A DNA stretch of 64,000 bases from positions 186,001-250,000 of the forward strand of contig NC_011693.1 in the NCBI RefSeq assembly GCF_000150955.2, in the 5' to 3' direction. This document shows, piece by piece, positions 1 to 64,000 of this stretch. The DNA comes from Phaeodactylum tricornutum CCAP 1055/1. Taxonomy: Eukaryota; Bacillariophyta; Bacillariophyceae; Surirellales; Neidiaceae. Below the pieces are notes generated by a model. It was not told where the DNA came from and did not search any database. It saw only the letters and a list, made by a program, of their open reading frames with translations. Position 1 is the first letter of the stretch, and every line of letters begins with the position of its first letter. Both the position numbers and the translations under genes were made by a program.

Positions 1-2
1 AT

Positions 3-590
3 GTTGCCCACTTCTGGCCCCACTCAAATTCATCGACAAATCAACAAGACCGACGCAGTGTGTTACATTTCCGATCCAAGCTACGTTCCAAGATTAGCGA
101 TCTGGTCGTTGATCTTGGCAAGACCCAATCAAGTCTCAACGTCTTTGTTGGTCTCAAAGGGCACGCAAAGGAGAGTGGACGCACTGGAGTGCACACCGAC
201 TACATGAATGCTCTACTTGCTTCAAAGATTGTCGTGGTGACACAACGAGACGAGTGGGAGGAACACTATCGACTTATGGAGGCAATCATTGGCGGTGCCA
301 TGGTGATGACGGATCGCATGCTGACGTTACCAGCAGGCCTGCAGAACGGCACGTCCATAGTCGAGTTTGACAGTGCCGAGAGTCTCGTGTCACTGATCAG
401 CTACTATCTGAGACATTCTGATGAGAGGCTGGAGATAGCCCGGGCAGCGCGGGACGTCGCTTTGCGAAAGCATCGTTCTTGGCATCGGATGGAAGAGATC
501 ATCTTTGGTGAGAGTCTGTCAAATTGCAGCTTCCAGCACCCAAATAGCCCGTGCCCGTACGTTGCTCACGGCATCGATTCAAAGCGTTAA
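3..590 (+). CDS. Exostosin-like glycosyltransferase, C-terminal part (5' end outside window)
   Basis: The frame is open from the left edge to the stop at 588-590, giving 195 residues, so only the C-terminal end of the gene is present. It matches the C-terminal third of the fusion protein at 46208..48736 almost residue for residue: VAHFWPH near the edge, NVFVGLKG, KIVVV.QRD.WE.HYRLMEA, LPAGLQNGTS, and the ending CPYVAHGIDSKR. That region resembles the exostosin/GT47 fold, where nucleotide-sugar donors are used in the Golgi. The N-terminal half, which in the relative holds a methyltransferase domain, cannot be seen, so whether this copy is also a fusion is unknown. The family link comes from the within-window match; the donor and acceptor sugars are not predictable. 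Confidence 0.8.
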   Translation, partial: VAHFWPHSNSSTNQQDRRSVLHFRSKLRSKISDLVVDLGKTQSSLNVFVGLKGHAKESGRTGVHTDYMNALLASKIVVVTQRDEWEEHYRLMEAIIGGAMVMTDRMLTLPAGLQNGTSIVEFDSAESLVSLISYYLRHSDERLEIARAARDVALRKHRSWHRMEEIIFGESLSNCSFQHPNSPCPYVAHGIDSKR

Positions 591-966
591 AAAGACATGC
601 GCGAAAAGTTTCCAAAAGGAACGGAGCTTGTAAAGGGTCTGTTTATGGTTGTTGGCAAAGAGCCTTAAGATATGGCTTTGAGATACTGTGTGCACGAAAC
701 TGATAGTGACGAAAACAGAAGCAGCAATTTGTCTCCAATGTACATTTTACAGCGGAACGGACTTAGCTTGCTTGAGGTGTCTATAGGCGACGATTGCAAT
801 CTATTGAAGTGTTGGAAGGAGCCATTTACTGTTAAGCACACTGATATATGTCACACAATGAAGATCACTTTTTTCAAGCAACGAGTTGTCAAAATAACGA
901 AACAAAAACTAATGTTGTGTCTAAAGCTTGATATTTATTTTAAATCTTACCATTAATGTCCATTGT
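591..966. other. Intergenic, convergent 3' ends
   Basis: AT-rich spacer between the 3' end of the glycosyltransferase and the 3' end of the myosin gene. A 94-codon open frame at 672..956 has no recognisable domain and simple composition. I see no RNA gene or repeat. Confidence 0.5.
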
Positions 967-3900
967 TCAACACCTTTCAATGAGACCAGCTTGGTCACGG
1001 ACTTCCTCCGTGGAGTTTGCTCGGTCTCGGGTTGTCTCCATTACTGTCGATGGTTCACGACTTTCCTGTAAGGCGTAAATATTCTTGACCCACAGGCCTT
1101 CTTTCACAACCCATTTAAAATTTCCGGTTGAAGCCGCTCCCTTCCCCCATTCACTACGTGGAACAGGATTGTGGATTGCATTTCTAATGCCGGATTCAGT
1201 CCATTTATCCACCAGTGAGTGATTCTGCCACGGACCACCCTTCTGGGGAGGTAACGCATGGCGGTATGGGCTGGCAGACGACAAGGCATTGTAGGCCGTC
1301 TCCACTGTGCCGCTGATATCATCGTCCAGATCGATATGGTGATGGCGACGCTGGAGCTCTTGCCGGAAAGCATTCCGGTAGGGTACGTAGGCGATACGTG
1401 CCAGGTACATCCGAAAGGTAGCGTTCAGGCTTGTTGCAGCCTTGTATTGTTCACAGGTTCTGATACGCTCCAGCGCTTCAAAGGCCGAATGGCGGAGAAA
1501 CACCTTGCTTTTCCCCATCTGAATACCTAAATTGGTGCATACATCCTCTTGCATTCCCCCGTATTTCCAAGCCGCTGACCTGCTGCTCCTTGACATGGTA
1601 ATCTCCTTTTGCTTGCCAAACTCCTTCTTCTCCACCAATTTTTGACGAGTCATGTGACCGCGAACTGGAGCCAAGCAAGGCTTACTGCTATGACTACTCT
1701 TTATTGACTGGGAACAGGAAGAAGGTATTGATTTACGGGTGCTGTGTATTTGAACGGAGGTTTTAGGATCCGTCGGCTTGGCAATTTCGATACCATCTTC
1801 AATTTGCTGGTGTTGTATCTTTACCTGCAAAATTTGGAGTAATTCTTTGCATCGTCGCGAGGCCTCGTCTTTGTTCTTTGTTATCGCTGTACCATCTGTG
1901 TTTGATACTTTAAAAAGCCGTCCTGGCCTTATGGCAGAAGGCGCAGAGAGAGGGTTGCCACTGCTAGAGTGTCTCAATCGCCCCCCTACTTTGTTCATTT
2001 CTCGCCATGCCAAAACCCTATACCGACGATAAAAGTCCGAATGAGGGTAGTGTTGGGTAAAGCCGGCCCTGGCGACCCGAACGGCTTCAAGAATTCCACC
2101 GCAACGCAATTGTTCCGCAACGACTGCAACGTCAAATTTATCCGGTAGCAAACAATCATTTGGTTTCAGACATCGAATGTAATGTGGAGATGTTTGATCA
2201 ATTTTGGATCGCAATTTTTTCAGTTGTCGCTGAAACTGTCCCGCTACAGTCGGACGTCCCACGGTGGAATCTGACCGTTGAAAAGAGCGCACCGAAAAAG
2301 CAGATGCGGAAGCGTTAGAATTCGGTGCCCATTCCAGTATGTGTGCCAACTGCTGCACGAAAGTGCTTTCGGAGGATAGGAACAATGTCCTTGTCGATGT
2401 TGGTAGCTCATCTCGATTCTTTTCAGTGAAGCCTTTCGCAGTATACGTGACCGGACCAGCATAATGGTGAACGGCGAATTGCAAATGGGCCTTTTGAGCT
2501 CTAGTAGCTGAAAATCGGGACGAATTCGCACACATTTGGTACACCTGTAGACCGAAAGAGGTATCAGATGGCCCAGGAGCTCGGCATTGATCATCCAATA
2601 TATGCAGAATACCAATCCCACGCTTGTCAATTAGATCAAGCACATCCTGATTCTCTGGGAATTCTATAAACTTCCACAAAATACCTTCTTTTTCGTATTC
2701 AGCTTGCTCATTCCGCAACACGAATGCGTTGAATTGTTGCTGAAGCGCTTCATTGCAGTAGTTGATGCACAACTGCTCGAACGAGTTAACTTGAAAACTT
2801 TCGAAACCAAAAATATCGAGGACACCGATGGTGGCGGCCGATCCCGCATTTGACTCATTGCTGTTCTCACCTTGGATGGCATCGTTAATTCTGGAGACAA
2901 GATATTCAAAGAGCGCTCCGTACGTTGCTTTGATTAGGGCCTCTAATCCTCGTTGAGCTTGGGCGGCAGTCATACGCTTTCGCGCTTCTTCCTTCCCAGC
3001 TCTCAGTACAACCTCGCAAAGAGCTTGATTCAACTCCTTTTCCGTCACACCTAGCAAGGCGCACACGGAGCTCAAGTGAACGTTGGTGCTGTCCAAGATG
3101 CAGGCGTCGTCAGGATCCGTCTCACCGGTGGTGAGATCCCGCACGGGGACAAAATTCAAATTTGACGCGTGCAGTAACGACGAGGTGACACGCCAAATTT
3201 CTCGAATTTCCTGCTCACTAAAGCGCAAGGTCTGCATTGCCTGTAGCAGCGCGGCAAAGTTTTGACCGTCGGCCACACCATCCCTTCGAGATCGTTCTCC
3301 GTCACAGGTGAGTTTAAAATCACGGCTCGTCGCCGTTGGCGCCAAATGCAACTGAGACATATCATAATTTTTGCTGTAGCTACCAAGGGTGTTCCCGGTG
3401 CGTCTGTTATCAATGTGAGCCTGCAGTAATTCATAGAAAATATGGTAGTTGCGTTCGCCGGTACCAACGTGCACAACACGGACCTTTTCCAAAAGGTACG
3501 TTTCTAATTGGGCGCCGACGAGATTGCCTCGGGCTGAAAATTGAAGTTCAACAAATTTGCCAAAACGAGAGGAATTGTCATTTCGAGTTGTGCGGGCGTT
3601 GCCAAAGGATTCCAAAATAGGATTCGATTGAAGGACTTGGGCTTCGATCGTATCGAGACCGAGGTTTGTTTCCGCGTCAAGAGTGGTCGACTCCTCGCAA
3701 GCCATTGAGGGCAGTGCTCTAGTGGAAGATTTATCAATTGTAGAGAGGAGGACGTTGTCACGTTCAGGGAATTCCGAAGACACCGAATTAGAGTGGTTTC
3801 GTTGATGTCGTTGCGTGGCCTCCCGAGCCCTTTTGTATACTCTCGGGACCGACATGCTGCGCGTACTTCCCATGGATCTATAATGGGAAAGGGCCGCCAG

Positions 3901-5316
3901 GTATTTCATAACTAACTTGGTACTGACGGTCTTCCCGGCACCGGATTCTCCCGACACAAGAATAGATTGATGCGGGTTTGTCCCGTCTTCCAAACAGCGC
4001 ATCAAATTGCGAAAGCTTTGGTTGGCAATGTTGTAGACGTGTGGAGGCAGCGAGGTCGACGTGTCGCGTGTCGTGGGTGCGCCACTATCATCGCTCTGCC
4101 AATAGGACTTCATGACGGCTTCTCCGTAAAGACCTCGTAGGTTGCGGAAGGGATTAAGGGCGAGTAAAACTGGTCCAGTTGCGGTGTAAATGCGGTTCTG
4201 CGCGTAGCGGACTTGGAGTGATTCGACCACCGCAGGTTCGTGTAAGTGTGTGAGCGCAATCAAATCATCCGGGGGCAATGGCACTATATCAGTATAGCTG
4301 TGGTCATTTCGTTTGTCCACGCCGGTGTACTCATTGTGCAAGACAACCTGTCCTGTCTGAAATACATCCGGAGCAAGAGCAATTGTATTGTCGGTGCTGT
4401 GTGCAAGGAGAGTCTGTTTTTCCGGTAGGTTGTTGCCATCATCTTCGGCGGACAACAATCGAACAGTGACATGATTCGCGGTCGTTTCCACGAGAGTGGC
4501 CAGCTTCCAGCTCCAAACTTGACGCGTTGCTGTGCCGTTGTGTTGCGAAGCTGTGGTAACGTTTTCGGATTCGTTTAAGACCGCACTAGTGGTAGAGGTT
4601 TGCGAACAGACGGATTTATTCGAGCTCGCGACTCCGGAAATTCGCCGACGTTGTCTGAATTTGGGCGTTGCTTTGGGCCGCGTCGCATCGATGGCAGCTT
4701 GATGGACCCACACCCGATTCTTGGCGTCGAACGTCGTTTCCTGAATCATATGGTTGTCGGAAAATCTGGATGCCACTCTGCACAACGTCGATCGATCCGA
4801 CGCTATACGACGATAGCAGTTCCGTCTGTCAAGTAACCTTTCTTTAGGATCGTCGGCTTTCGGAAAAATAGAACCGCTACTTGGAATCTTCTTATGCAGA
4901 GTGGAGTCTCCGCCGTAATGCGTCCAACGAGATACTGGGCCCCAACCGGCCGAACGTTTCCAGGCTACACGAATACCTCTGATACGCTTGTTGGTGGATT
5001 GCGTTTCTCCGCCTCTATTTTCTCTAAGTACTTCAATAGGTAGATGTATCTGAGGTTTTGGTAACTTAGCAATCCAATGTATGTATTTTATGGGAGAGGC
5101 TTCCCACGGTCGTTCGTCGATACGAATAATTTCTGCTTTGTGGGCGTGTTGTGTGCACCAAAATGTGCCGGCCCCATCCTTTACTAGCGCTGGCGAAATT
5201 ATCACGAAATAGACAGCGCACAGCTTGCGCGCGCCTGGAGGGCCAATTTCGTCGCCAGAAAAAAGAAGATTAACAGTTCTAGTTTGTATTGTCCAAAGGT
5301 ACGTAGGGACTTGCAT
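967..5316 (-). CDS. Unconventional myosin heavy chain
   Basis: Actin-based ATP-driven motor. The P-loop GESGAGKT lies near residue 455, switch I (NDNSSRFGKFVEL) near 583, switch II (DIFGFESF) near 833, followed by EALQQQFN of the relay region. The converter (KVFLRHSAFEALE) is near 1270 and is followed by one IQ-like helix. About 340 residues precede the motor core, far more than the usual 80 or so, and loop 1 is expanded by roughly 90 Ser/Arg-rich residues between the P-loop and NPILESFG. The region after the IQ helix is only about 120 residues with no coiled coil, so cargo binding may sit in the N-terminal extension. Diatoms have their own myosin classes; I cannot assign the class. The ATG at 5316 is the first in frame, but the N-terminus may contain an unspliced intron or wrong start. 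Confidence 0.93.
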   Translation of the reverse strand: MQVPTYLWTIQTRTVNLLFSGDEIGPPGARKLCAVYFVIISPALVKDGAGTFWCTQHAHKAEIIRIDERPWEASPIKYIHWIAKLPKPQIHLPIEVLRENRGGETQSTNKRIRGIRVAWKRSAGWGPVSRWTHYGGDSTLHKKIPSSGSIFPKADDPKERLLDRRNCYRRIASDRSTLCRVASRFSDNHMIQETTFDAKNRVWVHQAAIDATRPKATPKFRQRRRISGVASSNKSVCSQTSTTSAVLNESENVTTASQHNGTATRQVWSWKLATLVETTANHVTVRLLSAEDDGNNLPEKQTLLAHSTDNTIALAPDVFQTGQVVLHNEYTGVDKRNDHSYTDIVPLPPDDLIALTHLHEPAVVESLQVRYAQNRIYTATGPVLLALNPFRNLRGLYGEAVMKSYWQSDDSGAPTTRDTSTSLPPHVYNIANQSFRNLMRCLEDGTNPHQSILVSGESGAGKTVSTKLVMKYLAALSHYRSMGSTRSMSVPRVYKRAREATQRHQRNHSNSVSSEFPERDNVLLSTIDKSSTRALPSMACEESTTLDAETNLGLDTIEAQVLQSNPILESFGNARTTRNDNSSRFGKFVELQFSARGNLVGAQLETYLLEKVRVVHVGTGERNYHIFYELLQAHIDNRRTGNTLGSYSKNYDMSQLHLAPTATSRDFKLTCDGERSRRDGVADGQNFAALLQAMQTLRFSEQEIREIWRVTSSLLHASNLNFVPVRDLTTGETDPDDACILDSTNVHLSSVCALLGVTEKELNQALCEVVLRAGKEEARKRMTAAQAQRGLEALIKATYGALFEYLVSRINDAIQGENSNESNAGSAATIGVLDIFGFESFQVNSFEQLCINYCNEALQQQFNAFVLRNEQAEYEKEGILWKFIEFPENQDVLDLIDKRGIGILHILDDQCRAPGPSDTSFGLQVYQMCANSSRFSATRAQKAHLQFAVHHYAGPVTYTAKGFTEKNRDELPTSTRTLFLSSESTFVQQLAHILEWAPNSNASASAFSVRSFQRSDSTVGRPTVAGQFQRQLKKLRSKIDQTSPHYIRCLKPNDCLLPDKFDVAVVAEQLRCGGILEAVRVARAGFTQHYPHSDFYRRYRVLAWREMNKVGGRLRHSSSGNPLSAPSAIRPGRLFKVSNTDGTAITKNKDEASRRCKELLQILQVKIQHQQIEDGIEIAKPTDPKTSVQIHSTRKSIPSSCSQSIKSSHSSKPCLAPVRGHMTRQKLVEKKEFGKQKEITMSRSSRSAAWKYGGMQEDVCTNLGIQMGKSKVFLRHSAFEALERIRTCEQYKAATSLNATFRMYLARIAYVPYRNAFRQELQRRHHHIDLDDDISGTVETAYNALSSASPYRHALPPQKGGPWQNHSLVDKWTESGIRNAIHNPVPRSEWGKGAASTGNFKWVVKEGLWVKNIYALQESREPSTVMETTRDRANSTEEVRDQAGLIERC

Positions 5317-5993
5317 GTTCGCCGATCATAGTGCGACATTTGGGACGTGCGCGGACCGAGTTCACGAGCGGGTTGGCACACGCGAGATCCCGGAAATTGA
5401 AAGTAAAGAGTTATCGGAGCGCTTCATATTTTGCCGTAGAAGAACATCTCGCTTCCGAGAGAGTATAACCGTAGAAAACCATCGGCATCGAAGCACTTAT
5501 TGACCACAAAGTTGGATGGTCGCCAAATACGAACAATCCCTTTCTACGGTACTCCGATTCGCACATGGTCAACGGACTGTTTTGGGAAGAGACAGACGGT
5601 ACGACATACCCTGCCTTTCCGCTAGAGACAGGAATCTAGGGTTTACAAGCGGACGGAATTTCGGTACAAAACATCCTCATGGCAGAAAGTGGCGTTCCAT
5701 CTATCTTGGCGTGTCCTCTCGAACGAGAAGGATCGACATCGACTCGGATACGACAATGTAGTCAGCATCGGCGCGAGGAAGCAGGAACCAATTCGTCACG
5801 ATTAATTGTTACCGTCGTAAGCTTCTATTCCGACGTAGAGCGACGATCGTTCCAGTGACCCTCGCCTCGTTTGTCGACGGCAGTTTTCGTCTACGGACTG
5901 CTCGTGTGCAGGCTTCTTCGCCTGGCTCCATTCATACCGTCACACCCAAGCACCACGAGCACCTAAGAAATACAACAAACGGAGAAGAAGATA
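5317..5993. other. Divergent intergenic region, myosin / COQ6
   Basis: Holds the promoters of two divergently transcribed genes. Short open frames up to 92 codons are present on the plus strand, none with a recognisable domain. No repeat was seen. Confidence 0.5.
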
Positions 5994-7859
5994 ATGTTGT
6001 TCACTTCCTGGCGATCCGCAGCTTCATGCCGTCGTTCTCTTCATATCCGCACGTGCCTTGGAACCATGCGGCAACACAGAAGTAACGGCATGAACACCAA
6101 CTGTACAGTCCGAACACGTCCTCAGTACTCCGTTCCTATACGGTACAGGAGTATTACTACCTTTCAAGCGAGAGTCAATAAAAGCAAGAACAACAAAAAC
6201 AGCCCACACGTTGACTGTGTATACATCCGAAACCGCCGAAACTCGTGCGCTTACCGTACTTTGGCAACGAGAGCGACTTCCAGCGAATCCACAACTCCAA
6301 ACGTTCCAGCAACCGACCCAGAGACGGCAACATGCGAGACCCTCGAAACGGATATCTTGATTGTCGGGGGAGGTATTGTGGGCTGCGCGTTGGCACGCAC
6401 GCTCCGCCGACAGTCCCCGTCATTGGACGTGACGGTCCTGGAAGCATCATCTTCCGGAATGCGGATCGCCCCCGACAAACCCTATCCCCATCCGCGATCC
6501 TACGCCCTCTCCCCCGCATCGCTGGAAATTCTAGGTCTCGCATCTTCCAATCCCGAGCCGGGCGAGCGAGAGCAACAGTCTGAAAAGAATCGCATGGGCT
6601 TCTACGATTCCATGCAAGTGTGGGAGTCCTCCCAACCATCCTTTTTGCTCTTTACCAACCAGGATTTGACACGGGAATTAAATCCAAAGCAGCTGCCGTA
6701 CTTGGGAGCCGTAATGGAAGACGCAACTTTGCAAGGTATTTTGTGGGATCAGCTGTTGACCGACTGCGCCAAAAGTGACACTATGGATTCCAACGCAAAT
6801 ATCTTTAGCACTGGCTCTTGCCGTTTATTGACCAATTCCAAAATTCGAAGCATTCAAGCACCATCGCATGGGTCGCAAGGCCTTGTTTCCGTTGACTTGC
6901 AAGACTCAAAATCCAGGAACGAGGACCCTTCCAATCGTTTCTCCTCGCAACCATCGCGCATTCAGGCGCAATTACTTGTCGCCGCGGACGGCTCCAACTC
7001 GTTCGTTCGGAATGCCCTACAGTTTCCTACGGAGGGCTTCGATTACGGACAGTCGGCCCTGACTTTTACCGTCCAACTCGCTTCGCCGCACCATGGTCGC
7101 GCATTTCAGCGCTTCCTACCATCCGGCCCGTTGGCTTTATTGCCGTCCTTTTCTCCAAACCACGCCGTTGTGGTGTGGAGCACATCACCCGAGCAAGCTG
7201 GGTCTTGGAAAAATCAGTCCGACAAGAACCCAAAGGAAAATTTGACCAAGCAATTAAACGAACTACTCCAGCAAGGCCCAGGTACTTTGGAACCGCTTTT
7301 TCACCCTTCCACTGCCGGCAACATTCCTACCCCGCTAATTAACATACTCTATGGGTTGGACAAGGTAGTGGAACTGTTTCAGTACGGTCCAGCCGTGGCC
7401 GCCTTGCAGGAAAGCAGCCGGAACGGCGGATTCAGAGCACCGCCCAAGGTGGAGGCCATCGTTTCACCGCGCTTCGTATTTCCCCTATCTTGCCGCCAAG
7501 TGACTTCGTACGTGCAGCCCCGCGTAGCGCTCGTCGGGGATGCTGCCCACTCGGTCCATCCTATGGCCGGACAAGGTTTGAATCTCGGACTGCAGGACGT
7601 TGCCAATTTGGCCGATACAATAGGGCAGGCGAACAGTGCTGGTATGGACATTGCGACCTTTCTCGAGGATTACAATCGCTCGCGGCTATCCCAAGTCTCG
7701 GCAACTCTAGCCGGAATTCACGGTCTACAGCAGTTGTTCGGAGCACAGCAGGTCTGGGCTAAACACGCCAAAAGCGTGGGCATGAATATGATTCAGAACG
7801 TCCCGCCCTTGAGACAACGACTCGTTCAAGCCGCCTGTCAGGGAGTGTTGAAGGATTGA
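5994..7859 (+). CDS. COQ6: Ubiquinone biosynthesis monooxygenase COQ6-like (mitochondrial)
   Basis: FAD-dependent aromatic hydroxylase of the UbiH/COQ6 family, which hydroxylates the ring of the ubiquinone precursor at the inner mitochondrial membrane. The dinucleotide-binding motif GGGIVGCALARTL is near residue 125, the family motif PHPRSYALSPASL follows, the DG motif (VAADGSNSFVR) lies mid-protein, and the second FAD motif GDAAHSVHPMAGQGLNLG is near residue 516. At 621 residues it is longer than the 470 or so of animal COQ6, mostly from about 120 N-terminal residues rich in Arg/Ser/Thr that look like a mitochondrial presequence. The ATG at 5994 was chosen because it opens this basic leader; internal ATGs at 6066 and 6090 are alternatives. 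It ends 98 bp from the convergent importin gene. Confidence 0.9.
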   Translation: MLFTSWRSAASCRRSLHIRTCLGTMRQHRSNGMNTNCTVRTRPQYSVPIRYRSITTFQARVNKSKNNKNSPHVDCVYIRNRRNSCAYRTLATRATSSESTTPNVPATDPETATCETLETDILIVGGGIVGCALARTLRRQSPSLDVTVLEASSSGMRIAPDKPYPHPRSYALSPASLEILGLASSNPEPGEREQQSEKNRMGFYDSMQVWESSQPSFLLFTNQDLTRELNPKQLPYLGAVMEDATLQGILWDQLLTDCAKSDTMDSNANIFSTGSCRLLTNSKIRSIQAPSHGSQGLVSVDLQDSKSRNEDPSNRFSSQPSRIQAQLLVAADGSNSFVRNALQFPTEGFDYGQSALTFTVQLASPHHGRAFQRFLPSGPLALLPSFSPNHAVVVWSTSPEQAGSWKNQSDKNPKENLTKQLNELLQQGPGTLEPLFHPSTAGNIPTPLINILYGLDKVVELFQYGPAVAALQESSRNGGFRAPPKVEAIVSPRFVFPLSCRQVTSYVQPRVALVGDAAHSVHPMAGQGLNLGLQDVANLADTIGQANSAGMDIATFLEDYNRSRLSQVSATLAGIHGLQQLFGAQQVWAKHAKSVGMNMIQNVPPLRQRLVQAACQGVLKD

Positions 7860-7957
7860 TGTCTTGATAAAAAAATGCTTACAGCTGGGAAAGGCGTACG
7901 AGTAATAGGCCCACAAAAGGTTTTCCGATGACATTTTTTCATTTTTTATGTGTTGTT

Positions 7958-10900
7958 TTATTGGAGGGTTTGCTGTGCTTGTATCAATTTCGCCTTGATT
8001 TCGTCGCTCACGTCACTCTCCGCTTGACAGGCAGCGTGGACAATACGTCGTACTTCGGAAATACCGGTCGCCGTCATCAAATCCGGTTGCTTCATACTCA
8101 GCAATCCCAGTAAGCATGTGTAGACAGTCTCGTTTTCCGTCATGTCTGTTTTCAACGGCAACGCTCGCCAGAAGACCGGCAATACTTGACCTAAGGGAAC
8201 GTGGTGGGGGGACGCCATGATCATTCGGGCCACGGCGGCCGCTGCATTGTCGATACACGCCGCCGAAGAATCCGTCGCGTTGGGGTCTAGGTTAAAAATA
8301 GGTGCCAGCTGTTGCAGAATGTTCTGGTAATCGCTCGTTATGGCTTCCTTCAAATGTTCACAACACACTCCCGCACAAAAAGCAGCGTTGCGCTTGACGT
8401 TGTCGTCCTCATCGGCCAAGCCGGATAAAATGGCCGGTAGAAAGACCGTGGGCCAATAGTCTAGAACTGAGCTTTCCAATTCCTGCGCGATTTCACTCAA
8501 ACAACCGACCGCCATTGACCGATCGCTTGCGGGGCGAGATGATTTGCCGTATTCGCAAATGGCCGGTAAGAACTGGCCCAGATACTGCGCAAACTGCGAT
8601 CCCAGGACGCGACCAAATCCGCCTACCAAATCGCAGACAGCCTGCATGATACCGTCGTGGTCATCGTCATCGTCCGGCAATTCGCCGTACAAAGCATCTA
8701 CCGTCTGACATGGGGCGGACTTGGTCAAGAGTAGATGAGCATTGCCGAGACACTCGTTTAAGTGCGGCACCAAGGCGTGGGGTCCACAAATTTCAATCAC
8801 CGATTGAACCGCTTCGCATGCTTTGCCCACCGTGCCCTTATCATCGTCCTGCATCAATACTATTTCTTGTTTCAAGACACAATGAACCAACGCTGCCGTG
8901 TGGGGCGACATAGGACTACTTCCCGTCACATCACCCTTCGTCCATGAGATTTCGCCGTTGTGGTACGCGGCAATGGATGGGACAATCATTGACGGCATCG
9001 CATCGGCCGCTTCGCTCTTGATCAGGGGATGCCAGTTGCTGGCAGCTTCTTCCAGGGACTTCATACAGACTTCCAAATAGGGGCAAAAGTCGGTACCGCA
9101 GTGGGCACCCATCTCACCCAAGGCCGTGATGGCGCCCTTTTTGACTTCCATCAAGCCAGTACGAACGTGCAACACGTACTGCTCGTTGTCGCCTTCATCG
9201 TCCGATTCGTCCAAACCGGTAAACGCCTCGTTGCTATCTTGACCCGCTGATTCTACTTGACCTTCGTCCATGTCCACTACTTGAATCAAATGCGGGACCA
9301 AATCCGAAAGGGCGGGGGCAAATTCTTCCTTCATGACTTTGGCCAAGTTCGCAAAAACTGCGTAGGCGAATTCTTGCAAATCGGTGCTTTCCAAGGTCAA
9401 ACCTTGCATGGCACATTCCATGGTCACCGTAAAATAGGGGCGGAAGTTTTCCTTGCCTACCGCAATAGCCATGTGCCCCATACATTCCAAAGCCCGACCA
9501 CGCAAGGAGAACAGAGTCGGATCCTGCAAACTCATGAGTGTCGTCATGAGTTTGGCTACGCCTTCGACGTAGGGGGAAAATTCCTGTTCGGCGGCGACGG
9601 CCGTAGCGGCCAAGGCAGCCACAGCCATTTCTTGCACCGATCGCTTGTTGGTTTGCTCAAGCATGTGCGCGAGTTTGCGCACCAAGGGATCCAGCAACGG
9701 GCGCACCGCGTCCGGTTCCAGGCGTTCACAAAACATTTCCAGCACGTAACAGGATGTGGCCTGGACGGTCACGGCTTGGTCGTCCAACAAGGCAAAGACA
9801 ATGGGCAAAATTTGGTTGCTGTATTGCAGAATCTCCGGTTGACAGTGTTCACTGATTTGCCCGAGGCAAAAGCAGGCGCATTCGCGGACTTGCGGCGAGC
9901 TGTCTTGCGCGGCCGCAAATACCATGGGCATGACGGTGGGCAGGGCGGCCGTGAGGGGCTCGCAACAGCCCTCGGCAATGACGCCAAGTCCAGCCACCCC
10001 GGCTTTGCGCGCGTTGGCGTCGTTGTGTGCATTCATGCGATCAATACAACGAGACAGTGCGGCCGGCCAGACGTACTTTTTGGGTAATTCGCAGGCAATC
10101 ATGTCGAGCGTACCCTGCGCCATACTTGTTTCCGTGGGACTGTCCAAGCCGTCATCGTCATCGTTAGCGTCCATGTCTTGTTCCAGATCTTGACGCCAGG
10201 CGGGATTGGAATCGAACAAGGCGCCAGCGGCGGACTCGGGGCTCTCCTGCATGAGCTGAAACAGTGTATCGAGGACAGCTCCGAGCAATGCATCGGCGCG
10301 TCCGAGTGTTTTGGGTTTGGCTTCAGCCGTGGTGGCAATAACGAGAGCAGCGGCGTCCCGGACGCGCAACTCGAGTTCCCGATTGCGCAAACAAGTGAGT
10401 GCGAATTCGACCGTGAGCGGCATGTGTGGGGCAAGCGATGACGCTGGTGAGTAAGCCAGGTCGTACAAGACGTCCAAAACGACCGTCAAGAAGTCCTCGT
10501 CGGACCAACTCTGACTCGCGACTTGGAGGAGGACGGGCAAGAGCGGAGCGAGGGCTTCAATTTCTTCTTCATCCGCCCAGAAACTCATGAGTTGCCCCAA
10601 GGCTTGCACGGCTGCCTTTTGCACAATGGCTTGTTCCGTGGCATTGTGCAGCACCGATCCAAAGAGCTGTTGCAGGGCGGCGAGATGCGGTTTCCAGTGC
10701 GTCCCTACAGTTTCGGTCATTTCCTGTAGGAGCAAAAAGCAGAGTTCCCGGGCTGCCGGATTGGCGTCGTTGACGGCGGCAGCCAAAAAAGCCAACATGG
10801 GTGCGGAAGCGGTTTGCTCAATTTGCGCGAGCGCGGCGGCGACACCGACCAAACCGGCGCGCACGGGGCGGGACTGCTCCGTCGCGAGGCCATTGAGGAT

Positions 10901-11203
10901 CTGTTGCTGCCAGGCGTTCTTGGTTTGGTCGTCCCAGGTACCGTAGTGTGAAGGCAAACGCTTGCGCAGAACAATGGCTCCAACGTGGCGGACACCAATG
11001 TTGTCGTGCGAGGCCTGTGGGTCGGCAATGAGCGTCCACAAACTCAGCATCGACGCCGGATTCTTGAGAATGGGCTTGAGGGCTTGCTCCGCTTGCCGGA
11101 TTGTGTTGGTATCGGGTTGCGTCAACGCCGCCAACAGGTTGCCAATCGCTTGCGGTGACGTGTCTACCGCAGTAGCACTAGTTGAGGAAGAGTTACCGCT
11201 CAT
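7958..11203 (-). CDS. Importin beta-family nuclear transport receptor (importin-4/5, Kap123-like)
   Basis: Carries cargo such as ribosomal proteins and histones through the nuclear pore in a RanGTP-dependent way. The 1,081-residue length fits the importin-4/5 group. The whole protein is helical with repeating HEAT-type pairs such as VRECACFCLGQISEH, VQATSCYVLEMFCERL and VKRNAAFCAGVCCEHL. Near the N-terminus the IRQAEQALKPILKNP and VGAIVLRKRL segments match the Ran-binding HEAT repeats of this family. An acidic loop (DMDANDDDDGLD) in the first third and a second one (ELPDDDDDHDG) near three quarters are also typical. The open frame extends three codons upstream to a GTG; the ATG at 11203 (MSGNSSS) is the better start. 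I lean to importin-4/Kap123 over importin-5. Confidence 0.92.
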   Translation of the reverse strand: MSGNSSSTSATAVDTSPQAIGNLLAALTQPDTNTIRQAEQALKPILKNPASMLSLWTLIADPQASHDNIGVRHVGAIVLRKRLPSHYGTWDDQTKNAWQQQILNGLATEQSRPVRAGLVGVAAALAQIEQTASAPMLAFLAAAVNDANPAARELCFLLLQEMTETVGTHWKPHLAALQQLFGSVLHNATEQAIVQKAAVQALGQLMSFWADEEEIEALAPLLPVLLQVASQSWSDEDFLTVVLDVLYDLAYSPASSLAPHMPLTVEFALTCLRNRELELRVRDAAALVIATTAEAKPKTLGRADALLGAVLDTLFQLMQESPESAAGALFDSNPAWRQDLEQDMDANDDDDGLDSPTETSMAQGTLDMIACELPKKYVWPAALSRCIDRMNAHNDANARKAGVAGLGVIAEGCCEPLTAALPTVMPMVFAAAQDSSPQVRECACFCLGQISEHCQPEILQYSNQILPIVFALLDDQAVTVQATSCYVLEMFCERLEPDAVRPLLDPLVRKLAHMLEQTNKRSVQEMAVAALAATAVAAEQEFSPYVEGVAKLMTTLMSLQDPTLFSLRGRALECMGHMAIAVGKENFRPYFTVTMECAMQGLTLESTDLQEFAYAVFANLAKVMKEEFAPALSDLVPHLIQVVDMDEGQVESAGQDSNEAFTGLDESDDEGDNEQYVLHVRTGLMEVKKGAITALGEMGAHCGTDFCPYLEVCMKSLEEAASNWHPLIKSEAADAMPSMIVPSIAAYHNGEISWTKGDVTGSSPMSPHTAALVHCVLKQEIVLMQDDDKGTVGKACEAVQSVIEICGPHALVPHLNECLGNAHLLLTKSAPCQTVDALYGELPDDDDDHDGIMQAVCDLVGGFGRVLGSQFAQYLGQFLPAICEYGKSSRPASDRSMAVGCLSEIAQELESSVLDYWPTVFLPAILSGLADEDDNVKRNAAFCAGVCCEHLKEAITSDYQNILQQLAPIFNLDPNATDSSAACIDNAAAAVARMIMASPHHVPLGQVLPVFWRALPLKTDMTENETVYTCLLGLLSMKQPDLMTATGISEVRRIVHAACQAESDVSDEIKAKLIQAQQTLQ

Positions 11204-13019
11204 ACTGGACACAAGGGAAGTCCCGGAAGAGACGGATCGCGTCGTGACACACCAGAACTACACTTGAGTGTGATCCACTCGGATCGAGAGAGACTTCCGT
11301 ACAAGGACGTCAAGCAATCCAATACGTCTCGTTTCTACCACACAGCACTGTGGGAGCAGTAGTTGTAGTAGTAATAGTAGCTGTAACCGCCGTTAGCACC
11401 TCGTTTGTTACCTTTGCAAGTGAGCATCAGTGGATGTTTGAGGGTTTTGGCCATTCCTGGTCTGTTGGTACTGACAGAGACAATGTTTGGGCTGGACTGG
11501 TCTTTTTTTGGTGGTCCCTGGCCGTCGTCGCTCGGGGACGACCATTTATGGTGGGGAGAGAAGGGAACCGTCCGTCTATCAACACTAGTTCGACTCGTGG
11601 CAAATCTCATATAGTCTTCTCGACATCCTAGCGACATTAAAAAATCATACACCATTTGCGCATCGAACGCCAGACAAGTTTCTTCGGATAAAAAGCAAGT
11701 CGCCACACATCTCGGCCTTTACAAGGCGAGTAAGTCCACAAGTTTTCCTTTACAACGTTAGCCACTATTGTTTGGATCCAGCATGTATGGCTTATTCCCA
11801 CGCGTGGACAAATACCTTGTTTTCTTTTCCAACGAAAAACAATTCCATGCTCTACGTCCAAATCTTTGCCTCCGCACTTTTTGCGGCAAACAGTGCACGT
11901 CCAATCACTAGCTCGAGTGGCAAGCATCCTACTGGCATTTGGGCAATGAGCAGCTACTGATTGACAGTGATCAACGCTACCTCTCTCATGAGCTGATCAT
12001 TGGACATTCACTCACGGGTTGGCCGTATGTCGGGGGGCTTGCCCTGTGCTTTCTTTCACGGCGTCCTACCGTAGTCCGTCGAGGAAACGGGTTTGACGGA
12101 ACGTCGTACGGGCGTGAACTCTGGCGACCGAGTCACCAACATTCGTTTTTGCAATTGCGTCTTTGAGGAAACGAAGGGAACAGCTTTCTTCCTTGCATTT
12201 AAACGCAGCTATGGAGAGACGTAACTTGACTGCTCCGAAACCAGCCATTCCACGAACGTGTGCATTTTCATTTATATATATATTTCGTTGGATCATTTCT
12301 GTATGCAATTCCGTTGTGTCCCGTATTTGTCATCGAAGAATGTGGGACAAGAGGGAACAAGGCGCTGACACACCGAAATAGAGAAAGGTCATTTGAAACC
12401 CTTAAATAATATAGTGACAGAGTCACGTAGGACTAACGTTGTGATGCCGATGAGTGTATGCAGGAATTCATTTTCGATGTTGTATTTTTTCTATATAGAA
12501 TTTTCTCGGGTTTGTTAATTGATTTTGAGTATTCCAGTGTAATTAACTCTTTTCTGTAAACAGCGAAGGATCGTCGGATGGCTTGTTTCTTTAAATAAAC
12601 GGAGACGGCACGTTGCCATTTCCGTTCGAGGGTACACAACCGTTCGTCCGATTATAGACTTGTTGTTCCTGAAACGGTACAGCACAATCCCGGAGATGCC
12701 GAAAAGTATCAAACATCGGACGCTTCACCTGCGTAATACCGTTTCACTGTAAGCTCTGGATCGTCATTTTAACAGTAAAAGCTCACCCTCGAACGATCTA
12801 TCTGCGAATTACCACAAAGATTGATTGAACAATTACTATTTGACAAGCACTTCTCCTGCGTACCGTGTAGGACAAAGCAAGACCCCGACGGTCTGGATCA
12901 TCCAAAGCCTCAATCCTACATTCCTTCGTTGGGACACTAAGTCCGGCAGTAATTGGGCTCCAACTGTCGTCGCACAAACTGATCGACCTCTTTCAGCCAT
13001 CTCTGACTATCGTTGCTGA
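11204..13019. other. Intergenic, importin to bZIP-like gene
   Basis: About 1.8 kb between divergent genes. The first 700 bp may hold a small spliced minus-strand gene (separate entry). From 11930 to 13019 there are only short open frames, AT-rich tracts such as the TATATATATA run near 12275, and no recognisable gene or repeat. Confidence 0.45.
11335..11927 (-). CDS. Possible small spliced gene with Cys-rich HNH-like or zinc-finger start
   Basis: An ATG at 11927 opens a frame beginning MLATRASDWTCTVCRKKCGG and continuing KDLDVEHGIVFRWKRKQ. The C-x2-C with a following DVEH resembles the start of HNH or zinc-ribbon folds, but this is only a motif impression. After a GGTATTTG step at about 11842 the coding look is lost, and it reappears in another frame from about 11706 (SEETCLAFDAQMVYDFLMSLG) to the stop at 11335. 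That pattern suggests one intron of roughly 100-130 bp, but I could not find a splice pair that keeps the frame. It could equally be a decayed gene or chance. Confidence 0.3.
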
Positions 13020-14240
13020 ATGTTGGTGTTGTGCAAAGGATCCCCAAATTCGTTTTGTCCTGGTATGACTAGCTTCAATCACCGAAAGGAAGCTTCCCAA
13101 CAATCCAATATCGTTGAAGGATCCAGCATCCATCGGCTGTCACCGACGTCCAGCAGGGAACTGAAGGATACCTTGGCCGTCAGCGATCGAGAGATGCTCT
13201 CCTTTTCTAGCGGAGGAGGAGACGACGGAGAGCCGCTCGAAAGCTCCGAAGAGGCGAAGCTCGACGGTGAAGCCTTGCTTGTTTTGAAACGAAAGCGGAA
13301 TGCCTTTCACTCGCGGAAGAAGCGCCAACGAAAAAAGGACTTCGTGAAGAGGCTCCAGGCTTGCTACGGTCGTATTTTTTCTGAGAATAATCGACTGAAA
13401 GAGGAACAAAAGTTTCTGGAGGTCAGACTTAGCGAATCTTTAAGGATTATCGGCAACTACGAAATGGCGAAAGCATGTTCATCGTTGGATAACTCAAGGC
13501 TTGCTGCCCAACTTCAGCATTCGTCCTCGAAGCGATCACTTGTCACGGGGCCAACAGACTATCTGGAAAGATCACTTCTTGCCCAAAGAGAAGCGGAAAG
13601 AACTCGTTCGGCTTTGTCAAGCATCGCGCTTCGGGGGAACGGCGCATACGTTGGCGGGCATACCAACGGGAATTTGGCACGGCCGACCATACCCGATCAT
13701 GTCACATTTCACAGACAGCCTGTAGAATCTTCGCACCGCGCCAGCTTGATTGACCTGGCCCTTTCAAACCGCGCTGTTCAGCAAAATTTGGTCCGCAAAG
13801 CACTGTATGGAACCCAGGATTTAAACCAGCTCTCGCTTTCTCGTGTCCCTGTACATCTTAGCCTACCCATTTACTCCACAACCAATGAGTATAGTTCTCC
13901 TCAACGGCTCACCTTACTGGAGCAGGAGCTCAACCGACAAGAACGCATGAATTCGGCTGTCTTTCAACAACAAAATCTCTTACATCAGCAAGCTTACTCG
14001 ACTGCGAGGGCAGGCCTGGGTAGTCTTCCCTCTTTGGCGTCATTTGACTATTCACGCCTTCCAATGGCATCGCTTCTTGATGGTCAGACTCTGGGATCGA
14101 GGAGAGAGCTATCAAATATGTCAGCCCCTGCAGGTCCCAATAACCCTGCAGACGCGTTGGTTTTTCGGGAGCAGATGCTACAAGGCCAGATACAGGCGCC
14201 AGTTCCGTCACCACTGACAAAGAAACCACGACTTAGTTAA
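13020..14240 (+). CDS. bZIP-like transcription factor
   Basis: Residues 90-106 (KRKRNAFHSRKKRQRKK) form a basic region that keeps the N-x7-R spacing of bZIP DNA contacts, in the N-A-[FM]-H variant common in diatoms. It is followed by an amphipathic helix with leucines at heptad-like spacing (RLQACYGRIF.ENNRLKEEQKFLEVRL). An acidic Ser/Gly-rich stretch precedes it and the C-terminal 250 residues are Gln/Ser-rich, as in activation regions. The zipper is short and imperfect, so heterodimerisation or weak dimerisation is possible. The same layout is found at 57466..58452. ATG at 13020; the ATG at 13065 (MTSFNHRKE) is an equally good start. Nuclear location is inferred. Confidence 0.72.
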   Translation: MLVLCKGSPNSFCPGMTSFNHRKEASQQSNIVEGSSIHRLSPTSSRELKDTLAVSDREMLSFSSGGGDDGEPLESSEEAKLDGEALLVLKRKRNAFHSRKKRQRKKDFVKRLQACYGRIFSENNRLKEEQKFLEVRLSESLRIIGNYEMAKACSSLDNSRLAAQLQHSSSKRSLVTGPTDYLERSLLAQREAERTRSALSSIALRGNGAYVGGHTNGNLARPTIPDHVTFHRQPVESSHRASLIDLALSNRAVQQNLVRKALYGTQDLNQLSLSRVPVHLSLPIYSTTNEYSSPQRLTLLEQELNRQERMNSAVFQQQNLLHQQAYSTARAGLGSLPSLASFDYSRLPMASLLDGQTLGSRRELSNMSAPAGPNNPADALVFREQMLQGQIQAPVPSPLTKKPRLS

Positions 14241-15262
14241 TGCTAACAGAAAGTATTTACATTCGACGACCAGTGCTATATGAAAAAACTGTATCTGACC
14301 AAATTATTCATATAATATGACTCAAAGCAGGGCAGCACAGCCCAGGGCAAAGGAATGCTCTACGTTTCTGTAAAAATCAAGTTTTTTAAATCATCTTACG
14401 GCTTGGTCTATGCGATGGCTCGATGACAGCACGCTGCAACTGCAACAGTCGATTACTATGCTTGGCAACGAAAATGCACCGAAGCTTCGCAAATGGCCCC
14501 TTGGAACATCAGGTCAAGACGGAAACTACCAGTCGCTGATATTAGCCTCGGCACCGTAGATGCTTCTCATTAAGTAAATTATTGTTGAGGTTTCAATTAT
14601 TGTATATGAAGTCTAAAGTGTTGTCACGCCAAGTCGGATCTTACGTAACCCGCTTTTCCATACAGGAGCAGTCAATGAAACATAATAGCCACTTCGACCC
14701 GGAAAATAACTAAAAAAATCTCTATGCAAAAAGTAAAATAACCATAGAGTAGGTCAAAGTCCGCTAGAAGACCACCATGGGAGCTTTTCCTGAAAAGCAG
14801 AAAGATTTCTCGCGACTAGCCGTATATTGATTCCCTTGAAAAAAGGTATTTCAAGTTTGCCGTTCCGAATCTGCTGGTTGCTTACAGCAAGACGCGGCTC
14901 GTTGAATCCAAACAAACACGCGCAGGATATAGAAAACCTCAACAGAATAGGTAAAAAGGCTAACCATTACTGTTAGTTGGCTGATATGAGTACTTTGCGA
15001 TAGCTTTTGCCTTGTTCCAGTCTAACGAAGATATAGAAACTACAGCAACGTAGGCATTTGGAATTTTTTGTGCTTTGCTGACTGAAGACGGTAAGGAAAA
15101 AGAGAATCTCTTCGAAGGCTCAGAATCAAAAGTATACATGTGTTCAGTCAATGGAGGAAATTCTGCAAGAAGTCAGATTGCTCTTTTGAAAGAAATACGT
15201 TGCCGTCAAGGAGATAGGAATCTATTCGACTAGCGCGTGCATCGGCGTCGCTTTGCCACCAA
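14241..15262. other. Intergenic
   Basis: About 1 kb between two convergent genes. Only short open frames of up to 63 codons on the minus strand, none recognisable. No repeats or RNA genes seen. Confidence 0.45.
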
Positions 15263-15487
15263 CTACTTTCTACTGGTCGTTTCTCCGTTCTCCTGTACCA
15301 ACCGCTCCGCTTCGATTGCACGCTGTTCAGTCCAGTATTCCTCCAGTGGCTCCTTGAAAATATACCGACCCGAGATAATTCCAATCCCAGCCGCAACAGC
15401 TATATTGATAAAAGAACTGGGCCCGGTCCGGCGAAAGCCACGCTTGACCCCAATTGCCCGAAGAAACAGTGAAAAGCGAGGGTCCAT
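15263..15487 (-). CDS. Small single-span membrane protein, unknown function
   Basis: A 74-residue frame with a true ATG (MDPRFSLFLRAIG). A basic, amphipathic start is followed by one hydrophobic helix (INIAVAAGIGIISGRYIF) and a charged C-terminus (KEPLEEYWTEQRAIEAERL). This layout is common for small inner-membrane mitochondrial proteins such as respiratory-chain accessory or assembly proteins, but I recognise no family. Gene-sized intergenic regions lie on both sides. Confidence 0.5.
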   Translation of the reverse strand: MDPRFSLFLRAIGVKRGFRRTGPSSFINIAVAAGIGIISGRYIFKEPLEEYWTEQRAIEAERLVQENGETTSRK

Positions 15488-15996
15488 AGGTCAAAATACA
15501 GGAAAGGACAAGTATGCTGTAGGTAGGTCTTGGTCAAACATGCAACGAAAGAAGTTTGAGGTGCCGAAGGGATACGACCGTCCATCGTTGTGAGCTGGTC
15601 TTTTTGCGGCCAGCGAACGTGTTCGTTCGATGGGTGGCTAGGCTACTCGTTGTAGCCCTGTCGCCCCTTTGTCGCAAGGGCTCCTATTGCATCGTCTTGC
15701 TGTCCTCCGTGTCAAGGAACTCACAGTTAGCTGTAAAAAAGTTATCGAGACCATGCCTTATATGCGATGCTTCACCAAGTACCTTCTTCGTATCTCTGGA
15801 GAGTGAGTGTTCTTCAGGCGTTGTCCAATCCAAATCTATTAATGTCGGCGAATGCACCACGATGGAAAGATTTATTGTAGCTCTTACCCGTCTATCTTGT
15901 TTCCAATTCTCTCCATCACAACAGATAGCATTAAACATCTCACCTGAGATGAATGCTAAATACTAAGCAAAGACAAACATTTCTCTTCGAAAAAAT
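15488..15996. other. Intergenic
   Basis: About 500 bp upstream of the small membrane-protein gene and downstream of the glycosyltransferase-like gene. A 136-codon frame at 15556..15966 overlaps an 84-codon one on the other strand; neither looks like a protein family. Confidence 0.45.
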
Positions 15997-17199
15997 CTAC
16001 TGCGAAGTGGTTTTTTCGCCCTCTTCACAATCTCCAATTGTACCATGCGATCTTGACCGCGACGGCGTATTCCGTTTGCGCCTCCAAAGTATCTGAAGGG
16101 CGGCGACGAAGGATTGATTGTCCCCATCCGCCACGATCACTGGCGCGCCCAGCGCAATGTGCGGTTCCAAATACGGACACCGATTTCTTCGAACGGGTAA
16201 GAGAATCAAGCTGTTTTGAGGGGATACAAAGTAGCCCACCAACGCACTTAAATGTGATGCGGCTGGAAGAAAGATGTCGGACAGAGCCAAATGCTTAATT
16301 TCGTTCACAATCGGATTGCCCAGAGAAAAGGTGGCCTGAGGGAAGGCCTGCCGTAGTACGGCCGCTTGGCCAGACGTCTCTAGCGCGATTTCCGAAACAA
16401 CGTTCAAAGCGACGCATTCCCAAGCTCCTGTTGGAAGACTTCGTTGCAAACTTTGGAGCGTTTCAATTACGTGCGATACGTAATTGTCTTCCTTCCACTG
16501 ATTTCCGCACCAATCTTCCGGAACGCGCACATGAACACCTATTCGTAGAGGATCGCTCATAGACGAGTCTGTTTTAAAGCTGTCATTTGTGTCGTTGTTT
16601 GTGCGCTTGTCTTTCCAAGAGGACTTTGCTTGTTGCAAATGGCGGTAGACCATTGGAGTTGGATTCTGGTAAGAAAAGGCACCATGCACTCGTATCCATC
16701 GAGGCTTTTGGTGGAGTGCGATTGAATGTAAATAAGATTCGAGCAATTCACTTAAACTTTCCACCTTGCCGTAGGCGTTGCCTATAATCGGATCCACCCA
16801 CGTATGTACATCGAGAAGTCTATCCTTATCATCCCAGCTTGCCGTCGTTTCACCAATTCCAAAGAGTTCGGCTAGATCGAGGAGACTGTAATCTTCTGTG
16901 TTGGCGGATCGTTTTGATTGCCAAAATCCAGCGCTGGTTGCAACGTTCCATACCGGAACGATGGACAAGTAGTGAGCCAGATGCAGTAAGGGATAGATGG
17001 TTCCACGGACGTGGGATCCCAGCCCCTCCGTTGTCGTATGTGGATCGACGTGAGTGATGTACACGCACGGTGTGGTGGACTCGGGATCGATTTGAGAACT
17101 CGCCGCAAATTGCTCTTCCGAGGCGACCTTGTCGATATTCTTGTTGGAATCACTGTCACGAGTCTTCGAAAGCTTGAGGTGCTTTTGGTTGGACGGCAT
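15997..17199 (-). CDS. O-fucosyltransferase / NodZ-like glycosyltransferase
   Basis: 400 residues from the first in-frame ATG. VYITHVDPHTTTEGLGSH near the N-terminus, IGVHVRVPEDWCG mid-protein and LALSDIFLPAASHLSALVGY followed by NSLILLP near the C-terminus match the pattern of GT-B fucosyltransferase-like folds, where an H-x-R-x arginine binds GDP-fucose and a late S/D-rich segment closes the site. The donor is inferred. The frame stays open upstream of the ATG at 17199 to about 17415 without another ATG, and a good acceptor (TTTTCCGTAG) lies near 17314. A short frame beginning MVRRGNPLLFVAFAATSKDD just upstream looks like a signal anchor, so the real N-terminus may come from a spliced 5' exon. 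Confidence 0.65.
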   Translation of the reverse strand: MPSNQKHLKLSKTRDSDSNKNIDKVASEEQFAASSQIDPESTTPCVYITHVDPHTTTEGLGSHVRGTIYPLLHLAHYLSIVPVWNVATSAGFWQSKRSANTEDYSLLDLAELFGIGETTASWDDKDRLLDVHTWVDPIIGNAYGKVESLSELLESYLHSIALHQKPRWIRVHGAFSYQNPTPMVYRHLQQAKSSWKDKRTNNDTNDSFKTDSSMSDPLRIGVHVRVPEDWCGNQWKEDNYVSHVIETLQSLQRSLPTGAWECVALNVVSEIALETSGQAAVLRQAFPQATFSLGNPIVNEIKHLALSDIFLPAASHLSALVGYFVSPQNSLILLPVRRNRCPYLEPHIALGAPVIVADGDNQSFVAALQILWRRKRNTPSRSRSHGTIGDCEEGEKTTSQ

Positions 17200-18851
17200 G
17201 CGCGAATTGATAGCGAGTGGCTGATATTGATGCTTTTTGTACCGTGCTGTGAAAAAGTTGGCTTTGGTCAAGGGGATATTTGATGTAGCGTTGTATTGAC
17301 CGGAACCATTTTCTACGGAAAAGAAAGCTAGTGTGCGTCGTCCTTGCTTGTCGCTGCGAAAGCCACAAACAGGAGGGGGTTCCCTCGCCTGACCATAGCG
17401 AAGCGTCCTATCCTACACGCTCTCATAGTCTTTCGTATCGAAGGTACCCTACTAACAGTAACGACGGTACTTGCATTCTTGTGAGCCTCCCCCGAGCAGG
17501 AGCACAGCGCACAAACTTTGGAGGCCAAACGCGAAATGTCATGTTACGCTAGCGTAACGGCTCGGACCTGTTGATCGTTAGAACAGTCACCAGACTATGA
17601 AAATTGAAACATGTATTACATGTGCGGTTGTACGTACGGATGCAAGACTTCCAAGGATGAAAGCATGAAGTTTGTCTTTTGAGAAAGCTAACAAACCAAA
17701 GTTTATGGAGCGTGCTTTACATAAGAGGAGAATCCCCGCTGTTGCGTTGGACGTGACAAGCCATTCACGAATTTAACATTGTCGTAAGGCATTCTTTTAA
17801 TTCAGGCGAGGGACTTTTATCAAACACAGCAAAGTGAGCTATCTTCTCACAGTCACTGTTCCTCTGCGTCTGCTTTTCGCCCCATACCGTCTACATTTCA
17901 TCGCCCCTCATCTGCCCCTGTCGCTTTGATTTTTCGGTTTGATTAACAGGGACAAAGGCTATGCAAGCGCAGCGAGCCATACGGTATTAAAGAACATAAC
18001 CTTGACCGAAACGCAGTGAAAGAAAGCTGGATTCCTTGACCTGTAAAAACGCGCGACTGAAAGTGCAGACAGCTTCATTATTTCAGAAGACCATTAAGAT
18101 GCTGGGCTCAGGAATACAATCATCACCGTGTATGGATAAAGTGCAAGCAAAGCCAGGGGGAAGAAAAGTTGCGGGATTTCACTGATTTGTAGGATCATCC
18201 TTTTTGTGTGTGCATCGTCTAATAAAAAGGGAGTCAAGAAGACAGTACGGCACTTCCGTTTTTTGCATGGCAATGACGGAGTGATAAGAAAATTGAAACC
18301 GTATTGGCTCAATCATTTTTTGCTTCAGCTGTTTGGACTTGTATACTACTCCAGTGGCCAAGGGCTTTCGCCAGGTACCAGCTAGTTCTTCCGCTGCCTT
18401 ACCCAACTCCTTCGTTGAATGATTTCTTCGAAAGGAAGAGATAAAATCATCTTATTTTTGATCTGGAGCGTGGAGGTAGAATGCCCTTAGGTGAGCTGTT
18501 GATCACACCTTGACTTACAATTAGCAGCTTAAAAAAAATTCTTCTCTTTCCACCACTAATTGGAGTGACACGCAGACACCGAGGACGCAAGCAGCTGTTC
18601 ACAGTGATCGAATCACCATACTTGTCACTTCAATTTCAAGCTCGTACAATAAATGAGCGCTATACCCAAACAAGCATCCATACAAAGAATGTCAACCTCA
18701 TGCCTACTAGCAGCTTCCTGCAGAAAGATTCCATGCGTAGGCTAGGGCGGCGAGGCATTGAAAAGACGCTGACGTAGATCCAACGGACCTCTGATTCATA
18801 TATCCATACCGCACTCTACAATGAAAATTCCGAATGCACTTTCAACAGCAG
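17200..18851. other. Intergenic, possible 5' exon of the fucosyltransferase-like gene
   Basis: 1.65 kb. The part nearest 17200-17530 probably includes untranslated or 5' coding sequence of the minus-strand gene. From 17550 to 18850 I see only short frames and AT-rich sequence, with no recognisable gene. Confidence 0.4.
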
Positions 18852-20423
18852 CTAGCTCTGTTTGTGCTGTTTGAAAAAGAATGTAGCATTCAGATTGGCT
18901 GTCCCGATTGGACACTCCTGATTCTTGTAGTACCTTGCCATTGCATTCATCCGTGGCAACATTTGACAGAGCATATAGGCCATACGTTGGGCGTCTTGTG
19001 GATTAAGATCATGATGGTTCCCGTCCAGAGTCACCGACGAATTGTACATTGTGGCAAAAATATCATCTGTAGGCGGCAGCGCAAACAACTCGTGTTTACA
19101 AGACAAAAACTCCGCATGCCGGCTTTTGGGGACCTGATACTTGGAAAAGAAATACGGACCCAAAAAATAGCGTTGACAATAGTGAATGACCAGTGGGAGT
19201 TTACTGGCTGGCTGCGGTCGACATACCTGCGCGGCTGATTGTTCGTCCACCCACGCCCACGCTTCACCCTCTCCCGTCGAAATGTCAGACAGCATGAAGC
19301 TACGCGCAAGTTGATGCGGCAGTTTTAGGTGAGCCGCCGCTACCGAATACGCAAACATTTCCGATAGGTGGTTTTCCGTCAGTTGATACACAGGAACGGC
19401 CATCTCGGCCCATGTGCGAACGATCTCGTACATATCACTCCCTACCGCCATATAGGGTGGCCCAGCCGCGTAGTGATGTGCAACATCATCTCTTGTCCAG
19501 GATTTCAAGCCAGACGTCACGGTGGTGCTATTCAGCACAAATGTGGCATTGATTTTATCTATCCATCTTGCGCCAAAACCGTAAAGCTGTGCCACTGGCT
19601 TTCCACGTTCTACTTTGACAGTTGCTTCCAACGGCATCGTTACCCACAACTCGGCATCACGTCGGTATTCGCGCCGAAAGGGCCGAGTGACAAACTGATC
19701 AGGATCCAGAATGACGAAAACGGCATCTCCCAAGTTAGACGCCTTTGTAGTATCACTCTGGTCCAATGAAAATCCCAAGCCTTGCTCCATCCAATGTCGT
19801 AAACCCATCGGTTTATTGAAGAATTTGTAGTTGACGCCGGGAATGCTCGTTTTGCTATAATCTGGAGTCAAGTGCAAGTGAAAACGGTCCGACATTCCCC
19901 TGACGATCAGTCGATCGTGATTCAGTAATATTTGCTCGGCATCACGTCCTTCGCATCCCGATGCGACCCGTGTTACGTGTCCCTTATGTCCCGAATACCA
20001 CGCTTGGAAGAAAAATCCGTATGACTGCCAGTCTTGAAAGACCGAACAGCCCGTACTAAAAACCAAATGGACATCTTCATCCTCTGTGGTAGTTCTTTCC
20101 AGTACATCTTGTTCGTTGTCGTTTTGGGAAGCGGCGCCTCGATCTACAAAGTTCTCCGTAGCCGCCAAAAGCTTGTCCGAAACATCCATTTGCGGCAAAC
20201 GGTGCTTGTGTATATACCGAGATGATGTTAGCGGTGGCGTCGTCTCGTTCCTTGTTTGCTGGTAGCGTTCGTCGCCCGACGAAGTATGGGCGTAAAACGA
20301 ACCCATGGCGTCGATCACTCTGAGATTCATTGCCCACGTCCATGACAGATACATACAGAGGGCAACGGCCAACGTACACATCCAGCGGCAGCTGCCGCTC
20401 GGCCCCTTCGCTGTCCGCGCCAT
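18852..20423 (-). CDS. Peptidyl-serine alpha-galactosyltransferase / arabinosyltransferase-like protein
   Basis: Golgi-type glycosyltransferase related to plant and algal SERGT/HPAT enzymes that modify serine or hydroxyproline in wall glycoproteins. A single signal anchor (residues 14-32, WMCTLAVALCMYLSWTWAM) is followed by a Ser/Thr-rich stem. The catalytic region starts with VFSTGCSVFQDWQSYGFFF and GHVTRVASGCE, the diagnostic start of this family, and contains ILDPDQFVTRPF, a DxD-like metal and nucleotide-sugar site. 523 residues fits one catalytic domain. The start at 20423 is an ATG directly before the anchor. It lies head to head with the first GT92 gene, with 637 bp between. Galactose versus arabinose transfer cannot be told from sequence. 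Confidence 0.78.
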   Translation of the reverse strand: MARTAKGPSGSCRWMCTLAVALCMYLSWTWAMNLRVIDAMGSFYAHTSSGDERYQQTRNETTPPLTSSRYIHKHRLPQMDVSDKLLAATENFVDRGAASQNDNEQDVLERTTTEDEDVHLVFSTGCSVFQDWQSYGFFFQAWYSGHKGHVTRVASGCEGRDAEQILLNHDRLIVRGMSDRFHLHLTPDYSKTSIPGVNYKFFNKPMGLRHWMEQGLGFSLDQSDTTKASNLGDAVFVILDPDQFVTRPFRREYRRDAELWVTMPLEATVKVERGKPVAQLYGFGARWIDKINATFVLNSTTVTSGLKSWTRDDVAHHYAAGPPYMAVGSDMYEIVRTWAEMAVPVYQLTENHLSEMFAYSVAAAHLKLPHQLARSFMLSDISTGEGEAWAWVDEQSAAQVCRPQPASKLPLVIHYCQRYFLGPYFFSKYQVPKSRHAEFLSCKHELFALPPTDDIFATMYNSSVTLDGNHHDLNPQDAQRMAYMLCQMLPRMNAMARYYKNQECPIGTANLNATFFFKQHKQS

Positions 20424-21060
20424 GGTGGAGACTGTGACGCCTTGGCATTTTGGTGGTCCTCGGTGACGGTTTACATTACCTGACCGTGAAAATACTTCTT
20501 GTCGTCTATCCGTCCATGACTCGTATGTCTTCTGTGGTGTTCTGGTCGGAGTTGTTCCGAACGTACGACTTTGGATAATATGTCTGATTTACCTCTATTT
20601 ATTTATCATTTATGTGGCGGTGCGTTTTGTGCGACGGGAATGCAGGTAGCATTTCCGTTTTTTCCACGGTCCAGTTTGTCAAACACTATTTGTGAGAAAA
20701 ATCTCGCATAGGCACCACATAGCCGGACGAGGATTGTGTCTCGACACACGTTGTAGTGCGCGCGTTTTTACTTTGTAGGAAACGTTCCTATAAGGAAGAC
20801 TGCACAACAAGAAACAGCGCCTGCCGAAGAATCCAAAGCGTAAAGTGTTTGCTTGTATACATCTTTTTGGATAGCAGAGCCGGAACGCAAGCGTGTAGAC
20901 AAGGTCGGCACCGGGTTCGCCCTTCTTGAGACCCACATCGGTTTCGTAGCCGTCCACGCTCTGTTCCGACGGTGATCCTTTGACGGTCCCTACACGGACA
21001 GTCAATCAGTTTCCAAAGCGACGGGCTTGTATTTTCGTACGCCACAAAAATTCTGGTGCA
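20424..21060. promoter_or_regulatory. Divergent promoter region, SERGT-like / GT92
   Basis: 637 bp between two head-to-head glycosyltransferase starts. It must hold both promoters. I see no TATA box at a convincing distance and no repeat. The GT92 reading frame runs open from 20980 but without an ATG before 21061. Confidence 0.45.
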
Positions 21061-23496
21061 ATGGCAGTGCCATTGGGTTTTCGCCGAACGCGCTTATCGC
21101 TTCTTTTTCTATGTTGCCTAGCTTTATACTTTCAGAGTAAGGCGTTGGTTAAAGTTTGGAACAACGATGTGCCGAACTTGGACACCATACTTGGATCAAA
21201 TCCTTGGCTATTCAACGACCAAAGTCAAAAGTCCACTTTATCCCTCCACGAAGCTGGAGTCAGCCGAGGGAATACAAGGAACGCTAGACACAAGACTACC
21301 AACGTAATAAATTCACCATTCGTCGCAGGCACGACCACATCTAGTCAAGCGGCGAGCGTAATCGAATCACTGTTGCTCACAGATCAAGGCTTTGGCGCGT
21401 GTTTGATAATGAAAGACGACAATCATTGGCTGATCGAATGGATTGCCTACCACTACCACGTCTTGCCTTTAAAGCATTTAATTGTGTTGCGCGATCCGCG
21501 AAGTCTCACACCGTCCCAGCACATCTTTGACCGTTGGAATCAAACCTATTTGGAAATAGAGGAATGGCAGGACTCTCGCGTCACTCCGATTTCTGTGTAC
21601 GAGCGAGGTACCAAGAAGAAAAAAACGGATCTTCAGTACCATTTGACGCGACAGCGCTTCTTTTACTCCAAATGTTTGAAACATCTGAAGCAGGAGCAAA
21701 CGGTGCAATGGGTATTGCTGACAGATACAGACGAGTTTGTGCGTGTGAATTCTTTGTTGTATCCACTGTCGGCTTCCGTGTTGCAACAACGGGGCCACGT
21801 GAGTGCATTTTTGGCCCAGCGAAAAGTGCAGGATCCGTGTTTACAGATGCCCCGCATCCAAGTGTCTTCGATACGAGCTAGTGAGAGTAGTATCAATGAC
21901 CAAGGAAAAATCGATGCGTGGAAACGGGCTGAATCTATTGAGGGGCTGAATGCGTCTGATTTCCTGACGTATCAATGGCTCGTTCACAACAACCAGGCAA
22001 TGTCAGTGGGGAAGAGCACAATGTACTTGCCTACGCTGAAAACGAATGACATTCCGTCTTTGGCAGATTCAGTGCATCGTATTGTGTCGAGTGTGTGTCC
22101 GGAGCACTCTGAGTCGTTGCTGAACAGCACGAGATCGTATCTTTCCGTGATGCACTATCTCGGAACTTACGAACAGTTTAGCTACCGGACTGATCCTCGA
22201 GACTATGACGCAAAAGATGCCGAACGACCTCAAAGAGAGTTTCAGCATTTGAAAAGCGCCTCAGTTAAGAGTCGTGTTGATACCTGGTACCATCGAGGTC
22301 GGAAGCCTGCAGCGTCCACATTGGATGTGGGCATGACGCACTGGCTGCCTGGGCTGGTGGAGACAGTGGGCTTGTACGAGGTAAAGAAACTACTGGAAAA
22401 TGTGGGCGTTTTGGAGTCGATTCCAGTAGAAACATCACAACACAACAAATCGAAGCGGCAACCAGAAATTGATGTGGAGGAAGAAGTATTTTCTGCGTGT
22501 CTGCTGACAAAGGACGACAATCACTGGCTGATTGAGTGGCTAGCGTATCACTACTACGTTTTCAAACTACGAAGGCTCACTGTGGTGCGTGATCCGACTA
22601 GTCGAACTTCGATTGAGGCTATTTTGGATCGCTGGAAGGATCGCATGTCTATCTCTGTGTGGAACGATGAGCAATTCGTTCCTAGTTGGATCCTACAAAA
22701 GCACAAAACGAGAGGAATCAGTGATACGTTGCTCCACCGTTACCGGCAGCAGTTCTTTTACAGTTCATGCATGAAAGACTTTAAGCAACGGGATCGGAGC
22801 TGGCTAGCTCTGGTAGATACTGACGAGATCCTGCGGCCAAATCCGTACGTCCTGACAGCCCCGATAGATTTGAAAGTGGAGGGTATTGGCTTGACACTGC
22901 TTGAAGAGCAACAAAAGAAGCGAGCTATGAGGGCTGAAGACGGACCTCTGAAGTGCATACATGTGCCACGACTGCAGATAGTGTCGACGGAAGCGAATGC
23001 TTCCACTGTCAGCTCGGATATTCCACTGGGATTGAACGGGTCGGACTTTCTCACCACGCGGTGGTTGTACCACAACAACCGCGAAATATCGATGGGCAAT
23101 AACTTGGACGGCAAGAGCGTTTTCAATCTTCAGTGGTTGGATGAATCTGCAATTCCCAAAAGAGCGGCGAATGCTCATTATATCATTCCGGGTGTGTGTC
23201 CGGAGACGTCAGGTGACCGGCTCGACCACCCTGATAGTTGGCTGTTGATTCACCACTACTTGGGTTCTTTAGAGCAGTTTGTATCTCGAGACGACCCCCG
23301 GAACAGCATAGAGGGACGTCCGAAGCGAGATGCAAGTCTGTGGCGGCAAACGGGTCAGAGTCCTGCAGCAGACACGTTTGACGATTCGTTACGGTCCTGG
23401 CTGACTGGGTTTGTAGAATCGGTAGGCTACGTCGATGCTAAGCGGCTGTTGGCGGGAGTGGGACAAGTGGAGGAGTTGAGTCCAATGACAGCGTAG
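21061..23496 (+). CDS. GT92-family glycosyltransferase, double domain (copy A)
   Basis: 811 residues. A signal anchor (SLLFLCCLALYFQSKAL) gives a type II Golgi layout. Two GT92/DUF23-like domains follow: the first begins near residue 112 with FGACLIMKDDNHWLIEW and carries LLTDTDEF near 219; the second begins near 477 with SACLLTKDDNHWLIEW and carries ALVDTDEI near 582. Each also has HNN and a C-terminal H-Y-L-G motif. GT92 enzymes transfer galactose to glycans in animals and plants; the substrate here is unknown. The two halves are diverged copies of each other, and the gene is duplicated again as copy B with about 99% identity. The ATG at 21061 is the first in frame. Confidence 0.88.
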   Translation: MAVPLGFRRTRLSLLFLCCLALYFQSKALVKVWNNDVPNLDTILGSNPWLFNDQSQKSTLSLHEAGVSRGNTRNARHKTTNVINSPFVAGTTTSSQAASVIESLLLTDQGFGACLIMKDDNHWLIEWIAYHYHVLPLKHLIVLRDPRSLTPSQHIFDRWNQTYLEIEEWQDSRVTPISVYERGTKKKKTDLQYHLTRQRFFYSKCLKHLKQEQTVQWVLLTDTDEFVRVNSLLYPLSASVLQQRGHVSAFLAQRKVQDPCLQMPRIQVSSIRASESSINDQGKIDAWKRAESIEGLNASDFLTYQWLVHNNQAMSVGKSTMYLPTLKTNDIPSLADSVHRIVSSVCPEHSESLLNSTRSYLSVMHYLGTYEQFSYRTDPRDYDAKDAERPQREFQHLKSASVKSRVDTWYHRGRKPAASTLDVGMTHWLPGLVETVGLYEVKKLLENVGVLESIPVETSQHNKSKRQPEIDVEEEVFSACLLTKDDNHWLIEWLAYHYYVFKLRRLTVVRDPTSRTSIEAILDRWKDRMSISVWNDEQFVPSWILQKHKTRGISDTLLHRYRQQFFYSSCMKDFKQRDRSWLALVDTDEILRPNPYVLTAPIDLKVEGIGLTLLEEQQKKRAMRAEDGPLKCIHVPRLQIVSTEANASTVSSDIPLGLNGSDFLTTRWLYHNNREISMGNNLDGKSVFNLQWLDESAIPKRAANAHYIIPGVCPETSGDRLDHPDSWLLIHHYLGSLEQFVSRDDPRNSIEGRPKRDASLWRQTGQSPAADTFDDSLRSWLTGFVESVGYVDAKRLLAGVGQVEELSPMTA

Positions 23497-23526
23497 CATT
23501 CCGGACAGTGCATGGCATACTCCAGG
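21361..23526 (+). repeat. Tandem segmental duplication, copy A
   Basis: This 2.17-kb stretch is repeated colinearly, without length change, 3,227 bp downstream at 24588..26753. It starts at ATCGAATC inside the gene and ends about 30 bp after the stop (GGCATACTCCAGG). The flanks, the signal anchors and the promoters are unrelated. Confidence 0.93.
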
Positions 23527-24326
23527 TCTTTTTGACAGCTTTGAGAACTGTCTTGCTGATTCGCCTGAACCTTGGTTTCATCATCATTTTGGTGTCGATA
23601 GTCGTAGGTGGCAAAGTTTGTTATCAGGAGATTTTTTCGCAGGAGTCACATACTACTGGCCTCACTCTCAAGCGGTATGTGTCGTAGATACTGAGAGTAT
23701 TTCTCCGCCAGTCAAGGCTTTTGTCGCCAATAGGTCCTGTGTTGATGGCAGAAAACTTTCATGGCGGCTCGACCGTGGTCACTCCGTGTCTTTGTGATAG
23801 GCGTTTCGGCTGCATGATATGGTACAAAAAGGTCTTCCTCACATCACTGTCATTGGCAATCACTGTCATCTTTCATTCAAAGTAGATCGAACAGTATATT
23901 TCCATTACACATTGCTCTATTCCCTGTGACATCATTTGTTAAATATAACCCTTGTTTGCAATGTCGTACTGTAGAGCAAGCGAGACTTACATTTAACGGC
24001 AACAAGGCGAGTGCTTTCACCGGACCGGGATTCTGCTGGGAATTGGACGCATGACTGTAAACTCAAGTGTTGAGATCTGTAACACCACAAGGTCCTAAAA
24101 AAAAAGGTGCTCCGAGCTATCAGACTGTCACAACAGGCCTCCGGCGTTGCGTGGTGACATACGAAACCGAAATTGACATCCAACAAGTTAAGAAGAGCCG
24201 CATAACTCTCTTTCATAGGAGCGGACTGGAAGCTACGAGCTGGCATATTCGTATACACAGCATTCTAAATTTGAGGTTGTAACGGAACAGGAGCCGGGCC
24301 CTGACATTCCTACGAAAAGGGGTGAG
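23527..24326. other. Intergenic between the two GT92 genes
   Basis: 800 bp of unique sequence with the promoter of copy B. Open frames of up to 108 codons on the minus strand have no recognisable content. No part of the duplicated unit extends here. Confidence 0.5.
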
Positions 24327-26723
24327 ATGATCCTCCGAAGAACCTATCGTCAACTGTTTTTCAAATACGCCTTTCTGCTACTGAGTTTCGGAGCCCTTTA
24401 CTTTCAAAGCAGAGGCCTGTTGGGGATATGGGATGAGAATGCGCACACTTGGACAAACGTGCCTGATCCTTCGTCTTGGTTGAATGAAAACAGAAACCGA
24501 GGACCATATTCGATACACTCGGTTGCAACTATAGAAGGGAGAAACTCTCTTACAGCTAGGCATTCTTCCAATGAAAAATATAACGCTATCGAATCGCTGT
24601 TGCCCACAGATCAAGGCTTTGGCGCGTGTTTGATAATGAAAGACGACAATCATTGGCTGATCGAATGGATTGCCTACCACTACCACGTCTTGCCTTTAAA
24701 GCATTTAATTGTGTTGCGCGATCCACGAAGCCTCACACCGTCCCAGCACATCTTTGACCGTTGGAATCAAACCTATTTGGAAATAGAGGAATGGCAGGAC
24801 TCTCGCGTCACTCCGATTTCTGTGTACGAGCGAGGTACCAAGAAGAAAAAAACGGATCTTCAGTACCATTTGACGCGACAGCGCTTCTTTTACTCCAAAT
24901 GTTTGAAACATCTGAAGCAGGAGCAAACGGTGCAATGGGTATTGCTGACAGATACAGACGAGTTTGTGCGTGTGAATTCTTTGTTGTATCCACTGTCGGC
25001 TTCCGTGTTGCAACAACGGGGCCACGTGAGTGCATTTTTGGCCCAGCGAAAAGTGCAGGATCCGTGTTTACAGATGCCCCGCATCCAAGTGTCTTCGATA
25101 CGAGCTAGTGAGAGTAGTATCAATGACCAAGGAAAAATCGATTCGTGGAAACGGGCTGAATCTATTGAGGGGCTGAATGCGTCTGATTTCCTGACGTATC
25201 AATGGCTCGTTCACAACAACCAGGCAATGTCAGCTGGGAAGAGCACAATGTACTTGCCTACGCTGAAAACGAATGACATTCCGTCTTTGGCAGATTCAGT
25301 GCATCGTATTGTGTCGAGTGTGTGTCCGGAGCACTCTGAGTCGTTGCTGAACAGCACGAGATCGTATCTTTCCGTGATGCACTATCTCGGAACTTACGAA
25401 CAGTTTAGCTACCGGACTGATCCTCGAGACTACGACGCAAAAGATGCCGAGCGGGCACAGAAACAATTTGAAAACATTAAAAGCACCTCAGTTAAGAGTC
25501 GTGTTGATACCTGGTACCATCGAGGTCGGAAGCCTGCAGCGTCCACATTGGATGTGGGCATGACGCACTGGCTGCCTGGGCTGGTGGAGACAGTGGGCTT
25601 GTACGAGGTAAAGAAACTACTGGAAAATGTGGGCGTTTTGGAGTCGATTCCAGTAGAAACATCACAACACTCCAAATCGAAGCAGCAACCAGAAATTGAT
25701 GTGGAGGAAGAAGTATTTTCTGCGTGTCTGCTGACAAAGGACGACAATCACTGGCTGATTGAGTGGCTAGCGTATCACTACTACGTTTTCAAACTACGAA
25801 GGCTCACTGTGGTGCGTGATCCGACTAGTCGAACTTCGATTGAGGCTATTTTGGATCGCTGGAAGGATCGCATGTCTATCTCTGTGTGGAACGATGAGCA
25901 ATTCGTTCCTAGTTGGATCCTACAAAAGCACAAAACGAGAGGAATCAGTGATACGTTGCTCCACCGTTACCGGCAGCAGTTCTTTTACAGTTCATGCATG
26001 AAAGACTTTAAGCAACGGGATCGGAGCTGGCTAGCTCTGGTAGATACTGACGAGATCCTGCGGCCAAATCCGTACGTCCTGACAGCCCCGATAGATTTGA
26101 AAGTGGAGGGTATTGGCTTGACACTGCTTGAAGAGCAACAAAAGAAGCGAGCTATGAGGGCTGAAGACGGACCTCTGAAGTGCATACATGTGCCACGACT
26201 GCAGATAGTGTCGACGGAAGCGAATGCTTCCACTGTCAGCTCGGATATTCCACTGGGATTGAACGGGTCGGACTTTCTCACCACGCGGTGGTTGTACCAC
26301 AACAACCGCGAAATATCGATGGGCAATAACTTGGACGGCAAGAGCGTTTTCAATCTTCAGTGGTTGGATGAATCTGCAATTCCCAAAAGAGCGGCGAATG
26401 CTCATTATATCATTCCGGGTGTGTGTCCGGAGACGTCAGGTGACCGGCTCGACCACCCTGATAGTTGGCTGTTGATTCACCACTACTTGGGATCTTTAGA
26501 GCAGTTTGTATCTCGAGACGACCCCCGGAACAGCATAGAGGGACGTCCGAAGCGAGATGCAAGTCTGTGGCGGCAAACGGGTCAGAGTCCTGCAGCAGAC
26601 ACGTTTGACGATTCGTTACGGTCCTGGCTGACTGGGTTTGTAGAATCGGTAGGCTACGTCGATGCTAAGCGGCTGTTGGCGGGAGTGGGACAAGTGGAGG
26701 AGTTGAGTCCAATGACAGCGTAG
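24327..26723 (+). CDS. GT92-family glycosyltransferase, double domain (copy B)
   Basis: 798 residues with a true ATG. The first 88 or so residues, including the signal anchor (YAFLLLSFGALYFQSRGLL), are unrelated to copy A except for the short ALYFQS motif. From ATCGAATC onward the protein is nearly identical to copy A. The second domain is identical residue for residue; the first differs at a few scattered sites and in one short block (ERAQKQFENIKST against ERPQREFQHLKSA). Role as for copy A: Golgi type II glycosyltransferase with two GT92-like domains, each with a DTDE motif. The different stems may direct them to different Golgi compartments (inference). Confidence 0.88.
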   Translation: MILRRTYRQLFFKYAFLLLSFGALYFQSRGLLGIWDENAHTWTNVPDPSSWLNENRNRGPYSIHSVATIEGRNSLTARHSSNEKYNAIESLLPTDQGFGACLIMKDDNHWLIEWIAYHYHVLPLKHLIVLRDPRSLTPSQHIFDRWNQTYLEIEEWQDSRVTPISVYERGTKKKKTDLQYHLTRQRFFYSKCLKHLKQEQTVQWVLLTDTDEFVRVNSLLYPLSASVLQQRGHVSAFLAQRKVQDPCLQMPRIQVSSIRASESSINDQGKIDSWKRAESIEGLNASDFLTYQWLVHNNQAMSAGKSTMYLPTLKTNDIPSLADSVHRIVSSVCPEHSESLLNSTRSYLSVMHYLGTYEQFSYRTDPRDYDAKDAERAQKQFENIKSTSVKSRVDTWYHRGRKPAASTLDVGMTHWLPGLVETVGLYEVKKLLENVGVLESIPVETSQHSKSKQQPEIDVEEEVFSACLLTKDDNHWLIEWLAYHYYVFKLRRLTVVRDPTSRTSIEAILDRWKDRMSISVWNDEQFVPSWILQKHKTRGISDTLLHRYRQQFFYSSCMKDFKQRDRSWLALVDTDEILRPNPYVLTAPIDLKVEGIGLTLLEEQQKKRAMRAEDGPLKCIHVPRLQIVSTEANASTVSSDIPLGLNGSDFLTTRWLYHNNREISMGNNLDGKSVFNLQWLDESAIPKRAANAHYIIPGVCPETSGDRLDHPDSWLLIHHYLGSLEQFVSRDDPRNSIEGRPKRDASLWRQTGQSPAADTFDDSLRSWLTGFVESVGYVDAKRLLAGVGQVEELSPMTA

Positions 26724-26753
26724 CATTCCGGACAGTGCATGGCATACTCCAGG
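24588..26753 (+). repeat. Tandem segmental duplication, copy B
   Basis: Direct repeat of 21361..23526 with no insertions or deletions. About 25 differences were seen by eye, more than half of them within one 40-bp island at 25454..25487. Confidence 0.93.
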
Positions 26754-27788
26754 CCATTGTGGGTAGCTTTCTCTAAATTCATTTCCAATGATGCTGTTAT
26801 CTTCGTATTTTAGACTGCAGCGGAATTTATGTTGGTGTCGACTGATATGAAGTGAAGATTATTGTGGACAAACGCTTCCAATTTGGCGGAGAGAAAGGTT
26901 CTCAAGGCTCTTCTTCTTTGACTGCAAAGGTATTCTCTTGTGACCGACATCTTCGCGATGACATACAGTCGATAACCACTTTCTCTGGAGCAGCAAAGCA
27001 AATATCCCTTTCTCTGTGACAACGATGAGAAAGAGAGATTACAATGATGATGCTGTCTCGTTTCCGAAGCTAAATGCGGTCATCCAGAGTATATACTCCA
27101 TGAGTTTCTGGGACCACATGCGCAATTAAGAGTCGGTTCCTTTTGCGATCACATTTCACCGCGTGTCTCTTTGGCTTTTTTCACAGCGAAGTACTGTGTG
27201 ATAGAGGTAGATTCCCACTCCCGTCGTAAATGGGCATGATGCTTTTCAACGTTCTTATGCAGTGACTTGACCTTAAATATACAGCCACAGCAAACCCGCT
27301 TTTGCCCAATTCGTATTTTATGACTGAATAGCTTTGCTGCCACACAACTCTAGAGAAATTGATGAATATCAGAGCTGGGGAAACTTCAAGCTCTTGCGCG
27401 GATGGTCTCGAGACGCAGTCGTCCGATACTTTTACTCGCCGTGGTATAGCGAGTCAGGGTTTGTATCTCTTTGTTACTTTATGACTGTAGCATGTGGATA
27501 ATGGTGGAAGCCGAAGGTTGTCTCTTCCTTCTCTTTATGTAAATGCAAAGCTTTCCCTAGTTTAATAGCGAGTCCTCACGTAGCTCGTGGATCCTGCAAA
27601 AGTGTAAGAAAGGGACAATACCCCTAACCCTATTTGAAGTACCCGGAAAGCTTAGCTTCGCTCCCGCCAGCACACCGGAGACATTCGAAAGCCCATGTAA
27701 TGTGGAATGGCTTTACTTTTCAATGGCCATAGAGACTTGCAGATTGGTTTCAGCCACCAAGCCGACTGACTAAGCATCGCCGGACAAC
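26754..27788. other. Intergenic
   Basis: About 1 kb between copy B and the plastid protein gene. A minus-strand frame at 27149..27343 has a C2H2-like Cys/His pattern but no ATG. No repeats seen. Confidence 0.45.
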
Positions 27789-28592
27789 ATGTTCACTGTC
27801 AATGAGAAAAGATCCCTTTCTGGACGAATGTTGCATGCGATTCTTGGGTTGTCACTGTGTATCTCGTATGCAATAGCTTTCTTGGATACTGGCGGAAACA
27901 GCTTTTCACGATCAAAAGTCGTGATCGAATCGTCGCGGCGCCCGAAAGCCACATCTGCTTCAACAAATACACGTCGACAAGAACTTCTTTCACGCAATGG
28001 ACCTCACTTTAGGCTCGATCGCTTCAGAGGAAAAGTAGAGTTTGGCGCTACAGCGAAGCTTGTAACCGAGCTCGGTTCCGGCGCCAATAACGAATCTATC
28101 TCGACTTGGCTTCGCGATGAACGTGGATTGGCTCAATCGATCTGGGACCCTTCTCTGATAAAAGACCTCGGAAATTCTATTTACAGGCTTCAAGTTATGA
28201 AGCTTCAGTTTGTGACATTGCAGCTGGCGCCTTGGGTCGATGTTGAGATGAGCACTATTCAAGGAATAGACGACTCTCCTGTTTTTGTTCTGCAATCTGT
28301 CGGGTTTGACCCCAATATTGAAGTCCTTCCTGGAATGCGAGTGTCAGCAGACGCCCTCGGTATCTTGATTGAAGTATCTGGGGAGCTGAGGGCTTCTCCT
28401 GATGGTAGAGGCGTGGCAGGAGGAGTTGCTTTCCAGACATCGGGGGAACTTCCGCCCCCGATGCGCGTACTACCCGAGGCGGCACTAAAGGCTGCATCCG
28501 ACGCGATCAACCAAACAATTGTCAGGTTTGCAGTCCAAAGCTTTCAAAAGGGAGCTACGGCAAATTTTAAAGCCTTTTTGAGGTCCAAGTAA
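27789..28592 (+). CDS. Plastid-targeted DUF1997-like protein
   Basis: 267 residues. A hydrophobic signal peptide (LHAILGLSLCISYAIAF) ends in a phenylalanine context like the ASAF motif used for import into diatom complex plastids, and a Ser/Arg-rich transit stretch follows. The mature part has the DUF1997 layout known from cyanobacteria and plastids: LRDERGLAQSIWDPSLIKDLG, then YRLQVMKLQFVTLQLAPWVDVEM and a repeated beta pattern. The biochemical role of the family is not established. The ATG at 27789 precedes a basic leader; the ATG at 27828 directly before the hydrophobic core is an alternative start. Confidence 0.72.
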   Translation: MFTVNEKRSLSGRMLHAILGLSLCISYAIAFLDTGGNSFSRSKVVIESSRRPKATSASTNTRRQELLSRNGPHFRLDRFRGKVEFGATAKLVTELGSGANNESISTWLRDERGLAQSIWDPSLIKDLGNSIYRLQVMKLQFVTLQLAPWVDVEMSTIQGIDDSPVFVLQSVGFDPNIEVLPGMRVSADALGILIEVSGELRASPDGRGVAGGVAFQTSGELPPPMRVLPEAALKAASDAINQTIVRFAVQSFQKGATANFKAFLRSK

Positions 28593-29211
28593 CGGCTCTA
28601 TTTTATGTGCAAACATCTTTTCGTGTAGTCGTGCACTTGTTGAAAGGAACATTGACTTACAGTTGATGCTGACACAAAACTGTCTGATCGGGAAATTGGT
28701 TCACCTTTTCAGGCGACAAAGGACAAAGGGTGCAGAAAAATAAGACCATAATGTGAGACAGGATCTGCGATAAAAAGGTCAAAACTACCGCCAGCCGAGA
28801 AACTCATCGAAAGCGTTCCCATCCCTAGTCCCACAGGGTACCGTGAATCGTTTTCTTGATCAGTCGGTGTGAGCATTACATTTCATTAATTGTATCTATA
28901 AGTATTTTGCAGGAACGGATACCCTACGGACGGCTTTCTGGATGATACAGTCGGTGTTCCAGTGAATACGTTGTTGATCCATGTGGGAAGCCACAAAACT
29001 ACGTGTGTTTCCCGGCACTCAACGGACGTGAGTTTGTCCAAAAAATCAAACAGTCTTTCTTTGGTAGTAGGACCGGTGACAAAACTCACAACGCTGAAAG
29101 ACAAGCCACAAATATTTCGTCGAGTTGAAAATCAAGGCTCGACTCTCCATTCTCTCTCTGCGTCAAAACGAGGTGACTGTGAAGAAGAACAAGCCGAGTA
29201 ACGCTTCCAAG
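28593..29211. other. Intergenic
   Basis: About 620 bp. The transporter frame is open from 29125 without an ATG. A CTTACAGTTG motif at 28656 resembles the TAACTGTAA repeats seen in other spacers of this window. Nothing else recognised. Confidence 0.45.
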
Positions 29212-30483
29212 ATGTTTAACCTGGAATATAGTCCTATAAAACATCGCAACAGCGTAGCGACGACTCACCGAAAAGGCAGTAAGGCGAACGTCGAAATGAT
29301 TCCTAGTGGAGGGGACAGCGAGAAAGACGAAGTCAGCACTCCTCTCACCGAATCTACAGCATCGCCATCTACTCGATGGCAAAGCGACGCCGAGCACGGC
29401 CGTGTTCGAAGGCAGCCTGTAGCACCACTCTTGCAATTACCTGAATTGAAGTATGAATCACAACACAATGGTGACGAACCGACTTACGCTGAAAAAAGAC
29501 CACATTTGGACGTTTTGAGACTGTGCTTTGGCTGTTCCGGAGTCCTCTTTGCCTACCTAATCTACGGTAGTATCCAAGAGGACGTATTTCGGTATCGTGG
29601 AGAAGACGGCGAGAAATTTCAACACGTATGGTTCCTGCAAGTCCTAGAATCTGTAGTCAACGTTTTTGTCGGACTCATTGCGCAGAGTTACTTCGGTGGC
29701 ACCCCGGGAATCCCAATTACTCCCTTTCTGACATCGGGGGCCTCGCAAGTGTTCGCCAAAGCTTTGACGAGTTTGTCCTTATCGGCCGGGTTGTCCTTCC
29801 CTGTCTGCACGCTTGCAAAATCGGCGAAGATTGTACCCGTCATGCTAGGGCAGCTGGCGCTCGGAGGCTCGCGATATACCGTACAGGATTATGCGTTGGC
29901 CGGGGCGATTGTTATGGGAACGGCGCTTCTATCTCTGGGTGAATCGTCAAAAGAGGGAAAGGCGTCGATGAGTTCACCGATTGGCATTGTTTTTATTCTA
30001 CTTTCACTCGTCATGGACGGGGTAACAGCAGGACTTCAGAAGCGACTGAAAAGTGACGCCGCCAAGACCGGAAAACTCCCCACAACTTACGATTTCTTGC
30101 TCTACACGAATTTGTCCATGGCCGGCACGGCGTTGACTATATCCATTATCAACTACGATTTTGTCGACGGGTGGATTTTTCTCACCGAGCACCCCGATAT
30201 ACAACGCATGATTGCGATGGTATGCCTTTGTTCTGCTGTGGGGCAATCTTTTATTTTTTACGTTGTTGCGCAGTTTGATCCACTCGTTTGCGCCACGGTT
30301 ACCACTACGCGAAAAATTCTTTCCGTTGTGTGGAGCATTGCAACAAAAGGCCATCACATCTCGGGACAGGGCTGTGTTGGTCTAGGCCTCGCCATTGGTG
30401 GACTGCTGATGGAAATTCGCGGCAAGGTCTGCAGTATGCAACGTAGAACATATGAGACCAAGGACAGCAACGACCTTCATTGA
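29212..30483 (+). CDS. SLC35B-type nucleotide-sugar transporter (SLC35B1-like)
   Basis: 423-residue multi-span membrane protein of the nucleotide-sugar transporter superfamily. Ten or so hydrophobic helices follow a hydrophilic N-terminus of about 90 residues. The motifs LAKSAKIVPVMLGQL and SAVGQSFIFYVVAQFDPLV followed by TTTRKILSVVWSI match the SLC35B1 signature (K-s-k-P-V-M, G-Q-x-F-I-F, T-T-R-K). In animals SLC35B1 supplies the ER lumen with ATP or UDP-galactose; the substrate here is not predictable. There is no obvious C-terminal KKxx ER-retention signal. The first in-frame ATG (MFNLEYSP) was chosen. It fits the surrounding glycosylation genes by supplying lumenal donors or energy (inference). 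Confidence 0.85.
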   Translation: MFNLEYSPIKHRNSVATTHRKGSKANVEMIPSGGDSEKDEVSTPLTESTASPSTRWQSDAEHGRVRRQPVAPLLQLPELKYESQHNGDEPTYAEKRPHLDVLRLCFGCSGVLFAYLIYGSIQEDVFRYRGEDGEKFQHVWFLQVLESVVNVFVGLIAQSYFGGTPGIPITPFLTSGASQVFAKALTSLSLSAGLSFPVCTLAKSAKIVPVMLGQLALGGSRYTVQDYALAGAIVMGTALLSLGESSKEGKASMSSPIGIVFILLSLVMDGVTAGLQKRLKSDAAKTGKLPTTYDFLLYTNLSMAGTALTISIINYDFVDGWIFLTEHPDIQRMIAMVCLCSAVGQSFIFYVVAQFDPLVCATVTTTRKILSVVWSIATKGHHISGQGCVGLGLAIGGLLMEIRGKVCSMQRRTYETKDSNDLH

Positions 30484-32201
30484 AAAAATTGAGCACTGAT
30501 GTTGTGTGGACCAGTTTATAGCTCACTGTCACTTATCGTTAATACATCGACGGACAAAAATTGAAATGAGCTATGTGCCGTACTTTGCCTTTTGCTAGTA
30601 TTAGACAATCTCGGAAATCGTGTGACTCGCACTTTACTTGTGACGATGACTGGACTTCCTCAACGCACAACATATCCTAGGCCCTCGCCTGACGATGCTT
30701 TCAAGAGAAGACGAGCACTGCCACAAGATCTTATTACCCTTGCGACAAAAACTAATCCTATCCCTGCGCGCCAGAGCGCCGTCTTCCTCTACAGGAAATC
30801 TTCCTTCTTCTTGCGTACGTAACCGCTGAGCGAATCATCCTTGGCGTTCTGTACCTATCTAGAATCTTCTTTCAAGAGAAGACGAGCACTGCCACAAGAT
30901 CTTACCCTTGCAACAAACACCACTACTATCCCTGCGCGCCAGAGCGCCATCTTCCTCTGCCGACCCGCCAGGAAATCTTCCTTCTTCTAGCGTACGTAAC
31001 CGCGAAGAGTAGTGAGCGAATCATCCTTGGTGTTCGGTACCTATCTAGAATCTTCTTTCTAGAGAATACTGCGCTCTCTCTAGAAGCGTCTCGATTGTGG
31101 ACCGAACGTAGGAGAAGAGTTTTGAGCGCCAAGTGTCAACCCGGGTTGAGGACGATACTCTAACTGTAACTTTCTTTCGAAAATTATGTTCTTCGTCGAA
31201 TCTGATCGATCTGAATGGATGTTCTTAGTCCTTCAGAGTCGGTTTCCTGCATCTCCTCCTACTTCAAGTTTCCCAGTCAGCGCTTCTTGACTGGACCTGT
31301 CGTGGTTCATCCTTGACAGATAAGTATCGTCACGCTTAATAGTCCCACGCCCTGAAGGAGGAAACGACGAGCACGAATGTGACTGAATTTGAATTTGCGA
31401 AGCCTGAATGAACTTGGTTCCGAGTAGCGTATTCCTGCCACGGTGGCCAACTCATTCACCCAACCAATTACTAATCGAAACATGTGACACAAATGGGACT
31501 TAAATTACGAGCATCACGATCCAAATTATTATACTGACGCATAGATGTGGTCACGAGATTTCGTTATTCCCGAAAACGAATAAAACGGTACTGCCATGAC
31601 TAAAAAAAATGGTGGTAGTTTATATGGTGACTTTTTTGAAACAATCGGATGACCGTGAAGTTTCATCTAAGAGGAACTTCGGATCGATTGTAGGATGGTA
31701 GAGACTTTCCCAATGAAGATGTCGGTTTGAACTCCCTTCCATTTCTGGACTTATTGGCAATCCTAAAGCGTACTAAATATCCAGTTGAGCTAGAGATTGA
31801 AGCATTGCCCCCTTTGTATTTTTCTATATGTTCGATCATCGAATACATGTTTGGAATGACCGTAAATGACTATGTCGGTGCGTTGAGCGATCATAGGCCC
31901 AATTGGTGATTGCGTCAGCACTACCACGGATACTAACTGTAACTGTAAACCACACGCACTGGAGGCACATCGTCGATTGAGACACGACGATCGACGAAGC
32001 GGCGAAACGAACCTCAAGACCGAACCCGTCGAGAACGGCCGGCAGAGAAGGATTGGATTCGACCTACCGTTCCCGCAGCAATTTTTTCTTCTTCCACGCT
32101 CGAGAAGGGTTTTTGCCTACCCCACTTCTCATATATTTTTCGAACACACAAAAAACTCACGGCCACCAACACTCGACTTTGATTTCGAAATTGCAGACAC
32201 C
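30484..32201. other. Intergenic with a tandem repeat
   Basis: 1.7 kb upstream of the cyclin. It holds a two-copy tandem repeat (separate entry) and two TAACTGTAA motifs at 31161 and 31934. The cyclin frame is open from 31977, but codons before 32202 look like untranslated leader. No other gene seen. Confidence 0.5.
30699..31055. repeat. Two-copy tandem repeat, ~171 and ~186 bp
   Basis: The unit starting TTTCAAGAGAAGACGAGCAC at 30699 recurs at 30870. Shared blocks include CCCTGCGCGCCAGAGCGCC, GGAAATCTTCCTTCTTC, GCGTACGTAACCGC, GAGCGAATCATCCTTGG and CCTATCTAGAATCTTC. The second copy has small insertions. A truncated third start (TTTCTAGAGAA) follows at 31056. Confidence 0.9.
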
Positions 32202-33113
32202 ATGACCTGTTTGGAAACATCAGATGACTATGCTCCGTCGAGCACAGAAGAGACTCTCTACACGTTGGCAGCGATGCGACAACAGGAGGAATCCGGTTAT
32301 ATGACCTGCGATTATCTGCATCAGCAGCAATTCGAGTCTCCCGCGGTTCCGAATGGACCGTTAGACCGCGTTGACGTCGACTGCCGCAACAAAATGTCCG
32401 CTTGGTGCTACCAAGTCGTCGACTTTTGCAAATTTAACCGCGAAACTGTCTCAATCTCCATGAGTTACTTGGATCGCTACCTCATGAGCCCAACGGGAGC
32501 TGCTGCTCTTGCTGACCGCAAACTATTTCAGCTCGCTGCCATGACTTGCCTATACACAGCCGTCAAGATCCACGAACCGGAAGCCATGGACCCGAAGCTT
32601 GTCTCCAGTCTCAGTCGCGGTACTTACAACAAGGCTCAGATCGAAGAAATGGAAGCCTCAATTCTGGGTGCTCTACAGTGGCGCATGAACCCACCCACAT
32701 CGCTGGCTTTTGCACGCATGTTTCTAGAGCTCATTCCCGACGATGTTCTCTGTCGGACATACCGGGATACCGTTTACGATCTCATCAAATACCAAACAGA
32801 GCTTGCGGTTGGCGACTACAACTTTGTCACGACCAAGGCATCAACGATCGCGTTCTGTGCCTTGCTTAACTCTTTGGAAAGCGTGAGTCTCGACATGAAA
32901 GTGTCGACACAGATTTCGTTCGTGTTGAGTACAGCGATCGACGTGGACGCGCGAGACCAGGTCTTGGTACAGGTGCAGACTTACCTGTACCAGGCCATTT
33001 TGCATCATCCGTCGGCACTGAACAACTTTTCAACCCCGACAGTGTCGACGGCCAAGGCAAGCCGTAGACTGTCCGTCGAAGTTTCGCCGCAGTCCATTTC
33101 CGCCATTCGCTGA
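32202..33113 (+). CDS. Diatom-type cyclin (dsCYC-like)
   Basis: 303-residue cyclin. The cyclin box contains MSAWCYQVVDFCKFNRETV and SISMSYLDRYLMS, matching the MR-W, Y-L-D-R-Y pattern of cyclin helix 1-2, then KLFQLAAMTCLYTAVKIHE and the second-fold segment. The C-terminus has a second helical repeat. The combination and short tail are like the diatom-specific cyclins, several of which respond to light or nutrients and gate the G1-to-S step; which member this is cannot be told. The ATG at 32202 (MTCLETSDDYAP) was chosen over the frame's first ATG at 31977, whose 75 extra residues are Arg/Phe-rich and look untranslated. Confidence 0.85.
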   Translation: MTCLETSDDYAPSSTEETLYTLAAMRQQEESGYMTCDYLHQQQFESPAVPNGPLDRVDVDCRNKMSAWCYQVVDFCKFNRETVSISMSYLDRYLMSPTGAAALADRKLFQLAAMTCLYTAVKIHEPEAMDPKLVSSLSRGTYNKAQIEEMEASILGALQWRMNPPTSLAFARMFLELIPDDVLCRTYRDTVYDLIKYQTELAVGDYNFVTTKASTIAFCALLNSLESVSLDMKVSTQISFVLSTAIDVDARDQVLVQVQTYLYQAILHHPSALNNFSTPTVSTAKASRRLSVEVSPQSISAIR

Positions 33114-33821
33114 GAACTACGCAGTGCTTTTGGATTAGCTGGCACCTTTCACATATTGTAAACTACCAGATCTGTAACGTACTGATAGAAAGCCTTTATA
33201 TTCAACCAATTACATTTTGTTGGCTAGTATTTCGTACGGTAATTTACATTAAACATATCGCAGGCCGCTGTGAAGCCGGTCGCTAATCCCGCAAACATTC
33301 TTTATCCTGTCATAATCTTCATTGGTCGAGCTGTTCCCTTTTTCCTGGAAAATCGAACGCTTTCACTCAACTTGACGGGAAGCTTCCCTGAGTTCGCAAC
33401 CAGTCTTCGCGTCGAACCGGTTTGGGTGGTGGCAGGCTACTCGCTAATTCGCGCACGATATTTCTTCATCGGCCGTTGAAACGGCGCGTTCCGACGTGCC
33501 AAGATTTTTTGACCGGTTTGTTGAGAAGCGCGAAGATCATCCTGGACAATAATTTCTCCGTGACCTTCTCGGTCCGCACGTGGCGCGACTGACAGTGAGC
33601 ACGACTGCGTCGGCTCCCGAATGGTTCAAGTTGTATGATGTCATCCATAGGTTGGGATGATGTCATCACAAACACGATCGGACGTTGCAGTTTCCAATGG
33701 TAGGAGGTGGCTATTTCATTGACGTCAGCGAAACCAAAAGGTGACGACAGCGTCATATTATTTTTAAAGTTTGACATTCAAGTTCACTGTTCTTTTCAAA
33801 CTAATCCTTCAAAAGGTTTTG
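33114..33821. other. Spacer with CRE-like sites, before the transposon
   Basis: About 700 bp between the cyclin stop and the left transposon end. It contains a cluster of three CRE-type sites (separate entry) and a 103-codon minus-strand frame with an ATG at 33777 and no recognisable domain. Confidence 0.5.
33636..33727. promoter_or_regulatory. Cluster of CRE/ATF-type sites
   Basis: TGATGTCA at 33636..33643, TGATGTCA again at 33658..33665 and the perfect palindrome TGACGTCA at 33720..33727. Such sites bind bZIP factors; in P. tricornutum related elements mediate CO2/cAMP control of carbonic anhydrase genes. Which gene they would control here is unclear. Confidence 0.45.
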
Positions 33822-33957
33822 GGGGAACATTGTTTGGCCAGAAATCATAAGAATCAAATCCTTTCATGGGACTCCTAAAACGTCGTTGAGGAAACATTCT
33901 TTTACCCGTTTCTTTCTCAAGTCTGTTCACTGCCGAGCAGGCACAGCCGTTGCACAA
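33822..33957 (+). repeat. MULE left terminal inverted repeat
   Basis: 136 bp; pairs with the inverted copy at 37977..38112. Starts GGGGAACATTGTTTGGCCAG and ends GCCGTTGCACAA. Confidence 0.93.
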
Positions 33958-34003
33958 TAGGCCGTGTGCTAGCTGTGCACTGCTTAATGTAGCATTGTGA
34001 ATC

Positions 34004-36958
34004 ATGGCTGAGACCAAAAATAGAATTGCCGCAGCTTTGGCTTTTCCTTTCAATAAGACAATAATGGATGGTATTCTAAAGGACGTACTAGACCAATGCA
34101 TTGCAGACAAGAAAAGGTGGAATACAGTCAGCATTCCTTTTCCAACGCAAAACGGAGAAGTAAATTTATGTGACTACATTGGTTTTGATTGCAGGCTCCT
34201 TGGGGAGTGTTTTGTCTTTCCAGATCAATACAACTCAAGTTCAAAAGAAACCAGAGCTAGGTTGGCTAAAGCTCTAAAGATTGCTGCAGCTGAGGGTAAA
34301 TTTCCCCTTGTTGAGCGAGGATGGGATGAAAAGAAGAAACAAATCCGTTTTGAGTGCTTTCGAAGCCGATCACACAGTGAGAGAACATATCAGAAAAGAC
34401 AAGGGACAAGCTTCCCCAGAGAAGACGCGAAGGCGTGTAGTACTTCCTCTAAGCGGCCGGACAAAGGGAAAGAATGCCCATTTCACTTTTATCTCTACTG
34501 GGTTCAAGAGGAGAGGCATTGGTGTCTTTTTGGTGGCGCAAGGGGGAACTGTAACTCTCACTCTCATCATTTGCCAATGGAGCCTCATGAAGTAAAAAAG
34601 AGTATTGCCTACATCAATGGCCACGAAGTCCAAATTGCGCTGGATGCAGCCACAAGCAGTGCACCACCTAGTGTTATTGGAAAAATGCTCCAGTTACAAA
34701 CTGGCAACATCTTGTTGGACTCTTCTTTGCAACACATAAGGATGCGGTCGGGAAAAGAGCAAGAAACAGTGTTGCTCTAGGATGAAGAATTCATGACGCA
34801 GGCAGACAAGCTTTTGTCCTATCTTGAGAACACTCCCGAGATCAGCTTTTGTGCTATATACGATGACCCAGATTCACCTCTCTTCACAGTTTACAAGCAG
34901 AGAGCAAAAAAAGACCACAGGCATCTACACACAAGTATTAGAGTTAACTCCGGGGTATCTGCTGAAACGGGAATTCTTGACAACACTACACTAGATGCAA
35001 TGGATCCCAATGGAGAACTTGATGACTATGTTGACCGCACACGTTGCGCATTCAAGCTCCTTGGCTCGCAAAACATGCTGTTAGGAGTTGCCTGGACAAA
35101 TAATGAGAGCAGAAATGTATTCTCTCGTTTTTCGGAGATAATGGTAGTAGATGTGACGGAAGGCACAAACAACGCCAAGCGACCGCTATTTCTATTCTCT
35201 GGGAAGACGTCAAACCAAAACACTTTCACAGCACTGTGGGCTTTTTTACCACAGCAGGCTTGTTGGGCCTTCCATTGGGTGTGGACTCGATGCATACCGC
35301 AACTACTCCCAAAGCAAGGAATTCAACATGCGCCTGACAATAACAGATGGAGATCCAAAACAGTACAGGACCTTTGTAGATGCAATACCAACTTTCTACC
35401 CTCTTTGCAAACACAAGCTTTGTCACTGGCATCTACTGTATCGCAGTAATCTCATGAAGGTGCAGACTGGAAAATGTGGAGTTAAAGCTACTATTCTATT
35501 CCGCGTAGTTGTTCTTTGGATTGAGAGCTGGATGACCAAAATTGAGACACAAGAGGAATACGAACTTTCTAAAAGGCTCTTGGCTGATTGGCTTGCAACC
35601 CCCGAAGCTATTGATGTCAAATTGGGTGGTATGGGGCAAACTATTGTATCGCAAATTAATGCGTACATGACACTGTCACTTTTTCCTCATGAACAGCGCT
35701 GGGCTAGATATCGCTATTTATACACACAAGCATTCAACACATCTGCAAGCTCGTATGCCAAGGCAGAAATAGTGCTTTAAAACGACGGGGCGACGGGGTC
35801 AGGCCAAGCTTTTCCGTACCAAAAGCAACTCAGGTTATAAACAAAGGGACACAACCTAGGTCAAAGAAGAGGCATCAAAAAGCTGTTTACAATTTAAATG
35901 CTGCCAAGACGAGAAAGCCTGCCTACTACGCAAACATTCGGGATTTAGTGGATTACATTCAAGATTCTCTTTCCAAAGATTTTGAAGCAGTTGCTTCATT
36001 TGTGCTCTTCTGTCCAAATGCAGACCAGTTTTGGGTCAAGCAAGCCACTCGCAAAAGCAAAAACACGGACATTCGGAAAATCAACGACAGTAGCTATTAC
36101 AAGTACATGATTCCGCAGTTTGAACGCACACGAATTGTGGAGCTTGTTAATATTGATGGTACATTCTATTTGGTGTGTAGCTGCGGAAAATTTCAGCGAC
36201 AAGCTTCCCCATGTGCCCATCTTTACAAGGTTCTTGGTCAATCACCCACATCAACCGATGTCTCTGTACGCTGGACAAAGCACTGGGATGTGTATTTGCA
36301 CCGAAGTGGCCACAGTGACCTGTCAAAGCATTTGGAAGACCTGTACAAACAGGAGCGACCAGGTCCAGTATTTGTTGATAGTGGTCAGTGGGTGATCGGA
36401 AAAGGTGAAAAAGGGTCAAATTTTTTCGAAACTTCGCTTCCGTACAAGCCCCCTGTCATACGAGATTTTAATCGATGGGCAGTGTCTTCGCAAACGACTG
36501 GAGCTGATTTGAGTGGGACCAAAAATACCACAAATATGTATTTTTCGAGTGGAATGGTGCAAGAATCAACAAGCCTGTCCAGAGAGCATGCATTCCAGGA
36601 TTCATTGCATTAAACTTCCACAAATTCGCAAAATTCGGATTGTTTTGATGATACACAGGCAGTGACAACGGAAAGCGTATCTTCTACGAAAAGAATGTTT
36701 GGTTCAAGTGCTTTTGTGCACAATTTCCATTTCTACCAGGAAATGTCCAAGCTGGCAGGATTTGATATGGAAGCTGCTGAGTCGATGAATATAGCTATGC
36801 AAGAAGCATTGGAAAAGGTACAAGCCAATGTTGCAAAAAGGGCTGGGAAGATGGATTACACTATAGGACCAGCCATTACAAAGGACCATGTAGGTCTAAG
36901 ATTGAAGCCAAGCTACAGTCCAAAGAAGAGGAGGAAACCAAACTTACAAAGGAAATGA
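34004..36958 (+). pseudogene. MULE transposase, disrupted
   Basis: ATG at 34004, 46 bp inside the left TIR. The product is a MULE-type DDE transposase. The N-terminal region has Cys/His and SHSHHLP patterns; the core runs through VVDVTEGTNN, LWAFLPQQACWAFHWVW and ITDGDPKQYRTF with CHWHLLYRSN, which fit the MULE catalytic region. A SWIM finger C-x-C-x(n)-C-x-H (CSCGKFQRQASPCAHLYKV) lies at about 36175..36235. The frame is interrupted by an in-frame stop near 34778, a frame change near 35320, a second break around 35780-35945 and a stop near 36612, so no full protein is made. The residues around the breaks keep homology, so the decay is recent. Confidence 0.8.
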
Positions 36959-36974
36959 AATAATTTTACTTACA

Positions 36975-37976
36975 ATTACTGATTTACATTAAACAATACA
37001 GGCGTTCTTCACTAGTCTGTAAGCCGTGATCATACCACCAACGAAACTCCCCGCACAATATATCCGCCAGGCCAAGGCAACTTGCCAATACACTATTACA
37101 GCCATGCCGTCCACACCACCAAATCTCTACTGGAACATGTGTCGGAACCAAGGGAACAACTATACAAAGCCTTGCCTCCGTGGCCATTGGTTGAAGGGAA
37201 ACCATTCTTGTGTACAATTCCAAGCGTAGCCTTGGGTATTGTCCAACAAGCATTGCACCGGTAGATTGTCGCTTTTCTGTAGTTTTTTGTTGATACACGC
37301 CAGCAAAACCTGTGTGTCCTTTACCATGTTTGGTATACTTGCGTCGTCGGTTTGATTGACCGACGGAATTCGATTCGTTGCCAAGGCTTGGGCCAAGACA
37401 AAGTCGGCGTCCAATGAGTATTGCGCATTGATCCTGGTTGGTGCGTACACCATGGCGGCGCGGCAAGCGTGTGGAGCCATCCCGTGTAACGCGTCGCAGA
37501 AAAATTCTTCAATCAGACTGCGTTTCTCCGTCGGCACGTGAAAGTTGACCACGGTAACGTTGGAGTCCGTAGGGCTTGGTAACGTTGACGTACCACATGA
37601 CTGTACTGGAACAGTGAGAAATTGCTTTAAACACTTGTTCCACTTCTTTGGCGTGGGCATTGGGTACCTGAGTGGGGTGCAAATTCTGCAGAGCATCCAA
37701 CCGCAAGGCCGTACTCAACGATCAAATGGACGGTTGACGACTTCGGTGATATGGAAAGGGCCAAGGATAATGGAAAATATTGACTGCAATTACAGACTCC
37801 GGGGCCCGCGCTCGCCTTTCGGCACGAAAGACCAAGCGGCACACTACAGGACCGTATGTTGTCAACGCAAAGTAAACAGAGGCGATCACAAGATACAAAC
37901 ACATCAATCCTTGCACCAAAACTGCATCGTACGAAAAGTAAGCAACACCAGCATGTACTTGATCATGATAAATGCT
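36975..37976 (-). pseudogene. Membrane-protein-like coding segment inside the MULE
   Basis: Between the transposase and the right TIR the minus strand has three coding-like blocks: a hydrophobic helix (GLMCLYLVIASVYFALTTYG, about 37815..37880), a Cys-containing lumenal-like block of 178 codons at 37160..37696 (EEFFCDALHGMAPHACRAAM, LLDNTQGYAWNCTQEW), and a second hydrophobic stretch (MAVIVYWQVALAWRIYCAG) at about 37020..37090. They lie in two frames separated by stops, as for a degenerated or intron-containing gene. No family recognised. It may be a host gene fragment captured by the transposon. Confidence 0.4.
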
Positions 37977-38112
37977 TTGTGCAACGGCTGTGCCTGCTCG
38001 GCAGTGAACAGACTTGAGAAAGAAACGGGTAAAAGAACGTTTCCTCAACGACGTTTTAGGAGTCCCATGAAAGGATTTGATTCTTATGATTTCTGGCCGT
38101 ACAATGTTCCCC
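37977..38112 (-). repeat. MULE right terminal inverted repeat
   Basis: 136 bp, inverted copy of 33822..33957 with about 3 mismatches. Ends CAATGTTCCCC. Confidence 0.93.
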
Positions 38113-38315
38113 GTTAGGTAGTTTCAATATGATACATGACGGTCGGCTAGCTAGTTTGTCTCTTACAAAATATAGCCAAAAACTTGTATTCATAACTCAT
38201 GATAACAGGTGCCTTAAAGTTTCATTCTATCTAGTCCGGGAGAGCAGTGATTGCACAAGTGCGTGTGTGTCTTATGTTGACGAAACACGATGACAACATT
38301 TCCACGTGTTTTACA

Positions 38316-38993
38316 TTAGTGATCCATCACCTGCATGTCCTTATCGATAGCGACGTACAACCCGCCTGTTTTCTCGAGCTTGATTGCCTTTCGATACAAG
38401 TCTTCGACAGCATTTTCCTCCATGAGTTGTTCGTTGAGAAACCAATTCAGAAATTCTCTCGATACGTAGTCGCTTTCCTCCTCGGCTACCTTCGCCATGT
38501 TAAAGTACTCTTGCGAATTCTGGACTTCCTGATCCAGAGCCTTTTTCCAGACCTCCGAAACTCTATTATTTTGGAACTTTTCCATGCCGTGGTCGCTCAG
38601 AACTTCTTGACTCACGGACAGTACCTTTTCGGTTTGGCGCAAAGCCAAATGATCAAAAATCTTCATAGCATGGGAACGTTCCTCCACGCTGTGGGTTTGA
38701 CACCAGGACGCCGATCCCGGGAAATCATGAAAGCGGAACCACATGTCCATGGCCAAGTACATGCGTGAAGCGTCCAACTCCCGATTGGCTTGATTCACCA
38801 GCAGAGTAGCCATGCGTTCACTTACGCTACGAGCACAAACCGACATGCTTTCTGCGTATAATAAGAAAGAGGATCGTCACGAGTTAGAAAGAAGTGGCAA
38901 CGAGTGATTGCTGGCCGTAAGATACGTACCTGCAGAGTCAAAAAGCAAGGTTGCGCAACTTATTGCGAGCAGGAACTGATTGCGGAGCATCAT
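38316..38993 (-). CDS. FTN: Ferritin with spliced signal-peptide exon
   Basis: Stores iron by oxidising Fe(II) at a ferroxidase centre and packing it in a 24-subunit shell. Exon 2 (38316..38851) carries the four-helix domain. In the spliced 199-residue protein the ferroxidase ligands line up: Glu46, Tyr53, Glu78, Glu79 and His82 (VEERSHAM), plus the NEQLMEEN helix. I add exon 1 at 38930..38993, joined across a 78-bp GT-AG intron (GTACGT...ATACGCAG, 38852..38929). It adds MMLRNQFLLAISCATLLFDS in frame, a clear signal peptide. Without it the protein would start at MSVCARS. The hydrophobic leader suggests entry to the endomembrane system or, as proposed for pennate diatom ferritins, the plastid; the residue after the likely cleavage is not the usual Phe. 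It lies next to the MULE. Confidence 0.9.
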
Positions 38994-40407
38994 GATCAAA
39001 AAATGTAACGTACCGAAATAGATTGGTAATACACAGATGTAAAGGTAGCTGCTTCCTGGCAGTATGGTATAATTTGTGCAAGAATAGAGGCTGTTTATTT
39101 GGAGCATGTGCGTGCCACCGATCCGGTTGGGTTGGTCGCAGCAGAATCGAATCGAACGTCTTGGAGTATCGGTACTCCATATTTCGCAACGAGTTGGTGT
39201 CAGGGAGCGAACCCCGCTTTCGGAAAGAATCGATTCGAAAGACCATGAACGATGATGAAGATTCGGAGAACATCGATCCAGTTACGTAAAGCAGAAGTGC
39301 TGTACGCAATTTCTCTTTCCAAGCAAAGATTTGATAGTTGCATTGCGTTGCTTTACTATTAGGAATTTTCATCTATCCATTCACTGGGTAGAGTGATGAG
39401 ACAGTTTAGACGACGATAAGTCGAGACCTAGTTTCCTTTTTAAGTCTGCTGGGTCACCCGAGGCTAGCTAGCTTTCTCTTCGGGTTAGGAACTCGTGCGA
39501 GAAGAGCGTCAGCTTCGGGTGGTGTGAAGGTGACGACGAATCGAACGAATCTCCCCAAGAGTTCGAACGTCTTCGAATACGCCTCCGGTTGTCGGAAAGG
39601 TGGGTTGGACAGGGGTCATTTTGTGTTTCCGATAAATCCGGCAGCGTTCGGTCGACGCCGTTACGGAAAACCCGACTGATGGGTGCGGTGGTTCGGAAGA
39701 GCCGATTCCTTGGCGCGCTGATAAGGTTACTTAGGCGTTTTTGAAATAGATTTAGAAAATCAGGAGAACGAAATAGCTTAGCAAACTCTTTGAAGAGACA
39801 ATTTCAGAAAATTTCAGAGTATTTTGGTATAGCCCTTTGGTTCAAGCGGTCGAAAGTCACGCTGATAATCGAAACAGCATCTAATTGTGGAGACCCCGTT
39901 TCGAATATATATTGTTAGGAATCATGGCGAACGGAAACTAGATTACCATTGTGTTGCGACCGGCGTTTCGGTGGGGGCGGGAAATGCCCTCAACGGTGTC
40001 TACCCATGTACTATTCGTGTCTCTCGAGTTTGGCTAGGTTTCGTGTTGTTGTCGTGGAAGGGAGGGCAAAGTAGCCGGTATTGCCGAGATTGACAACCCC
40101 CCTGGCATCCAGTCCTCACCAGCGCTGACTTGTCGTCGTCTCCTGCTTTTTTCTTTCCGTGTTTTTTTTTGGTGTCGTGGGGGTTCTGGAGTCGACCCCG
40201 CGTTACACTGGTCCCATTTCCCAATCCGGTGCCTCCACATCAACGCTTTTCCGGAAAGAAGCTCGATTCTTCTTTGTGATCGGCACAATTGTACATACAT
40301 TGTCTCATCAAACGGTGTAGACGGGTGGACTGGGCTTCCTTCTCCGCGCCTACCAGACACTTTAGCCGTACCACGTTGTGCAAAGGCACCGCGGACTCGT
40401 CAAAAGC
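38994..40407. other. Intergenic
   Basis: 1.4 kb between two divergent genes. A short frame ending MNDDEDSENIDPVT at about 39247..39289 looks like a possible first exon, but I could not connect it to anything. Nothing else recognised. Confidence 0.4.
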
Positions 40408-42138
40408 ATGGAACCCTCGAAAGAGACCATTGATGGCAGCGTCACGGAATACACCGGGGTACTCGCGTCGAAACTGCAAGACCTTGCGGTAGCTCCACGT
40501 TCCGGATCGACGACTCCCGTCCCGAACAGTCACTCGAACAGCAGTACCATCGCACGATGGCCTCAATCTCCTCCCACAGGAAGCACACCGGCGGTGGGTC
40601 TTTTGCACGGTGGCAACAGTAGTAGCAGTACTGCGGCCACTACTGCTGCTGCCGGTAGCAGTGGACACTGTCACCCGACTCCACGAGGCCCAACGCCCAC
40701 TACACCGTCCGGGGCGAGTGAATCTTCCACGACTTCGTCGCAACGCGAATTCGGCGTGTCTCCGGCAGCGTCCCATACTTCAGTGGGGAGTGTGGGACCC
40801 ACGCTTTCCGCTACGCTCCTACCTCGCCATTTCGACTTGACTCCGGTAATGTGCAACACCACCCAAGGCAGCGACGTGTACGTGGATGATCCTCCTCCTC
40901 CTCATCGTCATCTCCACCAACAACAACATCGTCACGGCAGTCGCCACGAATTGTATTCGATCGTGACGCCGGAGAATACCAGCGAGAGTGACTTATTGTA
41001 CGGCGAAGACTTGGCCTTACCAACCGACTGGTTCGTGGCGGACACCGGCCCGGCGATGCCACCGTTCCGCTCGCTCGATCGAGCGCACAGTCTGGGTGGA
41101 CTGGATCCCGCCGCCCTTCGCGCTGCTCACGCCGCCGCGTACGAAGATCGCACCGCGGACGAGGGGATCCCCGGTGACGAACGTTACGACGGCGAAACAG
41201 AAGGATGTCCCGCACCGGCACACCTGACGAGACAGTCCTATTCCTTTACTAGTCGACAGCAGTACGAAGAAGAGCGACGGCAAGGGGAGCAGCCGGAATC
41301 GAGTCAACCGGTTTCGTTGACCCCGTATCAACCTAGTCGCGAAGCGGATTTGGATGGAGTCGGGAGCATTCCGGAAGAAGAATTGAGTCGGATATTCCTA
41401 CCGCGACGTACAGCGGATACCGGTACCACGATGGATCCACTACACCGTCTACACAATCCCATTCCTTTGGACGATCGGCAGTACAGTATCCCCAGCATTC
41501 ACTTGGCCAACCACCTGCACTGCTCCACCACTTCGCTTACCGAAGATGAGGATTCCCTAGGCTTGGATGACGAAGCCAGTCTCAGCAGTCGAGCGTCCAG
41601 TTTGTACCTTCCGGAGTATATTGGGTCCAGTGAGGGTGAAGTATTGGAAGGTACTTCGCTGTTGCATTTGCCGCGGATGGGTGTGAATCTGGCCCCGCAG
41701 CAATGCGATTTACTGTTCGAGGCCCGCCCCGGCAGTGACGATTGGCAAGCGTCCGACGATGAGGAGGATAACGAGGAAGAGGTGGAAGGGGACGACGAGG
41801 ACGTGGGCCACGAGCAACGGGAACACGTGTCCGTTGCGGTGACGTCGGGTGCGGTAATGGCAGACCAAACCCGCGTGTGGCGCAAACGCTTACGCCGTCA
41901 AGAACGGGCTCTGCAGTGGTTGCAGTCCGTGGAAGCCGACCAGTCGTGTGTGGCCGAGGCCGCTTCGAGCAAATTTCTCAATACCAATACGGCAGTCTCG
42001 CGAGCTCCCAACGCTGTCCGCGTGGCTGCTCGACCGTTGTTACGACAAGCGTCGTCACCTCCGAATTCTTCCTCCGCGGAGCCAGTATTGTCCGTTCCCA
42101 CAAGGAGCGCTCCCGTGTCCACCGGCGACGGTCCGTAA
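40408..42138 (+). CDS. Low-complexity Ser/Thr/acidic protein, unknown function
   Basis: 576 residues from the first ATG (MEPSKETIDG). The N-terminal half is Ser/Thr/Gly/Pro-rich with a His/Gln run (HRHLHQQQHRH), the middle has mixed charged stretches, and near the C-terminus an acidic run (DDEEDNEEEVEGDDED) precedes a basic Arg-rich helix (VWRKRLRRQERALQWLQ). No domain recognised. The long unbroken frame and the codon bias argue for a real gene; the composition is that of a disordered, probably nuclear or scaffold-type protein (inference). Confidence 0.6.
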   Translation: MEPSKETIDGSVTEYTGVLASKLQDLAVAPRSGSTTPVPNSHSNSSTIARWPQSPPTGSTPAVGLLHGGNSSSSTAATTAAAGSSGHCHPTPRGPTPTTPSGASESSTTSSQREFGVSPAASHTSVGSVGPTLSATLLPRHFDLTPVMCNTTQGSDVYVDDPPPPHRHLHQQQHRHGSRHELYSIVTPENTSESDLLYGEDLALPTDWFVADTGPAMPPFRSLDRAHSLGGLDPAALRAAHAAAYEDRTADEGIPGDERYDGETEGCPAPAHLTRQSYSFTSRQQYEEERRQGEQPESSQPVSLTPYQPSREADLDGVGSIPEEELSRIFLPRRTADTGTTMDPLHRLHNPIPLDDRQYSIPSIHLANHLHCSTTSLTEDEDSLGLDDEASLSSRASSLYLPEYIGSSEGEVLEGTSLLHLPRMGVNLAPQQCDLLFEARPGSDDWQASDDEEDNEEEVEGDDEDVGHEQREHVSVAVTSGAVMADQTRVWRKRLRRQERALQWLQSVEADQSCVAEAASSKFLNTNTAVSRAPNAVRVAARPLLRQASSPPNSSSAEPVLSVPTRSAPVSTGDGP

Positions 42139-42411
42139 CAGTCGGCGCCCCGTTCGACGGGTACGGCACGCCGGGGATACTTGGACGCGCGATTATTGGA
42201 AACGCGACACTACAACGAGTTTACGCTCGTTCTCGCTATGAAACTCGTCTGATTTGGTGGTTTTTATTGATTGTCTGAAAGACGTAGTTCGGTTTATAAT
42301 CTAGAGAAAAAGAAATACATCGTAGGCTACACCTCTACCGCCGCGGGGAGCTATGGCAGAATCGGTAAACGAGAGGCTTGTTGGGGCGGACTAAAGTGCT
42401 TCCATCCACCT

Positions 42412-42916
42412 TCACCTTCTGGTTCCACTGGCGGCATCCTGTTCCAACGTAGAATTGGGTGATAGCTGTCGTCTCGGTTCGGCTTTGGCTTCCCGGACGG
42501 ACCTTCCGTGAAAATCTTGCATCCGGGCTTTGAGTTTAGGATCCTTGGGTGCCGCGACGGCGAGCATATAGTTGGACAAGGCCCGGACCGCGTTGGCCTT
42601 GGCGGCTTCCAGACGTTCCTCGTCGTGCAAGTCCCGGTGCCGATCGAATTCGGTCCGTACGGTAGTACGCAAGGCCATGGCTTTGGACGAGGACTTGCCC
42701 GGTGCTACGTGACGGATCAAACGCAAACAATCTCTGTACAACTGCAGGGTCACAAACAACGTTGGGGTAAATAGGTGAGCGACAGCGGTGACGAGCGGAA
42801 TATATATATATACTGGAGAAGCCGACGGCAGCGTCGACTCTCCCGTCGATGCGGGTGCTCAGTCGCCGCGAGCAACATACCTGTACGGAGGTTCGAGGGA
42901 CAGTCGTTGACGCCAT
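42412..42916 (-). CDS. LYR-motif (Complex1_LYR-like) protein, two exons
   Basis: LYR proteins are small matrix adaptors that pass Fe-S clusters or acyl-ACP to respiratory-chain assembly. Exon 2 (42412..42741) begins LYRDCLRLIRHVA, the diagnostic LYR helix, followed by KAMALRTTVRTEFDRHRDLHDEERLEAAKANAVRALSNYM, the conserved helix pair. The open frame has no ATG. A short exon 1 at 42881..42916 supplies one (MASTTVPRTSVQ), joined in frame by a 139-bp GT-AG intron (GTATGT...CCCTGCAG, 42742..42880). The full protein is 121 residues with a Pro/Ser-rich tail. Which LYR subfamily (SDHAF-, LYRM-type) is not clear. Confidence 0.82.
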
Positions 42917-43453
42917 CGATTTCCGACCGGTCAACGGAGCTTGACTCAATGGTTGGAGGAAGAAGGGGGAGACTCTACGGTACGTTCACTGACTCCCAGC
43001 AGAATCGGTTCGCTATCTTGGTGGAAGGATCGCCATGGTAAACCGTCGGTGTCTCTCGCTTACACTCATTTTCACAAAAGTCGGGACGAGACGTCGGACA
43101 GACAGACATGCGCCCCGCCACTTTTTGTAGGGTAGGGTCTGACTCTGGGAGGCGGTAGGGGTTTCAATATTGGCTCGTGTACTACATCAAATAACGGCAA
43201 CTGTGTCAATCGACAATGCCCAATTTCGAAGGGCGTCGCTCCGCTTCGAAAAAAATAAATTCACTGCGGCATCGCGTGGGGGCGCCCGACCGCCGTCCTT
43301 TTTCACAACACGGGGGTCTCGCTCGTTCCGTGGCGTAACGAAGCAAATCAGGATTGTCGTAAATAGTCGGTTCCAATTCTTTTCCTCTTTCTGCATTCGT
43401 TGGTAGTTTTGTTCCTCATCCATACATCCATACACATCGTATAGAAAGAAACT
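42917..43453. other. Divergent intergenic, LYR / PSMA2
   Basis: 537 bp upstream of two divergent genes. I see no clear core promoter motif. Overlapping open frames on both strands are not gene-like. Confidence 0.45.
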
Positions 43454-44341
43454 ATGGGTGATTCGGCGTATTCCTTTTCGTTGACGACGTTCAGTCGGAC
43501 GGGGAAATTGTTGCAGATTGAATACGCTTTGAACGCCGTTGCCAACGGGCGCACGGCGCTGGGCATTTGTGCCAAGGACGGTGTGGTGATTGCGACCGAC
43601 AAGAAATTGCCTTCCGTTCTGGTAGATACCGCACACGTACACAAAATGGAAACCATCACACCCACGACGGGATTCTGTTACTCCGGCGTAGGACCCGATT
43701 ATCGAGTTCTGGGTACGTACCCAAGCGGCCCGCTTGGTTGTTTGAAAGGTCTCGGGGTTCGTCACCGTGTGGGTAGGCCCGTTGGTAACTGCACCCAAAC
43801 GGGCTACCACAAGACGCTCTAGCTGTGCTACTGCTACTGTTGCTATACACACTGCTCACACTCGTCTTGTTCCCTTCTCGCGGTCACAGTCAAGCGCGCA
43901 CGCAAGTCCTCCCAGGCCTACGTGCGCATGTACGGTGACATTGAGCCGATTTCCCAGCTCGTCAAGTCCACAGCCGGCGTTATGCAAGAGTACACGCAAC
44001 GGGGCGGTGTCCGTCCCTTTGGTGTTTCACTACTGGTCGCCGGTCTCGATGGTGACGGTCGTCCCGGTTTGTATCAGGTAGATCCCTCCGGAGCCTACTT
44101 TGGCTGGAAAGCCACGGCAATTGGCAAAAACTTCGTTTCGGCCAAGTCGTTTTTGGAAAAGCGTTACAGTGACGATATGGAACTGGAAGACGCCATTCAT
44201 ACGGCCTTGCTGACCTTACGGGAAGGATTCGAAGGCGAAATGAGTGCGGATAACATCGAAGTAGGTATCGTCAAACAGGACGGCAAGTTCCAAGTCCTGA
44301 CTCCGGAGCAAATTCAGGACTATTTAGACGAAGCAACCTAA
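43454..44341 (+). CDS. PSMA2: 20S proteasome alpha-2 subunit (PSMA2/PRE8)
   Basis: Alpha-ring subunit of the 20S proteasome. Exon 1 (43454..43712) has the alpha signature [20 protein letters not shown] and the [12 protein letters not shown] strand; exon 2 (43890..44341) carries [19 protein letters not shown] and ends [18 protein letters not shown]. The 177-bp GT-AG intron (GTACGTACC...GGTCACAG, 43713..43889) joins codons in phase 1 so that DYRVL continues as VKRARK. The spliced protein is 236 residues, against 234 in animals. The N-terminal [14 protein letters not shown] matches PSMA2 best. No substitutions at conserved positions are visible. Confidence 0.94.
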
Positions 44342-44519
44342 ACAGATGGAATTCTTCTGGCCGAGTCGATAGCACTCGTTTTACTACTTTACCGCACGTG
44401 CATCAAAATTATCATTCTTTTCTAAAGACTGCTTCCATTAGGCTTCGATCCTGGATCGCACTCACTATCAACGTTGATGTCGCGTGTGTCCTTTACAAAC
44501 GACCTATCAATTAGTATCA

Positions 44520-45275
44520 CTACTGTTGACACGATGATGATCCCAACGTAGGTGGTACGTTCAATTCCAGATCGGGTCGAAATCCTCGAAACCCCACGGC
44601 TTTGGCCAGATCCTCTAGTTCCCGCTCACCGGATATCACCTGTTGGCGATTGCTGTTGCGACCGATTACCCAGGTCGGGTAGCCGTCGACTTGGTTCGCC
44701 AAACATACGGCGGGCCGGGAGTTGTATCCTTTCGGTGCACATTCCACGTTGGCTATCAGTGACCACGCTTGTCGTCCAAACAACTCCTTTTGCCGGGCAC
44801 AGTGTGGACACCAGTAGGCCGTGTAAATCACGGCACCCTTTTCGTTCAAAAACTTGGCGAGTTGGATCGCCTGCTCCGAAGATTCCCGGGACACCCGTTT
44901 GGCTACCATGACAGTCTCGTTCTTGTACGAGACAGGAAAGTATCCTAGTTCTTCCGCAATCACCGCAAACGGTGGAGCAGCGTCGGCGTGACTCGCAACC
45001 AACGGAAGATGCGTGGTGCCCATCACTGTCGTCATCGTCACGGCCGATACTAAGAGATGGCGACGAGCATTCTTTGGACCGGCGACGTCTTCGTCGCGGA
45101 TACTGGTTGTTTTGGACTGGCACACAGTGTTAATGAACCTCCGTACGGACGATTGTCGTCCACGGAATCCCACGCCGTCTGGCGATTGGTGGACGTTGTG
45201 CGGAAACGCCAATGCCAATCCTGCCCAGCCGACCAAACCTACCAGTCTCCGGAACGCACTCATCGTTACTCTCAT
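44520..45275 (-). CDS. Plastid thioredoxin-like CPHC protein, probably thylakoid lumen
   Basis: 251 residues. Signal peptide (LVGLVGWAGLALAF) with an ASAF-type Phe, then a transit region, then KNARRHLLVSAVTM ending ASHADA, which looks like a twin-arginine lumenal signal with an AxA cleavage site. The mature part has the thioredoxin-fold active site YWCPHCARQKELFG followed by CAP and QVDGYPTWVI, matching the thioredoxin-like domain of VKOR/LTO1 proteins that help form disulfides in the lumen. The VKOR membrane domain itself is absent, so this may be a stand-alone partner. ATG at 45275; 45263 (MSAFRR) is possible. The open frame extends upstream only through a non-ATG. Confidence 0.8.
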   Translation of the reverse strand: MRVTMSAFRRLVGLVGWAGLALAFPHNVHQSPDGVGFRGRQSSVRRFINTVCQSKTTSIRDEDVAGPKNARRHLLVSAVTMTTVMGTTHLPLVASHADAAPPFAVIAEELGYFPVSYKNETVMVAKRVSRESSEQAIQLAKFLNEKGAVIYTAYWCPHCARQKELFGRQAWSLIANVECAPKGYNSRPAVCLANQVDGYPTWVIGRNSNRQQVISGERELEDLAKAVGFRGFRPDLELNVPPTLGSSSCQQ

Positions 45276-46207
45276 ATTGAGCCTTCTGACTCGTCTCTTC
45301 CTTAACAGTAGGTCGATATCACCAATCCTATCGGTTGGGTACGGAGTATCGTACGCTCCACACGCCAAAGCCTTGTGCGATGAGGGCGATCAATATTCGT
45401 CGTGTGTTGGTGTGTCGTGACAAACCAGAGACGTGACTCACAGTCCAAAAAAGAGAGATTGCCTTACAGTTACATTACTGTTGGCAGTTCCACTTACAGT
45501 TAGTTGACAGTGCTATCACTGTCGGCAGTACCAGTACGGCGGGTGGGACGAAGATGAGCAGCAAACTCTAGGGCGAGGGTTGGCTCAACTATCTATCTAT
45601 ACGCGTATCTCCTTGATAATATTTCATGTACAGACCTAGGATTCGTCAGTCAGTAACAAACCGATGGATAAGGATGGTAGGGCGGGCTGTTTGCGAACGG
45701 GACGCGTCGATACTAACTGTAAGACTGGGAATCTAGCGGGACCGATCCCGAAACTACCTTTTACACATGTCCAGCTATCTTTGCACCACTAACCTTGGTT
45801 ACTACCAATGCACCCAACATTGTTGATTATAGCAAAGCAGAGGTTGTGGACAAGATTGTGTTTCAATTTACAATAACTCCTTTCTCAAAACCGCCAGGAC
45901 GCTGACGGCGCCCTGTGAAATGGTTCTCGCGATTCGAGGCATGTGGTCACACAACGCCTCGTTCTCTAATGATTGTCCATCCACGAAAGTCTACACATTC
46001 ACCAGATTTCTGTGTGCAACCGATGCGTGTCCCACGTAACTAATGCGTTTTCGCAAAAGTTGATCTGGTATGGGAAAAAGCAAGCTGGAGAAAAATTATA
46101 GGAACGGCAGTAGTCAACAGATCCGATTCGGTTCCAAAGAAGAGTAATTTGCGGTTGAGTTGATGGTAAACAGGAAAGATCGCGGCAGTAGGCAGTCCAA
46201 ACAAGCT
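45276..46207. other. Intergenic with TAACTGTAA motifs
   Basis: 930 bp. CTTACAGTTA at 45463 and 45493 and its complement TAACTGTAAG at 45714 occur within 260 bp, together with further CAGT repeats. Otherwise no gene; the 46208 gene ends in this direction. Confidence 0.55.
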
Positions 46208-48736
46208 TCAGCGCTTTGACTCGACGCCATGCACAACATACGGACAAGGGCTATCCAAGCCTTGAAACCTACAATCCGACAAGCTCTCGCCAAAAATGAT
46301 CTCTTCGATACGATGCCATGTTCTGTGTTTCTTCATTGCAGCTTCCCTTCCTTTGCGGGCAATGGAGAGCCGCTCTTCCGTGTGCGTAAGGTAGTACTGG
46401 ATCAAAGACAATAAACTATCCGCGCTCTCATATTCAACAACCGAAGTGCCATTCTCTAGACCTGCCGGCATTCCCAGAACGCGATCCGTCAAAACCAAAG
46501 CGCCACCAACCAGAGCTTCCATAAGTCGGTAGTGGTCTTCCCATCGATCCCTTTGTGAGACAACAACAATCTTGGTCTCCAACAAGGACTCAATATAATC
46601 AGATGCGACACCACGACGACCTTTGCGAACCGCTTCGCCCTTCAGTCCAACAAAAACGTTAAAATTTGTATTTTTCCCAAAAGCAAAAAGAAGCTTACTG
46701 ATCTCCTGGCGTAAAAGCGATCCAACTGTACCAACCTTGTCTAGGTCTCTTTGATGAGGCCAGTAATGAGCTACATCTACGTCGCGTTGCAAACGCTCTA
46801 TAGGATCAGCCAGCGTCATGTTGCGCTTCCGCAGGGCTTCTTCCAAAAACTTCACCGTATCAGTTCGAACAACCAGAGGCGTGTGCCGGTAGATGATACC
46901 GCTCTTCATCATATTCAACTTTTCGCCCGTTTCCACCCATTTCTTTGCTTCATTCCAGCGCCGATTGTGCACTATTGACCGACTTGTGTAGCGAACGTTC
47001 GCTTTACCAACCTCAGCTTCTACATTTTGGCATCTCGGTAGAGATGGTCCATCGGTGAAGGCGGCAATGAAGATTGGCCACTGCTCCGGCAGCCCTTTCT
47101 CGCGCCGCATATTTTTGGCCTTTTTGATGTGTTTGGTGTATTCCTGACACCATTCTTTCCAAGGAAAGCCCCAACCAATGTCCCCAAGCCAAACAACGTT
47201 GGGATGAAAATCCAACATATCTTCGCTAAGCCTCAAATACGACGACTCGCTAATACCGTTTTCCTCGATGTGCTGATGTTCAGCCGTCCTGATGCCGTGT
47301 TCCAAGTACGGCCACGCGACGACATGAAGTGGAAGTATATCAGTAATGTTTTTCTCATCAATTTTTCGGAGCAAATCTGCCGGCCTGGTCGGCTCACTTT
47401 GTATGGCGCTTGTCTCGTCATCATCAGGACTGGCTTCATCCTTCTCTTTCCCCTCATGAAGACGAGAGGCATGCTTTTGAATGTGCCGTAGCCATCTCTG
47501 GTCCATCGCGGGATTCAGAGCGAGGGGACGAAATCCCTGCGCCAATGGTGTCTCCAATCCTGCATCTTTGCCAGTTCCGCATTCCTTGTGAAGGATTTCC
47601 CCATCGTCGCCCCTTCGCAGAAAACAGCCGTCCTCCGGAAACAAATGAGCATGCTGCGGAAGAGCCGCGACAATGGGATTTACAAACACTTTCATAGACA
47701 GCCAAATATGCTGAGCATTGTGGGGCTTTCCGTCTGGACCGGTGTTGTTCGCCCAAGATTTTTCTTCTCTGGCCCATTTCCGGACTTGCGTGGTAAGGCT
47801 TGCATCGTATTTGAACCCGTAGGCTTCATACTTTCGAATCCACCACTCGTCTCCATGTACTTCGACATGATGCCAGCCTCCCCACTGAGAAGTGGAAACA
47901 AAAATCAGTGCCGCCTTGCGGAAGGCCGTAACGTAGTTGAAATGATACTGGACGTTGACGTGTTCCAGAAACTCGACGGCCCAGGCAGCATCGTAGGTCT
48001 TGGCGGGCCACCAAGGTCCTCGCGAAAAGTCGTGTTCCACCACTAGGGTTGCGGGATCCGGAAGTACGGACCGTTCGATCGCGTCGTGTGACCCTTCTAC
48101 ACACAGAACATCGACGCCGTGCATGAGAAACCACGCCGTGGAGGTACCGCGTCCGCATCCCACATCCAAAAGCGAATGCACCCCGTAGTCTTGGATCATG
48201 TGTTTCCAAGTGTGAGGACTGACGCCCATGCCGTCGTATTCCGTAAATCCACCGAGGTGCTTCTGGTCTCCGTGTCCACCGTACCCTTTCCGCTGGTTGT
48301 CGACACCATTGGTGCGTAGCGATGGTAGAATTGGAGCCTGGCCCTTGGGGATGGCCAACGGGTTTTGTTCGTCCCAGCCGACGGTGGACTGCAATGAAGG
48401 CAGCATTGATTCTAAAGGTTCGTAGTAGGTGGACGAAGACGGAAGCTGCTGTGTAGAGTGAAGTAGCAGAATTAAGCAACCACCGAAACAGAGCATGAAT
48501 ATCCACGCGCTGGGGGAAGAGCCCGTATTCTTGCTGCGTCGAACTCCAATACGAGAGTGTTCCTTTGTCAGTGCAGATATTGACGGCGGCGTTCCTGTAG
48601 CTTGCCGTAAACGACGGGACCGCTCAGACTGTGACTCCATTTTGAAATACTTTCGTGTGCTTGGACAGTAATTGTTTTTTCCATTGGCCGGTTTCGCAAG
48701 ACGGATCGAGTAGAGAGCTTTTTTCACTTGATCCAT
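46208..48736 (-). CDS. Methyltransferase-exostosin-like glycosyltransferase fusion
   Basis: 842 residues from the first ATG (48736); the ATG at 48640 is also possible. A signal anchor (AWIFMLCFGGCLILLL) gives a type II Golgi layout. Residues about 180-330 are a class I SAM-dependent methyltransferase: LLDVGCGRGTSTAWFL is motif I, then VEGSHDAIE and AVEFLEHVNVQYHFNYV. The C-terminal 350 residues are exostosin/GT47-like, with FHPNVVWLGDIGW, then NVFVGLKG, RRGVASDYIESLLETKIVVV, WEDHYRLMEALVGGALVLTD and EEIIFGESLSD. A single protein could both add a sugar and methylate a glycan, as in plant wall and bacterial polysaccharide decoration (inference). The C-terminal end is shared with 3..590. Confidence 0.85.
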   Translation of the reverse strand: MDQVKKALYSIRLAKPANGKNNYCPSTRKYFKMESQSERSRRLRQATGTPPSISALTKEHSRIGVRRSKNTGSSPSAWIFMLCFGGCLILLLHSTQQLPSSSTYYEPLESMLPSLQSTVGWDEQNPLAIPKGQAPILPSLRTNGVDNQRKGYGGHGDQKHLGGFTEYDGMGVSPHTWKHMIQDYGVHSLLDVGCGRGTSTAWFLMHGVDVLCVEGSHDAIERSVLPDPATLVVEHDFSRGPWWPAKTYDAAWAVEFLEHVNVQYHFNYVTAFRKAALIFVSTSQWGGWHHVEVHGDEWWIRKYEAYGFKYDASLTTQVRKWAREEKSWANNTGPDGKPHNAQHIWLSMKVFVNPIVAALPQHAHLFPEDGCFLRRGDDGEILHKECGTGKDAGLETPLAQGFRPLALNPAMDQRWLRHIQKHASRLHEGKEKDEASPDDDETSAIQSEPTRPADLLRKIDEKNITDILPLHVVAWPYLEHGIRTAEHQHIEENGISESSYLRLSEDMLDFHPNVVWLGDIGWGFPWKEWCQEYTKHIKKAKNMRREKGLPEQWPIFIAAFTDGPSLPRCQNVEAEVGKANVRYTSRSIVHNRRWNEAKKWVETGEKLNMMKSGIIYRHTPLVVRTDTVKFLEEALRKRNMTLADPIERLQRDVDVAHYWPHQRDLDKVGTVGSLLRQEISKLLFAFGKNTNFNVFVGLKGEAVRKGRRGVASDYIESLLETKIVVVSQRDRWEDHYRLMEALVGGALVLTDRVLGMPAGLENGTSVVEYESADSLLSLIQYYLTHTEERLSIARKGREAAMKKHRTWHRIEEIIFGESLSDCRFQGLDSPCPYVVHGVESKR

Positions 48737-50730
48737 ATGTGTTTTCTCAGATCTCCGCACCGAAATGCTGCTTTTTTTCGAGGGCGTGCAACAACTTTAC
48801 ATGTCGCATTTTCGCAAAGGGGAAGTACGCTGATAGAAACACAACACATGAAACTCTATTATCGACCCCTCTTGCGCACTAATAAATGAAAACGGAATAA
48901 GCTAGTACTTATTAACGACGACACTCCTTAGACGATAGCGCGACAATGAATGCTCTTGGTCAAGCTAGCTTGCTTGTCGGAGTTGATATTCACAGGGGCG
49001 TGCCGCAAAGCCTTGAATGTGAGTCCCGAAAAATAACGACCAGTCATTAAGTATTTAAAGGAGCTCGGTTGTAATTATGATCGTATCCGGCTGGCGTTTC
49101 TAATGTCCGCTGAGAATTTTGCAGAAAAAAATTAGAGTCGTTTTCGAAATCCGATTCTAATTGTTTTAGCAAAAATAACCGTAAAGGGCAACTAGAACGC
49201 CAGCTTGGTCGCTGACATTTTAAATGTTTAATGAAAACATTAAAAATGACCAAAAGATTTTTACTAGAGACTGACATTTTGCTTTTGCGGCACGCCCCAG
49301 GCAATTTGTACAGACTTTTTGTCTATGCTAGCTAGTCGTAGGGTTGTTGAAAATGAGAGTGTCCCTCGACAGAAATATGATTAAATGTAAGTACTGTGTT
49401 TCAGTAATAGCAGCTAAGGTTTTACTCATATCGACTTAGTATCTTCTCAGAAAAAAAAAACCTCTAATATGGGCGACTTATGTACTTCACAGTAATGAAC
49501 AAGACCACCTACTCTGGCATTTTCAACTTACTCTGATTAATATTCACTACTAGAGTCTTTTGTAACGTGTGCTTACACGTAGAGCAAGAGTTCTCACAAT
49601 ACAAAAAAAGCACAAATCGTCTTTTTTCTGGAGAAAATTGGGGTGAACAATCAATAGGTCAGTGTGAGACTTCAGTTAAGCGACATATTCTCATTCGGAT
49701 TGGGCCAATATAAGGATTGTATAAGTTTGCAATGAAGTCCTACACTTCAGATCAAAGGTGTGAGGTAGCAGCTAATTTTTGGAATGCAGCTGAAAAAGGA
49801 TGAAAAACACAAACTGTTTGACGAATCGGTGAGAAATGACCGTGTCATCCAATTGCGTACATGTCGTATGGCAGCAAAATTTATGAGAATAACTCCAAAA
49901 CACACAAATATGTGCACAAACAAATTTGCATATATTCGGTTTGTTCCTTTTTGAAGAAGAGGTTCCAAAAGCTCAGAGAATCACACAAGCCCACCAAAAA
50001 CTTTCTATTGTGAATTCTGACTTGAAGAGATGGAAGGCGCTGCCCGATAAAACATTTTTTGGGCGAAAGCTCTGGAAGCGTCGCAAGTGGGTACATTTAA
50101 AGCATTGGGGACGACCAAATGCACATACAGACGACAAATAGAAAAGGCAATCTAAAAATCACTACCCACAAAGCAGAAAGATCTCTGTCAGACCGCTGTC
50201 AGTCATTTTGTGGAAGAGCCAGACTGGTTGGACAGCTGGCTACTCAGAGATCCCATTGTACAGGTTTGTATTTGCTCTACTGGTGCAGCCCAAAAGCCTG
50301 CATGAACAATGCGAGACTTTCGCATCAAGCCATTTTCGCCAGTTAATTTTCCTCTACATTAGTCTGTTGTTGCCGGATTCGGTCCTACGTTGTCCACTCT
50401 GCTTCCTTTATGCTAGGAGATCTTATCAGAGATCACGCGCCGACTCGACGTAGAACACGTGGTATAATCACTGCGAGACCGTTAAACCCACCCATATAGA
50501 CAGGATAGTTTGTGTCTCACTGGGGCATGCCTCAACGCCACAAGCATAAATAGCCCAAAATGGGTTGTTTTTAACGCTTTTAACTTTAAAAAGCGGTAAT
50601 TTCCGGTAGGCGTTAAAATTACGAAGTTAGCTATGTTCGGAATCAAATCCACTTAAGGATTAGAACTCAGTCCCGGATTTCGTGAAGGATTCTGAATCCT
50701 TCACTAATTTAGTGAAGGATTTAATGAAGG
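48737..50730. other. Intergenic with a foldback MITE
   Basis: 2 kb of AT-rich sequence. A diverged foldback element lies at 48995..49298. A 71-codon frame at 49926..50141 (basic, WKRRKWVHLKHWGRP) looks like a decayed transposon or gene fragment. GTGAAGGATT simple repeats run from 50682 to 50745. Nothing else recognised. Confidence 0.45.
48995..49298. mobile_element. Foldback MITE-like element, diverged
   Basis: The ends GGGGCGTGCCGCAAA (48995..49009) and its exact inverse (49284..49298) bound 304 bp whose two arms remain roughly complementary inward, for example GGCTGGCGTTTCTAATG against the inverse of CTAGAACGCCAGCTT, and AAAATTAGAGTCG against CGATTCTAATT. No target duplication was seen. 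Confidence 0.55.
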
Positions 50731-50871
50731 ATTTAGTGAAGGATTTACAATTAGATTTTGAAACGACCGTGACTTGGGAGACGAAAAAATAGCCAGTAGT
50801 TCCTGTCTTTCCTTTACTGTTAGCAGGCGCTGTACAAATCTCCAAAAGGCGTCTATTACAGTTTTACTTGA

Positions 50872-51188
50872 ACAATATACGCAAATGCACAGGCCGTGTG
50901 AGCGTTGGAGTCTCGCCGCGACGTCGGGAAAAAATTTCATGTTGTTCAAGCGCTGCGAGTTCAGCCTTGGCGAAGGGACGCGGAGGAGGATCTGCAGGAA
51001 GGGGTCGTGGCAAAACAGGAGGGCGAGGACTTCATATGCAAAGGCACAGTTTGTGTGAGCATTTGAGTATTGCCGCAATGTCGGGAATAATGTAGGGTTG
51101 TTCGAGCGCTGCGAGTTCAGCCTCGGCGACGGGATGCGGAGGAGGATCTGCAGGACGAGGTCGCGGCAAAACAGGAGGGCGAGGTCCC
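50872..51188. repeat. Tandem duplication of ~160 bp inside the inverted-repeat element
   Basis: Copy 1 at 50872..51032 and copy 2 at 51033..51188 share AGCGCTGCGAGTTCAGCC, CGGAGGAGGATCTGCAGGA, GGCAAAACAGGAGGGCGAGG. They differ by scattered substitutions and a few short gaps. On the minus strand both copies read as similar peptides (PDVAARLQRSHGLCIC, PDIAAILKCSHKLCLC). Confidence 0.8.
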
Positions 51189-51703
51189 AAGCGCAAGGCC
51201 GATGCTTCCGTATTGACGGTAACAGGAGCTTTCACTCCTAGCTACCACACTGAGACAGCAGCAACGCAAGCAAAATGCTTCCTGTAAAGGATCAACGGCA
51301 CACATTCGGGGAACGGACGTGGAGATTCCTATGGCGGCAGCGGCCCCTACCGGCGTTCGTCGTAGCTTTCAATCATTACAGATCTCCCAGGACATTTATG
51401 GGAAAGCTGCGAGGGTAAAGGCCAATGACAATATTGTCGGGATAAAGTGGACATCAACGGGGACGATCCGCCACCGTTGTAGCGTGCGCGACTCGAGTCG
51501 CTCCTCACTCGCAGTGTCACCCAGGGATCGACAACTACCAGTCTCAATATTGATGCTATGCATCTGTACTATCACACCGCAGGCTGTCAGCGTATCTATC
51601 ATCAGATTAAGGCCTGTCCAATGGAGCTGGTCCCCCTCATGGACTTATGCGTCCAGTGCGAAAAGAAATGGAAAGACAGGGACTACTGACTGTGAGTACT
51701 TTT

Positions 51704-51909
51704 TGTTGATCAAACTCCTGGTAAGGACAACGTCTCACCAGAAGTTCAATCGCCTACTGCTAAAAGACAAGTCGCTTCCGTCCCACACACAACGAATCAC
51801 AGCCCCACAGTCCCTACAAATATCCAAGAGTACAATGTAGACTCATAATCTTCGTAGTTCATCGTTTTCCTCAACTGTGATCTTCATCGTCATTTTGTGT
51901 TCTTCAATA
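51704..51909 (+). repeat. Copia 5' LTR
   Basis: Begins TGTTGATCAAACTCC and ends TTCTTCAATA. About 98% identical to the 3' LTR at 55356..55561. Confidence 0.92.
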
Positions 51910-54900
51910 GAACTACGAAGCAACCCCACCGTTTCCTGTTCCCAGCCCTACCCTACCGCTCTCCCGCATTCTCGTCAGTCCCGATGTCGACCTCCCCTCA
52001 GTTCAACCTGAGTGCTTTCCCTCACAAAGTTCTCGATCCGATCGCCACTCTCACCTCTCCGCCCACATGCGCCTCCATCAAGCTTGCCCAACGTCAGCTC
52101 AGTGCCAACGCTGCCGCCATTCCCTCTCTCAATGGCGGCGGCGCCCACGGCCACATGGCCTTAACTCTGACCCCCGCGGCCTACTCCGACCTCACCGACG
52201 TTCCGTTCGTCATCCCCGTCGCCCCGCCTGCCGATCCGGTTCCTGGCACCATCCAACCGCAAATCGCTGAGAACAATCGCATCCACCAACGCGACATTGC
52301 CGTTCACAGTTTGTACGTTGCCGTCAACAACGCCCTCCGTCAACAGCTTCTCGACGCCATCCCCCGCGTCTACGTCCGCGAAATCGAACACGAAATCTAC
52401 GCCTACAGCCATATCACCTGCCTCGACCTTCTGACCCACCTCTGGACCACCTACGGTACGATCTCGGCCACCGACTTGAAAGAAAACATTCAATCTATGT
52501 ACAAGCCGTGGAATCCTGCGGATCCCATTGAAACTGTGTTCCATCAGCTCGCCGATGCCATACGCGTTCTCCATTGCCGGCGACAATCCCATCACCGAAA
52601 CGGCTGCCGTGCGAGCCGGCTACAACGTCTTCGAACACTCCGGTCTTTTTCCCTGTGCCTGCGAAAATTGGCGCTTTGCTCCCCCCGCCGAGCACACCAT
52701 GGCCAACCTCAAAACCCACTTTAAGCTTGCCAACACCAATTGAAAACGACAGGCCACCAGTGGTTCCCTTGGCTATGCCAACCTTCTCTCTGCCACACCC
52801 TCCGTGTCCCCGCCTCCACCATCCGACGCCCTCAGTTTGCCTTTCTCTGCTCTCTCCGTGTCACACGCCTCCGTTGCCACCCCGGCTAAAACCTATTGCT
52901 GGACCCACGGCACCAGCAACAATCGTCGGCACACCAGTGCCACTTGCCAGAACAAGGCACCCGGCCATCGCGACGACGCGACGGCCACCAACACTCTTGG
53001 CGGCTCGACCAAGGTTTGGATGGCCCCCAAGCCCCCCAAATAGGAAAGAGGGACGGCTACATTGATGGCTAACTCTAGTAATACCGATTATTTAAATCAT
53101 ATTACTAGTCTTAATTCATCTGTAGTCCCCTCCCCGCCTAGTTTACACACCTCGGCCATTGCTGACACTGGTTGCACCGGCCATTACATCTCCATTTCCT
53201 GTCCGCATTCCGACCGCAAACCTTCTCGTCCCAGCCTTGCCGTCCGCGTCCCAAACGGCGCCGTTCTCCACTCCAGCCACACGCTTCTTGCCTGCCGCTT
53301 GCCAAGCCCACATCTTTCCCGGGCTCGCCTCCCACCCCCTCCTTTCGATTGGCCAACTCTGCGACGACGGTTACCTCCCCCAGCTCAGGTCCGCTTTGCC
53401 ATCCCTCTCATCACGGCTGAACACACCCCACCCCTTCTGAGGGTGCCCACACCAAAGCCACCACTTCCGAGGGTGCCCACCACCGCCACCTATCATTCTC
53501 AAACAGGCAATCCCGGTCGCCGGCGTCGCCAAACACGCAAGTCTCCGGCAACCGCAACCCTAGTTCCGGCCACCCACACCACACCCGCCATTCATCGTCC
53601 CCGCCACTGCCAACGCCGTCGTTGACCCCGCTACCGGCGCCTATTTAGAATATCGCCATCTTCGTTCAGGCCCTGATGCTCCCGACTGGATTCAGGCTGC
53701 CGCCAACGAAATCGGCCGTCTGACCGACGGTAACCCGCCCAGCAGCACCACAGGCAGCCAGACAATGCACTTCATCGCACATAATGCCATTCCTCCCGGT
53801 CGCAAGGCAACCTACTTGCGCATGTCGCTAGCATTCGCCCACAGAAAGCGGAACCCAAGCGCATCCGTTTTACCGTTGGTGGCAACCTAGTTCAGTACCC
53901 CGGCAAGGTTAGCACCCCTATGGCCGACATCACCACTGCCAAGATCCTCTTCAACAGTGTCCTTTCCACACCTGCCGCCAAATTCATGTGCATCGACATC
54001 AAGGATTTCTATCTTGGGACACCCATGGCTCGCTACGAATACATGCGCATCCCCGTCCCCGATATTCCACCAACCATTTTGGCTCAGTACCAGTTAGCTC
54101 CGCTCATTCACAACAACTCTGTTACCGTCGAAATTCGCAAAGGTATGTACGGCCTTCCCCAGGCCGGCATTCTAGCTCATGACCGCCTAGTTGAACACCT
54201 TGCTTGCCACGGCTACGTCAAAACCAAGCATACCGCCGGCCTTTTTCGACACGTCACACGCCCGATTCAATTTACCCTAGTTGTCGACAACTTTGGCATA
54301 AAATACACCGGCACCGAAAACGCTCAGCACCTCATCGACACTTTGCAAGCACTCTACACTATCACAATTGATTGGGACGGTACGCGTTACCTAGGTCTTA
54401 CACTTGCTTGGGATTATGAGCAACGCACCCTCGACATGTCCATGCCAGACTACATCGACCAAGCCCTAACCCGCTTCCAACGCTCGCCACCTACCAAGCC
54501 GCAACATGCGCCTCACCCTTGGACCCCACCAACTTATGGCGTTGCAACCCAACTCACACCAGTCCCTGATACCACTGCCCCTCTCAATGCGTCCGACAAG
54601 ACCCACCTACAAAAAATCATCGGAACCCTACTTTATTATGCTAGGGCTGTCGACTCGACCATTCTCGTCGCCCTCGGCACCCTTGCATCGGCCCAGTCAA
54701 CTGCAACCCAATCGACCCTTCACGCCGCCGAACATTTACTTGACTACTGTGCCACTCACCCACATGCTACGGTACGTTTTCAGGCTAGCAACATGTGTTT
54801 ACACATTCATAGTGACGCTTCCTACCTTTCCGAGTCGAAAGCCCGTTCTCGTGCTGCAGGTCATTTTTTCCTCAGCAGTCGACCCCGGAATCCCAATGCT

Positions 54901-55355
54901 GCTCCCGCTCCGACTGATCCGGACCCTCCCAATAATGGCGGCATTCATACGCATAGCTCCATCATGTCCATTGTTGTTTCGTCAGCCACCGAAGCAGAAC
55001 TTGGTGCCCTCTTTTACAACGCCAAGGACGCTACCGCTTTCCGGGTCACTCTCGACGAACTTGGCCACATTCAGCCGCCTACACCAATTCAGACCGACAA
55101 CGCCTGTGCCTCCGGTATTGCCAACGAAACCATCAAACAACGCCGTTCTAATGCCATCAACATGCGTTTCTACTGGGTTAAAGACCGCGTCGAGCAAAAA
55201 CAGTTTATTATTTACTGGCGACCCGGACTCACGAATTTGGCCGATTATTTCTCCAAGCATCATTCTCCCGCCCATCATCGCAAAATGCGCTCGCACTACC
55301 TTCTCAAACAGTCACCAACCAATGACAACGCAACTTCTCATTTGCAGCGAGGGTG

Positions 55356-55561
55356 TGTTGATCAAACTCCTGGTAAGGACAACATCTCACCAGAAGTTCA
55401 ATCGCCTACTGCTAAAAGACAAGTCGCTTCCGTCCCACACACAACGAATCACAGCCCCACAGTCCCTACGAATATCCAAGAGTACAATGTAGACTCATGA
55501 TCTTCGTAGTTCATCGTTTTCCTCAACTGTGATCTTCATCGTCGTTTTGTGTTCTTCAATA
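55356..55561 (+). repeat. Copia 3' LTR
   Basis: Same ends as the 5' LTR. A purine-rich stretch (GCAGCGAGGG) lies just upstream, fitting a polypurine tract. Confidence 0.92.
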
Positions 55562-55751
55562 CTTTTTCTTCTCTCAAGTCACGGTCGTTTCAAAATCTAA
55601 GTGTAAATCCTTCACTAAATTTAACAAGGATTGAAATTCCTGTTCAAAAGTTCAGCCAGTCCAAGCTTTCAAACGGCACTTAGAAAAATCTGTCTGGCGC
55701 GCAAGAAGGAACACTCATTAAAAAATATGAAATGTCTTCTCTGTTATTTCG

Positions 55752-55949
55752 GAGGAAATTCACTAAATGGGATGGAAAAAGGTGAAAACTCCCTTAAAGG
55801 GGACAGAACGTGTTCACTCTAAGTAGCATCATTTGGAGCTCAAACATTGTTATGTATTCAAACTATTTAAAGTAAACAACAAAATTTTAACCTTGATGCC
55901 GACGTTTCCCGCCACGATGTTTATCGCATGGTCTCCGATGAGAGTGAGA
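55752..55949 (+). repeat. Left TIR of the 1,037-bp element
   Basis: 198 bp; begins GAGGAAATTCACTAAATGGG. Confidence 0.92.
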
Positions 55950-56590
55950 TATGCGATCGTACTCGTCTTCGTCGTTGGTAAAAAGTGCCACCCACCGCTT
56001 GGGATGCTGAACAATCAACGTACCTCGCATTCGGACGACGGCGCGATTGCTGGAGATCGAACGACGTTGTGGCGGTCGTCGAAGACTCGGAGGGGTCGAC
56101 GATCCCTTCCAAAATTCGATGGGGATCGTACAAATAAAACGTAACCTCGGCATTGACGTGTGCCCGTGAATGCTTGTCATGTTGGGGCTGCTTTCTCATC
56201 CAACACGCAGACTGTCTGCGGAGCAAAGTGCATCTGACCAGTGCCGTGAACGTCAACGTTGGGGGGATGAGGGGTGGCTCTTCGGAAACGCGACGGGAGG
56301 TGGACGAAACCCGGCGTAACGGGTCATCGGTGATTTATAGTCTACCGCAACGTGTGGAGGGTGGGGTGCCACCCTGGGATGCCCATCGGCTATCATCATG
56401 CTCAGAGTGCATTGTTTGGAAAGCCCTACAATGAAAACGTTTCCGTTACGACTCCTTCGACGGTCCAGGACCAACTAATCCAGAGAGTCGCTGCCGTTGC
56501 AGCCTTCCAGATTGTCGCCCGAAGTCCCCAACGAGGTTTGCTACCGTAACAAACGTGAATTTCTTTGCGATGACAGGTGGGTTGCCCTGT

Positions 56591-56788
56591 TCTCACTCTC
56601 ATCGGAGACCATGCGATAAACATCGTGGCGGGAAACGTCGGCATCAAGGTTAAAATTTTGTTGTTTCGTTTAAATAGTTTGAATACATAACAATGTTTGA
56701 GCTCCAAATGATGCTACTTAGAGTGAACACGTTCTGTCCCCTTTAAGGGAGTTTTCACCTTTTTCCATCCCCTTTAGTGAATTTCCTC
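56591..56788 (-). repeat. Right TIR of the 1,037-bp element
   Basis: 198 bp; inverted copy of 55752..55949. Confidence 0.92.
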
Positions 56789-57465
56789 GTTATTTCGATT
56801 AAATTAGTCAAATGAGGCACGCCCTGGTAAGTTCTAGTACGCGTGGCAATGTATCCAACGGCAGACAGATACATATAAAAAATCAATTCCTTAACTACAA
56901 GCAAAATTATCATGATGCAATCCGTCATCTCTGGAAAGAAATCGGTACTAACCAAGGTACGAACCCAAAAAGTATGCTCTCATCCAAATAGTAAATCTAT
57001 AAAATTTGGATCCGGAATATAGATAAATCCTTATTCTCCGAACTTCAAACAGCAAGTAGATGCGCATCAATTTTCAAATCCACGGAAGACACTCTCCAGG
57101 CAGGTCTTAACGTAAGTACTTCCCTTGTGTTACTTGAACGCCATTCAGATTCGCATCTCGCGGTCGTAGCGCCACCTCCGTTAGACTTAATATTGTTGTC
57201 TGCTACTGACCATAAACCGAGGGAGCAGAAAAGTAAGAAAAAGCTGTTTGTTGTTCCGCTTATAAAACTCCCCTGCTTTACTTCTCCCTTGGTGCAGGGT
57301 AAATTGTAGGAAATTGAATACTCTTGGTTAATACTGTTCCACGAGGCAAGACTGTACCTCTTAGAGTCACGGCACCGCGGAGGTCGTTGCAATCCTTCAC
57401 AGAGTGCAGTAAACAAGGCAAGCAGGTGTAATAGAAACGCATACACCAGCAGAGCATAATAGAGA
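56789..57465. other. Intergenic, upstream of the second bZIP-like gene
   Basis: 677 bp. Begins with the 9-bp target duplication. No gene recognised; a minus-strand frame of 175 codons at 57045..57572 overlaps the bZIP start and looks like a shadow. Confidence 0.45.
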
Positions 57466-58452
57466 ATGTCGTCCGAAGGATCGCAAGGTCGTTCACATTT
57501 GAGCACTAAGACATCCAGCAACAAGGATGGTCTTGCAAAAGCGTCTGATGAAGATGATCCGTTGCGAAACAATGAGAGCGCTCGCAGTCAGGCTCTTTTG
57601 GCTTACCAAAGGAAGAAGAATGCTTTCCAGTCTCGAAGAAAACGGGCTCGAAAAAAGCTTTACTTCCTCAAATTAAAGGAGGACAGAGATGCCGCCCTGC
57701 ATCTGAAGAGACAACTTAGCCAGGAAAACCAGTACCTTCAGAATTGTGTAAATGTTGCTTTGAACATTGTACGGGAATTCAATGCTGTAATCGGGGATGT
57801 GGTTCCTGCATCACCTGCTCATGATTCTGGTCGGGACGTCCACGCGCTGATGAACACAAGTGCATGCTGGATGCCTTATCAACAAAGTAGCCGTTTGCCG
57901 CTACTAATTCCAGGCCAGAATGCATGTATTCAACACGTGAGCGCCGTTGAAGAACGCTCGTGCCATACAGCTCGTATGCCATCAGAGAAAGACTGGATAC
58001 ATACTGGAAAGAGAGGGGGGAACGGGGGCTCCATCGAACAGTCTGGAGATCAACCAAATTTTCCAAACGCGCTGGAACAGCATGGTTATGTTCGACAACA
58101 CCTAGGACAGCAATTCTCCTTACACTGCCCAGTTCAAGATAGAGCTGCGTATGACCACTTTTTGAGGAAGCTTCATCGGGCCAACATTGTCCCGCACGAT
58201 TTCGCATTCCACCCGGTGAGAGAGAGAATTGTTGCATTGGAATCCACCACAGTAGCACGCGGTGGATTTCATGTGGCTAATCCCGAGGAGTTAGAGAGAA
58301 TCGTTTTGATGCAACGCCTTCTGTCACTGGAGTCACTCGCCCGTCAGCGGCGGCTGATTCATTCGCTCAAAGCTGCGAAAGCGAAAGCAGTGGCGGATCG
58401 CTTCACAGTCAGACTGGGATACACACAAGGTGATCCTCGTTGGAACCACTAA
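57466..58452 (+). CDS. bZIP-like transcription factor (second copy)
   Basis: 328 residues from a true ATG. Residues 49-64 (RKKNAFQSRRKRARKK) form a basic region with N-x7-R spacing and the same NAF-[HQ]-SR core as the gene at 13020. It is followed by an amphipathic segment (LYFLKLKEDRDAALHLKRQL) that could act as a short zipper. A basic-rich middle and an Arg/Leu-rich C-terminus follow (ELERIVLMQRLLSLESLARQR). The two genes share the domain order but little sequence outside the basic region, so they are old paralogs. Nuclear regulator role inferred; target sites might be CRE/ATF-like. Confidence 0.7.
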   Translation: MSSEGSQGRSHLSTKTSSNKDGLAKASDEDDPLRNNESARSQALLAYQRKKNAFQSRRKRARKKLYFLKLKEDRDAALHLKRQLSQENQYLQNCVNVALNIVREFNAVIGDVVPASPAHDSGRDVHALMNTSACWMPYQQSSRLPLLIPGQNACIQHVSAVEERSCHTARMPSEKDWIHTGKRGGNGGSIEQSGDQPNFPNALEQHGYVRQHLGQQFSLHCPVQDRAAYDHFLRKLHRANIVPHDFAFHPVRERIVALESTTVARGGFHVANPEELERIVLMQRLLSLESLARQRRLIHSLKAAKAKAVADRFTVRLGYTQGDPRWNH

Positions 58453-59132
58453 TGGAAATCGTTCAAAGCGAATTGTCAACAATTCCACAGGTTGTGTATC
58501 AGGTCAGCTTCGGTACATTGTATTTTTTGCTAATCTCGTTGTCTCGGACGCGCGAGGGATGAAACTCAATTTGTGGTGGTGTAAGCGAGTGCGTCTGGAC
58601 GGTGAACCCCTGTGATAAAGAAACAATGAGAAGATCTTGGCTTCACGACTCAACAGAAACGTAAATTAAATTAACAGCAAAAGCAAATTTTAGAATCCTC
58701 TGGACAAAAAGCCTCACTGACACAGTGAATGTGAAGTGGCTAACGTTCACTGGTCTCTCACGTACTTACAGTTAACAAGAATTGTGATTGATAGTCTACC
58801 AAAGACGTACTCGTATCAATTATTCTTTGCTTTTCGGATCTACTTACAGTGGCAGCAAATAGAATTAGCATAATTCTAGGATAATACTGGGCTACTTTCC
58901 AGCTTTTACCGCTTACACTTAATGTTTTCTACTCGTCTGTTAAGCTAGAGTCGTATTTTGCAAATCGCCATGAACAACGGTACACTCCATAATACCTCTT
59001 TTCCTATCCGTACGTGTATGGAATAATGTTGTGTACGTAATATTTTTTTCGTCCAGTGGCTTGTTTCCCGTGTACACACGGTTGCATGGACGAGCCGATC
59101 GTCTTACCGTGGTTTTGTTTCGTCCACGGCTT
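58453..59132. other. Intergenic, convergent 3' ends
   Basis: 680 bp between two convergent genes. CTTACAGTTA at 58765 and CTTACAGTGG near 58851 match the motif seen in other spacers. No gene or repeat seen. Confidence 0.5.
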
Positions 59133-60128
59133 CTACTTGGATGTTGGCGAATCGTAGTTCCGGGCTCCAAAGATGGTGGATCCGACTCGTACGTTGGTGG
59201 CGCCCGCCGCAATGGCTTGAACGAAATCCCCGGACATGCCCATACTCAACTCCAGATCGTCCGTGTCCCGTTCCAACGCGATGGCTACCTTTCGACGCAA
59301 GTCGACGAGTACATCAAAGCACGATAAGTCCCCGACGGCTCCAATCGTCATGAGACCTTGCAACTGCAGACGGGGGCATTCCTGCGCAACGTGCCGGCAC
59401 AGAGCAACGCATTCGGCGGGCTCAATCCCGGATTTACTGTCTTCTCCGGACGTGTTGACTTGTACGAATATTTTGAGCGTTTGCGGTTCCGGCACGGCGT
59501 GGTTGAGTTTGTTGGCGAGTTTGACCGTGGCGACCGTTTCAATGGTCAGATTCGCCACGGTGGGTCCGTTGGGTGCTTGCTCCAGAAAGGGCTTCAACAG
59601 CATGTTGCACTTGTTGCTTTGCAAGCCACCAATAAAGTGCCACGAGACGGTATCGTTGTTACCGTCGTGTTGGTTCAGCAGGGGTACTTTGTCGGCTAAC
59701 TCTTGCGCGTAGTTTTCCCCAAAGACACGACACCCGGCATCGTAGGCTTGTTGCAGTAACTCTATGGGTTTGGTTTTACTGACCGCCACGAGTCGAATGC
59801 GGGTCGATTCGATCGCGTGTGTCCGACAGGCCTGGTCGATTTGATCCTGCACGTCGCGCAAATTCCGAGCCACGTCCACTACGGCGGAGGCCGTGGTGGA
59901 CTCGTCCGGATTGGTATTGCTATCGGTATTGCTACTACTCATGATGGTACGACGGGGAACGTGCGTGAGTGTCCAGGCGTCCCGGGACGGAGTGAAGGAG
60001 TCCCCGACGATGCGACTCGGGATGCGTACCGCGGAAAAGGCGGCTACGCCAGGATTGCGACCGGTGAGGCAGGTTTGACTGTGCGTGCTACTCGAAACCA
60101 ACCAAGCCACTAGAGCTCTCCGATTCAT
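59133..60128 (-). CDS. PLP homeostasis protein (YggS/PROSC family), mitochondrial presequence
   Basis: PLP-binding protein that buffers free pyridoxal phosphate; it has an alanine-racemase-like N-terminal barrel without racemase activity. VSKTKPIELL carries the PLP lysine, followed by VFGENYAQEL and WHFIGGLQSNK (the family signature), VNTSGEDSKSG, QGLMTIG and SMGMSGDFVQAI with VRVGSTIFGAR at the end. All are typical. About 80 extra N-terminal residues, Ser/Arg/Thr-rich from MNRRALVAWLVSSS, look like a mitochondrial leader. The open frame starts at a GTG; ATG 60128 was chosen, and an internal ATG (MSSSNTDSN) at 59942 could give a cytosolic form. Confidence 0.9.
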   Translation of the reverse strand: MNRRALVAWLVSSSTHSQTCLTGRNPGVAAFSAVRIPSRIVGDSFTPSRDAWTLTHVPRRTIMSSSNTDSNTNPDESTTASAVVDVARNLRDVQDQIDQACRTHAIESTRIRLVAVSKTKPIELLQQAYDAGCRVFGENYAQELADKVPLLNQHDGNNDTVSWHFIGGLQSNKCNMLLKPFLEQAPNGPTVANLTIETVATVKLANKLNHAVPEPQTLKIFVQVNTSGEDSKSGIEPAECVALCRHVAQECPRLQLQGLMTIGAVGDLSCFDVLVDLRRKVAIALERDTDDLELSMGMSGDFVQAIAAGATNVRVGSTIFGARNYDSPTSK

Positions 60129-60985
60129 TCTACACACGCTCACGGTTTAGTCCGTGGATAATGTTGCTAGAACAGGAACAACTACGGACAGTGACGGCAA
60201 TTGTAAACGTACCCCGACCCACCAAACTCCCCCGTCGATAAGAATCCCGTCCGACTCGTCGTCGTCGTCGGTCATGGTGCGGAGGCCAGGCCCTCTATGC
60301 TACCGGGGAGGACACGTCTGTCTCTGCGGTCCGTCCTTAAACCGATTACGAAATGTCATGTCCGTGCATTGTCTCCTCTGACGACGGTGCCAATCCGATG
60401 CCTCCAGGGGAGACTACCAGCCGCAAGGTGGCCACCAGCTGTCGTGCCGACACACTCGTTCGGAATTCTTTTTTCTCCACCAATCCAATCCATCCATTGT
60501 GGTCCCAGATGGCGGTCCCCCGACACCCAAAGACAAGCTGCGGATGGCGAACCCATCCAGAAGGGAAGTTAGGTACTACTAGAGTGATAGACAGTCACTG
60601 GCAGACAGGGAGAACCACGCTTTTTCGGCGTACGACCATTCGATGATTCTCTCGGTCGATCCATAGCATTCCATTGTTTACTGTTACAGAATCATTGGAT
60701 ATACTGTCAGAAAGGGAGCACGAGAGGTACCCTCTAGGTAGATAGACCGGCAAACACGATAGGTAGGTGTAGTATTCACGTATACTACTATTCCATCACC
60801 TGTTGTACATACACTCGAGTCCATCAAACGAACGAACGAACGAACGAGTTCGTGACAACCAAACGCCAAACACTTTCTCCCAACGTTCTCCCGTCAAGAG
60901 TTCGTCCAGGAATTACAAATTACCTACTACAACACACACAAACACACACAAACACGTGTGAGGTATCCAACTTTTGGCAACACGA
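60129..60985. other. Divergent intergenic, PLPBP / zinc-finger gene
   Basis: 857 bp. It has a short GAAC microsatellite near 60827..60849 and CACACAAA repeats near 60931..60955, directly before the zinc-finger gene. No other gene recognised. Confidence 0.5.
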
Positions 60986-61774
60986 ATGCGTTTACGAATT
61001 TCCACGTCCGTTCTGCTGGGACTGCTTCTGTCGATCGTGGTCGACCACCATCGCCACGGCGTGACGGCGTGGCTTTACGGTCCATGGATCCGCACGGCGT
61101 ATTGGCCCACGACGGGACGTACCGGTGTGCGGTCGAGCCGTGCCAGTATCCGCGTAGTACCGAACGATCCGTCGAGGTTCCCACGGAAAACGTGTCTCGC
61201 TGCCCAGCCAAACGACGAAGAAGAATGTGGAGAAGAAGAAGCGTGCGAAATCGATTGGTCACTCATGCCGGGATGGGATGACAAAAGTGATCTTGAAACG
61301 GCATCTCCCGAGTCGGTACCGTCCAACTTTGTCGAATCGGAAACCAACGCTTGGCTAGAAGAAAAAGAACAACAACAACAATCAAACGATGACGCCGACA
61401 ACAACAAAAACAATGAAGACGACGACGACGATATCGACGACGAGGAAATTCTGGACACGCACGGCAACGTCCCTTCCGAGCAACTCCGCCAGCGTCTCGA
61501 AATGCAGTGGAGGGTCGCCTCGCACGTTCAGGACGACAACTGCGACGTCTACCAACCCCACACCTGCGGGGGAGAACCCTGTCAACTCTGTCGGGGACGA
61601 GGCTGGAACGATTGTCGTTTCTGTCACGGAACCAGCGTCTTGTGGTCACGACCATCCCTGGCGACACCACCCACCAGTTGTAAAATATGTCACCAGGGGG
61701 TGGAAACCTGTGCCTACTGCAAAGGATCCGGATGGATCGCGTCGTGGACTGATTTGCAAACGTCGTCGCGGTAA
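60986..61774 (+). CDS. Plastid-targeted DnaJ-type zinc-finger protein
   Basis: 262 residues. A signal peptide (STSVLLGLLLSIVVDHHRHG) ends VTAWLYGPW, an aromatic start like those used for diatom plastids. The middle is low-complexity Asp/Asn/Gln/Glu. The C-terminus has four C-x2-C pairs (CQLCRGRGW, CRFCHG, CKICHQG, CAYCKGSGW) in the CxxCxGxG style of DnaJ and BSD2-type zinc domains, which help fold or assemble plastid complexes. No J domain is present. Start at the ATG (MRLRIST); the frame opens earlier at a non-ATG. Confidence 0.75.
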   Translation: MRLRISTSVLLGLLLSIVVDHHRHGVTAWLYGPWIRTAYWPTTGRTGVRSSRASIRVVPNDPSRFPRKTCLAAQPNDEEECGEEEACEIDWSLMPGWDDKSDLETASPESVPSNFVESETNAWLEEKEQQQQSNDDADNNKNNEDDDDDIDDEEILDTHGNVPSEQLRQRLEMQWRVASHVQDDNCDVYQPHTCGGEPCQLCRGRGWNDCRFCHGTSVLWSRPSLATPPTSCKICHQGVETCAYCKGSGWIASWTDLQTSSR

Positions 61775-62054
61775 TACAGACTTGCCGTCGTGAAACGGTA
61801 TACGTAGGCGCGTTTTTGAAAAAACAAACAACACTTTTCGAGCTCGCAAGCGGGTGTCTACCTCTCGTCACGACGGCAACCCTAAAACGGTTGCTGACCT
61901 TAGCCTCCTAGTCCGATAGATGATGCTATTCGTCGCACACGACCGGTGGAAGAATAGTTAGTAAGTTTCTGCAAAAGAATAGTAGTAAGGTGATTACGGT
62001 ACTCCCATCAACAGTCAACAACTTTGTACACAAGTCTCGGGAAATATCTGGTGC

Positions 62055-64000
62055 TCAGAAATCGGTAACCGCGGTCTGGTGGATGGCGCGGGCCGTTCCG
62101 GAGGCTCGCCGCCGCGAACCGAATCGTCGTTTGTCACTCACGTGCGCAATCCGGCTCCCGAATTGAATCGCTCGCTTGACGGCCGTACTCGCCGCCTCCA
62201 GGCCCAACATCTGCGCCGCCAGAACCCGTAGAATGCGTTTATCTCCTTCTCCCGGTGGCCGCTTAAAGTCACACACCACGTCCAAGTCCAACCTCGACAG
62301 GAACTGCACAACGGCCGTATCCAAATACGGGAAGCGCGCTTCTCGGCCGGTATCACTCAACACTCGATCATCGCGTCCCAAATTGCGGTACCACAGTCGG
62401 GTCAAATCCAAATCCAGCTCCCGACGTAGTTGCTCGTTGCCACCATCCTTCCAAGCCTGGCGGTGACGACCGTAGCCACCCATGAGTTCGTCGGCACCCA
62501 AACCAGATAGCAACACACGACAGTCGTCACCCAACGGTACTTTTTTCGCGGAAACGTGCTGGGACTTGCTATCCGTGGATTGCAAAGACGCAAACCATAG
62601 AGCCATTCCAATGTTCAAATCCATGGTCGTCGTCTGGGGATGCACCAATTGACGTACGTGTGCTTCGTTGCGGACAATGTCCCCCCACGTCGCCTGTTTG
62701 GCCAAAAAGCAGATACGCGCTTGGGGAAACAGGCGTTCCAGCTCCCGGTACGACACCATCGCTGCGCGAGTATCGGCTGCTTGCGGTGGTATTGGTGCGT
62801 CGGTACGGCTCGGCAGCGCTGAGGCATCCGTCCGTGCAAAGTCTGTAGCGCCCGGCGCGGCATCTTCTACAAACGAAACATTGCACAAAACGAGTTCGTG
62901 GGTGTGTTCATAGCGTTCCAACAGAATTTCCAAAGCCAAGGCGGCCAGCACGACGGAATCCAAGCCACCGGAAAACAAGACAGCCACTCGTGGACCCGTG
63001 ACACGCCGGCGTACCGCGTCGCGCAATAAAACGTACAACGTGGCGACGGCTGTCTCCAGCTTTGTAGGCTGTGAAGGTAAGGGAGCAAAAGATGTAGCCG
63101 TACAAGGTTCCGACGAGAAGGATTGGTCATTGATGCGCCGAGTAGTCCACGCTCTTCGGATATTGTCTTTGTCGTACTCATCCTGCAAGGGTTGGTGGAG
63201 TACTTGCGCCGGTGCAACATCCATAGTCTCGCGTTGATGGTAGGACAGCGGGGGCAGACACTGTTTCGTAGCCACGCAGTAGCAATGTACCATTTCCGGT
63301 GCGACTTCGGTCCACACTGCCGATTCCGTCCCGTCAGTGACGGAGGACAATTTCCAGGAACGACTGGTCTCGGTAGCGGTCCCGGCAGCCGTGACTGTCG
63401 ATAGACCGTCTTGTACTAGGAGGGAACGTTTGCCGAAACGATCACGTGCGTAGAATACGGAGTGTGGTGTGACGAGCGTCACGGCAAAATCAGCGTCCAC
63501 CAAACGTTCCAGGACGCGTGCCAGAGCCATTTGTTGTTGGAGTTGTACGCTGCGTATGGTGGTACCTTCACGGCAGATAGAGACAGTCTGCGTCAATTCC
63601 TGACGTATCCAGTCGGCCACGAGCGTAGTGTCGGAATGGTGTGACCCCGATAGGTCGTCAGTGTCCGTTCCGAGTGGCGTTTGGGTGACGACGCGAAAGA
63701 CTTCCCCGTTCCAGGCCAACACGCAGCTGCCGCAGGAATGCGTCCCGGAATGTTGTTGCCCTTCTTCGTCGTCGTCGACGATGTTGGATACACCAATGTC
63801 AATATCTACCGGCTGCGGAACCAAAACATCCCGCATGGAGAGGACCGATGCGTGCAAGGTAACGGTGGCATTGTGGTGGGTGTGCCATATTCGAGTATCG
63901 GTGTGATCTGGGCCACGACGAATCAACCAATCCAGATTTGGTACCGAGGAGGGCTCGGACACGGTCGAGCGTAGTTGTACCTTCGATCCGGTTCGCAACG
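62055..64000 (-). CDS. Asparagine-synthetase-domain protein (ASNSD1-like), 5' end outside window
   Basis: 648 codons are in the window and the frame continues past the right edge, so the N-terminus is missing. The visible start IRRGPDHTD belongs to the glutaminase-like N-terminal domain. The ATP-pyrophosphatase domain has LFSGGLDSVVLAALAL, the PP-loop, and LSGLGADELMGGYGRHR, the second synthetase motif; FPYLDTAVVQFLSRLDL follows. This matches the ASNSD1 group, whose function is uncertain; classic asparagine synthetase is also possible. The catalytic Cys1 lies outside. The low-complexity C-terminal tail RRFGSRRRASG is Arg-rich. Confidence 0.85.
   Translation of the reverse strand, partial: LRTGSKVQLRSTVSEPSSVPNLDWLIRRGPDHTDTRIWHTHHNATVTLHASVLSMRDVLVPQPVDIDIGVSNIVDDDEEGQQHSGTHSCGSCVLAWNGEVFRVVTQTPLGTDTDDLSGSHHSDTTLVADWIRQELTQTVSICREGTTIRSVQLQQQMALARVLERLVDADFAVTLVTPHSVFYARDRFGKRSLLVQDGLSTVTAAGTATETSRSWKLSSVTDGTESAVWTEVAPEMVHCYCVATKQCLPPLSYHQRETMDVAPAQVLHQPLQDEYDKDNIRRAWTTRRINDQSFSSEPCTATSFAPLPSQPTKLETAVATLYVLLRDAVRRRVTGPRVAVLFSGGLDSVVLAALALEILLERYEHTHELVLCNVSFVEDAAPGATDFARTDASALPSRTDAPIPPQAADTRAAMVSYRELERLFPQARICFLAKQATWGDIVRNEAHVRQLVHPQTTTMDLNIGMALWFASLQSTDSKSQHVSAKKVPLGDDCRVLLSGLGADELMGGYGRHRQAWKDGGNEQLRRELDLDLTRLWYRNLGRDDRVLSDTGREARFPYLDTAVVQFLSRLDLDVVCDFKRPPGEGDKRILRVLAAQMLGLEAASTAVKRAIQFGSRIAHVSDKRRFGSRRRASGTARAIHQTAVTDF

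Follow-up and report, generated by a model that had tools for sequence, protein, structure and literature searches.

How do two neighbouring genes come to be almost identical over most of their length and yet deeply different at one end and in one short block in between? The question is posed by a tandem pair of glycosyltransferase-like genes in the diatom Phaeodactylum tricornutum CCAP 1055/1, lying in the 64,000-nucleotide stretch of contig NC_011693.1 that was analysed as a whole and is here called the window (GC content 49.6%). The answer that we favour, and consider highly probable, is an old tandem duplication of the whole gene followed by interlocus gene conversion of the gene body, which would have left about 35 bp of the old divergence in place. 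The features on which the argument turns are collected in Table 1.

Table 1. Features of the tandem gene pair and of a second mosaic pair of the same family (positions are those of the window, except where C10 coordinates are given).
Feature	Position	Strand	Remarks
Gene 1, GT2/GT92-like, 811 aa	21061..23496	+	single open frame; glycosyltransferase-like domain present twice in tandem
Gene 2, tandem paralogue, 798 aa	24327..26723	+	single open frame, two-domain layout as in gene 1
Gene 1 N-terminal anchor region, unconverted	21061..21360	+	homology to gene 2 anchor at protein level only; 15/20 silent codons differ
Gene 2 N-terminal anchor region, unconverted	24327..24587	+	protein-level homology to gene 1 anchor
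Homogenised tract, gene 1	21361..23526	+	begins at codon 101, ends 30 bp beyond the stop
Homogenised tract, gene 2	24588..26753	+	gap-free alignment with gene 1 tract
Diverged island, gene 1	22224..22258	+	15/35 bases differ; within codons 388-400
Diverged island, gene 2	25451..25485	+	within codons 375-387
Double difference in one codon, GTG/GCT, V/A	22007..22008	+	candidate micro-remnant or double mutation
Three differences in 14 bp, AAC/TCC and CGG/CAG	22444..22457	+	near end of domain 1; candidate micro-remnant
Gene 1 domain 1 and linker, glycosyltransferase-like	21388..22485	+	KDDNHWLIEW, DTDE, HYLG
Gene 1 domain 2, glycosyltransferase-like	22486..23493	+	42% identity to domain 1
Second tandem GT2/GT92-like pair, mosaic	C10:918532-919950 / 921722-923131 (locus L024, C10:916500-926400)		77% protein identity

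The likely start of gene 1 was taken to be the ATG at 21061, the mechanically called open reading frame beginning at a TTG at 20980. Both genes exceed the cut-off of 27.5 bits for Pfam PF13704, Glyco_tranf_2_4 (33.7 and 33.8 bits), and fall just below the cut-off of 23 for PF01697, Glyco_transf_92 (22.0 and 22.1 bits), so that the GT92 label of the original prediction rests on a sub-threshold match and ‘GT92-like’ is a fair name for both. The DTDE motif, present in both domains, may be a DxD-type metal site like that of GT-A glycosyltransferases, and roles for KDDNHWLIEW and HYLG are likewise presumed. A hydrophobic stretch near the start of each protein suggests a type II membrane anchor. A search for solved structures related by sequence gave a single, non-significant match (E 0.62), and a predicted model of domain 1 was discarded (mean pLDDT 38.2). 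The 19 family matches in this genome represent 15 genes by count; the 13 genes outside the window have open frames of 197–569 residues (introns being ignored), less than the two-domain layout, and the other members share at most 46% identity with gene 1 in any matched piece. Two peptide patterns for each collection fitted 23 stretches in a prokaryote genome collection and 29 in viral contigs, none of which was confirmed as a relative, a search too narrow to prove absence; among the papers listed on GT92 or DUF23 in diatoms, these genes were not the topic of any title. Less than 2.5 kb from the pair lie, on one side, a sub-threshold match to hydroxyproline O-arabinosyltransferase (18852–20423, minus strand; 23.0 bits, cut-off 23.9) and, on the other, a gene for a UAA transporter family protein (29125–30483, plus strand), with a DUF1997 gene between the latter and gene 2. 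The pair and both flanking genes possibly form a candidate neighbourhood of glycosylation genes.

Over 2,166 bp, at an offset of 3,227 and without a single indel, the two tracts differ at only 27 positions, matching the prediction of two copies of about 2.17 kb, 3,227 bp apart, with no change of length. Examined along the alignment, as had been proposed, these differences are clustered and not evenly spread: 15 of the 27 lie inside the 35-bp island, the remaining 12 being scattered over the other 2,131 bp, and when 27 differences were placed at random 20,000 times, the densest 35-bp window never held more than six. The island changes seven residues of a 13-residue block (ERPQREFQHLKSA in gene 1, ERAQKQFENIKST in gene 2), in good agreement with the anticipated block of about 39 bp, some 15 bases and 7–8 residues, the bounds of which were right to within a few bases. 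The longest identical run between the copies is 807 bp. Two adjacent doublets, 22007/22008 and 22444/22445, occur among the 12 outside differences, where 0.06 would be expected (P 0.0014). Once each doublet is reduced to a single difference, clustering outside the island is weak or absent (P 0.04 to 0.23, depending on distance). The parts of the tract to left and right of the island differ at 8/863 and 4/1,268 positions (Fisher P 0.079), and no difference in age between them is claimed.

Silent sites set the parts of this mosaic apart. Where the two genes encode an identical residue (M and W excluded), silent differences were found in 15/20 codons of the anchors and 3/6 codons of the island (small samples, particularly the latter), against 4/272 in the left tract and 1/390 in the right. 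With 5/662 silent codons different in the tract, silent sites have been homogenised and not only residues. Along the whole pair, silent differences form 20 runs where 45 were expected, a value that none of 20,000 permutations matched; restricted to the tract, the longest-run test becomes weak (P 0.049), although the runs test still holds (P 0.003). Since the silent divergence of the island is like that of the anchors and unlike that of the tract, the preferred reading of the island is a piece of the old layer that escaped conversion, which favours the original suggestion of a conversion that missed this block.

The anchors themselves had been described as unrelated, a claim that is contradicted at the protein level. 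Their local BLOSUM62 score is 92, compared with a shuffle mean of 25 and maximum of 62 (0/2,000 shuffles reaching 92), and the homology is co-linear over about 75 residues, hydrophobic segment included. The same residue is found in 23 of 84 aligned anchor codons, which makes them old, highly diverged homologues, although an identity of only about a quarter and the part played by the hydrophobic segment count somewhat against the case. In the alignment with gene 1, about 15 codons are missing from the gene 2 anchor immediately before the tract begins. The promoters, on the other hand, do appear unrelated, as had been claimed: nucleotide comparison of the upstream and 3′ flanks revealed no convincing similarity (best E 0.01, on the opposite strand). 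The tract is bounded on the left by a diverged homologous anchor and on the right by an abrupt end, beyond which there is no detectable homology rather than old divergence. Inside the tract, the island borders the near-identical sequence to its left and to its right with diverged homologous DNA. Because the anchors are homologous, their silent sites are largely changed and the flanks are dissimilar, the most convincing reading of the pair is a whole gene that was duplicated long ago and whose body was homogenised recently, and not a recent partial copy placed upon two different anchors. That the anchors are old homologues also helps the conversion reading.

A second mosaic was found within the family. 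In the tandem C10 pair, bases differ at 137/426 positions in codons 1–143 and 30/93 in codons 361–391, compared with 1/129 in codons 392–434, and silent differences follow suit (24/71, 8/16 and 1/41, respectively), the other blocks being intermediate (7/41, 6/21, 17/124 and 13/31). The silent runs test gives P 5 × 10−5 (20,000 permutations) and the longest silent-identical run P 0.005. The diverged blocks of this pair, codons 188–220 and 361–391, are not at the position of the window pair's island. A further pair, on C17, with copies about 15 kb apart, one of them containing stops, shows 73% identity over 1,158 aligned positions and from 12 to 39 identical bases per 40-base window along the aligned part, a range for which selection or introns could partly account, this pair having been tested by nucleotide windows only. 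In 105 comparisons among 15 family sequences (the C41 member and domain 2 of gene 2 left out, gene 1 split into its two domains), the longest shared exact DNA was 411, 116 and 42 bases in these three same-neighbourhood pairs (window, C10 and C17) and at most 18 bases in the other 102. Exact matches above 18 bases being confined to same-neighbourhood pairs, neighbourhood goes with shared DNA; a younger duplication would also lengthen such matches, and it is the mosaic that argues for conversion.

Outside the family, similar clustering of silent differences is present in some tandem genes and absent from others. Light-harvesting genes gave 50 genome matches; 30 loci were cut out, and 11 of them supplied 8 pairs, some with partial frames because the first ATG of an open frame was taken as its start. 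Silent differences were clustered in two of six neighbouring pairs (L036 with L037 on C24, P 0.001; L044 with L039 on C2, P 0.0096), the other four giving P values of 1.0, 0.31, 0.42 and 0.55, and in neither of two dispersed pairs (P 0.28 and 0.14). The two clustered pairs are possible further cases of conversion, with clustering weaker than in the window pair. In a tandem HSF pair, silent differences are unclustered both over the full open frames (125/220 in 372 codons, P 0.74) and in a shorter comparison from the first ATG, from which much of the DNA-binding domain is absent (P 0.37). The first hundred codons of this pair are conserved in protein, so that likeness at silent sites does not follow there from residue conservation alone. 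With two of six light-harvesting pairs clustered and the HSF pair not, the effect is neither confined to the GT2/GT92-like family nor universal, and short-range conversion may occasionally affect tandem genes of this genome.

Other origins of the island can be weighed against these data. Conversion from a third copy had been offered as an alternative, and if a third member of the family had donated a short patch to one of two near-identical genes of recent origin, one dense block would also result; the family is large enough to harbour such a donor (15 genes by count), and a donor might have been lost, left unassembled or carried on the other haplotype. The window's own assembly (27,450,724 bp, 88 contigs), searched by DNA, by protein and with both island patterns, lends this no support: DNA searches with a 201-bp region and with the whole tract recovered the two window copies only, and at up to three mismatches each island version occurred only at its own place. 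As the remaining members are also too distant from gene 1 (the 46% ceiling given above), and such a donor leaves the diverged anchors unexplained, this origin is very unlikely. Still less can be said for a local mutational burst (error-prone repair or a template switch) striking one of two recently duplicated copies. A single cluster event could make 15 changes in 35 bp without an indel, and adjacent doublets do occur elsewhere in the tract, but the island replacements are conservative (R/K, E/Q, Q/E, H/N, L/I, A/T, P/A), and their BLOSUM scores add up to 38, where random changes made at those sites average 25 and 26 (P 0.0012 and 0.0015). It is on this ground that a burst was rejected. Moreover, 8 of the 15 changes are at third codon positions and only one at a second position, while 38–39% of random island versions contain a stop; conservative replacements in a frame that has been kept fit a long-diverged coding block. 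An inversion of the island was also considered and rejected (best ungapped match to the reverse complement 50%), and a burst, too, would leave the old anchors unexplained, making it extremely improbable.

The reference is one sequence for a diploid, and a usual Sanger read is shorter than 807 bp, so with an identical run of that length part of the near identity could reflect assembly. A long-read study (PMC9266582) reports several haplotypes for the species and calls its own assembly collapsed. Mixing or collapse of copies in the reference is nevertheless a highly improbable source of the whole pattern: collapse makes copies alike and would not make a coding-compatible island, the assembler kept 27 differences apart, and the C10 pair presents a similar pattern with more differences throughout. 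Selection to keep the island, its seven residues giving the two enzymes different properties, is not exclusive of conversion after an old duplication but a sub-case of it. The conservative replacements and intact frame are in its favour, and divergent islands under ongoing conversion have been interpreted in this manner for the copepod GOT1 genes (PMC3728101). Selection on residues by itself, however, would not raise silent differences in the island, and silent sites there have diverged too, which needs age and not selection; in addition, the block sits in a stretch mostly missing from domain 2 (in the alignment of the two domains of gene 1, a gap covers most of the island), and the diverged blocks of the C10 pair are elsewhere in the domain. 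Such selection is possible, if unlikely, and most simply the island was missed by chance.

Conversion of the body after an old whole-gene duplication could have proceeded as follows. Tandem duplication of the whole gene would have given both copies; later, a break or nick in one body may have been repaired from the neighbour 3.2 kb away, with ectopic copying from codon 101 to just past the stop (30 bp), in one patchy event or in several. The left tract edge adjoins the anchor length difference of about 15 codons, a heterology that could stop branch migration. The 35-bp block might have been left by mismatch repair restoring it, or by two tracts ending on either side of it. How the exchange took place (by heteroduplex repair or as two neighbouring tracts), which copy acted as donor and in what order things happened are all inferred from one assembly. 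At the P. tricornutum mutation rate of 4.77 × 10−10 per site per generation given in PMC6604790, the 12 differences in 2,131 bp would place homogenisation about 6 million generations ago, an uncalibrated figure that assumes all 12 to have arisen afterwards. ‘Recurrent’ conversion, as first proposed, is plausible at this pair given the adjacent doublets and the second mosaic pair on C10. Shared catalysis combined with different targeting, likewise first proposed, would be a possible consequence of the arrangement. A wider generalisation, in which short-range, patchy conversion would rewrite neighbouring GT2/GT92-like genes again and again, keeping catalytic bodies alike and leaving anchors, promoters and small loops different, with islands kept by selection, seems to us decidedly unlikely; if true, it would be a constant-core, variable-ends way to run several versions of one glycan-making enzyme.

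The window also contains repeats and mobile elements. A 1,037-bp element (55752–56788) has 198-bp terminal inverted repeats, 98% complementary. The 9-bp sequence GTTATTTCG stands unchanged and in direct orientation on either side of it, as expected of a target-site duplication. Counting both of its own termini, its end sequence has at least 41 genome matches (40 of 87 candidates scored), and it resembles a non-autonomous Mutator-like element that has moved recently. Beyond the gene pair, about 7 kb downstream, lies a 4.3-kb element (33822–38112) with 136-bp terminal inverted repeats (98%), an end that has 15 genome matches (its own two included) and open reading frames matching ZSWIM RNaseH-like and SWIM zinc-finger entries. 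An exact target duplication was not found at its repeat ends as called; the element is probably a Mutator-like transposon. A tandem repeat of period 156 bp is present in two copies at 50877–51184, near direct repeats at 51704–51909 and 55356–55561 that are 98% alike.

Interlocus gene conversion is a textbook process, and what is new here is the example and possibly also its clarity in diatoms. Among the listed titles of open-licence papers on conversion in Phaeodactylum or in diatom paralogues, none describes such a mosaic tandem pair, which is weak evidence of absence. That one pair displays an unconverted end, a converted tract and a surviving remnant makes it a clear natural record of ectopic conversion in a diatom, and it carries a caution, in that converted gene bodies would pass for recent duplicates in trees or in the dating of duplications. 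The closest parallel is the GOT1p1/GOT1p2 pair of the copepod Tigriopus californicus, duplicates in which near-identical and highly diverged regions are read as ongoing conversion (PMC3728101); several populations were compared there, whereas here a different family in a different organism is represented by one assembly. In diatoms, mitotic recombination between homologous chromosomes is reported (Bulankova et al. 2021, as cited in PMC9266582), and if it takes place in vegetative P. tricornutum cells it could provide both machinery and opportunity, although that case concerns alleles and the window pair consists of paralogous loci 3.2 kb apart. Conversion has also been considered for diatom paralogues before: the silicon transporter genes SuSIT1 and SuSIT2 of Synedra ulna are identical, and conversion is offered as a possibility by their authors (PMC6114903). 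Identity there extends over the whole structural gene, making recent duplication and conversion hard to separate, whereas the mosaic of the window pair separates them.
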